Source: Anaeromusa acidaminophila DSM 3853 (GTDB lineage: Bacteria; Bacillota; Negativicutes; Anaeromusales; Anaeromusaceae). From it: a stretch of DNA of 41,249 nt. Below the pieces are notes generated by a model. It was given only the letters and a program-made list of their open reading frames with translations. It was not told the DNA's origin and searched no databases. A program made the position numbers and the translations under genes. The stretch lies in the NCBI RefSeq assembly GCF_000374545.1, contig NZ_KB894609.1:1-41249 (forward strand). Direction: 5' to 3'. Within the stretch, counting starts at the first letter, position 1, and every line of letters begins with the position of its first letter. Shown piece by piece: positions 1-41,249 of the stretch.

Positions 1-187
1 TAGGGTGATCCGGTTTGTTATTCCATTGCCTCCTTGAAGCTTTTATTCTGGGTGGCAAATCTCTTTCTGCTATCCAGTTATATAATGCCTTCCTTGTTGG
101 AAACCCCAAGCACTGAATAACTTTAGTCACGGATTTGCATTGGTCATACAGTGTTAGCGCTCGTTTTTTCTGGCCTTCTGAATACAT
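1..187 (-). CDS. IS3-family transposase OrfA, N-terminal part (cut by window edge)
   Basis: Reading the minus strand from the ATG at 187-185 gives 62 uninterrupted codons to the window edge. The protein begins MYSEGQKKRALTLYDQC and continues with a helix-turn-helix stretch containing GFPTRKALYNWI. This is the usual start of IS3-group OrfA proteins, the DNA-binding half of the transposase that is normally joined to OrfB by programmed -1 frameshifting. A ribosome site (AAAGGGG) lies 9 bases before the ATG. The remaining OrfA residues and the frameshift window are outside the sequence. The identification rests on the N-terminal pattern and on its place just inside the element's end. Confidence 0.85.
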   Translation of the reverse strand, partial: MYSEGQKKRALTLYDQCKSVTKVIQCLGFPTRKALYNWIAERDLPPRIKASRRQWNNKPDHP

Positions 188-236
188 TTTTCTTGCCCCT
201 TTCAGAATGCCACCCGAGTCCAACTTTTTGTCCGCA
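1..236 (-). mobile_element. IS3-family insertion sequence, OrfA-side end (partial)
   Basis: This is the transposase-5' end of an IS3-family element that runs off the left edge. The terminal inverted repeat is read on the minus strand as TGCGGACAAAAAGTTGGAC at 236-218. It resembles TGACCCCAATAAGTTAGAC at 40956-40974, the other kind of end of a similar element (12 of 19 positions agree by eye, clustered in the inner part). OrfA starts just inside the repeat. Directly outside it the sequence becomes an HD-GYP gene already in mid-domain, so insertion or later deletion broke that gene. The exact outer base is uncertain by a few positions because no target duplication can be seen from one end. Confidence 0.8.
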
Positions 237-518
237 TCCCCAGGCCACCATGAAAAGTGGGACGGCAGCGGCTATCCGGATGGCTTGGTTGGCGAGTCGA
301 TTCCCTTATCCGCTCGCTTGATGGCGCTGGCGGATGTGTATGACGCCTTAATCAGTCGGCGGGTATATAAGGACCCGTATCCCCATGCTACGGCGGTGCG
401 CATGATCGAGGCCGAATCAGGAACGCATTTTGATCCGGTGGTGGTGGAAGCCTTCTTGGCCTCGGAAGAGCGTTTCTTGGAAATCGCCGAAGCGATGCGG
501 GATATAAAACTAGACTAA
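237..518 (+). pseudogene. HD-GYP domain protein, 3' remnant truncated by the IS element
   Basis: From about 243 the plus frame encodes the second half of an HD-GYP cyclic di-GMP phosphodiesterase: HHEKWDGSGYPDG (the HHExxDGxGYP signature), then IPLSARLMALADVYDAL, then RRVYKDPYPHATAVRMI and a normal C-terminus ending at 518. The upstream part of the domain, including the first metal-binding HD residues, is missing. The frame continues upstream only as IS sequence, with no recognisable protein and no ribosome site. I therefore call it a disrupted gene rather than a short real one. Intact HD-GYP proteins hydrolyse cyclic di-GMP, so its loss removes one arm of the signalling network seen elsewhere in the window. 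Confidence 0.85.
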
Positions 519-539
519 GCATCGCCTTAGCGCGGTATC

Positions 540-689
540 TTTGTCGAAACAAGAAGATTCTCGACTCAAAAAAAGACGACTTGCAGGGAAATACGGAAAC
601 TCGTTGTGCTCAAACAACCGTATTTCTACTCCTGCAAGTCGTCGCTTTTTTGTCCTGCGGACCGTCTCGCCTCTAAAAGTTTCGCCAAG
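540..689. repeat. Structured repeat element, copy A (nested stems, conserved loop)
   Basis: Nested inverted repeats fill this space. The outer stem is 540-550 with 679-689 (six perfect pairs, one mismatch, four more). A middle stem, GACGACTTGCAGG at 575-587, pairs with 631-643. An inner stem, GAAATACGG at 588-596, pairs with 618-626. The apical loop is AACTCGTTGTGCTCAAACAA (598-617). A T-run at 645-650 and GTCCTGCGGACCG at 652-664 follow. The same loop and tail, with entirely different but still complementary stems, recur at 23345-23499. The A-run before and T-run after the middle stem (568-650) would also end transcription in both directions between the converging HD-GYP remnant and helicase gene. 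Confidence 0.75.
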
Positions 690-771
690 CACACCTTGCC
701 GGGGCTGGCTTTTCTAAGACAGTATGTTTCTGCGAGCATTAGCTCTCTGGTGTCATGAAAAGTATGGGAAC

Positions 772-3700
772 TTACAAGAACAGTTCGCGCAGTTCTGCTT
801 CGCTTAACTTGCCCAGGAAATTTTCGCCCGGCTGAATAACGGAGTCGATCATTTCCTTTTTGCGTTCCTGTAGGGCGTAAATTTTTTCTTCGATGGTGTT
901 TTTGGCGATAAGCTTATATACTTGGACGGATTGCTTCTGGCCGATGCGGTAGGCTCGGTCGGTGGCCTGGTCCTCAACGGCCGGGTTCCACCAGGGATCA
1001 TAATGAATGACCATGTCCGCGCCGGTGAGATTGAGACCGGTGCCACCGGCTTTTAAGGAGATGAGGAAAACCGATTTTTCACCGCCGTTGAAGGCGTTCA
1101 CCAGCCGCAGGCGTTCTTGGGCGGGGGTGGCGCCGTCCAGGTAGAAGCAGTCGATACCTTCCTTGGCCAGATGCTGGCGGATAAGATCCAGCATGCCTGT
1201 GAACTGGGAGAAGAGCAGCACCCGGTGGCCGCCGTCCAGGGCGTCTTGGAGCAGCTCGTGCAAGAGATCCAGCTTGCCGCTGCCGCCGCGATAATCGTCA
1301 AGAAAGAGAGCCGGATGGCAGCAAAGCTGGCGCAGGCGCGTGAGGAGCGCCAGAATTTTGATGCGGCTTTGCTCAAAGCCCTGTGCGGTAAGCTCTTCTT
1401 GCATTTCCTGGCGGGCTTTAGCCAGCCAGGCGGCGTAGACCTTGCTTTGGCGCGGCGTCATTTCAGCGCTCATCTTGCTTTCTACTTTCGGAGGCAGCTC
1501 CTTGAGTACTTCTTTTTTCAAGCGACGCAGCAAGAACGGACGGATGTGGCGGCTTAGGTTTTGCAGCGCCTCTTGATCCTGGTCTTTGACGATGGGGGTT
1601 TCAAAGTGATCCTGGAAGAATTTATGGCTCCGCAAGTAGCCGGGTAAAATGAAATCAAAGACGGACCACAGTTCGGTGAGAGAATTTTCCACCGGCGTCC
1701 CGGTGAGGGCAAAGCGCACTTGGGCGGGAATGTCTTTTGCCGCCTGCGCCGCCTGGGTGCCGGGGTTTTTGATATGCTGCGCTTCGTCGAGAATGGCGCA
1801 ATAAAAGTTGAGTTCCTGGTAATTTTCGATGTCCCGGCGCAGTACGCCGTAAGACGTGATGAAAAGATCCGTATCTTCTAGGTCTTGCAGCGCCTCTTGA
1901 CGGCTGCTTTGTTGGCCGGCAAGGACGCGCACGCGCAGGTCCGGCGTGAAGCGAGAGGCTTCCTCCAGCCAGTTATAGACAAGAGACGTAGGCGCAACGA
2001 CCAGAGACGGTCTTGTTTCGCCTTGTTCCTTGGCGTATTGCAAGAACGTCAGCATTTGCAGCGTTTTCCCGAGTCCCATGTCGTCCGCCAGAATGCCGCC
2101 TAATTGATGCTGCGCCAGGGCGGTTAGCCAGCGGTAGCCTGTTTCCTGGTATTCACGCAGTTGGGCGTTGAGCTGCTGCGGCAATTCGCATTCGCTTTCT
2201 TCAGGGCGGCGGATATCCCGTACTAACTGGCGGAAGCTCTTTTCCCGTTCGACATGCAGAGATTGGCTTTCACGAGCGAGTAAATCCAGGTATAGCGCGC
2301 GGTAACGGGGCAGCGTTAAATTGTCTTGCGCTAGTTCTTGTTTGCTCAGTCCCAAGCTGTCTACCATCGCCAGCATCTCCTCGGCAGCGCCTTCGAGTTT
2401 TAGAAAAGCGCCGTCTTTGAGACGGTGGTACTGCTTTTTTTGTCGGTACGAAGCTAGAATATCCCAGAGTTCCTTGCGGTCCAGTCCTTCGTGCTCTAAC
2501 GACAGCTCTACCAAGCCGGTGCTGCTTAATCGAACACCGGCGCTGGCGCTCATCGGGCGTATCTTGAGGCGCAGATCATCAGCGCCGAAGACTTCGGCTT
2601 GTTGCTGCAAGGCGGCTAGGCCTTCGTCGGCAAAATGAAAAAGCGCGTCCGGGTGCTCTAGCTGCCAAAACAGGCCGCTTTCCCGAAAGCCTGCCTGGGA
2701 AAGCGCTTGACGTACGGCGCTTTCCGCTGCTTCATCCCGCAGCCAGATGGCTCCGGTCTCATCCCGACGCGTCGGAGCGCCTTCTTCCAGGAGCTGCCCG
2801 GCGTAGCGGCATTCCAGCCGCGCCGCCAGGCCGGAGCCGTAGCGATCAAGATAGATCTTGGCCTCCAGCGGCTCCCGGCGAAAGCGCTGCTGCAGCGTTG
2901 CCGCCACTTGCACCGAACCAGCCGCTTCCAGTTTAGGCATCATGGCGCTGAAAAGAGGCTCTGATTCTTCCAAGGGGATGCGGAGTTCTCGGACTTTATG
3001 TCCTTGAAAATGTTCTAACAGCGGCGTCCAGGCCAGGCGAAAGTCTTCGGGAACGGCGTAAATGCTGCCGCCGCAGTAAAGATGGCTGCCGTTACCGGTC
3101 AGAAGTTCCCAGGAGGCTTCCGGAGCGTCCAGGCGTACGCTGACGCCTCCCGGAATATCGTCTAAAACAGTGGTGAGAGGAGGCTTGCCTGCAAGGACGG
3201 GCGCCGCGTCGTATTCCTTGTCGTTTAAAAGCAGCCGGATAGGAACGTGGTGCTGCTGGGCCCATTGCCAAAATTGACGCTGTTGGGCGCTGTCCAGGGA
3301 GAAGCCTCGTTTATTGTGGAACGAAGAGAGCGTATCGTTGGCGGTGAAAAAGCTGCCGCTCCAAGCGCGGCGTTCGCGCTCGCTCTGATAGGCCTCGCGA
3401 ATCAGCGTGAACAGCTGCCCCGAAATACTGTCAAAGCGCATTGTGCCCGGGGTGAAAGTGAAATTTTTGCCGAACGGATGGGGCTGGCCCCAACAGAAAT
3501 GCTCCAAAAAGGCAGGTAAGTCTTTCAAGACGTACAGACGGCCTACGCCAATGCTCAGCTCCAGCCAAGTTTGGGAGAGGACGCCGCTTTGGCGGCGGCA
3601 GTAAGTAACCGCTAGCTGTACTTCCTGGCTGCCTTTAGTCGTTGCTGCTGTTTGGGCCTGGGGGCGATAATGGGCCAAAAGGGCCGCTTCGGCAGGAGTC

Positions 3701-4038
3701 AGATTGGGGCTGTGTTGGCTTGCCGCGTCTTCGCCGTCAGGAAGAGAGAGCGCTTCGCGGTGTTGGATGGCTTTAAGAACGGCGACGATGTGCTTGCAGG
3801 CGCTATAGCCGTCATAGGCGGGGCAGTTGCATTGGTAATGGAGCATACGCGTGTCGCCCCATGCTTCAACCTTATAAGAGCGGGTGCCTCGGACAACCGC
3901 ATAATAGCGCTGCTGGGCTGCGTCAAAGCGCAGTCTATCTACGCGGCCTTGGCGGTGATAGGTACAGCCGCGTTGGTAAGCGCTTTCCCAAGAGGCTTCT
4001 TGGGAAATGGCTTCGTCGGTTAAATGGAGATTTAGCAT
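772..4038 (-). CDS. SWIM zinc-finger SNF2/Rad54-type helicase
   Basis: This 1088-residue ATP-dependent DNA translocase has an N-terminal SWIM zinc finger (C70-x-C72, C81-x-H83) and a C-terminal SNF2 motor. In the motor the Walker A motif DDMGLGKT sits near residue 650, motif II is DEAQ near 750, then comes LTGTPVENSLTELWS, and the helicase C-domain carries GGTGLNLTGAD and the arginine-finger motif DRAYRIGQ near 1030. The long middle region (about 130-600) matches no family I can name but is usual in bacterial SWIM-SNF2 proteins. The start at 4038 follows GAGGAT with good spacing. Bacterial members are thought to remodel protein-DNA complexes or act around stalled transcription or repair; the exact role here is unknown. 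The gene stands alone, and its 3' side meets the structured element at 540-689. Confidence 0.93.
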   Translation of the reverse strand: MLNLHLTDEAISQEASWESAYQRGCTYHRQGRVDRLRFDAAQQRYYAVVRGTRSYKVEAWGDTRMLHYQCNCPAYDGYSACKHIVAVLKAIQHREALSLPDGEDAASQHSPNLTPAEAALLAHYRPQAQTAATTKGSQEVQLAVTYCRRQSGVLSQTWLELSIGVGRLYVLKDLPAFLEHFCWGQPHPFGKNFTFTPGTMRFDSISGQLFTLIREAYQSERERRAWSGSFFTANDTLSSFHNKRGFSLDSAQQRQFWQWAQQHHVPIRLLLNDKEYDAAPVLAGKPPLTTVLDDIPGGVSVRLDAPEASWELLTGNGSHLYCGGSIYAVPEDFRLAWTPLLEHFQGHKVRELRIPLEESEPLFSAMMPKLEAAGSVQVAATLQQRFRREPLEAKIYLDRYGSGLAARLECRYAGQLLEEGAPTRRDETGAIWLRDEAAESAVRQALSQAGFRESGLFWQLEHPDALFHFADEGLAALQQQAEVFGADDLRLKIRPMSASAGVRLSSTGLVELSLEHEGLDRKELWDILASYRQKKQYHRLKDGAFLKLEGAAEEMLAMVDSLGLSKQELAQDNLTLPRYRALYLDLLARESQSLHVEREKSFRQLVRDIRRPEESECELPQQLNAQLREYQETGYRWLTALAQHQLGGILADDMGLGKTLQMLTFLQYAKEQGETRPSLVVAPTSLVYNWLEEASRFTPDLRVRVLAGQQSSRQEALQDLEDTDLFITSYGVLRRDIENYQELNFYCAILDEAQHIKNPGTQAAQAAKDIPAQVRFALTGTPVENSLTELWSVFDFILPGYLRSHKFFQDHFETPIVKDQDQEALQNLSRHIRPFLLRRLKKEVLKELPPKVESKMSAEMTPRQSKVYAAWLAKARQEMQEELTAQGFEQSRIKILALLTRLRQLCCHPALFLDDYRGGSGKLDLLHELLQDALDGGHRVLLFSQFTGMLDLIRQHLAKEGIDCFYLDGATPAQERLRLVNAFNGGEKSVFLISLKAGGTGLNLTGADMVIHYDPWWNPAVEDQATDRAYRIGQKQSVQVYKLIAKNTIEEKIYALQERKKEMIDSVIQPGENFLGKLSEAELRELFL

Positions 4039-4082
4039 GAAATAATCCTCGTTTTCGCAGAATGGGTATCTTTTTATTATAA

Positions 4083-4111
4083 CAAAAAAGCAGACGCCCG
4101 TAAGCGTCTGC
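4083..4111 (-). terminator. Rho-independent terminator
   Basis: GCAGACGC (4090-4097) pairs with 4104-4111. Read on the minus strand, the hairpin is followed by a T-run (the A-run at 4083-4089). It lies directly after the diguanylate cyclase gene that ends at 4131. Confidence 0.85.
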
Positions 4112-4130
4112 GAGGAGAAAAGATAGAATT

Positions 4131-5843
4131 TTAGACAGGGGTGTTGTTATCATGGATATGCTGCCGCAGGAACGAAAAAAACTTCACGTCTTCTTTGAGC
4201 ATATGATCCATGATTAGATCGTCAATAATAAAGGAAAAGAAAGCCGAAGTGCGGACAGATCCGTTATGGTACGCTTGTATCAACTGGTCGAATTTTGACA
4301 AAAGCTTATGGTGAAGCTGGGCGTGCTCGGTTGCTCCCTCGTAATGCAATTTGGTAAGCAGCCGTCCTTCGGAAGAAAAATGGAAATCGATATGTTCGGT
4401 AAGTTCTTCCAAATTTTTTTCCGTTTCTATCGAACCGCGTTGGTTCAGAAGACGCGTGGCCAGTTCCAGCAGCTTGCGATGCTGCGTATCAATTTCCCGG
4501 CTGCCGCTGTTCCAGGCCTCTTGCCAGTGCAAGTCGACGTTGGTTAACGAGTGGGCATCTTCTACCGAACTAGGCATGACGCGGTTGCGACCGCTTTCTT
4601 TGGCGATGTACATAGCTTGGTCGGCGCGTTTGTACCAGCGCTTGAAGGATTCGGCCCGCAAACGCTCGGCAACGCCGAAGCTGGCGGTCGTGCAGCCTGC
4701 TACGGCATGGGGATGGGTTTCTAGTTCCTTCCGTAGCTTTTCGGCCACTTGAATAGCCCCGTTGAGATGGGTCTGGGGCATGAGAATGGCGAATTCTTCA
4801 CCGCCCAGTCGAATTAAAATATCCGCTTGGCGCAGTTGGTTTTTCGCTAACCGCACCGTATGTTTCAACACTTCGTCTCCTACCGGATGCCCCCAAGTAT
4901 CGTTGACTTTTTTAAAACGGTCCAAATCGAAGATAACCAGTGAAATGGTTTCGTTATAGCGGTCAGCGCGGTCCAGCAGCTCGTCGAGGGTCTGATCCAA
5001 GAAATAACGGTTGTAGACGTTGGTTAATTCATCAGTGGTGGCTTGCAGTTTCAGACGATGATTTTGGGCAGTTAAGAGGGCCGTTTGTTCGGATAGCTTT
5101 GCGTTGACTTCTTGCAATTCCTTTTCTAAGCGGCGACGCTCACTAGTATCCCGGGCAGAGGCGTAAATGTATTCCCCAATAGGATGAGCGCGCCATTCCA
5201 GGTATTTATACTCACCGGTTTTGCAGCGGTAGCGGTTGATGAATTGGTTAAGGGGGATTTCTTCTTTTAACGTTTTAAGCGCGGCAAAGGTGGCGTCTAG
5301 ATCGTCAGGATGAATGAACTCAGTGACGGATTGTCCTTCTAGTTCGTCCGTGCTGTAACCGAGAATATTTTCGAATTCTTGATTGACCCGTATAAAGCGT
5401 CCGTTCTTATCGCCAACGGCAAGCATGTCCAAGTTGGACTGCAAGAACCCTTTGAATTCGATTTCCTGCATCACTTCCTGCGTGATGTCCGTAGAAATGG
5501 AAGCGACCGTGTCGGCGTCTAAAGTGAAAAGCGTCGTGCGCAGCCATTTGTCGATGAATTGCGCATGAAAGCTCAGGGTAATCTCTGTTTGGCTTCGGGA
5601 TGCCTCATCCAAGCTGGAGATGAAACGTTGAGTTCTCTCGCTATGATGGGGGTAAACCTCCAAGAAGCGTCGGCCGATTAACTTGTTGGCGGGTCGCTGG
5701 AATAAACGTTCTAGCGTAGGATTTACATGTAAGAGAAGGCTGTCACAGACAGCGCCGGTATCATCGCGGAGCAGCCGGTGGTACGCAATGGCATTGGGAG
5801 ATCTTTCAAATAGAGTGCGATGATAATGGGACGAAGTGGACAT
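4131..5843 (-). CDS. PAS-PAS-GGDEF-hemerythrin diguanylate cyclase
   Basis: The predicted product is a soluble, oxygen- or redox-responsive enzyme making cyclic di-GMP from two GTP. Two PAS domains come first (about 5-110 and 130-235; the second contains NGRFIRVNQEF and GYSTDEL). A short coiled coil and a GGDEF domain follow (active motif GGEEF near residue 348). RQAD five residues before it is a canonical RxxD inhibitory site, so product inhibition is likely. The C-terminal 130 residues are a bacteriohemerythrin: DTQHRKL, HIDFHFSSE, HAQLHH and DHMLKED supply the expected five His and two acidic di-iron ligands. I chose ATG 5843 (MSTSSHYH) because GGGAGG stands 8 bases upstream; the longer in-frame start at 5873 would place that site inside the coding region. 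Hemerythrin-GGDEF proteins are known from Vibrio cholerae (Bhr-DGC), where the di-iron state tunes activity. Confidence 0.93.
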   Translation of the reverse strand: MSTSSHYHRTLFERSPNAIAYHRLLRDDTGAVCDSLLLHVNPTLERLFQRPANKLIGRRFLEVYPHHSERTQRFISSLDEASRSQTEITLSFHAQFIDKWLRTTLFTLDADTVASISTDITQEVMQEIEFKGFLQSNLDMLAVGDKNGRFIRVNQEFENILGYSTDELEGQSVTEFIHPDDLDATFAALKTLKEEIPLNQFINRYRCKTGEYKYLEWRAHPIGEYIYASARDTSERRRLEKELQEVNAKLSEQTALLTAQNHRLKLQATTDELTNVYNRYFLDQTLDELLDRADRYNETISLVIFDLDRFKKVNDTWGHPVGDEVLKHTVRLAKNQLRQADILIRLGGEEFAILMPQTHLNGAIQVAEKLRKELETHPHAVAGCTTASFGVAERLRAESFKRWYKRADQAMYIAKESGRNRVMPSSVEDAHSLTNVDLHWQEAWNSGSREIDTQHRKLLELATRLLNQRGSIETEKNLEELTEHIDFHFSSEGRLLTKLHYEGATEHAQLHHKLLSKFDQLIQAYHNGSVRTSAFFSFIIDDLIMDHMLKEDVKFFSFLRQHIHDNNTPV

Positions 5844-5943
5844 CGTGACGGCCTCCCTTTTGATTGTATGCAATAAAAACGTATATAGTCATTATAGCAG
5901 TCTTGCAGGAGAGGATATACTGTTTTTTCCAAAAGGGGGAAAT

Positions 5944-5983
5944 AATAACGCCAAGGACCTAGCAAAGAGGCCTTGGCGTTATT
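5944..5983. terminator. 13-bp stem hairpin after larA
   Basis: AATAACGCCAAGG (5944-5956) is perfectly complementary to 5971-5983, with a 14-base loop. It lies just past the end of larA. The tract beyond it on the minus side is T-rich but interrupted, so it could act as a terminator or a 3' stabilising hairpin. Confidence 0.6.
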
Positions 5984-5987
5984 AGGT

Positions 5988-7301
5988 TTAGCCTACAGAG
6001 ACTTTGCCGTCTAAAAGGGGCACGGTATTAGCGCCTTGCGGCATGACAATATAGCGGGGGGCGTCGCTGGCACAGCGTTCTTTGGCGATGGCTAAGGCTT
6101 CCTCCATGGTGCTTACAGGAATCATGTTGGCTTTTTTTACTAAATTCGCGTTTTGCGGCAGCGTTACCATGATAAAGGTGGCTATGTCGCCGCATTCCAT
6201 TTCCTTGAGGACTACCCAGCCGGGGATGCCAAAGTTCTTGCGCAAAGCCGCCTCCATTTCCTGGCGGCTGCCGTATTTGAACCAGTCGCTGAATTCCGGC
6301 GGCTCGTAGATGTCCGGGCATTCGCTGAGGAGGATCACCACGCCGCCGCGCTTGACGGCATAGTAGGCGTTATCCATGGTTTTGCCGGTTTGGTACAAAT
6401 TGATGTCCTTAGGAAACCCGCCGGCAGTGGTAATGACGATGTCGCCCTTTTCCGGGATCTCCACGCCGTAAATTTCATCGACCAATTTGGTCCCTTTTTG
6501 CCAGGCGGAGACCCAGTTGCCTGCAAAAATGCCCGCAAACTCGCCTTTGGGAGTGGGCACGACATTAAGAATGAAGTCGGGCTTAACGAAGGCGGCAATT
6601 TCCATCATGTCTTCATGACATTCATTGCCTTCGGTGCGGCCGGAAAACGCATTGGGGTTCGAACCGGAGGCGCCGCCGGGTGCCAGCGCCCACAGATGGT
6701 TCTGGCGGATGGTCTTAATGGAGCTGCAGCCGGGCAAAATGCTTTTGCGGCCGCCGCCGTAGCCTACCATGTAGTGGTAGATAATGCCGCCGGTGAGAAT
6801 GACTCGGTCGGCTTCCGCCACCAAGCGGTTGACGGAAACTTCGGTACCCCGGCTGGTCTTGCCGAGATACACCATGTTGGCGTCGTCCCAGGCGTCATGA
6901 TTAAGGACGCGTACGCGGTGGCAGACCGTTTCACCGCAGAGGGTGACGAATTCGCTTTCCGTATTTTGCCGGTGACCGCCGACGACAATAAGCACGGTAA
7001 TGTTTTCATCCGGCACGCCGGCTAGATTCAATTCATCCAGCAAAAGGGGCAGGACCTGGTCCATATTTTGCCAGGCGCGGGTAATATCACTTACGGTGAT
7101 GACGACGGTTTCTCCCGGACGAACCAGTTCGCGCAGCGGCGGGCTGTCGATGGGATGAGCCAGTGCCTGGCGTATAGCGCTGGAGACATCTTCAATCGGC
7201 GGATAATCGCGGCCTAAAACTTCACAGGCTACCTGTTCGCTGGGCAGAGAAAAAGCAAGTTCTCCTTTGCCGTACTTTAGGGAAAAGGATTTTTGACTCA
7301 T
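5988..7301 (-). CDS. larA: LarA-family nickel-dependent lactate (2-hydroxyacid) racemase
   Basis: This 437-residue protein belongs to the LarA (DUF2088) family, which interconverts D- and L-2-hydroxyacids using the nickel-pincer nucleotide cofactor. All four key residues known from Lactobacillus plantarum LarA are present with a constant offset of +2: H110 and H176 (catalytic), K186 (covalent cofactor attachment, in GGGRKSILPG) and H202 (nickel ligand). This makes an active, cofactor-bound enzyme very likely. The exact substrate is not certain, because LarA homologues act on lactate, malate and other hydroxyacids. The start at 7301 follows AAGGAGG; an upstream in-frame start at 7451 would add 50 unrelated hydrophobic residues. 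No larB, larC or larE (cofactor synthesis) is in the window, so they must lie elsewhere. The gene is divergent from the URO-D-type gene. Confidence 0.9.
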   Translation of the reverse strand: MSQKSFSLKYGKGELAFSLPSEQVACEVLGRDYPPIEDVSSAIRQALAHPIDSPPLRELVRPGETVVITVSDITRAWQNMDQVLPLLLDELNLAGVPDENITVLIVVGGHRQNTESEFVTLCGETVCHRVRVLNHDAWDDANMVYLGKTSRGTEVSVNRLVAEADRVILTGGIIYHYMVGYGGGRKSILPGCSSIKTIRQNHLWALAPGGASGSNPNAFSGRTEGNECHEDMMEIAAFVKPDFILNVVPTPKGEFAGIFAGNWVSAWQKGTKLVDEIYGVEIPEKGDIVITTAGGFPKDINLYQTGKTMDNAYYAVKRGGVVILLSECPDIYEPPEFSDWFKYGSRQEMEAALRKNFGIPGWVVLKEMECGDIATFIMVTLPQNANLVKKANMIPVSTMEEALAIAKERCASDAPRYIVMPQGANTVPLLDGKVSVG

Positions 7302-7475
7302 AATAAAGGCCTCCTTTTTGGGAAAAATAAACGAAAATAATACAGCCAGTCTTCTCGCTGCATTTGCGAAAATCCTGCCTTTTAGAAGGAATAAATACTG
7401 GAAGAAGAACCGTATAAAAACGAATGAACTTTCAGTGCGGGAAGTAGACAAAGAAACGGTGCTGGTTTTTTACAG

Positions 7476-7505
7476 TTGACAGAGGGTTTGACAATATGCT
7501 ATTAT
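7476..7505 (+). promoter_or_regulatory. Sigma-A-type promoter for the URO-D-type gene
   Basis: TTGACA at 7476-7481, an 18-base spacer, then TATTAT at 7500-7505. Transcription would start near 7512, giving a leader of about 100 bases that contains the terminator hairpin at 7545-7582. Confidence 0.6.
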
Positions 7506-7544
7506 TTGCAAAACCTATAAAACACAGCGCTGATCAGAAACCTG

Positions 7545-7590
7545 AAGGCCTGACCATCTTGTAAAAGAGATGCTCAGGCCTTTTTCTTTT
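7545..7590 (+). terminator. Leader terminator (attenuator candidate)
   Basis: AAGGCCTGA (7545-7553) pairs with TCAGGCCTT (7574-7582), with a second pairing CATCT/AGATG inside and a T-rich tract after it. It stands between a good promoter and the ribosome site at 7600-7605. Read-through must therefore be controlled, or the hairpin ends a small transcript of about 75 bases. I do not recognise the ~30 leader bases before the hairpin as a known riboswitch. Confidence 0.7.
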
Positions 7591-7613
7591 TGGCAGTGGA
7601 AGGAGTGGTAGTC

Positions 7614-8639
7614 ATGCAAAAAGTGGAGAGAGTAAAAGCGGCTCTCAGAGGCCTCCCTGTAGACCGGCCGCCGGTGTCCTTATGGAAGCATTTTCCCGCC
7701 GCGGATCGGGATCCGCTGCAACTGGCGCAGGCGCATGTGTCATTTCAGGAGAAATTTGATTTAGACTTCATCAAACTGACGCCATACGACTCCTATCCGG
7801 TGCATGACTGGGGCTGCGAAATTCGTTTTTTTGACACTCCTACGGAAGTAGCGGTTCTGCGGCGTCCGGCGATAACGCAAAGCAGTGATTGGCTGAAGAT
7901 CAAGGCCGTGGATGCAACGCAGGGAGCCTGGGGGCGTCAGGTGCTGACTACGCGCTGCGCCGTGAGCCTGGCCCAAAAGGATGTGCCGGTAGTGCCGACG
8001 GTGTACAGTCCGCTGACGGTGGCCCGTAAGCTGGCCGGGGAGCGGGTGGCGCGCGATCTGCGGGAGTATCCGCGTTTAGTTCACCAGGCCTTGGAGGCCA
8101 TTACGGAAACGACGCTTGCCTTTGTTAAAGAAACACTGCGCGCCGGAGCGGCAGGCATCTTTTTTGCTACCGCCTGCGCCACGCACGATTTTCTGAGCCA
8201 GGCGGAATATGAAGCCTTTGGCCGCCGTTACGATTTGCAGGTGTTGGCCGCAGCCGAAGAAGGCTGGTTCAACACACTGCACATCCATGGCCGCAAAATT
8301 TTCTTTGATGAATTTCTCGATTATCCGGTACAGGCGCTGAACTGGCATGACTGCCACGAGTATCCGCCGCTGCGCCGAGCCAGAGCCTTAACCGATAAAT
8401 GCATTTTGGGAGGCTTGGATGAAGAAGGAGCGATTTCCTACGGTTCGCCGAGCGAAGTGATGGAAGAAGTAGCTTATTTCCTTAGTGAAACCGATCTGCG
8501 CGGTGTGATGGTGGGGCCTGGTTGCGTAACTATTCCCAACCCGCCGGACAACAACGTAGCCACGGCGCGGCTGGTCGTGGAACGGTATGCTCAAAAAGAT
8601 CTGTGGAAATACCTTTCCTTTGATTCCGCGGCCTTGTAA
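7614..8639 (+). CDS. Uroporphyrinogen decarboxylase (URO-D) family protein
   Basis: This 341-residue soluble protein has the URO-D TIM-barrel fold shared by heme-pathway HemE and by corrinoid/coenzyme-M-type methyltransferases (MtaA, MtbA, CmuA). The N-terminal pattern VERVKAALRGLPVDRPPVSLW is typical of the methyltransferase-like branch. HIHG, NWHDCHEY and GPGC offer His/Cys residues that could bind zinc as in that branch, but the exact HxCxnC pattern is not clear. I do not assign HemE, because the window holds no heme genes and this branch has many uncharacterised members. The start at 7614 follows AAGGAG by 8 bases; an earlier in-frame start at 7590 lacks a site. The gene sits behind a promoter and a leader terminator, so expression is probably conditional. 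It is divergent from larA. Confidence 0.85.
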   Translation: MQKVERVKAALRGLPVDRPPVSLWKHFPAADRDPLQLAQAHVSFQEKFDLDFIKLTPYDSYPVHDWGCEIRFFDTPTEVAVLRRPAITQSSDWLKIKAVDATQGAWGRQVLTTRCAVSLAQKDVPVVPTVYSPLTVARKLAGERVARDLREYPRLVHQALEAITETTLAFVKETLRAGAAGIFFATACATHDFLSQAEYEAFGRRYDLQVLAAAEEGWFNTLHIHGRKIFFDEFLDYPVQALNWHDCHEYPPLRRARALTDKCILGGLDEEGAISYGSPSEVMEEVAYFLSETDLRGVMVGPGCVTIPNPPDNNVATARLVVERYAQKDLWKYLSFDSAAL

Positions 8640-8692
8640 AAGCAGCTTGCCAACGAAGCGAAGCCGGGGATTGAACAAGAGTTGCAAGGAGA

Positions 8693-8815
8693 ATCGTAGG
8701 GCGTACCCCACAATCCTTCTTGGGATCCTTCCGTGACTCTGGTTCTTTTGTTCAAAAACCGGTTTTCGTGTTTCTCCTGCGGACCCTCTCGTTTCTCCTG
8801 TCTTGGCGTTTTCTC
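8693..8815. repeat. Pyrimidine-rich intergenic repeat, copy 1
   Basis: The copy contains CCGTGACTCTGGTTCTTTTG (8731-8750), then CTCCTGCGGACCCTCTCG and TTTCTCCTG. These match phrases in three other intergenic stretches (16858-16935, 22459-22590, 23506-23660). It fills the gap between the URO-D-type gene and the secreted protein at 8868. Confidence 0.55.
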
Positions 8816-8867
8816 CAAAATGCTTTAAAATGAAAATATTGGAAAGCAAATACAAGGAGGAGATGGG

Positions 8868-9617
8868 ATGCTACGGAGATCATGGCGTATTTTTACAATT
8901 TTTCTATTGGTGACTTGGCTGCTGCCGGCAGCCTTGGTTGGCGCGGAGGAGCGCAAAGATGAATGGAAGCAAAGCGGTTTTGACTTTAAGACCGTGAAAA
9001 TGCTGGTAGTAAAGACGGAATTTGGACCGGATGCGGCTGTAGATGATATGCGGAGGCTGGTTTTAAGCGATAGAGTGAGAAATCAGTTTTCCATCAATGA
9101 GCGTTTTGCTAAAGCCGGGTTGGCGTTTTTAAGCTATCCAGATTTGGTGAAGAAGGCGGGCGCCAATAACAATGAAAATATGGCGGAACTGGAAAAGAGC
9201 GATCCGGCGCATTTTAATCAGCTAATGCAAGATGCTATTGCTTTTTATGCGCAAGGTTTGTTGCAAGTTCGCTTTACGGTGTATAATGATACAATTCGTC
9301 ATATTCCAGCCTATATGGAGACCTACACTACGACCGAGCGCGTATGCCGGAATAAAACAATAACCGGACCGGATGGAAGACAGACGACGATTGAAGAGTG
9401 GGTGGATATTCCGGTGACGAAGATTCGCGAAGTTCCCGCTCATGATGAAATAACGGCGCACACAGGGATCGAAGTGACTTTGTTGGATGCTAAAACCAAT
9501 CAGCCGGTATGGAAGATGGTCGATAGCCGTGACGCTGTAGGTAAAGATAAGGACGGCATGGTAGATCGGACTTTAAAGCGGGCGGCGGAGCGGTTGGAAG
9601 CGCTGAAAAACGGCTGA
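8868..9617 (+). CDS. Secreted protein of unknown function
   Basis: I do not recognise the family. The 249-residue product starts with a clear signal peptide (MLRRSWRIFTIFLLVTWLL, then PAALVGA with likely cleavage before EERKDEW), so it is exported; there is no lipobox cysteine. The mature part is a mixed alpha/beta protein of about 220 residues. It includes a threonine-rich segment (ETYTTTERV), then NKTITGPDGRQTTIEEWVDIP, and a C-terminal part (VTLLDAKTNQPVWKMVDSRD) that resembles lipoprotein-like domains reporting on envelope state (DUF4136-like). That resemblance is weak. The start follows AAGGAGG. It is monocistronic as far as the sequence shows, 228 bases after the URO-D-type gene and before the chemoreceptor at 9828. 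Confidence 0.8.
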   Translation: MLRRSWRIFTIFLLVTWLLPAALVGAEERKDEWKQSGFDFKTVKMLVVKTEFGPDAAVDDMRRLVLSDRVRNQFSINERFAKAGLAFLSYPDLVKKAGANNNENMAELEKSDPAHFNQLMQDAIAFYAQGLLQVRFTVYNDTIRHIPAYMETYTTTERVCRNKTITGPDGRQTTIEEWVDIPVTKIREVPAHDEITAHTGIEVTLLDAKTNQPVWKMVDSRDAVGKDKDGMVDRTLKRAAERLEALKNG

Positions 9618-9700
9618 ACTTTAGGGATAGTTGATTATATTAAAGATAAATAATGAATAAAGATTCTAACTGTGTTAAAATAAAAGAAAATAGCAATTAA

Positions 9701-9790
9701 TGCAAAAGCTTGACGAAGCTCAATTTTGCCAGGGTTACTCGCTAACGCTAAGGACTTTTCCTTGTGGTAGGTGTGCCCTGGCTTTTTATT
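9701..9790 (+). promoter_or_regulatory. Structured leader with terminator upstream of a chemoreceptor
   Basis: The first hairpin is GCAAAA (9702-9707) with TTTTGC (9724-9729), with GCTT/AAGC inside. The second is GCCAGGG (9728-9734) with CCCTGGC (9776-9782) around an inner AAGG-loop-CCTT, followed by a T-tract. The two hairpins share bases 9728-9729. The element ends 38 bases before the chemoreceptor start. It lacks the ACGCAAAGC core of the two cyclic di-GMP riboswitches here, so any ligand is unknown. It could simply terminate transcription from upstream. Confidence 0.55.
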
Positions 9791-9827
9791 ATACAGGTGA
9801 AAGGATGAGCAGAAAGGGTGATGCAAG

Positions 9828-11801
9828 ATGAATTTGCGAAATCGGATGATTTTAACCATTTTCTTCCCGGTCATGGCCATTCTCGTTGTGCTTTCTGGGT
9901 TTGCTTATTGGCAGGCTAGCACGATGTTGCGAGAAGAGATCAAACTAGAAATGGAAGCCATGGCGGCGCATCGCAGTGCGGAAGTAAATACGCTGATCGT
10001 CGGCAAGATGGATCAAATGCAGGCGCTTGTTAACACCTGGAGCGTTGCATTGCCGAATGAAAACGAGTTGCGAGGCGTGCTTACGCAATTGACGAAAAAC
10101 ACTCCTGGCGTGCAGGATGTATTTGTGGCCTTTCCGGACAAGCGCTTTATCGACGGTACGGGCTGGGTGCCGCCGGCCGATTATGACCCGACCGGGCGCG
10201 GCTGGTATACGGACGCCGCTAATTCTCAAAAGGTAGTGATGTCTAAGGTTTACATGGACGCCATTACCAAGAAGCCCATTGTGAGCTTATCTATGGCCAT
10301 CCGGCAGCAAGGTAAAGTGGCCGCAGTGGTCGGCATGGATTTATCGCTGCAGCAAATTAATGACGCCGTGCTCGGCATCAAAATCCGGGATACGGGATAT
10401 GCTTACTTGCTCAACCAGGAAGGATTTTTTGTAGCCCATAAGACATTGAAGCTAGAAGATAACATTATGCAAATCGAAAATGGAAGCTTGGCTGCAGGGG
10501 GGAAAGTATTTTTAAGCGGGAAGCCTTCCTTTAGCGAGTATGTCTTTGGCGGAGTGGAACGGTTTTTAGCCTCCATGCCTATAGGAGACAGCGGCTGGGT
10601 GATTGTTTTGGGCGTTCCTAAAGACGAAGTATTTGCCAACGTAAATCGCTTAGCGATGACGATGCTTGGCATTGGCGTGCTTTCGCTGGTGCTTTTGCTG
10701 GCCATCGTTTTCTTCATCGCTCGCTCCGTCGCCAATCCGGTGGCGGAAGTGGCGGCGGCGGCCAAGCAGGTGGCTGAAGGCGACTTGCACATGACCTTGG
10801 AGCCTACAGACCGCAAAGATGAAATTGGCATTTTGCACAGCAGCTTCGAAGCTATGACTAAAGGGCTGCGGCAGATGGTCGGACAAACGCTGCAGTCGGC
10901 GGAACAGCTGGCGGCTTCATCGGAAGAACTGACCGCCAGCGCTGGTCAGTCTGCGGAAGCGGCGCAGCATGTGGCGCAATCGGCCGTTGCCATTACCGAA
11001 GGCGCCGGACGGCAGAGCACTGCTGTGACCGAAGCGGCTAAAGTGGTGGAATCCATGTCGCGGAAGATGGAAGAAGTTGCGTCTGTTGCCAGTGCGGTAG
11101 CGGCGGCGGCCAATGAAACGACGAAAACCACAGTAGAAGGGCAAAAAGGCTTGGCTTCGGCCATTGAAAGTATGCAGGCGATCGGTACCGGAGCTGAACA
11201 GGTGGGCGGAGCCATTCAGGCTCTTGACGCCAGTTCGCAGCACATTTCGGAAATGGTGGCCATGATCACGGCCATTGCCGGTCAGACCAATCTTTTGGCC
11301 CTTAACGCCGCCATTGAAGCGGCGCGGGCGGGCGAGCACGGCAGGGGCTTTGCGGTAGTGGCGGATGAAGTCCGCAAGCTAGCGGAGCAGTCGGAAACAG
11401 CCGCTAGGGAAATTACCAATTTGATCGCGGAGAATAATGGCAATATCCGGCAAACCGTTGACGTGATGGGCGTGCAGAAGACCCGTGTCGGCGAAGGCGT
11501 AGATCGCGTGAATGAAGCGGGCAGGCAATTTGCGGAGATTGCCCGTTTGGTGGAAGATCTGTCCAAGAAGATTATGGGCATTACGACGGTAGCGGAGGCG
11601 GTCGTAGCGGACAGCCGCAACACCGTCCGCTCGGTGGAAGAAGTGAAGACCATTTCCGTAACCGTTGTGGGCGAGGCGGAAAGCGTTTCCGCGGCTACGG
11701 AGCAGCAAGCGGCGTCTATGCAGGAAATTGCCTCGGCCAGTCAGACGTTGGCTCATTTGGCGCAGGACCTGCAGGCGTTGGTGGGGAAATTCCGGATGTA
11801 A
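9828..11801 (+). CDS. Methyl-accepting chemotaxis protein, dCache type, predicted amino-acid sensor
   Basis: This 657-residue transmembrane receptor has TM1 at about 8-30, an extracytoplasmic dCache_1 domain at about 35-280, TM2 at about 283-305, HAMP, and a signalling domain with the tip [20 protein letters not shown]. The dCache part holds Y119, R124, W126, Y127, Y142, D144 and D171. In Pseudomonas PctA the amino-acid motif is Y121, R126, W128, Y129, Y144, D146, D173, so the spacing matches with a constant offset of -2. I therefore predict binding of one or more L-amino acids. The start follows AAAGGG. A strong terminator at 11818 closes the gene. A paralogue of identical length lies at 13444. 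Confidence 0.95.
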   Translation: MNLRNRMILTIFFPVMAILVVLSGFAYWQASTMLREEIKLEMEAMAAHRSAEVNTLIVGKMDQMQALVNTWSVALPNENELRGVLTQLTKNTPGVQDVFVAFPDKRFIDGTGWVPPADYDPTGRGWYTDAANSQKVVMSKVYMDAITKKPIVSLSMAIRQQGKVAAVVGMDLSLQQINDAVLGIKIRDTGYAYLLNQEGFFVAHKTLKLEDNIMQIENGSLAAGGKVFLSGKPSFSEYVFGGVERFLASMPIGDSGWVIVLGVPKDEVFANVNRLAMTMLGIGVLSLVLLLAIVFFIARSVANPVAEVAAAAKQVAEGDLHMTLEPTDRKDEIGILHSSFEAMTKGLRQMVGQTLQSAEQLAASSEELTASAGQSAEAAQHVAQSAVAITEGAGRQSTAVTEAAKVVESMSRKMEEVASVASAVAAAANETTKTTVEGQKGLASAIESMQAIGTGAEQVGGAIQALDASSQHISEMVAMITAIAGQTNLLALNAAIEAARAGEHGRGFAVVADEVRKLAEQSETAAREITNLIAENNGNIRQTVDVMGVQKTRVGEGVDRVNEAGRQFAEIARLVEDLSKKIMGITTVAEAVVADSRNTVRSVEEVKTISVTVVGEAESVSAATEQQAASMQEIASASQTLAHLAQDLQALVGKFRM

Positions 11802-11817
11802 CGGCAGCTTAAAACAG

Positions 11818-11857
11818 ACCGGGAGTGCAGCAGGGAGGCGCTCCCGGTTTGTTTTTG
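11818..11857 (+). terminator. Rho-independent terminator
   Basis: ACCGGGAG (11818-11825) pairs with CTCCCGGT (11841-11848), followed by TTTGTTTTTG. It is 16 bases after the chemoreceptor stop codon. Confidence 0.9.
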
Positions 11858-11906
11858 TTCCTAAGTTTGCAGGTGATTAAATATACAAAAAATTCCTCAA
11901 AACTAT

Positions 11907-11965
11907 TAGACAAATGGAAATATATAGATTATAATAAAAACTGCGCACATAGAAACCGGTTTCTA
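11907..11965 (+). promoter_or_regulatory. Promoter with overlapping 16-bp palindromic operator
   Basis: TAGACA (11907-11912), a 17-base spacer and TATAAT (11930-11935) form a near-consensus sigma-A promoter. At 11950-11965, just past the expected start site, lies the perfect palindrome TAGAAACCGGTTTCTA. Its CG-centred form is typical of LacI/GalR-family operators, so repression by such a regulator is plausible. The downstream gene is the bicupin at 12163, which leaves a leader of about 220 bases. Confidence 0.55.
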
Positions 11966-12162
11966 AAAAATATGCTTAAGAAATTACTAACGGAAGCGTG
12001 CTGCGTCGCAAAAGAAAGAACCATAGGCGCAGATTATACATAATTAGGTGATTTCTTGACTAGAGAAGGAGGCGGGAAAACGGTTTTTTTCTTTTTTGCT
12101 AGTAAATCGGTATACTAAAACGATAAACTAATGAACCAGCTAAAAAAGAGAGGATGAATGAA

Positions 12163-13047
12163 ATGAAGCGTATATTCTTATTCGGCGTATTGTGCCTGAT
12201 GATGATGACGGGAACCGTTTTTGCCGCGCCAGGGCCGGTAGTAGGAGATAAAGGGCTTTTGGACGCTTCGGCGGACAAAGGACTTTTAATTAATTTGGAT
12301 GAGTTTTTTGCGGCCCATCAGCCGACCAACGCAGGTCCGCGCGGCGATGAAGTGTTCAAGTCTCCTCGTGTGCAGGCCAGCTTAGTGACAAACCAGGGCA
12401 AGTTAATCGGTTTACATTACCATGCGACAGCCGATGAAATTGTTTATGTGCACAAAGGCCAAGGCGAAATGTTTATCGGCGGCAAATGGGTGCCGGTAAA
12501 AGCCGGTGAGATTCATGTCAATCCTCGTGGCGTAGTTCATGGAACCCGGGTGACCGGCGATGAGCCTATGGAAGTGATCGGCTTCTTTACGCAACCTCAA
12601 GAAAGCGGCAATGATAAAGTATTTTTCCCTGATAATTTCCAAGGCGTAGTGGGTGCGCCGTCTTTGCCGGACGCTTCGTCCAAGGAAGGAATGCTGATTA
12701 ATCTGGATTCTTTCTATGCGGAACATCCGCTCCAAGCCGGTGCGGCCACTCGTGGCGATTCGGTCTACAAATCTCCTCGCAGTGAACTGGTGTTAGTGCA
12801 AAATCACGGTCCTTTGATTGGCCGTCATTTCCATAAATCGGCCGAAGAAATTGTTTTTGTCTATAAAGGCCAGGGTGAAATGTACATTGATGGACAGTGG
12901 GTGCCTGTGAAAGCTGGCGATCTTCATATTAATCCTCGTGGCGTATATCATGCTACCCGGGTAACCGGCGGGGAAGACATGAAGGTATTCTGCCTCTTTG
13001 CGCCGCCCCAGGCTGGCGGCAACGACAAAGTCTTCCTGGAAAAATAA
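12163..13047 (+). CDS. Secreted bicupin (two tandem cupin_2 domains)
   Basis: This 294-residue exported protein has a signal peptide (MKRIFLFGVLCLMMMTGTVFA) followed by two similar cupin domains of about 130 residues. Each has the metal-binding motif 1 (GLHYHATADEIVYVHKGQG, then GRHFHKSAEEIVFVYKGQG) and motif 2 (NPRGVVHGTRV, NPRGVYHATRV), giving two His plus one Glu and a further His per domain. Each domain is introduced by KGLLINLD or KEGMLINLD and closed by GNDKVFF or GNDKVFL, so the gene arose by internal duplication. Such cupins bind a metal and often a sugar, amino acid or dicarboxylate; the substrate is unknown. I chose ATG 12163 because GAGAGG is well spaced before it and touches the ATG at 12154. 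The gene lies alone between two paralogous chemoreceptors. Confidence 0.9.
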   Translation: MKRIFLFGVLCLMMMTGTVFAAPGPVVGDKGLLDASADKGLLINLDEFFAAHQPTNAGPRGDEVFKSPRVQASLVTNQGKLIGLHYHATADEIVYVHKGQGEMFIGGKWVPVKAGEIHVNPRGVVHGTRVTGDEPMEVIGFFTQPQESGNDKVFFPDNFQGVVGAPSLPDASSKEGMLINLDSFYAEHPLQAGAATRGDSVYKSPRSELVLVQNHGPLIGRHFHKSAEEIVFVYKGQGEMYIDGQWVPVKAGDLHINPRGVYHATRVTGGEDMKVFCLFAPPQAGGNDKVFLEK

Positions 13048-13064
13048 ACAACCAAATACGTTGG

Positions 13065-13103
13065 CTCCGGCTGCAAAATTACGCTTGCAGCCGGAGTTTT
13101 TTT
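13065..13103 (+). terminator. Rho-independent terminator
   Basis: CTCCGGCTGCAA (13065-13076) pairs perfectly with TTGCAGCCGGAG (13085-13096), followed by seven T. It closes the bicupin gene. Confidence 0.95.
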
Positions 13104-13256
13104 GTTTTAAAGGCGTTGTACTTTGAAAAGTCGCAGCTGTGCGTCGTTTATGTTTAAACATAGAAAACAAGTCCATTGCAAATGGAAGAGAATGGAACGA
13201 AATATGCGCTTGTTTCTTGTTTTTATTGTTTTTGTGTAAAAAATGCAGGGAATGCA

Positions 13257-13284
13257 TTGCGTTTTGGAGCAAAAATGGTATAAT
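13257..13284 (+). promoter_or_regulatory. Promoter for the second dCache chemoreceptor
   Basis: TTGCGT (13257-13262), a 16-base spacer and a perfect TATAAT (13279-13284). Transcription would begin near 13291, just before the 10-bp inverted repeat at 13300-13389. Confidence 0.55.
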
Positions 13285-13299
13285 TGTCCTATCTCCAGT

Positions 13300-13389
13300 G
13301 GACAAAATGAAAAGAAATTCGGTAAAGCAACACGGTTTGCAAGGCAATGTAGCCAAAGCAAATTCGCGTTGCTTTTTTGCATTTTGTCC
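13300..13389 (+). promoter_or_regulatory. Structured leader RNA closed by a 10-bp stem (unknown class)
   Basis: GGACAAAATG (13300-13309) is perfectly complementary to CATTTTGTCC (13380-13389). Inside are GGC-loop-GCC at about 13343-13354 and a terminator hairpin AGCAA-loop-TTGCT (about 13358-13374) followed by T6. An alternative partner AGCAAC (13326-13331) can pair with GTTGCT (13368-13373). A closed outer stem, an internal terminator and an alternative partner together resemble a riboswitch expression platform. The core matches no class that I know. The chemoreceptor start is 54 bases downstream. Confidence 0.5.
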
Positions 13390-13443
13390 TTGGTTTCAAG
13401 GTAAATGCCTGTAGGAGAGCAGGCGTTGAAGGAGGCGGCGGCT

Positions 13444-15417
13444 ATGAAATTACGGTCAAAAATGATGCTGGCAATTTGTATTCCGGTGATGGTGGTGCTG
13501 GTTCTGTTGAGTGGAGTGGCATATTGGCAGGCGAGCCGCGCTTTAACCGAAGAAATTCGTATGGAAATGAGTCAGGCATCCGCCCGCTATGCGGAAGCGG
13601 TGCAAACCATTCTGTCGACGAAGCAGGAAACCGTAGGGGCTTTGGCAGCCGCGTGGAGCGTAGGCCTTCCGGCGGACGAAGAAATTTTACGAACCGTAAC
13701 GTATTTAACGAAAAATACGCCTGGGGCGCAGGATATTTATGTGGCCTTTCCCAGTAAAAAATTTATTGACGGCACAGGCTGGGCGCCGCCGGCGGATTAT
13801 GATCCGGCGACAAGAGATTGGTTTAAAGACGCTCTTTCCAGTAATGGCGTGGTATTTTCCAAAGTATATGTTGATGCGATTACCAAAAAACCGGTTATCA
13901 GCCTTTCCGCCGCCATTCGGCAGAATGGGACGCCGATAGCGGTGCTGGGGATGGATTTGTCGTTGGATGCGATCGGGCAAATGACACAAGGCGTGCGCAT
14001 GAGAGACTCCGGGCAGGCCTTTATCTTAAACCGCGAGGGCTTCTATGTCGCTCATCCTTCATTGACGTTGAACGATAACGTACTAACGATGGAAAATGGA
14101 AAACTGAAGGAAGCGGGAGCCGCCTTTTTGAGTGGTCGTTCCAGTTTTCAAGAGCTTTCTTTTAACGGAGAAGATCGCTTTTTTGCCTCGAGTCCCGTAG
14201 GCAGCAGCGGCTGGGCGTTAGTGCTGGAGGTACCCTCTGCTGAGGTGTATCAGCCGGTTCGCGAGTTAGGCTTATGGATGGCGGGCTTGAGTGTGGCGGC
14301 TATTCTTTTTCTGGGCTTTGTCTTGATGAACGTGGCGGGTGCGATTGCTAAACCCGTAGCCATAGTAGCTGCAGCGGCGCAGAAAGTGGCTGCCGGAGAG
14401 CTGCAGATTCACCTGGATGCCAGCGAGCGCGCCGACGAAATTGGTGTGCTGAATAATAGCTTTTTGGCGATGGTTGCCAGTTTGCGGAAGCTGGTCGGAG
14501 AGACGGTTCGTTCGGCGGAAAAATTGGCGGGTTCTTCGCAGGAACTGACGGCCAGCTCCAGTCAAGCAGCGGACGCTTCGCAGCAAGTAGCTCAGGCTGC
14601 TGTGGAGATTACAGAAAGCGCCTCGCAGCAGGTTAGCTCTGTAGAAGAAACCGCTTTGGCCGTGGAACGTGTAGCACAGCGCCTGGAAAAAGCGGGGAAA
14701 TCGGCCGAGGCTGCTTCCGGCGCTGCCGAACAGACGGCTAACACCACGATTGAGGGGCAGAAAGGTCTGGCAGCGGCAGTAGAGAGCATAGACGCCATTG
14801 GCAGCGGCGCAGCGCAAGTGGGCAGTGCGATTCAAGAGCTGGACAGCAGCTCGAAGCGTATTTCAGAAATTGTAGATATGATTAAAACCATTGCCGGACA
14901 GACCAATCTTTTGGCGTTGAACGCCGCTATTGAGGCGGCGCGGGCGGGCGAGCACGGGCGGGGCTTTGCGGTAGTGGCGGATGAAGTGCGCAAGCTGGCG
15001 GAGCAATCGGAGCACGCAGCGAAAGAAATCACAGAGTTAATTGCGGAAAACAATGGAAATATACGGCAAACCGTTGAAGTGATGGACGTGCAAAAATCGC
15101 GCGTTGGCGAAGGGGTGGCTCAAGTTCGCGAAGCAGGGAGGCAGTTTGCGGAAATTGCCTCCTTGGTGGAAGAATTATCGGCGCAGGTACGGGATATTTC
15201 CGAGGAGGTATCAGGGACCGTGGCGGAAAGCCGTCAAAGCGCCGCAGCCGTACGGCGGATCAAAGATCTTTCCCTGGCCGTGGCGGACGAAGCCAGCGAC
15301 GTATCGGCGGCGACAGAAGAGCAAACCGCTTCTATGGAAGAAATTGCCGCCGCCAGTCAAACGCTGGCGCAGTTGGCGCAGGAACTGCAGGAATCGGTAG
15401 GAAAGTTCCGCATGTAG
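13444..15417 (+). CDS. Methyl-accepting chemotaxis protein, dCache type, predicted amino-acid sensor (paralogue)
   Basis: This 657-residue paralogue of the receptor at 9828 has the same architecture: TM1 at about 7-30, dCache_1, TM2 near 283, HAMP, and the tip [20 protein letters not shown]. The amino-acid motif is kept at the same residues (Y119, R124, W126, Y142, D144, D171), but position 127 is F instead of Y, so the ligand range may differ. The start at 13444 is set by AAGGAGG nine bases before. The in-frame start at 13405 would place that site inside the coding region. No convincing terminator follows. The order receptor-bicupin-receptor suggests a tandem duplication around or next to the cupin gene. 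Confidence 0.94.
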
Positions 15418-15567
15418 ATCCTGAGCAGTTGGGATCATTCGGAAGTTTCGTTGGTGCTTATTAGTTGTTTCGCTAACAAAGGGCAGGAAAACGCACTTGT
15501 ATAGGGAAATAAACAATAGGTATGCTGTCATGAATTGATAGCATAGCCGGCGAAAGGAGTGACAAGG

Positions 15568-16251
15568 ATGAATCAAGGCGGAAAACTGCTCATGGTAGTA
15601 ACGAGTGCCAAGGCAATGGGGGTTCACCGGACCGGACTGTGGTTGGAAGAGTTTGCGGCGCCGTACTTGCTCTTTCTTCAGGCCGGCTTTGAGGTGGTTG
15701 TCGCGAGTCCCCTAGGAGGCGAAACTCCTATTGATCCGCGCAGCGTAGCTGTGGGACAGCCGGCAGCTTGGCAAAAGGCAGCCGAGGTATTAAAGAAGAC
15801 GCGGAAACTCAGCGAAGTGGAACGTGAAGTTTTTGATGCGATTATTTTGCCGGGCGGTCATGGCCCGATGGTGGATTTGGCTAAAGATGAAATCTTAGCG
15901 GCGCTTCTCCAGCGGGCGGATGTGGACGGCTGGGTGATTGGCGCTGTCTGTCATGGTCCTGCCGGCTTGGTGCGGGCGCAAAAAGAAGACGGCACGCCGC
16001 TGGTGGCTGGACGCCGCCTAACTGGCTTTACCAATGCAGAAGAGCGTATGGTGCAACTGGATGAAGCGGTGCCCTTTTTGCTGGAAAACCGGCTGAAAGA
16101 GCTGGGCGCTCATTATGAGCACAGCAAACCTTGGGAAGCGTTTGTCATACGTGACGGCTCCTGGGTGACCGGACAAAATCCGCAATCAAGCGAAGCTTTT
16201 GCCAAAGAAGTCATTGTGGCGGTGAAAGAAGCTGCCTGCGTGGAATGCTAA
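15568..16251 (+). CDS. DJ-1/PfpI superfamily protein (Hsp31-like class I glutamine amidotransferase fold)
   Basis: This 227-residue cytoplasmic protein carries the nucleophile elbow GAVCHGPAGL (C128 followed by H129) and the glycine-rich LPGGHGPMVDL. E28 in WLEEF is a candidate third residue. The layout, with a long N-terminal segment LEEFAAPYLLFLQAGFEV and the phrase VVASPLGGETPIDP, matches the Hsp31/YDR533c-like branch. Its members have glyoxalase III, deglycase or chaperone activity and respond to electrophile stress. The start at 15568 has AAAGGAG nine bases upstream; a GTG at 15559 overlaps that site. It faces the small gene at 16312 and shares a bidirectional terminator with it. Confidence 0.9.
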   Translation: MNQGGKLLMVVTSAKAMGVHRTGLWLEEFAAPYLLFLQAGFEVVVASPLGGETPIDPRSVAVGQPAAWQKAAEVLKKTRKLSEVEREVFDAIILPGGHGPMVDLAKDEILAALLQRADVDGWVIGAVCHGPAGLVRAQKEDGTPLVAGRRLTGFTNAEERMVQLDEAVPFLLENRLKELGAHYEHSKPWEAFVIRDGSWVTGQNPQSSEAFAKEVIVAVKEAACVEC

Positions 16252-16257
16252 CTAAAA

Positions 16258-16291
16258 ATCGGCCCTTTGCTGTTTATAGCAAAGGGCCGAT
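16258..16291. terminator. Bidirectional terminator
   Basis: ATCGGCCCTTTGCT (16258-16271) is perfectly complementary to 16278-16291 with a 6-base loop. The A-run before and T-rich tract after serve both converging genes. Confidence 0.9.
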
Positions 16292-16311
16292 TTCTTACTT
16301 TGTCAGAGAAT

Positions 16312-16623
16312 TTATGCTTCTTCTTTTTCGCTCAGCTCTTTCATGGCTGCAAAGCGCTCTTCAGCGGATGCTCCAGACGGCCAAGCTTCGGCAAAGGTCT
16401 GAGAATTTTTAAACTCTACGTGCCAGCGAAAAGCGCCGGCTTCGCAGTAGTAAGAAAAAATTACTTTTTCCTCTAATGATTCCGGGACGAGGCCTTCCTC
16501 CGTGGTGAGAATGGCGTACGGGCCGTCTTCCGCCGGCTCGTAGCAAAGGGTGGGGCCGTCCTCGGCAAACTCAATGATTTCAAATCCTAAAGGCTGGTAA
16601 AAATCTTCAATAACATGGCTCAT
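16312..16623 (-). CDS. Small acidic protein of unknown function
   Basis: I do not recognise this 103-residue protein. It is acidic and has no signal peptide or membrane segment. The sequence suggests a compact alpha/beta fold: FYQPLGFEIIEFAEDGP, YAILTTEEGLVPESL, VIFSYYCEAGAFRWHVEF, then a C-terminal helix SAEERFAAMKELSEKEEA. The start at 16623 follows AAGGAGG seven bases before, and codon use matches its neighbours, so I trust it as a real gene. The 315 bases upstream hold only repeat elements. Confidence 0.75.
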   Translation of the reverse strand: MSHVIEDFYQPLGFEIIEFAEDGPTLCYEPAEDGPYAILTTEEGLVPESLEEKVIFSYYCEAGAFRWHVEFKNSQTFAEAWPSGASAEERFAAMKELSEKEEA

Positions 16624-16649
16624 GTAAAATCCTCCTTTTTCGGGAAGCT

Positions 16650-16790
16650 ATTGCTTGATTCGCGACTCACGCCAAAGCAAATCTTTTACCGTCAAACTTT
16701 GTCAAAAAGCCTCGACATAGCACCACTATGTCTGCGTTTTTTTTCGCGTTTGACGAAAAAATCTTTTGCGTTGACGCAAGCACTCATTCA
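16650..16790. repeat. Large imperfect nested inverted repeat
   Basis: The centre is GACATAG-CACCA-CTATGTC (about 16713-16731). Around it, GTCAAAC (about 16692-16698) pairs with GTTTGAC (about 16748-16754), and outer arms GCAAATCTTTT and AAATCTTTTGC lie at about 16676-16772. GCTTG near 16653 pairs with CAAGC near 16787. The architecture is like the element at 540-689, but the apical loop differs. The phrase GACATAGCACC recurs at about 23244. Confidence 0.5.
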
Positions 16791-16857
16791 ATCATTGGCA
16801 TCCCACTCTATTATTCCGTATTTGTTCAAAAAATTTGCCTCTTATAACATCACCGTT

Positions 16858-16935
16858 GCAACCTCCCTTTACTCCCTTCCTACTCCTGCGTACCCTCCCG
16901 CGACTCCGATTCTCCTGTTTAAATCCTCGTTCCTT
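16858..16935. repeat. Pyrimidine-rich intergenic repeat, copy 2
   Basis: CCTACTCCTGCGTACCCTCC then CGCGACTCCGATTCTCCTG, ending near CCTCGTTCC. It is one of the two clearest copies of the core shared with 22459-22590 and 23506-23660. It lies just past the 3' end of the CdaR gene (minus strand). Confidence 0.6.
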
Positions 16936-16938
16936 CTC

Positions 16939-18102
16939 TCATCTTTCTAGTAGCAGCCGGCAGAGTACGGCATGGTCGAAATGATGGCAAGGGTCTAGGC
17001 CGGTGGAACTGCGCAGCTTAGCCAGACGGAAGAGCAGTGTATTGCGATGAATGAACAGTTCTTTCGCCGCCAGAGACGTGTTGAGATTTTGCTCCAGGAG
17101 GCAGCGCAGGGTTTCTTCCATGTTGAATTTGCGCAAACTGGCTTGATGCAGCGTATCTTGCAGACGTTGCAACGGGAGGCAGTTAGGGCCGGGTGCGTAG
17201 CGCAGCGCGTAAGCTGTTAACACAGGAAGCTCTTCGATCGAAGCGATCGGTTTAGCCGGAGTACAGTGGCTAAGCGCAAACAGCGCTTCCCGGTAGGAAA
17301 AATGCAGCTGCGCTGTAACGGTGTTGCTGCTGCCAAGGCCGATGGGAAGGGGCGCAATGTGCGGCGGTAATAACTGCCCTAATTCCCGGCTCCATTGAAA
17401 CAAGGCGTCCAAGGAATCCGGCGCGGAGGTCTGCGTTTCCCTTAAAATGATCAAGCGCTGTTCCAGAAAAACGACAAAATCACGGGGGCCGATGCAGGGG
17501 GAAGGCAAGAGCTGCTGCAGGATGTTTTCACGCAGACGGGTGAAGACTAGGTCATATGGGCCAAAGGCAAGCGCTTGCAGGACAAGGGGCGCCGTATCAA
17601 TGACTACAACCTGGCGCATAAGGGATAAATCGTATTTGAGAAGCTTGGCGGATGCTTGCAAAGAGGCAGTATCTTGCTCCGCTTTTTCCGAGAGCAGCAG
17701 GCTGGCGAAGTGCTCGTGCAATTGGGCTTGGGAGCGAAATTTCTCCATTAGCACATCGCGCTCTAAAATTAATTCGGTAACGGCTTTGAGCAATTTCGCG
17801 GTGTCGCGGACTTCTTCAGGATGACCGGAAATGCCGACGACGCCGATTACCTGTCCCTCTAAAAAGATGGGCATATTAACACCTGGAAGCGAACCGGGAA
17901 ACAGATTGACCTCTTCCGGTCGAATCTCCACTGTTTGCTGTTGGGAGATGGCGTCAAAGGCGCCTTTGTGAAAATGACCGATCCGATTGGCTTGAAAAGA
18001 AGCAATAATGGTCCCAGTAGCGTCCATGACATTGACGTTTTGCCGCACTAAGGGCATGAGGGAATTGACGACCTGCTGCGCCAGGCCGGGGGTGAGGAGC
18101 AT
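16939..18102 (-). CDS. cdaR: CdaR-family transcriptional regulator (sugar diacid/hydroxyacid sensor)
   Basis: This 387-residue cytoplasmic activator has an N-terminal diacid-recognition domain (about 1-130; LAQQVVNSLMPLVRQNVNVMD, GQVIGVVGISGHPEEVRD). A middle region and a C-terminal PucR-type helix-turn-helix follow (NTSLAAKELFIHRNTLLFRL near 350). In E. coli, CdaR/SdaR responds to glycerate and sugar diacids and drives garK and related genes. Here it is divergent from a glycerate 2-kinase gene across 236 bases, which supports the same role. The start at 18102 follows AGGAGG. Its sensor domain is clearly similar to that of the soluble chemoreceptor at 21415. Confidence 0.92.
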   Translation of the reverse strand: MLLTPGLAQQVVNSLMPLVRQNVNVMDATGTIIASFQANRIGHFHKGAFDAISQQQTVEIRPEEVNLFPGSLPGVNMPIFLEGQVIGVVGISGHPEEVRDTAKLLKAVTELILERDVLMEKFRSQAQLHEHFASLLLSEKAEQDTASLQASAKLLKYDLSLMRQVVVIDTAPLVLQALAFGPYDLVFTRLRENILQQLLPSPCIGPRDFVVFLEQRLIILRETQTSAPDSLDALFQWSRELGQLLPPHIAPLPIGLGSSNTVTAQLHFSYREALFALSHCTPAKPIASIEELPVLTAYALRYAPGPNCLPLQRLQDTLHQASLRKFNMEETLRCLLEQNLNTSLAAKELFIHRNTLLFRLAKLRSSTGLDPCHHFDHAVLCRLLLER

Positions 18103-18257
18103 GCTGCAAAGCCTCCTTCCTTTATCCAGGCTATGATAGTAGTATTTGGCGATTTTGTCTAAAATCCTGCTAAAATAAAAAAGATATTGCCTATATTTTT
18201 ACAATTTTATGTGCAAAACTTCTAAAAAATCATTAAAAAATCGTGCAAACCAGACAA

Positions 18258-18285
18258 TTGCCTTCGTCAAGGAACTTAGTATAGA
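18258..18285 (+). promoter_or_regulatory. Putative promoter for the glycerate kinase gene
   Basis: TTGCCT (18258-18263), a 16-base spacer, then TATAGA (18280-18285). The -35 is weak, as expected for a promoter that needs an activator such as CdaR. The rest of the 236-base divergent space is A/T-rich. I could not settle on a regulator box. Confidence 0.4.
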
Positions 18286-18338
18286 ATAAAATAAATAAGT
18301 GCTTTCGGAAAATTTAGCTGTTTTAAGGAGGAAAAACC

Positions 18339-19484
18339 ATGCGTGTAATTATTGCGCCGGATTCTTATAAAGGAAGCGTTTCGGCTTTAGAGGTAGCTCG
18401 GGCTATGCAGAGAGGCGTAGAAACTGTATTTCCTCATGCAGAGATCCAACTGGTGCCGATTGCCGACGGCGGCGAGGGTACGGTGGAAGCCATGGTCGCC
18501 TCCACAGGCGGTACAGTAGTGAAAAAGTCGGTTCAAGGTCCGCTGGGAACGCCGGTGGAAGCCTACTACGGACTGCTGGGCGATAAAGTGACGGCAGTGA
18601 TTGAAATGGCGGCCGCTTCCGGCTTGCCCTTGGTGCCCAAGGCGCAGCGAGATCCCAGAGGGACGACTACCTACGGGACCGGCGAACTGATTAAGGCGGC
18701 CCTGGATGCAGGCGCTAAACGCTTGGTCATCGGTATTGGCGGCAGCGCGACGAATGACGGCGGCGCGGGCATGCTGCAGGCGCTTGGCGTACGTTTCCTT
18801 GATGAGACTGGGCAGGAATTGCCTCCAGGCGGCGCTGCGTTAGCGAAGCTGGCGAGTATTGATCTAAGCGGCTTGGATGCTCGTTTGGCGCAGACGGATA
18901 TTTTAGTAGCCTGTGACGTGGATAATCCTCTGTGCGGTACGCGCGGCGCTTCGGCCGTATACGGTCCGCAAAAAGGAGCTACGCCGGAAATCGTGCAGGA
19001 ACTGGATGCAGCCTTGGCCCGTTATGCGCAAGTGGCGCAGGAGGTTACAGGCAAGGACGCAGCCAATGTAGCGGGCGCAGGCGCGGCTGGCGGCCTAGGT
19101 GCGGGATTCCTCTTTTTTACGGAGGGCCGTTTATGTCCCGGGGTGGACGTAGTGCTGGAAACCGCTAATTTTGAAGAGATGGTGAAAAAGGCGGATTTGG
19201 TGTTGACTGGCGAGGGTTGTACAGATTATCAGACCGCTTACGGCAAGGCTCCGGTGGGAGTTTCAGCCTTAGCTAGAGCGTATGGCGTGCCCTGTATCTG
19301 TTTGTCCGGCGGTTTGGGAGAAGGCTGCAGCGCCGTGCGTGAAAAAGGCATTGACGCCTTGAGCAGTACCGTGCCTGGACCTTTGAGTTTGGAAGAATGC
19401 ATGGAGCGCGGCGCGGAGCTGATTGAAGAAGCCGCTGAACGCGTATGCCGCCTGTTGGCGGTGGGGATGGGTCTGAAAAAATAG
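18339..19484 (+). CDS. garK: Glycerate 2-kinase (GarK/GlxK type)
   Basis: This 381-residue cytoplasmic enzyme of the glycerate kinase type-1 family transfers phosphate from ATP to D-glycerate to give 2-phosphoglycerate for glycolysis. Family signatures are the N-terminal APDSYKGS, the glycine-rich IADGGEGTVEAM, GIGGSATNDGGAGMLQALG, and CDVDNPLCGTRGASAVYGPQKGA. Near the C-terminus the usual GEGRxDxQT motif reads GEGCTDYQT, with Cys in place of Arg; whether this alters activity is unknown. The length is normal. The start follows AAGGAGG. It is divergent from cdaR and 124 bases before the permease gene, which suggests that glycerate or a related hydroxyacid is imported and phosphorylated here. 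Confidence 0.93.
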   Translation: MRVIIAPDSYKGSVSALEVARAMQRGVETVFPHAEIQLVPIADGGEGTVEAMVASTGGTVVKKSVQGPLGTPVEAYYGLLGDKVTAVIEMAAASGLPLVPKAQRDPRGTTTYGTGELIKAALDAGAKRLVIGIGGSATNDGGAGMLQALGVRFLDETGQELPPGGAALAKLASIDLSGLDARLAQTDILVACDVDNPLCGTRGASAVYGPQKGATPEIVQELDAALARYAQVAQEVTGKDAANVAGAGAAGGLGAGFLFFTEGRLCPGVDVVLETANFEEMVKKADLVLTGEGCTDYQTAYGKAPVGVSALARAYGVPCICLSGGLGEGCSAVREKGIDALSSTVPGPLSLEECMERGAELIEEAAERVCRLLAVGMGLKK

Positions 19485-19505
19485 ATAAATTGCCTAATAA
19501 ACAGG

Positions 19506-19560
19506 AAACCGTGAACCGTGTTTTTGGACATCTTTGCCAATTGCACTTGTTCACGGTTTT
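19506..19560 (+). terminator. Inverted repeat between kinase and permease genes
   Basis: AAACCGTGAAC (19506-19516) pairs perfectly with 19549-19559 around a 32-base loop. The T-tract is short, so it may only partly separate the kinase and permease transcripts. Confidence 0.5.
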
Positions 19561-19608
19561 ACTTTACAATAATAAATAGTTAGAAAAAACAGAAAAGGAG
19601 GTTTTTAC

Positions 19609-21234
19609 ATGGATGCAATGGTGGCTGCATTGCCCTTGGTAGTGCTGCTCATCGGCTTGCCGCTTCTAATGAAGCCGGCGGTCAAGGTGGCGCCGGTGGC
19701 CTGGGTGGTTACGGTATTGGTGGCTATTTTTTATTTTGGTTTTCCCGCGCAGGTGACGCTGCTGGCGGCGCTCCAAGGGGCTATTACCGGTATCTTTCCT
19801 ATTATGTATATTCCTTTTGGTGCGCTCGTTGTGTATAATGTCCTCAAAGAAACAGGCTGGATGGACAAGATGCAAGGAGCCATGGCGGCGTTGACGACGG
19901 ATCGTCGGGCTCAGGCTCTCTTGATTGGTTTTGGTTTCAGCGCATTTCTCGAAGGCATTTGCGGCTTTGGCGCTCCTGTAGCTATTCCGGCCAGTATTTT
20001 GGTGGGCTTGGGCTACGATCCCATGATGGCGGCGCTGGTTTGTTTGGTAGCGAATACAGGCCCTGTTCCCTTTGGCTCGCTGGGTATTCCTACGGATACC
20101 TTGGTGCTGACTACGCAGTTGGATTTTATGAAGCTGTCCCAGATGACCGGTCGGTTTATGCCGATTCTGGCTTTTATCATGGCCTTTGCTACGGTGTTCT
20201 CCATGTCCGGCGTCAAGGGCATGAAAGGCATTATCCCGGCTATTTTAGTAACCGGCTTGTCCTTTAGCATCGTACAGTTTTTGGTAGCCAATTTCCTGGG
20301 CGCTACGTTGGTAGATATTTTGGCTTCCATAGCCTGCCTGACGGCATTGGCAGTATATCTTACATACTGCAAGAGTAAAGAAGTGTGGCTCTTCCCCGGC
20401 GAAACGCTGCAGCAGGATGCCGGTGCGAAGGAAATTAACTTCAAAGAACTGTTTTTGTCTTGGCTTCCCTATATTTTGCTGGCTATTTTCATTATCGGCG
20501 TCAATCTGCCGGGTACGAAAGCCATCTTTGCCGGCAAAGCGCCTGGCTTTGAGTTTTTGCAAATCAAAGCTCTCATTTATAACCCGAATAAGGTGTATGC
20601 TTTTACTTGGCTGCAAAGCCCTGGCACGATCATGCTGATTGCCGGCGTGATTGCCTTCTATTTCATGGGTATTCCCATGAGCGCCGTCGGCAGCCAGTTT
20701 GGTAAAACCTTTAAACAAATGATCCCTTCTTTTATTGCCGTAGCTTGCATTCTTTCCATTTCCGAAGTGATGAATCTGGCGCTGCCTATCGTGGACGTTA
20801 AAACCAAGCTGGTAGTTTGGGCCAGCGCGTCCGGTGTCCCGCAGGCCTCCATGGTGGCGGGCATGGCGAAAAGTATTGTCGGCGTAGTAGATCAGACTTT
20901 GTATCCTTTCATCAGCCCGATGATTGGCACCTTGGGCGTCTTCCTGACCGGCAGTAATACCTCTTCCAATGCCTTGTTTGGCATGTTGCAGGTTATTACC
21001 GCGCATGGGCTGAATCTGTCGGATATTCTCATGGCGTCCGCCGGCAATGCAGGCAGCACCGCAGGCAAAATGATTTCGCCGCAGAGTATTGTTATTGCCG
21101 CGACGGCGGTAGGCCTTTTGGGCAAAGAAGGCCTGATTATGAGGAAAACGATCAAGTATACCATTCCCTATGTTTTATTCTTAGGGCTGTTAACTTGGAT
21201 GTTTGCCTTTGTCTTCCCCGGCTTGGTGCCGTAA
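19609..21234 (+). CDS. lctP: L-lactate/glycolate permease (LctP family)
   Basis: This 541-residue integral membrane protein has about 12-14 hydrophobic segments. It belongs to the lactate permease family (TC 2.A.14), which takes up lactate, glycolate and related 2-hydroxyacids with protons. Conserved stretches include GFSAFLEGICGFGAPVAIPA, ANTGPVPFGSLGIPTDTL and TGSNTSSNALFGMLQ near the C-terminus. The length is normal. The start follows AAAAGGAGG. Its place after a glycerate kinase and before a diacid-sensing chemoreceptor suggests that the real substrate may be glycerate or glycolate. Lactate remains possible because larA lies 12 kb away. A terminator-like hairpin follows at 21261. Confidence 0.93.
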   Translation: MDAMVAALPLVVLLIGLPLLMKPAVKVAPVAWVVTVLVAIFYFGFPAQVTLLAALQGAITGIFPIMYIPFGALVVYNVLKETGWMDKMQGAMAALTTDRRAQALLIGFGFSAFLEGICGFGAPVAIPASILVGLGYDPMMAALVCLVANTGPVPFGSLGIPTDTLVLTTQLDFMKLSQMTGRFMPILAFIMAFATVFSMSGVKGMKGIIPAILVTGLSFSIVQFLVANFLGATLVDILASIACLTALAVYLTYCKSKEVWLFPGETLQQDAGAKEINFKELFLSWLPYILLAIFIIGVNLPGTKAIFAGKAPGFEFLQIKALIYNPNKVYAFTWLQSPGTIMLIAGVIAFYFMGIPMSAVGSQFGKTFKQMIPSFIAVACILSISEVMNLALPIVDVKTKLVVWASASGVPQASMVAGMAKSIVGVVDQTLYPFISPMIGTLGVFLTGSNTSSNALFGMLQVITAHGLNLSDILMASAGNAGSTAGKMISPQSIVIAATAVGLLGKEGLIMRKTIKYTIPYVLFLGLLTWMFAFVFPGLVP

Positions 21235-21260
21235 GAGAAACTAGACTAACCGAGCGTAGC

Positions 21261-21305
21261 GGCGAAGGAAGCTGGCCTTGAAGGCGGGCTTCCTTCGCCT
21301 TGTTG
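21261..21305 (+). terminator. Rho-independent terminator
   Basis: GGCGAAGGAAGC (21261-21272) pairs with GCTTCCTTCGCC (21288-21299), followed by TTGTTGTG. It separates lctP from the soluble chemoreceptor gene. Confidence 0.7.
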
Positions 21306-21414
21306 TGAAGTAAGGGGCATTTGCAAAGATGCTTTTTACGATAAGATAACTAGAGAGAATTCACAAAACAAGTTGAGCAGGGAGAGCAAGCGGAAAAAGA
21401 GAGGGGTTGCAATT

Positions 21415-22263
21415 ATGGCTTGGAATCATCCGGTGCCGCTGGAGTTGGCGCAACGCGTGGTGGAAATGATTCACGAGGTGACTGGGAGCAACGTGAATTT
21501 TATGGGCTTAGGCGGCGAGATTATCGCCACTAAGCAACCAGAGCGGCTGGGGAAAATACATAGCGCGGCGGAGAGCATTATGGCCGGACGCGTAGACGAG
21601 GTAGCGGTAACGGTTGAAGACGCCGCCAAAATGGACGGGGTTAAAGCAGGCTATAACGGCGCTATTTTATACAAAGGGCAGCGTCTGGGCGTGATCGGTA
21701 TTACCGGCGACCCCGAAGCGGTAAAGCCGTTGCAAAAAATGGCGGCCATTGTGGTCAATGAAGAAATTGCCAAAGAGCGGGAGCGTCAAGAACGGGAGCA
21801 AGGGTTGCAGCAAGTGGCGGCCCAACTGGAATCCGCTACAGGAGAGATGGAGGAACTATATTCTTCAGCAGCGCAAGTCGCCGGACGCTATAGCGAGATG
21901 GCGGAAGCTGTAAAGATTACGGAGACGGAATTGAACGATCTAAACCAGGTGCTGGACTATATCCGCAACATTGCCAGCCAAACGAACCTGCTGGGCCTAA
22001 ACGCCTCTATCGAAGCGGCTCGGGCTGGCGAGCAGGGACGCGGCTTTGCGGTGGTGGCCGATGAAGTGCGTAAGCTGGCTACGTATTCGGCGGATTCTCT
22101 GGGTAAGATCAATCAGGCGCTGCAGGCTATTAAAAGCTCGGTGCTGCGAATCGGCGCGGATGTAAGAGGCAACAAGGAAATTACCGAGCGTCAGGAGCAA
22201 ACTCTGTCTTCTTTAGCGGCGCAAGTACAGGGGCTGCAGCAGGAGCTGCAAAAATTGGTATAG
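21415..22263 (+). CDS. Soluble chemoreceptor with CdaR-type diacid-recognition domain
   Basis: This 282-residue protein has no membrane segment. Residues 5-125 form a diacid-recognition domain: [41 protein letters not shown], and [17 protein letters not shown], all alignable with the CdaR regulator at 16939. A charged coiled coil (118-140) leads to a short chemoreceptor signalling domain with the tip [20 protein letters not shown] at 191-210. It should sense a sugar diacid or hydroxyacid inside the cell and feed the CheA system. I chose ATG 21415, eight bases after GAGAGGGG; the upstream start at 21373 adds only basic residues ([11 protein letters not shown]). The signalling arms are much shorter than in the transmembrane receptors. 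A hairpin at 22276 ends the gene. Confidence 0.9.
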
Positions 22264-22275
22264 TGAGCAGGACTT

Positions 22276-22318
22276 CAGCGGCTTTGCGGGGAAATTCCCT
22301 GCAAAGCTGTCTTTGCTT
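22276..22318 (+). terminator. Rho-independent terminator
   Basis: CTTTGCGGGGA (from 22282) pairs with TCCCTGCAAAG (to 22306), with CAG/CTG pairing outside, then a T-rich tract (TCTTTGCTTTATAT). It follows the soluble chemoreceptor gene by about 12 bases. Confidence 0.7.
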
Positions 22319-22458
22319 TATATCGTGACTTGCGCGGATTAAACTTAGAATGATAAATCGATGTTCGCGCTTTTCACGGTGAATAATAAATTTGAGGGAC
22401 GTTGCTAACGAATCGCGAAATACACGAAAGACGCGAACGGGTTTTATAATCTGCTCCA

Positions 22459-22590
22459 CTTCTGCTCATCGAACCCACCCGCTACTCCCACTATTTCTGT
22501 TGAAATTTATCATTTTCCATAACCCTCGTTCGTACCCTCTCGTGACTCTGATTTTCCTGTTCAATTTCCGATTTTCTTTGTTTTTTCTGT
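22459..22590. repeat. Pyrimidine-rich intergenic repeat, copy 3
   Basis: It contains CCACCCGCTACTCCCACT, then CGTACCCTCTCGTGACTC and TGATTTTCCTGTTC. It is preceded at about 22404-22440 by a tract (GAATCGCGAAATACACGAAA and on) of the kind seen as dispersed repeats in many genomes. It lies immediately upstream of the DsbA-like gene. Confidence 0.6.
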
Positions 22591-22619
22591 GTTCTGGTTC
22601 CAAGAAAAAGGAGGCTCTT

Positions 22620-23198
22620 ATGCGTCGATCGTTGCGAGTAGTTTTTGACTTTGCTTGTCCTTACTGCTATTTGCTTTGGGGTTACGTGCAGGAGTTGCGA
22701 CGAACTGCGCCGGTACAACTCGAATGGCTGCCTTGGGAAATCAATCCGGATCTGACGTTAGCGGGAAAAGTGCTGCAGCCGGGAGCGTCAGGGGTATCAC
22801 AGCCGGATCAATTAGGCGCGTCCCTGGGCTTGGTTCCGTCCGCCAGGACCGTGTTGTCTAATACGCACCAGGCGCTGGCGGCGTTGGAATTTGCCAAAGA
22901 CCACGGCCAAGGCGACGCTTGGCTAGATGCCGTTTTTCCAGCTCATTTTGTCGACGGCCAGGATATCGGCCAACTGCCGGTGCTGCTGCAACTGGCGCAG
23001 GAGATTGGTTTTGATGTGCAGGAGTTGGAGGCGGCGCTGCAGGCGGGGCGCTATGACCAGCGCTTGCTGGATAACGAGGCCTATTGCCAGGAGCATCAGA
23101 TTGAATGGGTTCCTACGGTGCTTTGGGGGCAGGAAAAGCTGCTGGAAGGCGTTATTTCCTTCAGCGTGTTTAAAGACACATTAAAAACATTGTTTTAG
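22620..23198 (+). CDS. DsbA-family thioredoxin-fold oxidoreductase (FrnE/HCCA isomerase-like)
   Basis: This 192-residue protein starts directly with a thioredoxin-fold strand, then the CxxC site FDFACPYCYLLW (C13, C16), an inserted helical domain (about 60-150), and WVPTVLWG with a likely cis-proline. This arrangement matches the DSBA-like branch that includes FrnE and 2-hydroxychromene-2-carboxylate isomerase. There is no signal peptide, so it works in the cytoplasm, perhaps as a disulfide isomerase or in glutathione-independent redox chemistry. The start at 22620 has AAAGGAGG eight bases upstream. The in-frame extension back to 22392 runs through repeat DNA and is rejected. A terminator hairpin follows at 23266. 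Confidence 0.87.
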   Translation: MRRSLRVVFDFACPYCYLLWGYVQELRRTAPVQLEWLPWEINPDLTLAGKVLQPGASGVSQPDQLGASLGLVPSARTVLSNTHQALAALEFAKDHGQGDAWLDAVFPAHFVDGQDIGQLPVLLQLAQEIGFDVQELEAALQAGRYDQRLLDNEAYCQEHQIEWVPTVLWGQEKLLEGVISFSVFKDTLKTLF

Positions 23199-23265
23199 GG
23201 AAGCACTGTTTCATGCGACGCTCCGTCTTGGTTATTTTCTCTTAGACATAGCACCGCTTTAGAAG

Positions 23266-23310
23266 AAGTCCGTCTGTCCTTTTGGACAGAGGGACTTTGA
23301 TTTTTTATTT
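23266..23310 (+). terminator. Rho-independent terminator
   Basis: AAGTCC and CTGTCC (23266-23279) pair with GGACAG and GGACTT (23284-23297) around a TTTT loop, followed by TGATTTTTTATTT. It is 68 bases after the DsbA-like gene. Confidence 0.85.
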
Positions 23311-23344
23311 GACTGCATTAAGCTGAGGAGCCATTGCAGCATCT

Positions 23345-23499
23345 TTGTATTTGAGACAAGATTTGCGCGCGCCTCGAAAAAGCAGGTTAAGGCGGCAGTT
23401 TCTTAACTCGTTGCGCTCAAACAAGCGAAACTTTGATGCGCCTTAGCCTGTTTTTTCGTCCTGCGGACCGGCTTACTCCAATAAAAGTCTCAAATACAA
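23345..23499. repeat. Structured repeat element, copy B (nested stems, conserved loop)
   Basis: The outer stem TTGTATTTGAGAC (23345-23357) is perfectly complementary to GTCTCAAATACAA (23487-23499). The middle stem CAGGTTAAGGCG (23383-23394) pairs with CGCCTTAGCCTG (23439-23450), with one G-T pair. The inner stem AGTTTC (23397-23402) pairs with GAAACT. The loop AACTCGTTGCGCTCAAACAA (23405-23424) differs from copy A at one base. After the T-run comes GTCCTGCGGACCG (23458-23470), identical to copy A. The stems share no sequence with those of copy A. The surrounding 541-base space between the DsbA-like and ABC-F genes holds this element, a terminator and a pyrimidine-rich repeat, and no gene. Confidence 0.8.
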
Positions 23500-23505
23500 T
23501 GACCG

Positions 23506-23660
23506 CTGCCTTCGAAACCTTCCCGCTACTCCCTGTACTCCGGTTAAAACCCGTGCCCTGTTCTTCTCTTGCGTACCCTCCCGTGACTCTGATTCTCTTG
23601 TTTCATCTTCATCGCGCCCTCCATCTACTCACTCTACTCCTGTTAAAATTCTCGTTTCTT
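23506..23660. repeat. Pyrimidine-rich intergenic repeat, copy 4
   Basis: It contains CCCGCTACTCCCTGTACTCC, then TTGCGTACCCTCCCGTGACT and CTGATTCTCTTGTTTC, then CTACTCACTCTACTCCTG and a stretch GTTAAAATTCTCGTTTC. It is the longest copy, with the phrase apparently doubled. It lies upstream of the ABC-F gene. Confidence 0.6.
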
Positions 23661-23739
23661 TGTTTCTGGCTCCATTGTGATTTGGCAGCGCCTTTTGTAC
23701 AATAGAATTTAGATTTAAAAGAAGACAGAGGGAAAACTC

Positions 23740-25638
23740 ATGCATATCCTTTCCATAGAAAATATGAGCAAACAATACGGCGAGCGTACTCTTTTCGAGG
23801 ACGTGACCTTCGGAATTGGCGATACGGACCGCTTGGGTCTGATCGGCGTTAACGGCACCGGCAAGACTACGTTTTTAAAAGTGATAGCTGGCCTGGAGCC
23901 GCCGGACGAAGGGAAAATCAGCCGAGCCGGCAGCGTGCAGGTGGAGTATCTGTCACAGGACCCGGAGTATGATCAGGAAGGCACGGTACTGCAAGAAGTC
24001 TTTCGCGGCGCTTCGCCTATTTTGCAGGTGCTGCGGGAATACGAGGCGGCCTTAGGCGCTGCAGCCGCTTGCCCCGGTGATGAGGCGCTGCAGGCGCAGG
24101 TAGTGCGTCTAGGCCAGAAAATGGACGAGCAGAATACCTGGCCATTGGAAAGCGAAGCTAAGACTATTTTAACCAAGCTAGGCATTGATGATTTTAGCGC
24201 GCAGATGAAAAATTTATCCGGCGGCCAGCGCAAGCGCGTGGCTTTGGCCGGAGCGCTCATCAATCCGGCGCAACTCTTGATTTTGGATGAGCCTACCAAC
24301 CATATCGATCATGAAACCGTGGCTTGGCTGGAGCAAACCCTGGCTCGCCGCAACGGGGCGCTGCTGGTCATCAGCCATGATCGGTATTTTTTAGACCGTG
24401 TTACTACCGGTATTTTGGAGCTGGATCGGGGACGGCTTTTCCGCTACGAGGGCAATTACAGCCTCTTTTTAGAGCAGAAGGCCGCGCGGGAAGAGCGCGA
24501 AGAAGCCAGCGAACGCAAGCGCCAAAACCTGCTGCGTCAGGAGTTGGCCTGGATGATGCGCGGCGCGAGAGCGCGCAGCACCAAGCAAAAAGCGCGTATC
24601 GAGCGTTTCGAGACGCTGTCGGCGCAGCAAGCCCTGGGCAAGGCGGCGGCCCTGGATATGTCCGTAGGCTCCAGCCGCTTGGGCAAGACCGTCATTGAAG
24701 TAGAAAATCTGAGCCATGATTTTGGCGAAGGCTGCGTTTTGAAAAACTTCAGCTACATCGTCAAGCGAAATGACCGCATTGGCATTGTCGGCGCTAACGG
24801 CAGCGGCAAATCGACGCTGCTAAACCTGATCGCTGGTCACTTGGAGCCGCAGGCGGGGAGCGTCAAGGTGGGACAGACCGTTAAAATCGGCTATTTTGCT
24901 CAGGAAAACATCGACATGGACCCGCGCCTGCGGGTCATCGAATACATTCGCGAAGAGGCCAACTTTATTGCAACCTTGGACGGCGGCGTTATCAGCGCCG
25001 CGCAAATGTTGGAGCGCTTTCTATTTCCGCCGCATCTCCAGGGCGTGTCCGTAGCCAAGCTGTCCGGCGGCGAGCGCCGCCGCCTTTACTTGCTGCGGGT
25101 GCTGATGAGCGCCCCGAATGTACTGCTCTTGGACGAACCGACCAATGATTTGGATACGCTCACCTTGGCGGTGCTGGAGGATTATCTGGACACTTTTCCG
25201 GGCGCCGTGTTGACGGTATCCCATGATCGCTACTTTCTTGATCGCGTAGCGGACCATATTTTCGCGTTTGAAGCAGGCGGTTCCATTGGCCGTTATCCTG
25301 GCGGCTACAGCGATTATCTGGAAGCTCGCGCCCCTCAAGGCGAGATGGAGAAAGCATCCGGCTCAAAAGAAAGCGATAAGACCGACGAGCGCAATCAAAA
25401 CCGCGCGCCCCGTATGGGCTTCAAGGAAAAACGCGAATTTGATGAAATTGAAGGGGTTATTGCCGCTGCTGAAGGCGAGCTTCGCGCTGTTCGCGCCCAA
25501 CTGGCCCAAGGAGGCAGTGATTTTTCTCTGTTGCAGGAGCTGACGGAGCGTGAAAAGCAGCTGCTGGCGAGGTTGGAAGAACTTATGGAGCGTTGGGCTT
25601 ACTTGAGTGAACTGGCGGAAGCCAGTGAGAGCCGCTAA
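23740..25638 (+). CDS. uup: ABC-F family ATPase (Uup-like), ribosome-associated
   Basis: This 632-residue protein has two ABC ATPase domains in one chain and no membrane segments. Domain 1 has GVNGTGKTT near residue 36, LSGGQRKRVALAGAL near 160 and LLILDEPTNHID. Domain 2 has GANGSGKST near 350, LSGGERRRLYLLR and LLLDEPTNDLD. The inter-domain linker (about 240-290, KRQNLLRQELAWMMRGARAR) is rich in Arg and contacts tRNA and rRNA in this family. A C-terminal coiled coil (about 560-632) is the Uup-type DNA/RNA-binding extension. ABC-F proteins act on the ribosomal E site to relieve stalls; some protect against antibiotics, but nothing here points to resistance. The start follows GAGGGA. No terminator is obvious downstream. 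Confidence 0.93.
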   Translation: MHILSIENMSKQYGERTLFEDVTFGIGDTDRLGLIGVNGTGKTTFLKVIAGLEPPDEGKISRAGSVQVEYLSQDPEYDQEGTVLQEVFRGASPILQVLREYEAALGAAAACPGDEALQAQVVRLGQKMDEQNTWPLESEAKTILTKLGIDDFSAQMKNLSGGQRKRVALAGALINPAQLLILDEPTNHIDHETVAWLEQTLARRNGALLVISHDRYFLDRVTTGILELDRGRLFRYEGNYSLFLEQKAAREEREEASERKRQNLLRQELAWMMRGARARSTKQKARIERFETLSAQQALGKAAALDMSVGSSRLGKTVIEVENLSHDFGEGCVLKNFSYIVKRNDRIGIVGANGSGKSTLLNLIAGHLEPQAGSVKVGQTVKIGYFAQENIDMDPRLRVIEYIREEANFIATLDGGVISAAQMLERFLFPPHLQGVSVAKLSGGERRRLYLLRVLMSAPNVLLLDEPTNDLDTLTLAVLEDYLDTFPGAVLTVSHDRYFLDRVADHIFAFEAGGSIGRYPGGYSDYLEARAPQGEMEKASGSKESDKTDERNQNRAPRMGFKEKREFDEIEGVIAAAEGELRAVRAQLAQGGSDFSLLQELTEREKQLLARLEELMERWAYLSELAEASESR

Positions 25639-25730
25639 AGGGGCAAGTAAGTTTTAGGCGAGCTTGTGCGAACTGTGATAAAATAGAAAGAGACATAACT
25701 AAGCTGTTAACAGCCGGAGCGTGATTGATT

Positions 25731-25901
25731 ATGCATAAGATTACCTATAAATGTCCGAAATGCGAGAACGTTTTTACCGTCGCTTCCAAGAAAGAGCAGC
25801 TTAAAGTGGTTTGCGTCCACTGCGGCGAACCGGGCTATCTTTTGGATGAAATTGACGAAGAAGAAACAGATCTTGAAGAAGAGCCGGACCAAGACGAGTG
25901 A
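25731..25901 (+). CDS. Zinc-ribbon miniprotein
   Basis: This 56-residue product starts MHKITYKCPKCENVFTV and has a second knuckle CVHCGEPGYLL, giving a CPxC...CxxC zinc ribbon (C8, C11, C28, C31). A very acidic tail rich in Glu and Asp follows (DEIDEEETDLEEEPDQDE). The frame opens at ATG 25731, ten bases after GGAG, and closes with TGA at 25899-25901. The function is unknown; small ribbon proteins of this kind often bind RNA or a partner protein. A 12-base palindrome (GCTGTTAACAGC, 25703-25714) sits just upstream. The next feature is tRNA-Val. Confidence 0.78.
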   Translation: MHKITYKCPKCENVFTVASKKEQLKVVCVHCGEPGYLLDEIDEEETDLEEEPDQDE

Positions 25902-25966
25902 GGAAATCTCATCGGGGCGATGATCTGGACAAGAAAACATTGTTATGGTAAAATTAAAACCTGTTA

Positions 25967-26041
25967 GGGGCATTAGCTCAGTGGGAGAGCGCTTGATTCA
26001 CATTCAAGAGGCCACTGGTTCGAAACCAGTATGCCCCACCA
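25967..26041 (+). tRNA. tRNA-Val (anticodon CAC)
   Basis: A complete cloverleaf: acceptor GGGGCAT/ATGCCCC, D-arm GCTC-AGTGGGA-GAGC, anticodon arm CTTGA-TTCACAT-TCAAG with CAC in the middle, variable AGGCC, T-arm ACTGG-TTCGAAA-CCAGT, then discriminator A and an encoded CCA. It reads GUG valine codons. It is a single tRNA, not in a cluster, and a terminator follows directly. Confidence 0.97.
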
Positions 26042-26053
26042 TTTCTAACAAGC

Positions 26054-26084
26054 AAGACTCTCGAGAATTCGAGAGTCTTTTTGT
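26054..26084 (+). terminator. Rho-independent terminator of the tRNA
   Basis: AAGACTCTCG (26054-26063) pairs perfectly with CGAGAGTCTT (26070-26079), followed by TTTTTG, 12 bases after the tRNA. Confidence 0.93.
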
Positions 26085-26164
26085 ATATAGACGGTGCGAA
26101 CTAACGGGAGATTGATAGAAAAATTTCAACAAATTACAATTGGTTTTTAGTAAAAGGAGATACA

Positions 26165-26548
26165 ATGAACGAGTCACATGATGAGCGTTACGGAAATTAT
26201 GCGCAGGAATACTCGCAGCCACGCTTTTTTGAGAAGCTGTGCAAGCAGGCCAAGGTGATTGGCGCTTCTTTGATTTACAAGGCGCTGCAGCTTTTCTATG
26301 TCGCCCAGAAGCCGGAAGTTCCGCTGAAGGTGAAAGCGACCATTTATGGAGCGTTGGGATATTTTATTCTGCCTTTTGACGTGATTCCGGATATGATCGT
26401 CGGCGTGGGGTATGGGGACGATGCAACGGCCTTGTTGGTAGCGCTGGGGATTGCGCATATGTATATTGACGAAGACGTCCGCGAGCAGGCGAAACAGAAA
26501 TTGGCAGGTATTCTCGGGGAAGAAGCGTTGCACGGGTTGGATGTATAA
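26165..26548 (+). CDS. DUF1232 (YkvA-like) small membrane protein
   Basis: This 127-residue protein contains the DUF1232 core: VPLKVKATIYGALGYFILPFDVIPDMI, then GYGDDATALLVALGIAHMYI. The motif LPFDxIPD followed by a D-D pair defines the family. The core is hydrophobic and probably associates with or spans the membrane. The N-terminal 40 residues are polar and charged. The function of the family is not established. The start follows AAAGGAG. The gene converges on the GGDEF-EAL gene and shares a bidirectional terminator with it. Confidence 0.88.
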   Translation: MNESHDERYGNYAQEYSQPRFFEKLCKQAKVIGASLIYKALQLFYVAQKPEVPLKVKATIYGALGYFILPFDVIPDMIVGVGYGDDATALLVALGIAHMYIDEDVREQAKQKLAGILGEEALHGLDV

Positions 26549-26582
26549 ACGATAGGTGTATAGAAACAATAACAAAGAACAT

Positions 26583-26620
26583 AAAAAGACGGCGCTGGCC
26601 AATGGCAGCGCCGTCTTTTT
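26583..26620. terminator. Bidirectional terminator
   Basis: AAAAAGACGGCGCTG (26583-26597) is perfectly complementary to 26606-26620 around an 8-base loop. It overlaps the stop codon of the minus-strand gene by two bases. Confidence 0.93.
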
Positions 26621-28886
26621 ATGTTTTCAGTAACTGTATCGCCGTAGCGGGCGGTTCTGGACGTCCGAAATAGTAGCCTTGAATATAGTCGCAATGCGTT
26701 TGCGCCAAAAAAGAAACTTGGTCGGATTTTTCCACGCCTTCGGCAACTACGACCATTTTCATAGTATGGGCCATATCGATGATGTTTTTAATAATTGAAT
26801 TCTGCGTAGTATCGTTGAACATCCGGTCGATAAAGGATTTATCAATTTTTAGCGTATTTACAGGCAAGCGGTGCAGATAGGTCAGGGAAGAATATCCGGT
26901 TCCAAAGTCATCAAGGGCAAGGCGTACGCCCATTTCACTCAATTTAGCTAAATTGCGCACTACATTGTCTAGAGAGGACATGAGGGCGGTTTCGGTTATT
27001 TCCAGCTCGAGCTGTTCGGGGCGAAGGCCGATGTTGGTGATGACGCGTTGGACCATGGTAACAAAATATTCATCTGATAACTGAATGGGCGAGGTATTAA
27101 CGCCGATTCGAATATGCCCTTGTCCCTGCTCGGATAAGTGTTTTGCAAAGAAGCAGGCTTCTTTTAATACCCACTCGCCAATCGAATGGATGAGGCCGGT
27201 TTGTTCCGCTAAGGGAATAAAAACATCTGGAGAGATTTTGCCATATTGCTCACTATCCCAGCGCAACAAGGCTTCAAAGCCAATGACAGTATGATCAAGG
27301 ACTCGAACCAGCGGCTGATACACTACCGTCAGTTCGCCTTGGTTCAGCGCGGAGCGCAGGGCTACTTTTAAGACCATCTGCTCATAGGCTTCGGTCTGCA
27401 TGGAAGGTTCATAGAAACGCCAGCAATTTTTCCCTGTCTTTTTCACCGCGTACATGGCGTTGTCGGCATTCTTGAGGATTTCTTCGCGAGTATCGCCGTT
27501 TTCGGGATAGAGAGCAATGCCAATGCTTGCGGAGGTCTGCAAGCGAATGGTGTCGGTATCGTATTCATAGGCTAAGGCATGGAGGAGTTTTGAAGCTTTT
27601 TTTTCGAGTTCCTGACGTGCTTTTTGGCCAGGTAAAATCACAACAAACTCATCGCCGCCAATACGCGCGACAAAGCCGGAGGCTTTTGTTTCCTCTACAA
27701 GAATTGATCCGGACTTAATAATCAAATCGTCGCCATATTGATGCCCTAAGGTATCATTAATTGTTTTTAAATCATCTAGGTCGATAAAGAGGACAGCCCC
27801 TGTATGCCCTTCTTTTTGCGCTTTTTCCAGTTCTTCCTTCAACTGTTCGTTTAAATGCTCTCGGTTGGGCAAGCCTGTAAGACTATCATGGAGGGATGCG
27901 TAGTGGAGTTTGTTATAGTTGCAAAGCAGCTCCTCTTCTTTGGCTAAGAGCTCTTCGTTTTGAGCGGCTAATTCTTCCTCTTGGGCTTGCAGGTTTTCGT
28001 GGGCGAGGAACAACTGGTCATAGTTTATTTTCAGTTTCTTTTTGAGACGGTCTATATACAGTTTGATTGCTATGCCGAGAACAATGAGAGACGCTGCGAC
28101 GATGAGCAGGAAAAAGAGGATTTTTTCTTGGCGAGCTTTTACATAGCCGTCCGAATGAGTATAGAAAAATTTTAAATACAATTCTTCAAAAACGCCGTTG
28201 TCTTTTAATTGATCGAGTTTGTGGTTCATATATTCCACTAAATCCGGGCGGGACTTGCTAACGGCGTAGGCATGCTCGCGGGGAAAGAGATTGGTAACCT
28301 GAGGAACAACGATCCCTTTAAGATTCTTAGAAATAATCGTATAATCCATAAGCTGTTGGTTTTCAAAAATCACGTCGATTTTTCCGTCAAGCAGGTCGGG
28401 CAGAGCGTCGTCAATATCGTCATATGTTTGGTAAGGCGAGATATGCAGCGTGTTTCGCAAAAGACTTTCCGTGTAGTAGCTTTTGCCGACGCCGACGCGC
28501 AGGTCCGCCAAATCTTCTAAGGCTATTTTTCGAAAATGAGCCAGCGTATAGATGGAAACATAGGAATTAAACAAGGGTTTAGTAAAGAGGACTTCTTTTT
28601 TTCGTTCCTCTGTGACGGCAATGATGCCTCCAATGTCGATATCGCCTTTTGCCAGCCGTTTATAGACTCGATCCCAAGAGTCAGAGGAGTAGTCGACATC
28701 GTAATCGGTGGAATCCAAGACAAGGGTAATTAAGCTGGAATCAAATCCATACAGATACTCTTTGTTTTGAAAGGTGTACGGCGGGTAGTTTTTATCAACT
28801 TGATACTTTACGGAAGGCGCGCCAGCGCAAACGGATGCCATCAAGTAGAAGGCAATTAGCGCTAAGACGAATCTTCGCAAAATCAT
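26619..28886 (-). CDS. Periplasmic-binding-domain GGDEF-EAL receptor (cyclic di-GMP turnover)
   Basis: This 755-residue membrane protein has a signal peptide or anchor (1-22) and an extracytoplasmic solute-binding family 3 domain (about 25-245; NYPPYTFQNKEYLYGFD, GDIDIGG). One transmembrane helix (about 258-280), a coiled coil (285-330), GGDEF (ARIGGDEFVVILPG) and EAL follow. The EAL part has FEALLRW, NTSPIQL, ELEITETALM, DDFGTGYSSL, LKIDKSFID, AEGVE and IQGYYFGRP, so the phosphodiesterase residues look complete. The GGDEF motif is intact, but the RxxD inhibitory site is replaced by KASG. It probably binds an amino acid or small polar solute outside and adjusts cyclic di-GMP inside. The N-terminal ASVC is not a good lipobox. 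The start follows AAAGGTG. Confidence 0.93.
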   Translation of the reverse strand: MILRRFVLALIAFYLMASVCAGAPSVKYQVDKNYPPYTFQNKEYLYGFDSSLITLVLDSTDYDVDYSSDSWDRVYKRLAKGDIDIGGIIAVTEERKKEVLFTKPLFNSYVSIYTLAHFRKIALEDLADLRVGVGKSYYTESLLRNTLHISPYQTYDDIDDALPDLLDGKIDVIFENQQLMDYTIISKNLKGIVVPQVTNLFPREHAYAVSKSRPDLVEYMNHKLDQLKDNGVFEELYLKFFYTHSDGYVKARQEKILFFLLIVAASLIVLGIAIKLYIDRLKKKLKINYDQLFLAHENLQAQEEELAAQNEELLAKEEELLCNYNKLHYASLHDSLTGLPNREHLNEQLKEELEKAQKEGHTGAVLFIDLDDLKTINDTLGHQYGDDLIIKSGSILVEETKASGFVARIGGDEFVVILPGQKARQELEKKASKLLHALAYEYDTDTIRLQTSASIGIALYPENGDTREEILKNADNAMYAVKKTGKNCWRFYEPSMQTEAYEQMVLKVALRSALNQGELTVVYQPLVRVLDHTVIGFEALLRWDSEQYGKISPDVFIPLAEQTGLIHSIGEWVLKEACFFAKHLSEQGQGHIRIGVNTSPIQLSDEYFVTMVQRVITNIGLRPEQLELEITETALMSSLDNVVRNLAKLSEMGVRLALDDFGTGYSSLTYLHRLPVNTLKIDKSFIDRMFNDTTQNSIIKNIIDMAHTMKMVVVAEGVEKSDQVSFLAQTHCDYIQGYYFGRPEPPATAIQLLKT

Positions 28887-29236
28887 GTTGCATCACCTTT
28901 CTGTCTGACTTTTGCAAAGCTGTACCGTAAAGCCATGGCGAGCAGCAGGGGGCGGGTGAAATTCGGTATAAAAGCAAGGAAAGTTTACCCGATATCATAT
29001 AGTTGGTAGTTTCGCTAAATACATAAGAATACCTTTTGATTGCAGAAGGGATTTTGTATTTATAACTGCCTTTTCGTCGTTGCCGGAGAGCTTCATGGGT
29101 GAAGGCTAGGAGTTTTGCGAGAGGCGACAGGAAGTATATTTAAAAATAATAGATAAAAATTATTTGTTGACAATGGACAGCTAGTTCCGTAAGCTATAGA
29201 TAGTATAGGATGTTTTGAGAGAAGGGCTGCTTATTT
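28887..29236. other. Intergenic region, 350 bases, no gene
   Basis: This is the divergent space between the GGDEF-EAL gene and the rhodanese gene. I see one strong hairpin, CTTCA-TGGG-TGAAG (about 29092-29105), inside weaker outer pairing. TTGACA at 29167-29172 has only poor -10 matches at normal spacing (TAAGCT at 17 bases), although TATAGA lies 22 bases away. No RNA class is recognised. Confidence 0.5.
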
Positions 29237-29635
29237 ATGGATACGAAATTGGTGCTTGTTATTTCAGCCCTTATGCTGCTGGCGGTAGTTGCTTTGGGTT
29301 GTAAAACGCAGGCTTCTGCTCCTGAGGGGTATCACAAAATAACAGCGGCGGAGGCAAAGCAGAAAATGGCTGCGAATCCGCAGGCGGTTGTGTTGGATGT
29401 AAGGACTGCGGAAGAATACCGTGAAAAGCACATTCCCAAGGCGGTATTGCTGCCATTGGCGGAAGTGAAGGAGAAGGCGTCTGTCGTGCTGCCTGATAAA
29501 AACGCGGAAATTCTCGTGTACTGCCGCAGCGGCAATCGCAGCCGTCAGGCAGGAGTACTGCTGGCCGAGATGGGATATGCCTCGGTGTACGATTTTGGAG
29601 GCATTCAAGACTGGCCTTATGAAGTGGTTCAGTAG
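29237..29635 (+). CDS. Rhodanese-domain lipoprotein
   Basis: This 132-residue exported protein has a lipoprotein signal peptide ending VVALGC (C22), so it should be lipid-anchored outside the cytoplasmic membrane. A single rhodanese domain follows: AVVLDVRTAEEYREKHIPKA, then the active loop VYCRSGNRSRQ with catalytic C96, and DFGGIQDWPYEV. Rhodaneses carry persulfide on this cysteine and transfer sulfur. Single-domain lipoprotein versions are common in anaerobes and are often tied to thiosulfate, polysulfide or selenium handling. It is 14 bases upstream of the CC/Se-motif gene, so the two form an operon. The ribosome site (AAGGG) is weak and far from the ATG. Confidence 0.92.
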   Translation: MDTKLVLVISALMLLAVVALGCKTQASAPEGYHKITAAEAKQKMAANPQAVVLDVRTAEEYREKHIPKAVLLPLAEVKEKASVVLPDKNAEILVYCRSGNRSRQAGVLLAEMGYASVYDFGGIQDWPYEVVQ

Positions 29636-29649
29636 AAGGAGGTGCGACT

Positions 29650-29928
29650 ATGCTTGCGATTACGCCCGAAGCGGCTGCCTATGTTAAAGAAAAGAAAAAA
29701 CCGATTCATTTAGAACTGCCACCGGAAATCGGCTGTTGCATTCATCTGCGGGAAAAGCCCAGCGTTCGCTTGGGCGTGCCCCATGATCCGCAAAATTATG
29801 AGAAGCTTATGCTGCAAGGAATTGAGGCGTTTGTACCCAAAGAGCTGGTGTCGCTTCCTTTAACGATTGCGGTCAATCAATTCTTGGGCTTTCGCAATCT
29901 GGAAATCACCGGCTGGAAGCTTGTATGA
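29650..29928 (+). CDS. CC/Se-motif family protein (HesB-like)
   Basis: This 92-residue protein has the pattern ITPEAAAYVKEKKKPIHLEL, then IGCCIHLREKPSVRLGVP with adjacent cysteines C29-C30. This matches the small family in which some members have selenocysteine in the CC pair. Here both positions are encoded as cysteine (TGT TGC), so no recoding is needed. The family is related in sequence to HesB/IscA-like proteins, and its role is not established. The close pairing with a rhodanese lipoprotein suggests sulfur or selenium transfer. The start follows AAGGAGG. Confidence 0.82.
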   Translation: MLAITPEAAAYVKEKKKPIHLELPPEIGCCIHLREKPSVRLGVPHDPQNYEKLMLQGIEAFVPKELVSLPLTIAVNQFLGFRNLEITGWKLV

Positions 29929-29981
29929 TTGCAGAAAAGAGAAGCTGCGGTTTGGATTAGCGGGACAGTAAGGCTAGCGGC

Positions 29982-30040
29982 TAATGCAAAAGGACCTGTA
30001 CTGAAACAACGGTTGTTTCAAGGCAGGTTCTTTTGCATTA
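29982..30040. repeat. 59-base nearly perfect palindrome
   Basis: TAATGCAAAAG and ACCTG (29982-29998) pair with CAGGT and CTTTTGCATTA on the right arm (30024-30040). In the centre TGAAACAAC pairs with GTTGTTTCA. The whole forms one long hairpin of about 26 pairs between the CC/Se gene and the membrane protein gene. No T-run follows, so it is not a standard terminator. Confidence 0.8.
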
Positions 30041-30126
30041 ACGAGTATTGGCACAGGGTCTGCTACATAAGGTGGAGGTTAAAAGGCTGTTAGGAGTAGC
30101 GGCATTACTTGAAGGAGGCAACAAGG

Positions 30127-30648
30127 ATGACAAAGGTGTTGGCAGGACGCATTCTTTTGGCGATCTGCATCGGTATAAGCGGGCTGGATTATTTCGGGCA
30201 AACGGGAGCTAGCCCGGTGCTGGGAACTTGGTTTAGCAAAGCCGGCAAAGAAGCTGGAAATTTGGCTATGTACGGAGGGATTGCCGCGGGCTGCTTGTAT
30301 GTGAGCCGGGAGCTTTTTTCTTGGCTTAAGAAGCGCAAGGAACCGGGAGCGTCTATCGGGGCCGGGTATTTGCAAAAAATATGGGAGCAGTTGCGCGCGT
30401 GGCATGTGTTTTTGGGGTATGCCGCCGTGTCGTTGGCTTTTTTACATGGCTATGTAATGCTGATGTATCGCTCGTACAGAATAAACGCTGTTTATAGCGG
30501 CGAAGTGGCCGCGGCGGCTGCGCTGCTGCTTTTTATTGGCGGCAATTGGCTCTACAAGAATCGAAGGATGCTAGTTCTGCGCAAGTGGCACAAAACATCG
30601 GCGTTGCTTGTGGCTGTGGCTCTTGTCGCGCATAAAATGCTTAAATGA
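30127..30648 (+). CDS. Membrane protein with bis-heme histidine pattern (cytochrome b561/ferric-reductase-like)
   Basis: This 173-residue protein has about four or five hydrophobic helices. Two of them carry paired histidines exactly 14 apart: H93 and H107 (WHVFLGYAAVSLAFLHGY), and H155 and H169 (WHKTSALLVAVALVAHKM). Two H-x13-H helices facing each other is the classic arrangement that holds two b-hemes across a membrane in ferric reductases and related cytochromes. No flavin or NADH domain is attached, so a partner would have to supply electrons. The heme assignment is inference from the pattern. The start at 30127 follows AAGGAGG; an in-frame upstream start at 30109 would contain the ribosome site. 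Neighbours give no clear partner. Confidence 0.72.
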   Translation: MTKVLAGRILLAICIGISGLDYFGQTGASPVLGTWFSKAGKEAGNLAMYGGIAAGCLYVSRELFSWLKKRKEPGASIGAGYLQKIWEQLRAWHVFLGYAAVSLAFLHGYVMLMYRSYRINAVYSGEVAAAAALLLFIGGNWLYKNRRMLVLRKWHKTSALLVAVALVAHKMLK

Positions 30649-30758
30649 ATGAGTGATTCCTAATATTGACAGACGAATTTTAAAGGAATATGCTAAGTCT
30701 ATACCAGAAGAAAGGGAGAATGACTTATCGTACAAACGCAATCTGTAGTTCGTGCATA

Positions 30759-30803
30759 GCAAAGGCTATTGCATGAGACTGCAAACTTTGTAATAGCCTT
30801 TGC
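30759..30803. promoter_or_regulatory. Hairpin upstream of the small HTH gene
   Basis: GCAAAGGCTATT (30759-30770) is perfectly complementary to AATAGCCTTTGC (30792-30803). No T-run follows. It sits just before the ribosome site of the gene at 30834, so it may form part of that gene's leader or an operator. Confidence 0.5.
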
Positions 30804-30833
30804 CCAATCCTAAAGAATTTAGGAGGAAGCAAC

Positions 30834-31106
30834 ATGGGCTACAAGGCGGCTGCGCAGGTATTGCCGGAGGATTTGCTGCTGGCTGTGCAAGAATATATTG
30901 ACGGCGAGTATCTTTATATTCCGCGTAAAGAAGGATCGCGGCGAAGCTGGGGGGATACAACGCAAACCCGTCAGCAGACAGCGGCGCGAAACTGGGAAAT
31001 ACGACGGAAACGTCAAGAGGGCTTGTCCCCTCGTCAACTTGCGGAAGCATACTATTTATCACCGAAGACGGTGTATAAAATCTTGGCTTCAAGGGAAGCG
31101 GAATAA
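30834..31106 (+). CDS. Small HTH protein (CD3324/Mor-like)
   Basis: This 90-residue protein has an N-terminal segment LPEDLLLAVQEYIDGEYLYIP followed by a short basic linker (RKEGSRRSWG). The C-terminal helix-turn-helix is RQEGLSPRQLAEAYYLSPKTVYKILAS. This matches small Firmicute proteins of the CD3324 type, related to the C-terminal part of the Mu Mor activator. They are presumed DNA-binding regulators, with unknown targets. The start follows AGGAGG. A strong terminator at 31111 isolates it from rsgA, so it is expressed alone. Confidence 0.85.
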   Translation: MGYKAAAQVLPEDLLLAVQEYIDGEYLYIPRKEGSRRSWGDTTQTRQQTAARNWEIRRKRQEGLSPRQLAEAYYLSPKTVYKILASREAE

Positions 31107-31110
31107 GCAA

Positions 31111-31150
31111 AGAGTCGTAAGGAAACGCTTCCTTGCGACTCTCCTTTTTT
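31111..31150 (+). terminator. Rho-independent terminator
   Basis: AGAGTCGTAAGGAA (31111-31124) pairs with TTCCTTGCGACTCT (31129-31142), with one G-T pair and a 4-base loop, followed by CCTTTTTT. Confidence 0.93.
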
Positions 31151-31221
31151 GTTCTGAAACAAGAGGGAGAACTAATGCGTCCTAAAGATGTGCTATACTG
31201 CGCCTAAAAGGGGGGCGCACG

Positions 31222-32295
31222 ATGAACATTTTTTCAATGGAGCAATTGGGCTTGACCGAGATGCAGCGCAAAGCCGCAGACAACATGACGCAGCTTGGCC
31301 GCGTAGCGGCGCAATATCGAGACGGCTATACGGTGATAACCGCGACAGGAGAGCGGTCTGCGGTTGTTGCCGGGCGGCTGCGGCATGCAGCTGTGCGTCC
31401 GGCTGATTTCCCGGCGGTGGGCGATTTTGTGGCGCTGGAATATGATGCCGAGGGAGCGGCTTTGCTATGGCGCGTGTTACCCCGCCATAGCCTACTGGTT
31501 CGCCAAGCGGCGGGAACGGCGGGACAGGAGCAGCTCATTGCGGCTAATGTCGATACGGTGTTTATCTGCATGGCCTTGAACAGCGATTACAATCTTCGGC
31601 GGTTGGAGCGGTACTTGAGCTTGGTTTGGAGCAGCGGCGCTACGCCGGTAGTGGTTCTTACCAAAGCCGACGTCTGCGAGGATGTGGAGGGGAAGACGGC
31701 GGAGGCTTATGGCTGCGCTTGCGGCGCGAAGGTGCTATGTGTTTCTGCGCTGGAGGGAGACGGCGTCGAAGCCGTGCATGCATATCTGGGGGCGGGAAAG
31801 ACCGCGGCATTTATCGGTTCATCCGGCGTGGGGAAATCTACCTTGATTAACCGCCTGCTGAAAAAAGAGGTATTGGCCACGGCAGGGCTTCGCAAAGACG
31901 AAAAAGGAAGGCATACGACTACGCGCCGTGAAATGCTTTTACTTCCAGGGGGCGGCATTGTGATCGACACGCCGGGCATGCGGGAAATGGCGCTGGAGAG
32001 CGGGGACTTGTCTGCAGCTTTTGCGGATATTGAAGTATTGGCGCAGTCGTGCCGTTTTGCAGACTGCAGGCATGATAAAGAGCCGGGCTGTGCGGTAAGG
32101 CGGGCGGCGGCAGAGGGGCTGCTGCCGGAGGAACGCTTGAAATCCTGGCGGAAATTGCGCCAGGAGCTTCTCTATGCGGAACTGGATTCTCGCCGCCTGG
32201 AAGAGGCGAAAATGGCCGTAATGTTTGCCGACGTTGGGGGCCGAAAAAATGCGCGCCGCCTCATGCAAGAGGCCAGTAAAAAACGTAGGTTTTAA
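31222..32295 (+). CDS. rsgA: Ribosome small-subunit biogenesis GTPase RsgA
   Basis: This 357-residue circularly permuted GTPase assists late maturation of the 30S subunit. It has an N-terminal OB-fold (about 30-100), then the permuted G-motifs in the order G4 (VLTKAD), G5 (VSAL), G1 (GSSGVGKST), G2 (GRHTTT) and G3 (DTPG). The C-terminal zinc module CRFADCRHDKEPGC has the Cys-x4-Cys-x-His-x5-Cys pattern. All family hallmarks are present. The start at 31222 follows AAGGGGGG. The hydrolase gene begins 40 bases downstream without a terminator, so they may be co-transcribed. Confidence 0.95.
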   Translation: MNIFSMEQLGLTEMQRKAADNMTQLGRVAAQYRDGYTVITATGERSAVVAGRLRHAAVRPADFPAVGDFVALEYDAEGAALLWRVLPRHSLLVRQAAGTAGQEQLIAANVDTVFICMALNSDYNLRRLERYLSLVWSSGATPVVVLTKADVCEDVEGKTAEAYGCACGAKVLCVSALEGDGVEAVHAYLGAGKTAAFIGSSGVGKSTLINRLLKKEVLATAGLRKDEKGRHTTTRREMLLLPGGGIVIDTPGMREMALESGDLSAAFADIEVLAQSCRFADCRHDKEPGCAVRRAAAEGLLPEERLKSWRKLRQELLYAELDSRRLEEAKMAVMFADVGGRKNARRLMQEASKKRRF

Positions 32296-32335
32296 GAGCG
32301 GATGGGCGATTGAAAATAATGAAAGAAGAGAGAAT

Positions 32336-33040
32336 ATGATTACGCAGGAGTTAACCATTGAGAACATACCGGCCTTATTGTGGGGTGAAAAAAGCGATAA
32401 GCTTATTGTTGCGGTGCATGGAAATCAGTCGCATAAGCAAGATGCGCCGCTTGCCTTGTTGGCGCAAGAGGCAGTGCCGCTGGGGTATCAAGTGCTGAGC
32501 TTTGATTTGCCGCAGCATGGAGACCGGCAGACGGAAGAAACCTTGTGCAAAGTCCAGCAGTGCGTGTATGAGCTGGGCCAAGTTATGGAGTTTGCAACGC
32601 AACAAGCCAAGGAGATTAGCTTATTTGCTTGCAGTATGGGGGCGTATTTCAGTCTGCTGGCGTATGAAGCCGTTCCGCTGCGGCAGAGCTTGTTTTTGTC
32701 GCCGGTGGTCGATATGAAGCGGCTTATCGATTCCATGATGTTATGGTTTGACGTCAGCAAGGAGCGCTTGCAACAGGAAAAGGAGATTTCCACGCCCATA
32801 GGGCAGACGCTATATTGGGATTACTATTGCTATGTTCAAGAACATCCCATTTTGAAATGGCCCAGTCCGACGGCGATTCTTTATGGCGCAAAGGATACTC
32901 TTTGCGAACGAGACGAGGTGGCTTCTTTTGCAAAACGTTTTGGGTGCGACCTAACCGTTATGGCGGAAGGAGAGCATTATTTCCATACGCCGGAGCAGCT
33001 TGATTGCTATAGAGAATGGCTAAAACAGCGGCTAAAATAG
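32336..33040 (+). CDS. Alpha/beta-hydrolase
   Basis: This 234-residue cytoplasmic protein has the alpha/beta-hydrolase layout: LIVAVHGNQSHKQD (oxyanion strand), SFDLPQHGDR, the nucleophile elbow FACSMGAYF with S100, then LYGAKDTL (candidate Asp) and EGEHYFHT (candidate His). The elbow reads A-C-S-M-G rather than the standard G-x-S-x-G. The substrate is unknown; BAAT/esterase-like members process small acyl compounds. I chose ATG 32336 because the in-frame upstream start at 32225 overlaps the end of rsgA. The ribosome site (AAGAGAG) is modest. It converges with a chemoreceptor gene, separated by two terminators. Confidence 0.85.
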   Translation: MITQELTIENIPALLWGEKSDKLIVAVHGNQSHKQDAPLALLAQEAVPLGYQVLSFDLPQHGDRQTEETLCKVQQCVYELGQVMEFATQQAKEISLFACSMGAYFSLLAYEAVPLRQSLFLSPVVDMKRLIDSMMLWFDVSKERLQQEKEISTPIGQTLYWDYYCYVQEHPILKWPSPTAILYGAKDTLCERDEVASFAKRFGCDLTVMAEGEHYFHTPEQLDCYREWLKQRLK

Positions 33041-33057
33041 AAACGCATTATAGTGAA

Positions 33058-33090
33058 AGCCGGTCTTCTTTTGGGGAAGGTCGGTTTTTT
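33058..33090 (+). terminator. Rho-independent terminator
   Basis: AGCCGGTCTTC (33058-33068) pairs with GAAGGTCGGTT (33076-33086), including three G-T pairs, and runs into six T. It closes the rsgA-hydrolase unit. Confidence 0.8.
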
Positions 33091-33162
33091 CGATAAGCAA
33101 GCTATGCTTTGAAGGCAGTAAAAAGAGAGCTGTCTTGAGATGTGGTTTCTGCAAAACAGAGA

Positions 33163-33210
33163 CGAAAAAATTGGCAACTGCACCGATTGGTTTGCAGCTG
33201 CCAGTTTTTT
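33163..33210. terminator. Bidirectional terminator
   Basis: GGCAACTGCA (33173-33182) pairs with TGCAGCTGCC (33193-33202), with one mismatch or wobble depending on the strand read. The A-run on the left and T-run on the right serve both strands, mainly the minus-strand chemoreceptor that ends at 33250. Confidence 0.85.
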
Positions 33211-33249
33211 GTTAGTTGCCAGATAATCAATGGTTCTGTTCATTGGACT

Positions 33250-34941
33250 TTAAAGCTTGAACTTGCGGATAGCAGCCTGCAGCTTTTCTGCCAGCTTTGC
33301 CAAGATTTCGCTGGCGGATGCAATTTCTTCCATGGAAGCCGATTGTTCTTCAACTGCGGCGGAAACGGTCTGGGTTTCATCATCAAATTGCCTGCTGATG
33401 TGGTCAATATTGTCAATGGAAGCTACGATTTCGTTGCTGCCGCTTTCTATTTGTTGAATGGCTGCCGAAATTTCTTGAACTTGCGCGGAGACTTCCGTTA
33501 TGCGTAAAACGATTTCTTTAAACGTTTGCCCTGCGGTATCGACAACCTCTGCGCCTACTTTAACTTCTCGAGTTCCGTCATTCATGGCGCTGACGGCGTT
33601 GCTTGTTTCACTTTGGATTTCTGAAATCATGCTGGCGATTTGCTGGGCCGCTTCCTGGGACTGTTCCGCCAGCTTGCGAACTTCATCGGCGACAACGGCA
33701 AAGCCCCGTCCTTGTTCTCCGGCGCGAGCGGCTTCGACGGCGGCGTTTAAGGCGAGCAGATTGGTTTGATTCGCAATCAGCGAGATCGTGTCAACAATCT
33801 GTCCGATTTCTTTTGATTTCTCGCCGAGCTGTAAAACAACCTGTGCCGAAGCGGCAACTGATTGTTCAATGCTGTTCATTTGGTTGATGGCGATTCCGAT
33901 AGCCTTTTCGCCGTCTGTAGCAGCGCTGGTGGTCTTGTCGGTGATTCCGGCGATGGCGGCCGCTTGGCAAGCAGCTTGCGTAATGCCGCCGGTCATTTTT
34001 TGCACTACCTGCGAAGCTGCTTCCACCAAAAGAACCTGCTGCGAAGCGCCGCTGGCTACCTCGCTGATTTCAGTAGCTACCTGTGTATTGGCCTGGGCGG
34101 ACTGTTCTGCGCTTGCCGTCAACTCTTCGGAGGCAGCGGCTACCTCTTCGGCGGTTTGCGCAATTTGTTTAACCATCGTATCTAGATTTACAATCATGGC
34201 GCGCATCGCGTCAGCCAAAACGCCGACTTCGTCTTTGCTTTTGACCGCGATGGCTACGGACAGGTCGCCTGTTGATACGGCGGCGGCAGCAGCCGCCAAC
34301 TGTTCAATGGGAGTAGTGATCCGGCGAGACACATAGTAGATTACCAGCGCCGCTAGAAGCGCTTCAAGAAGCACAAAAAGGGTGAGACTTTTTTGGAAAT
34401 CCGTAACCATCGCATCGTAAGGAGCGGTGGGTACGCCTAAGAAAAACATGCCAATTACTTGGCCGCTGGCATCTTGAAGGGGTTCATAAATCGTTTGGTT
34501 TTCCATGCCGACAACTAGGGCTTTGCCTACGTAAAGCTTATTGTTTCTCAATACCGTATCGGCGACTGCTTCTGCAGCTACGGTGCCGGTGCCGCGCTTT
34601 CCTTCGGCGTTGCGTACGGTTGTGGCTATGCGCGTATCATTAAGGAAGAGGGTAACATTTGTGCCAGTCATGGCTTTTATTTCGTCGATAAGCGTAAGGT
34701 CATTGATTAATGTATTTCCTTTAAACAGTTTGCCGTCTTGTTTGCTCCAAGCCCCTGGAATTCGCTGATTGATATACTCTTTGGCGACATTCAGGTCAGA
34801 ACGAAGCTTTTCCCTAGAGGCGGCAATGATTTTTTCCTCCATTGTGTAAACGGCATAACAACTAATTATGGATGTGCCGAGGATTGTTATGAGCGCAAAG
34901 ATAGAGACCATTTTCCAGCTAAGACGTTTAAGTAAAAACAT
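33250..34941 (-). CDS. Methyl-accepting chemotaxis protein, single-Cache type
   Basis: This 563-residue transmembrane receptor has TM1 at about 10-32 and an extracytoplasmic single Cache domain at about 35-180 ([38 protein letters not shown]), of the sCache_3 kind. TM2 (about 186-205), HAMP ([20 protein letters not shown]) and a signalling domain with the tip [20 protein letters not shown] follow. The ligand is not predictable from the sequence; single Cache domains often bind organic acids. The start at 34941 follows AAAGGAG. A promoter is visible at 35043-35073. Unlike the two neighbouring receptors, its leader shows no cyclic di-GMP riboswitch. Confidence 0.94.
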
Positions 34942-35042
34942 ACTAAACTACTCCTTTCGTGATGCTTGCTGTTGCATTAAGAAAAGGATATGTAATTATA
35001 GATCGCCGTCCTGGAGCTGGAAAATATTAGTGTATTATATTT

Positions 35043-35073
35043 ATTATAAACGATAGAAGAGCGTTGGTGTCAA
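35043..35073 (-). promoter_or_regulatory. Promoter for the single-Cache chemoreceptor
   Basis: On the minus strand TTGACA (35073-35068) is followed after 17 bases by TTTATA, or after 19 bases by TATAAT (35048-35043). A leader of about 95 bases precedes the ATG at 34941. Confidence 0.6.
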
Positions 35074-35120
35074 AGTAATGTTTGAATTTTGAAAAAATAC
35101 ATTACACATGGCTGTTTTTA

Positions 35121-35160
35121 ATAAAAAAGAACTCGGCGTCTGCAGAGCAGGGCCGAGTCC
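35121..35160 (-). terminator. Rho-independent terminator
   Basis: GAACTCGGC (35129-35137) pairs with GCCGAGTCC (35152-35160) with one mismatched or wobble pair. On the minus strand it is followed by a T-run (A-run at 35123-35128). It closes the chemoreceptor gene that ends at 35175. Confidence 0.8.
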
Positions 35161-35174
35161 TTTTGTTAAACCTG

Positions 35175-36866
35175 TTAGGCGAGCTGAAATTTGCCGACTT
35201 CTTGACGCAGCTCTTCGGCCATGCTGGCTAAAGCTTGGCTGGAAGCAGCGATTTCTTCGGTGGAAGCAGCCTGTTCTTCCGTAGAGGCGGAGACCGTTTG
35301 CGTTTGGCTGACGGCCTGCTTGCTCAGGTGATCAATGTCTTTCATGGCGGAAACCATCTGTTCGCTGCCGCCTGCCATTTGCTGCATAGCGGCGGAGGCT
35401 TCCTGCATCTGCATATTAACGGTTTCAACTAGGGAGCCGATTTTATGGAACGCTTCACCGGCGGACTGAACAGCAGTTGAACCCTGTTGGACTAGCTGCG
35501 GACCTTCATTCATGACGGTTACGGCTTTTTCCGTATCGCCTTGGATTTCACCGATCAGCATGGCGATTTCTTTAGCGGCTCCTTGAGATTGTTCCGCCAG
35601 CTTGCGTACTTCTTCGGCTACGACTGCAAAACCCCGGCCTTGCTCACCGGCTCGGGCGGCTTCAATGGCTGCGTTTAGGGCCAGCAAATTTGTTTGGCTG
35701 GCAATACCGGAAATGGTGTCCACGATTTGGCCGATTTCCTGAGAGCGTTCGCCAAGCTGCGCGACAACGGCGGCAGACTGGACTACATTTTCCTCAATTT
35801 GCTGCATTTGCGCAATGGCGGCGTCGACCTCACGGCTGCCGACCTGGGCCGCTTGCGCGGCTTCATTGGCTCGGGCGCTGACTTGGTTCGCGTTAGCGGC
35901 GGCTTGTTGGATGTTGGCGGACATTTGCGTCATTGTTGCGGCTGTGGTATCTACGGCCTGCAACTGCTGCTCCGAGCCTTGTGCTACTGAACCAATAGCC
36001 GCAGCGACATCGCTGCCTGCCTGGGCGGCTTGATCGGCGCTGGCGGTCAATTGCTGGGAAGAGGCGGCCACTTGTTCCGCCGAGGAGCTAACTTGGCGAA
36101 TCAAATGACGCATGCTTTCCTTCATTTCCTGGAAGGCGGTTGCTAATTGACCCATTTCATCATTAGAACGGACTTGGATCGGCTCAGACGTTAGTTTACC
36201 TGCAGCCATTTCTCTTGCGGCCTGCACCATTTGCTGAGCGGCGCGGGAGAGGCCGCGGCTCAAAACTAAGCTGATGGCAATGGAGCCGATAATCAGCAAG
36301 GCGTTAACGAAGAGCAGTAGTTGCTGGTTAGTTTGGCCTTTTGCGGCAATTTTATCTTGCTCCATTTTTACGAAAGCTTTAATCATTACAACTAATTCAT
36401 CAGAATTAGTCTTGGCGGTAGTATAGGGCTGAGCGCCTTGCTGGATGACCTGCTGCAAGGTTGTTTGGTCCTGCGCATCCCGGGCTTGCATGGCGCGTAG
36501 CGAGAACGCTTCATAGGCGGCTTTAGCCGGCTTGATTTCACCAATTAATTTTTTGGCTTTTTCCGTTACGAAAATTTGCTCCATGCGCGCCAGTTTAGCA
36601 TCAGACTCTTTCCGGAGTGCTTCAAATTTACTTTTATCCGCAGCGTCGCCGGTGAGGTTGTATTTGCGCACCGTAGCGGCTTCTTCAATAATATGGGCGG
36701 ATAGTTCTTCCACTAAGGCTAGTTTCTCCAAATTGATTGTTGTGACATCATGGTACTCGCGGTTCATTTCACCAATTTTGTAGTACGTATACCCGCTCAT
36801 GAGTAAGGTGGCGATAATTACGGCTGAAAATCCTGCTAAAATCTTTTTTCCAATGGTCAAATTCAC
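35175..36866 (-). CDS. Methyl-accepting chemotaxis protein, 4-helix-bundle type
   Basis: This 563-residue receptor has TM1 (about 10-30) and an all-helical sensor (about 31-185) typical of 4HB_MCP ([39 protein letters not shown]). TM2 (about 187-206), HAMP, and a signalling domain with the tip [20 protein letters not shown] follow. Four-helix bundles bind small molecules or partner proteins; the ligand is not predictable. The start codon is GTG at 36866: AAAGGAG lies 11 bases before it and no ATG fits. Expression runs through a cyclic di-GMP riboswitch and terminator at 36934-37068. Confidence 0.94.
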
Positions 36867-36933
36867 TTGGTGTTTCTCTCCTTTTTTTGTTACTGTTGTG
36901 TTGGGTAGGAGGCGTCACCATGCATAGTGCTGG

Positions 36934-36963
36934 AGAAAAAAGAAAAAGACAGGAAAGCCTGTC
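36934..36963 (-). terminator. Riboswitch expression-platform terminator
   Basis: GACAGG (36948-36953) pairs with CCTGTC (36958-36963). On the minus strand a long T-rich tract follows (the A-rich stretch 36934-36947). It lies between the cyclic di-GMP aptamer and the GTG start. Confidence 0.85.
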
Positions 36964-36977
36964 CGAATAGCAAGTAG

Positions 36978-37068
36978 CAACTAGCTAGTTGGCGGCGCGG
37001 CGATCATAGGCGGTTAGCCCTTAGACCCGTAGCTTTGCGTCCCTATTTTTCAATAGGTTTGCCCTACA
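36978..37068 (-). promoter_or_regulatory. Cyclic di-GMP class I riboswitch (GEMM-I)
   Basis: The minus strand reads GTAGGGCAAACC, a short GAAA-capped hairpin (CCTATTGAAAAATAGG), GGACGCAAAGCTACGGGTCT, then AAGGGC and the second hairpin ending near GCGCCGCC. GGGCAAACC, GACGCAAAGC and CGGGTCTAA are the conserved core of GEMM-I aptamers, which bind cyclic di-GMP between the two helices. A promoter lies just upstream and a terminator just downstream. The ligand therefore decides read-through into the 4-helix-bundle chemoreceptor gene. Ends are approximate. Confidence 0.93.
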
Positions 37069-37087
37069 TTATGATATTGTGATATTT

Positions 37088-37116
37088 ATTAAACAATAGA
37101 ATGGAATGTTTGTCAA
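37088..37116 (-). promoter_or_regulatory. Promoter driving the riboswitch-controlled chemoreceptor
   Basis: On the minus strand TTGACA (37116-37111), a 17-base spacer, then TTTAAT (37093-37088). Transcription would begin near 37081, about 12 bases before the aptamer. Confidence 0.75.
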
Positions 37117-37236
37117 TTTTTTTGTGTTCTGTTTCATACATTTGTCACAATAACCGTTTATAATGAGAATAGGCAAAATAAAAATGACGCATAAAGCAGA
37201 CAATGCGTGCGTGTTGCGGGCAGGAGGAGCTTTGGG

Positions 37237-37644
37237 ATGTTGACGATGCTTTTGATTTTATTGGGTCTCTATGTAGTGTATCGGTTATTTCGCTCGCGTT
37301 CGGGGTATAATCAGAATCCTTATATGGGAGGCAATGGCGGTTTTGGCATGGGGGGCATGCTGGGCGGTATGGTGCTCGGGTATTTGTTGTCGCAGTATCT
37401 GATTGACCAGCACCAGTATGATATGTGGCGCAATATGGATGATGATGAATTGCGCGAGACCCTTACGTCGAACGGCATTTTAAATGGAGATGAATTTAAC
37501 GATTTGCTGGGACAGGCGGAGGCGGGAAATCTGCCGGACGTTGCCAATCAAAGTACCTGGGATGAGGGCAGCCAGCAGGATATAGCTTCCAATAGCTTTG
37601 ACGACTACCAAGATAATGATTTTGGCGGGGATGATTGGGGGTAA
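37237..37644 (+). CDS. Small membrane-anchored glycine-rich protein
   Basis: I do not recognise the family of this 135-residue protein. It has one N-terminal helix (MLTMLLILLGLYVVYRLF), a Gly/Met-rich segment (GGNGGFGMGGMLGGMVLGYLL) that may form a second membrane pass, then a polar region DELRETLTSNGILNGDEFNDLL with an EF-hand-like acidic pattern and an Asp-rich tail. I chose ATG 37237, since AGGAGGAG precedes it; the upstream start at 37207 adds basic residues and lies before that site. One base separates its stop from the next gene, so the two form an operon. Confidence 0.78.
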   Translation: MLTMLLILLGLYVVYRLFRSRSGYNQNPYMGGNGGFGMGGMLGGMVLGYLLSQYLIDQHQYDMWRNMDDDELRETLTSNGILNGDEFNDLLGQAEAGNLPDVANQSTWDEGSQQDIASNSFDDYQDNDFGGDDWG

Positions 37645-37645
37645 C

Positions 37646-38080
37646 ATGAAACAATTTAAAACAATGCTGTTGGTGGCGATGTTGATCTTTAGTATGAGTC
37701 TTTCTGTTTGTTCTGCAGGCAACCGCTTCGCGGAGCAAGTGAAGGCCGCCGCTGATCCAATAACGGAGAACATTTTACAGGCTGTTAATGAAGATGATTA
37801 TAAGGGCTTTTCGAAAGACTTTGATGAAAAAATGAAAACAGAGTTGAACGAAAATGAATATCGTAAAGTGATTGCGGCGACGAAAGCGAACTTTGGCAGT
37901 TATCTTTCTAAAGAGTTTGTTGCGGCTGAGCTAAACGATACGTATACCATTGTTACCTATAAAAGCAAATTTTCCAAGGAAGCAGCGGAAATCATCATTC
38001 GTAATGTGTTGGTCGAACGTGATGGCGGCTATGTTGTAGCAGGATTTTGGATGGATTCTCCGCAGCCGAAAAGCAAATAA
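37646..38080 (+). CDS. Exported DUF3887 protein
   Basis: This 144-residue protein has a signal peptide (MKQFKTMLLVAMLIFSMSLS, then VCSAG) and a DUF3887 domain: ITENILQAVNEDDYKGFSKD, then MKTELNENEYRKVIAATKANF, and a C-terminal sheet with GGYVVAGFWMDSP. DUF3887 proteins are small extracytoplasmic NTF2-like modules of unknown function, common in Firmicutes. The Cys near the cleavage site is not in a good lipobox (LSVC). The start at 37646 follows GGGGG and lies one base after the stop of the preceding gene, indicating translational coupling. Confidence 0.85.
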   Translation: MKQFKTMLLVAMLIFSMSLSVCSAGNRFAEQVKAAADPITENILQAVNEDDYKGFSKDFDEKMKTELNENEYRKVIAATKANFGSYLSKEFVAAELNDTYTIVTYKSKFSKEAAEIIIRNVLVERDGGYVVAGFWMDSPQPKSK

Positions 38081-38083
38081 AGC

Positions 38084-38112
38084 AAAACACCTGGCTCTTG
38101 GCCAGGTGTTTT
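38084..38112. terminator. Bidirectional terminator
   Basis: AAAACACCTGGC (38084-38095) pairs perfectly with GCCAGGTGTTTT (38101-38112) around a 5-base loop. It serves both the DUF3887 gene and the converging DedA gene. Confidence 0.92.
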
Positions 38113-38118
38113 TTATCT

Positions 38119-38736
38119 TTACATGTCCTTGTTGTTATTTGTTTTTTTACCACTAGTGCGCTTCCGCCAAACAAGCAAGGCGATTATAAGTAGCAGAAGG
38201 ACGCCGAGGCTGACTTGATGTCCGTAGGTAGTAAGAAGATACCAATTTTCGCCGAGGGCGACGCCCAAATAAATTAGAGCGATGGTCCAGGGCAGAGAGC
38301 CTAAAACGGTATAGGCGGCAAATTTGCCGAAATTGACTTTGGCAAAACCGGCGGGCAAGGAGATAAAGGTGCGAATCACAGGCAGGAGTCTGGCAAAGAA
38401 TACGGCTGTCAGGCCATAGCGGTCAAACCAACGTTGCGCTAAGTCGACGTTGGAAGGAGTAGCAAAAAAGTATTTGCCGTATTTTAAAATAAAGGGACGA
38501 CCGCCGTAATAGCCAAAAGCGTAGGAGGCGATTGATCCCAGCAGCCCCCCGGCAACACCGTAAAAAACTGCTGGCTCGAAGCTTAAGCGGCCCAGATATA
38601 CCAGATAACCTGCAAAGCCAAAGATCAGCTCGCTGGGAATCGGTATGTTAGCGCTTTCCAAAGCCATTCCTGCAAAAATAGCCCAATACCCCCAGGTGTC
38701 AATCGAGTGTGTTACAAATAAAAATAATGAATCCAT
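38119..38736 (-). CDS. DedA/SNARE-associated family membrane protein
   Basis: This 205-residue integral membrane protein of the DedA family is thought to move lipid carriers such as undecaprenyl phosphate or phospholipids between leaflets, using a proton gradient. It has about five or six hydrophobic segments. Hallmarks are FAGMALESANIPIPSE near the N-terminus (conserved Glu and Pro), GYYGGRPFILKYGK, and the motif FFARLLPVIRTFISLPAGFAK with essential arginines. I chose ATG 38736, with GGGGGCG seven bases before; the in-frame start at 38886 adds 50 residues that do not look like the family. It lies between riboswitch-controlled chemoreceptor units and has no evident link to them. Confidence 0.92.
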   Translation of the reverse strand: MDSLFLFVTHSIDTWGYWAIFAGMALESANIPIPSELIFGFAGYLVYLGRLSFEPAVFYGVAGGLLGSIASYAFGYYGGRPFILKYGKYFFATPSNVDLAQRWFDRYGLTAVFFARLLPVIRTFISLPAGFAKVNFGKFAAYTVLGSLPWTIALIYLGVALGENWYLLTTYGHQVSLGVLLLLIIALLVWRKRTSGKKTNNNKDM

Positions 38737-38939
38737 TCGACGCCCCCGTATAGTGAACAATATAGGAAGAAAACTGCGTAAAATGCTTTCTGCAGGGGTT
38801 TGCAAAAATCCTTTAAAAAAGCGGTATTCAGTGAAAATGAGTAAAAATATGAACAATTTAAAAAATAAAAAATTGCCGATGAACACAGGCTATGATAAAC
38901 TTATAAAAGAATACTGCATCGACTAAGTATAGTAAAAAG

Positions 38940-39036
38940 AAAAAAGCAAACTCGCTGAAAAACGAGGACGCAAAGCCACGGGTCTAATGGCAGAGCCTAT
39001 GATCGTCGGGCTGCCGCTTTATAGAGGAGCGTTTGC
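38940..39036 (+). promoter_or_regulatory. Cyclic di-GMP class I riboswitch (GEMM-I)
   Basis: The plus strand reads AAGCAAACTCG, a hairpin capped by CTGAAAAA, then CGAGGACGCAAAGCCACGGG, TCTAATGGCAG and a second hairpin ending CTGCCG. The strings GCAAAC, GACGCAAAGCC and CGGGTCTAA match the GEMM-I core and the sister element at 36978-37068. A terminator follows at 39041. GTTTGCC at 39031-39037 can pair with GCAAAC at the 5' end, a likely part of the switching stem. It controls the chemoreceptor at 39149. Confidence 0.95.
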
Positions 39037-39040
39037 CACA

Positions 39041-39068
39041 CCTGCTTCTTTTTAGCAGGCCTTTTTTT
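39041..39068 (+). terminator. Riboswitch expression-platform terminator
   Basis: CCTGCT (39041-39046) pairs with AGCAGG (39054-39059), followed by CC and seven T. It lies between the aptamer and the chemoreceptor start. Confidence 0.92.
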
Positions 39069-39148
39069 GTATAAATACGATGCAGCAAAGGAGTTCGGTT
39101 TTACTAGTACAGGATCAAGAGTTGGTTGGAAATGGAGTGAGGCATGTT

Positions 39149-40915
39149 ATGACAAAATTGAAGTACCGTTTGATTGCCGCAATGGTGGCTACAAGTTTTG
39201 CTTGTATTGTAGTTCTTTCTTGTTATTCGATTATTAGTACTGTTCGCAAGAATAGCCAAGACATCCAAGAGTATAGGACGATGCTGTATGAACAGTTTGA
39301 CAGGGGGATCAAACTGGAGGTGGAGACGGTCCACAGCTTGGTGCAGCGTATTTACAATCAGCAGCAAAAGGGGCTGCTTTCTGAAGCGGACGCAAAAAAA
39401 CAGGCGGCGGACATGGTGCGTGATTTGCGCTTTGACAACGGTAATTATTTTTGGATCGATACGGCAGAAGGAGTTAATGTCGTTCTATTGGGACGAGATG
39501 TAGAGGGTAAAAGCCGCATTCATTTGGTAGATCCAACTGGTAAAAAATTTATTCAGGAAATCATTGCCAGCGGTTTGAAGGAAGGTGGCGGTTATACAGA
39601 CTTCTCCTTTCCCAAGCCGAATGAGACAGAGTCATTGCCAAAACGTAGCTATACGATGCTTTTTAAACCATACAATTGGGTGATTGGCACAGGCAACTGG
39701 GTGGATCATATTGAAAAAGATGTCCAGGTTAAAGTCGAAGAAAAGCAGCGTCAACTTAGCTATGATATCACGATGACCCTTGTAATTGCCTTGGTAGGAT
39801 TGGGCTTAGTCAGCGCTTTTGCCATGTATATCAGCCGCAAAATTTCCGAGCCGGTAGTTAAAGTGGCGGAAGGCGTAAAACAGATTGCCGCCGGTGATTT
39901 GGGCATTGCGGATCTTGAAGTGGAATCAAAGGATGAAATCGGCCAATTGGCTTATTCCGTTAATGACATGAAGCATCATTTGAAAGAGCTTATTCGCGGC
40001 ATTGCCAATTCCTCCAGTCAGGTAGCGGCGGCCAGCGAACAACTGACAGCCGGAGCCGAACAGTCGGCGCATGTAGTGACTCAGGTTGCGGAGTCAATTA
40101 ATGAAGTGGCCCAAGGAGCGGAAAAACAGATGCGGGCGGTTAGCGAGACCTCCAGCGCCGTAGAGCATATCTCCTCCGGCATGCAGCAGGCGGCGGCAGG
40201 GTCCGCGCAGGCGGCGGAGCATTCTACGCAAGCAGCTCGGAAAGCCAAAGAAGGCGATTTGGCGGTAGGCCGAGCGGTGACGCAGATGGCGTCCATTGAA
40301 AAAACCGTGAATAATTCGGCCCAAGTGGTAGCGAAACTGGGCGAACGTTCTAAAGAAATCGGACAGATTGTCAGCGTTATTTCCGGTATTGCCGGACAGA
40401 CGAACTTGCTGGCGTTGAATGCGGCCATTGAGGCGGCCAGAGCTGGCGAGCAAGGACGCGGCTTTGCGGTCGTAGCGGACGAAGTTCGCAAGCTGGCTGA
40501 GCAGTCGCAAGAAGCGGCGCAGCGTATTGCAGAGCTAATCGGAGAAATCCAAGGCGATACGGATCAAGCGGTGGTCGCTATGAGCGAGGGGACGCGTGAA
40601 GTGAAGGTTGGCAGCGAAGTAGTAACCGCTGCAGGCCAGGCCTTTGCGGAAATTACCGAGTTGGTAGCGCATGTTTCCGAGCAGGTGCAGGATATTTCTC
40701 AAGTCATGCAGCGTATGTCTCAAGGCAGTGAGAAAATCGTCACATCGGTCCATACGGTTTCCGGCTTGAGTGAAGCGGCTATGGGCGAAGCGCAGACGGT
40801 TTCGGCGGCAACCGAAGAACAGTCGGCGTCGATGGAGGAAATTGCTTCTTCCAGTCGGTCGCTGGCGAATTTGGCGCAGGACTTGCAGGAAGCAGTGAGT
40901 CGTTTCCGGTTGTAA
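39149..40915 (+). CDS. Methyl-accepting chemotaxis protein, sCache_2 type
   Basis: This 588-residue transmembrane receptor has TM1 at about 8-28 and an extracytoplasmic sCache_2 domain at about 30-210 with the family pattern [13 protein letters not shown] and [16 protein letters not shown]2 (about 215-237), HAMP, and a signalling domain with the tip [20 protein letters not shown] follow. sCache_2 receptors usually sense short organic acids such as pyruvate, lactate or C2-C4 acids, which would suit the hydroxyacid genes nearby. I chose ATG 39149, six bases after GAGG; the frame is open back to 39080, but that stretch is leader RNA. Expression is gated by the cyclic di-GMP riboswitch upstream. 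The gene's own terminator is cut by the IS element at about 40952. Confidence 0.94.
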
Positions 40916-40926
40916 AAAGAATAGAA

Positions 40927-40952
40927 AAAACCGTGCAGGGAAATGTTCCCTG
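40927..40952 (+). terminator. Terminator hairpin truncated by IS insertion
   Basis: AAAAAACCGTGCAGGGAA (about 40925-40942) is the left arm; CAGGGAA pairs with TTCCCTG (40946-40952). The expected continuation CACGGTTTTTT is absent because IS3-type end sequence begins there. The remaining stem has no T-run and should terminate poorly. Confidence 0.65.
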
Positions 40953-40955
40953 ATG

Positions 40956-41249
40956 TGACCCCAATAAGTTAGACTTTATAGCGTATCAGTTTTTACTGGT
41001 ACGCTATTTTTATGCAGCATTAAGATGAAGCCTGTATTCTAGAGGACTCATCCAACCCAAGGACTGCTTGATTCTTTGCTCGTTGTAATATTTTACATAC
41101 TTGTTTATTGCATCTTTCAATTCATCATAGCTGTAATAAACGACGCCGTAGTACATTTCTTGTTTCATAATTCCAAAGAAGTTTTCCATTACCGAATTGT
41201 CATGACAGTTTCCCTTGCGAGACATACTTTGATATATTTTATTGGCCTT
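40956..41249 (-). mobile_element. IS3-family insertion sequence, OrfB-side end (partial)
   Basis: The end TGACCCCAATAAGTTAGAC (40956-40974), possibly starting a few bases earlier, is followed by a small hairpin region (GCGTATCAG...CTGGTACGC, 40981-41005) and the 3' part of OrfB on the minus strand, which runs off the window. Orientation is the same as that of the partial element at 1-236. Confidence 0.82.
41010..41249 (-). CDS. IS3-family transposase OrfB, C-terminal part (cut by window edge)
   Basis: The minus frame is open from the right edge to the stop at 41010 (79 residues). It reads IYQSMSRKGNCHDNSVMENF, then FGIMKQEM, YNEQRIKQSLGWMSPLEYRL. This is the end of the DDE integrase domain of IS3-group OrfB proteins: the glutamate in SVMENFFGIMKQE lies where the catalytic Glu is expected, and NEQRxxxxLGxxSPxEYR is the usual tail. 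The internal Met at 41225 is not a start, because the frame continues upstream with NKIYQS. Confidence 0.9.
   Translation of the reverse strand, partial: KANKIYQSMSRKGNCHDNSVMENFFGIMKQEMYYGVVYYSYDELKDAINKYVKYYNEQRIKQSLGWMSPLEYRLHLNAA

Follow-up and report, generated by a model that had tools for sequence, protein, structure and literature searches.

The window, a stretch of 41,249 nucleotides from Anaeromusa acidaminophila DSM 3853, carries two copies of a structured intergenic element, referred to here as copies A and B (Table 1). Copy A lies between two convergent open reading frames (135–518, plus strand, and 772–4038, minus strand). Copy B follows a plus-strand gene that ends at 23198, is preceded by a separate terminator, and lies upstream of a further plus-strand gene that begins at 23740. 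The initial annotation had placed both copies beside gene 3′ ends, which is correct for copy A and, for copy B, applies to the upstream neighbor only, as the other neighbor starts downstream. The same annotation had described a common loop held by stems that are unrelated in sequence and yet paired, and both parts of this description were borne out. The pattern AACTCGTTG[T/C]GCTCAAACAA matches the window at 598–617 and 23405–23424, where shuffled sequences predict 0.02 matches, and P1, P2, and P3 differ in sequence between the copies and are paired in each, including the 13 outer pairs previously counted in copy B. Fold z-scores were −7.3 (copy A) and −5.6 (copy B) as RNA, and −7.8 and −4.7, respectively, as DNA. 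In both copies, P2 is flanked by A-runs and T-runs.

Table 1. Structural features of copies A and B in the window.
Feature	Position	Strand	Basis or pairing
Copy A core (subfamily 3)	540–689	+	sequence, alignment, fold
Copy A outer stem P1, 5′ arm	541–550	+	pairs with 679–688, one mismatch; P1 covaries
Copy A outer stem P1, 3′ arm	679–688	+	
Copy A P2, 5′ arm, GACGACTTGCAGG	575–587	+	13 pairs with 631–643
Copy A P2, 3′ arm	631–643	+	
Copy A P3, 5′ arm, GAAATACGG	588–596	+	9 pairs with 618–626
Copy A P3, 3′ arm	618–626	+	
Copy A conserved bulge	627–630	+	
Copy A conserved terminal loop, AACTCGTTGTGCTCAAACAA	598–617	+	loop search
Copy A 3′ mini-hairpin (tail), GTCC-TGC-GGAC	652–662	+	
Copy B core (subfamily 1)	23345–23499	+	sequence, alignment, fold
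Copy B outer stem P1, 5′ arm	23345–23357	+	13 pairs with 23487–23499
Copy B outer stem P1, 3′ arm	23487–23499	+	
Copy B P2, 5′ arm	23376–23395	+	pairs with 23438–23457
Copy B P2, 3′ arm	23438–23457	+	
Copy B P3, 5′ arm	23396–23402	+	pairs with 23427–23433
Copy B P3, 3′ arm	23427–23433	+	
Copy B conserved terminal loop, AACTCGTTGCGCTCAAACAA	23405–23424	+	loop search
Copy B 3′ mini-hairpin (tail), GTCC-TGC-GGAC	23458–23468	+	

Searching for the loop with up to three mismatches returned 17 places in the genome to which the window belongs. The whole architecture is present at 16 of these, and the 17th place, which lacks it, resembles a chance match. The further copies stay paired in their stems, so neither a scarcity of copies nor a loss of complementarity, each of which would have spoken against the initial annotation, was found. 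Alignment of these copies separates three subfamilies that differ in stem sequence and have in common ACAAGA, the loop, the bulge, CCTGCGGA, and AAAAGT. The resulting consensus is a long interrupted hairpin with an AACTC-GC[TNC]GC-TCARACA loop, the conserved bulge, and a CC[TNC]GG mini-hairpin. Across the genus we counted 13–34 loop matches per genome and compared 98 distinct copies from four genomes (that of the window and those of three sister species). Copies in the genus stand singly, and the repeat unit there reaches ~280 bp. At several contig ends, 5S rRNA genes are followed directly by members of subfamily 2 or by relatives of copy A. With its many copies, the element is a dispersed repeat, not a single gene for an RNA of ~150 nt.

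RNAalifold analysis of 16 copies yielded 29 pairs, 20 of which showed two-sided changes. We then scored a fixed structure in 51 copies of subfamily 1 from four sister genomes, using a single subfamily to avoid doubtful alignment between subfamilies. Pairing was present in 91.6% of cells, and two-sided change was seen in 19 of 52 pairs, a value reached by none of 500 shuffles and compared with 7–11 pairs in controls with slid partners. The two-pair mini-hairpin within the loop, GC[TNC]GC, also covaries, with A...T replacing G...C in five copies and a T-G wobble in eight. Reading the complement strand as forming a GNA triloop (C[GNA]G in each motif) is not adopted, given that T occupies C8 in 29 of the 98 genus copies and that the T-G wobbles favor the sense strand. 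Compensated differences also separate orthologous copies at the same site, such as an A-T to C-G change near the base of P2 between L221 and both L368 and L372, which suggests that some copies were kept after insertion or were gene-converted. Judged from the alignments, the covarying stems point to selection on a folded single strand, which may be either RNA or single-stranded DNA. Double compensatory changes between paralogs, some between orthologs, and retention of the loop across phyla thus support the proposal of selection for a single-stranded structure whose loop is sequence-specific.

At the level of the class, Negativicutes, 26 of 60 genomes had at least one loop match; single matches are at the level of controls, and we therefore counted only the 12 genomes with at least five. 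Match numbers within this one class range from 0 to 34 per genome, with up to 12–32 in genera other than that of the window. Beyond the class, the 19-base loop sits in unrelated but complementary stems in Proteobacteria, Bacteroidetes, Clostridia, Fusobacteria, Nitrospirae, and others. Among the matches listed, the exact loop occurs in Variovorax, Ralstonia, Haemophilus, Marinobacter, Stenotrophomonas, Flavobacterium, Parabacteroides, Fusobacterium, Clostridium, Selenomonas, Nitrospirales, Desulfobacter-like lineages, and candidate phyla; records from metagenome-assembled genomes may be misbinned, and many of the named matches come from isolates. The 20 bases on the 5′ side of the loop, compared between 123 distinct loci, were 29% identical, which equals background similarity. 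Six or more contiguous pairs form a stem directly adjoining the loop in 75% of loci; swapping arms between loci lowered this to 1.9%. This contiguous-pair test was used in place of duplex energies, which owing to base composition are a poor test for stems.

The 12 genomes reached through cross-phylum loci hold 3 to 69 copies each, the maximum being found in one Clostridium (G062), and many genomes carry 10–69. Outside the class of the window, copies are often paired tail to tail, as is the case for many copies in Parabacteroides, Variovorax, Haemophilus, and Marinobacter, where the partners are 175–260 bases apart. In several other genera and in other phyla, the element includes an additional hairpin at its 5′ side, with an A-rich stretch after it, and the loops of some of these hairpins are complementary to downstream bases (e.g. 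CTTGAT with ATCAAG), likely forming a pseudoknot. In Variovorax and relatives, spurious open reading frames across copies (L129 140–446 and similar) form a false recurrent protein family.

No credible match to Rfam 15 was obtained for any copy tested at gathering or relaxed thresholds; such a match would also have spoken against the initial annotation. The loop, tail, and 5′-hairpin sequences, together with surveys of REP and stem-loop repeats, led to nothing relevant in the open-access literature. The initial remark that no named element with this loop was known thus stands with respect to Rfam and open-access text, and the family is apparently undescribed. Skipping-rope RNA (RF02924) is a long hairpin conserved at its ends; the element is likewise a long hairpin, but the RF02924 covariance model gave no match in the genome of the window at E ≤10 and none in loci from several phyla. 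BLAST searches of plasmids and phages with whole copies returned no real match. As for a mobilizing gene, Y1 transposase (PF01797) was rejected as a candidate, since G001 (33 matches) and G041 (12) lack it and element-free genomes have it in abundance, as was reverse transcriptase (RVT_1), which is absent from the copy-rich genomes G013 (17 matches), G041 (12), and G071 (29). A search for recurrent neighbors found no gene family, integrases included, shared beside copies.

The orientation of the copies was evaluated against replication. G002, which consists of one contig, changes the sign of its GC skew near 0.64–0.72 Mb and 2.2–2.3 Mb, and the loop strand is on the leading-strand sequence in all 26 of its mapped copies, as it is in 35 of 35 copies on the large contig of G001. 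The combined 61 of 61 includes orthologs and hence represents fewer independent events, and the switch points were set between skew samples. The window itself has a positive skew (0.123), with copies A and B both on the plus strand. Because flanking genes in the genus occur in either orientation, and 17 copies run antisense to the gene on each side, this lock follows replication and not transcription. With the loop strand on the leading-strand sequence, the same strand is therefore the lagging-strand template and is exposed as single-stranded DNA. The bias has the opposite sign in G007 (25 of 32 copies), and Clostridium G062 uses both strands about equally (36 and 33); the orientation lock is a property of lineages, not of the whole family. 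Of 21 copies in G007, 11 are antisense to both neighbors and 14 have an antisense terminator just past their 3′ end. These antisense intrinsic terminators, seen at L234–L253, lie ~11–16 bases past the screened 3′ edge, and many are near-identical (TGCCGCATTAAAATGCGACAG).

Sites of the element differ between closely related genomes. The intergenic region orthologous to that of copy B is without the element in three sister species, and further sites are empty in sisters despite nearly identical flanks, one of them holding a 3′ remnant only. Two other copies occupy sites where sister species keep ~1.3 kb of coding sequence. At L206 (G001) and L363 (G003), the element is found where sisters have an MFS transporter-like gene, or a MerR-like regulator and an amidohydrolase-like gene; these are cases of gene loss at element sites. 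The sister sites compared gave no cleanly empty counterpart with a target duplication, their intergenic regions being rearranged.

Together, we consider it about evenly balanced (probability ~0.5) that the element is a non-autonomous, replication-coupled mobile repeat of the single-strand-hairpin type, resembling REP and BIME sequences in behavior without being a REP by membership. A putative trans-acting protein would read the loop and the unpaired motifs, as suggested by stems that are free to vary and by conserved parts that are either unpaired or located at the tips of loops. The source of new copies would be the single-stranded DNA that the lagging-strand template exposes, as in IS200/IS605-type and REP elements, and the stems would drift in sequence provided that pairing is kept. 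The likeness to the single-stranded DNA transposition of IS200/IS605 and REP elements is drawn from the replication-locked orientation, the inverted pairs, and the turnover of sites. Several findings count against a mobile repeat: the searches yielded neither a mobilizing gene nor a gene family recurrent beside copies, no cleanly empty site bearing a target duplication was seen, the orientation lock is not universal (G007, G062), and the compensatory changes between orthologs suggest upkeep or gene conversion for some copies.

REPs are palindromes of 20–50 nt with a GTAG or similar tetranucleotide tag, and BIMEs consist of two inverted REPs (PMC8266576). Like REPs, BIMEs, and REPINs with their TnpA_REP (RAYT) transposase, the element is intergenic, palindromic, present in many copies and, in several phyla, in inverted pairs, and would be recognized as folded single-stranded DNA. 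The tail-to-tail pairs of the four genera outside the class of the window recall BIMEs, in contrast to the single copies in its own genus. Membership among REPs fails, however, because the element has no constant GTAG beside its stem, has the wrong size (a core of ~150 bp in a unit of 150–280 bp), and occurs in two copy-rich genomes, G001 and G041, without any Y1 transposase; it further differs in having a 19-base loop common to many phyla, with few to tens of copies per genome. IS200/IS605 elements and their derivatives are similarly hairpin-based, and their orientation recapitulates the direction of replication (PMC5371812). The element has this orientation trait throughout the mapped copies of its genus, reversed for the majority in G007 and without a lock in G062; it differs in its larger composite hairpin and in that no tnpA or tnpB was seen inside or recurrently beside copies. 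Integron attC sites are folded on one strand, with stems that vary yet pair and unpaired positions that are conserved. The element resembles attC sites in these features, whereas its copies are dispersed, its conserved part is the terminal loop, and its neighbors show no integrase association.

The main rival, which we regard as rather unlikely, is a conserved trans-acting or 3′-UTR RNA family. In such a family, transcripts of the sense strand would be bound at their UNC-type loops by a conserved protein or RNA, and the many copies would jointly affect transcript stability or processing. Changes in the loop keep T-G wobbles on the sense strand where the complement would have A-C mismatches, ~62 of the 90 copies with a scored upstream gene sit behind a gene of the same sense, some copies come just after 5S rRNA, and the compensatory changes between orthologs are likewise consistent with such a family. 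It is opposed by the copies antisense to both neighbors in the genus and in G007, by the antisense terminators just past G007 copies, and by a strict replication orientation that would be unexpected for an RNA gene. Less probable still is a host element of chromosome architecture or replication, a polar site that a fork or nucleoid protein would read, duplicated to new places and retained because it benefits the host. This idea agrees with the invariable orientation of copies with respect to the fork in two sister genomes and with structural upkeep at orthologous sites, but not with match numbers running from none to 34 within one class, the many sites that differ even between sister species, or the flipped bias in G007. 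A family of bidirectional intrinsic terminators (A-run, hairpin, T-run) with drifted stems would account for the runs around P2 in copies A and B, but is very improbable given that cross-phylum conservation of a 19-base loop has no role in termination, that a T-run right after the stem is missing from subfamily 2 and from Variovorax copies, and that copy B already has a separate terminator before it. Equally improbable is a cDNA-type retro-repeat copied via its RNA by reverse transcriptase, which would fit the folded RNA-like architecture and replication-linked orientation but not the three copy-rich genomes devoid of RVT_1.

Extending the mobile-repeat reading, it is possible, somewhat short of probable, that the copies belong to a pan-bacterial class of single-strand-hairpin mobile repeats with one nearly universal 19-base loop, moved at replication forks by a putative enzyme that is neither a Y1 transposase nor a reverse transcriptase. 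A loop that is near-constant from Haemophilus to Flavobacterium to Clostridium inside unrelated stems implies a widely conserved, unnamed reader. If this reader were identified, a large part of the bacterial tree would gain a new mobile-element or nucleic-acid-binding system, and much of the repeated intergenic DNA in public genomes, along with some spurious hypothetical proteins, would be accounted for.

The loop also turns up in other settings. In L257, L280, and ~40 other viral contigs, the 19-base loop has no stem and falls within an open reading frame of ~350 codons; a chance match that became fixed in a single gene family is the probable cause. In L269, L295, L297, L302, and L311 (contigs of ~9–14 kb), it is followed by a constant 3′ sequence (CTGGCGCACTTCG...), with differing 5′ flanks and no stem. 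Within the window, another genus-wide intergenic repeat (CGCGAAATACACGAAAGACGCGAA) at 22364–22450 recurs in sister genomes and often adjoins the element, and degenerate C/T-rich repeats at 22480–22560 and 23535–23660 (CCCTCCCGTGACTC, CTACTCCTGTTAAAA) follow many copies and occur also without the element. Two c-di-GMP-I riboswitch aptamers lie ~2 kb apart on opposite strands, at 38935–39018 (plus) and 36988–37073 (minus).
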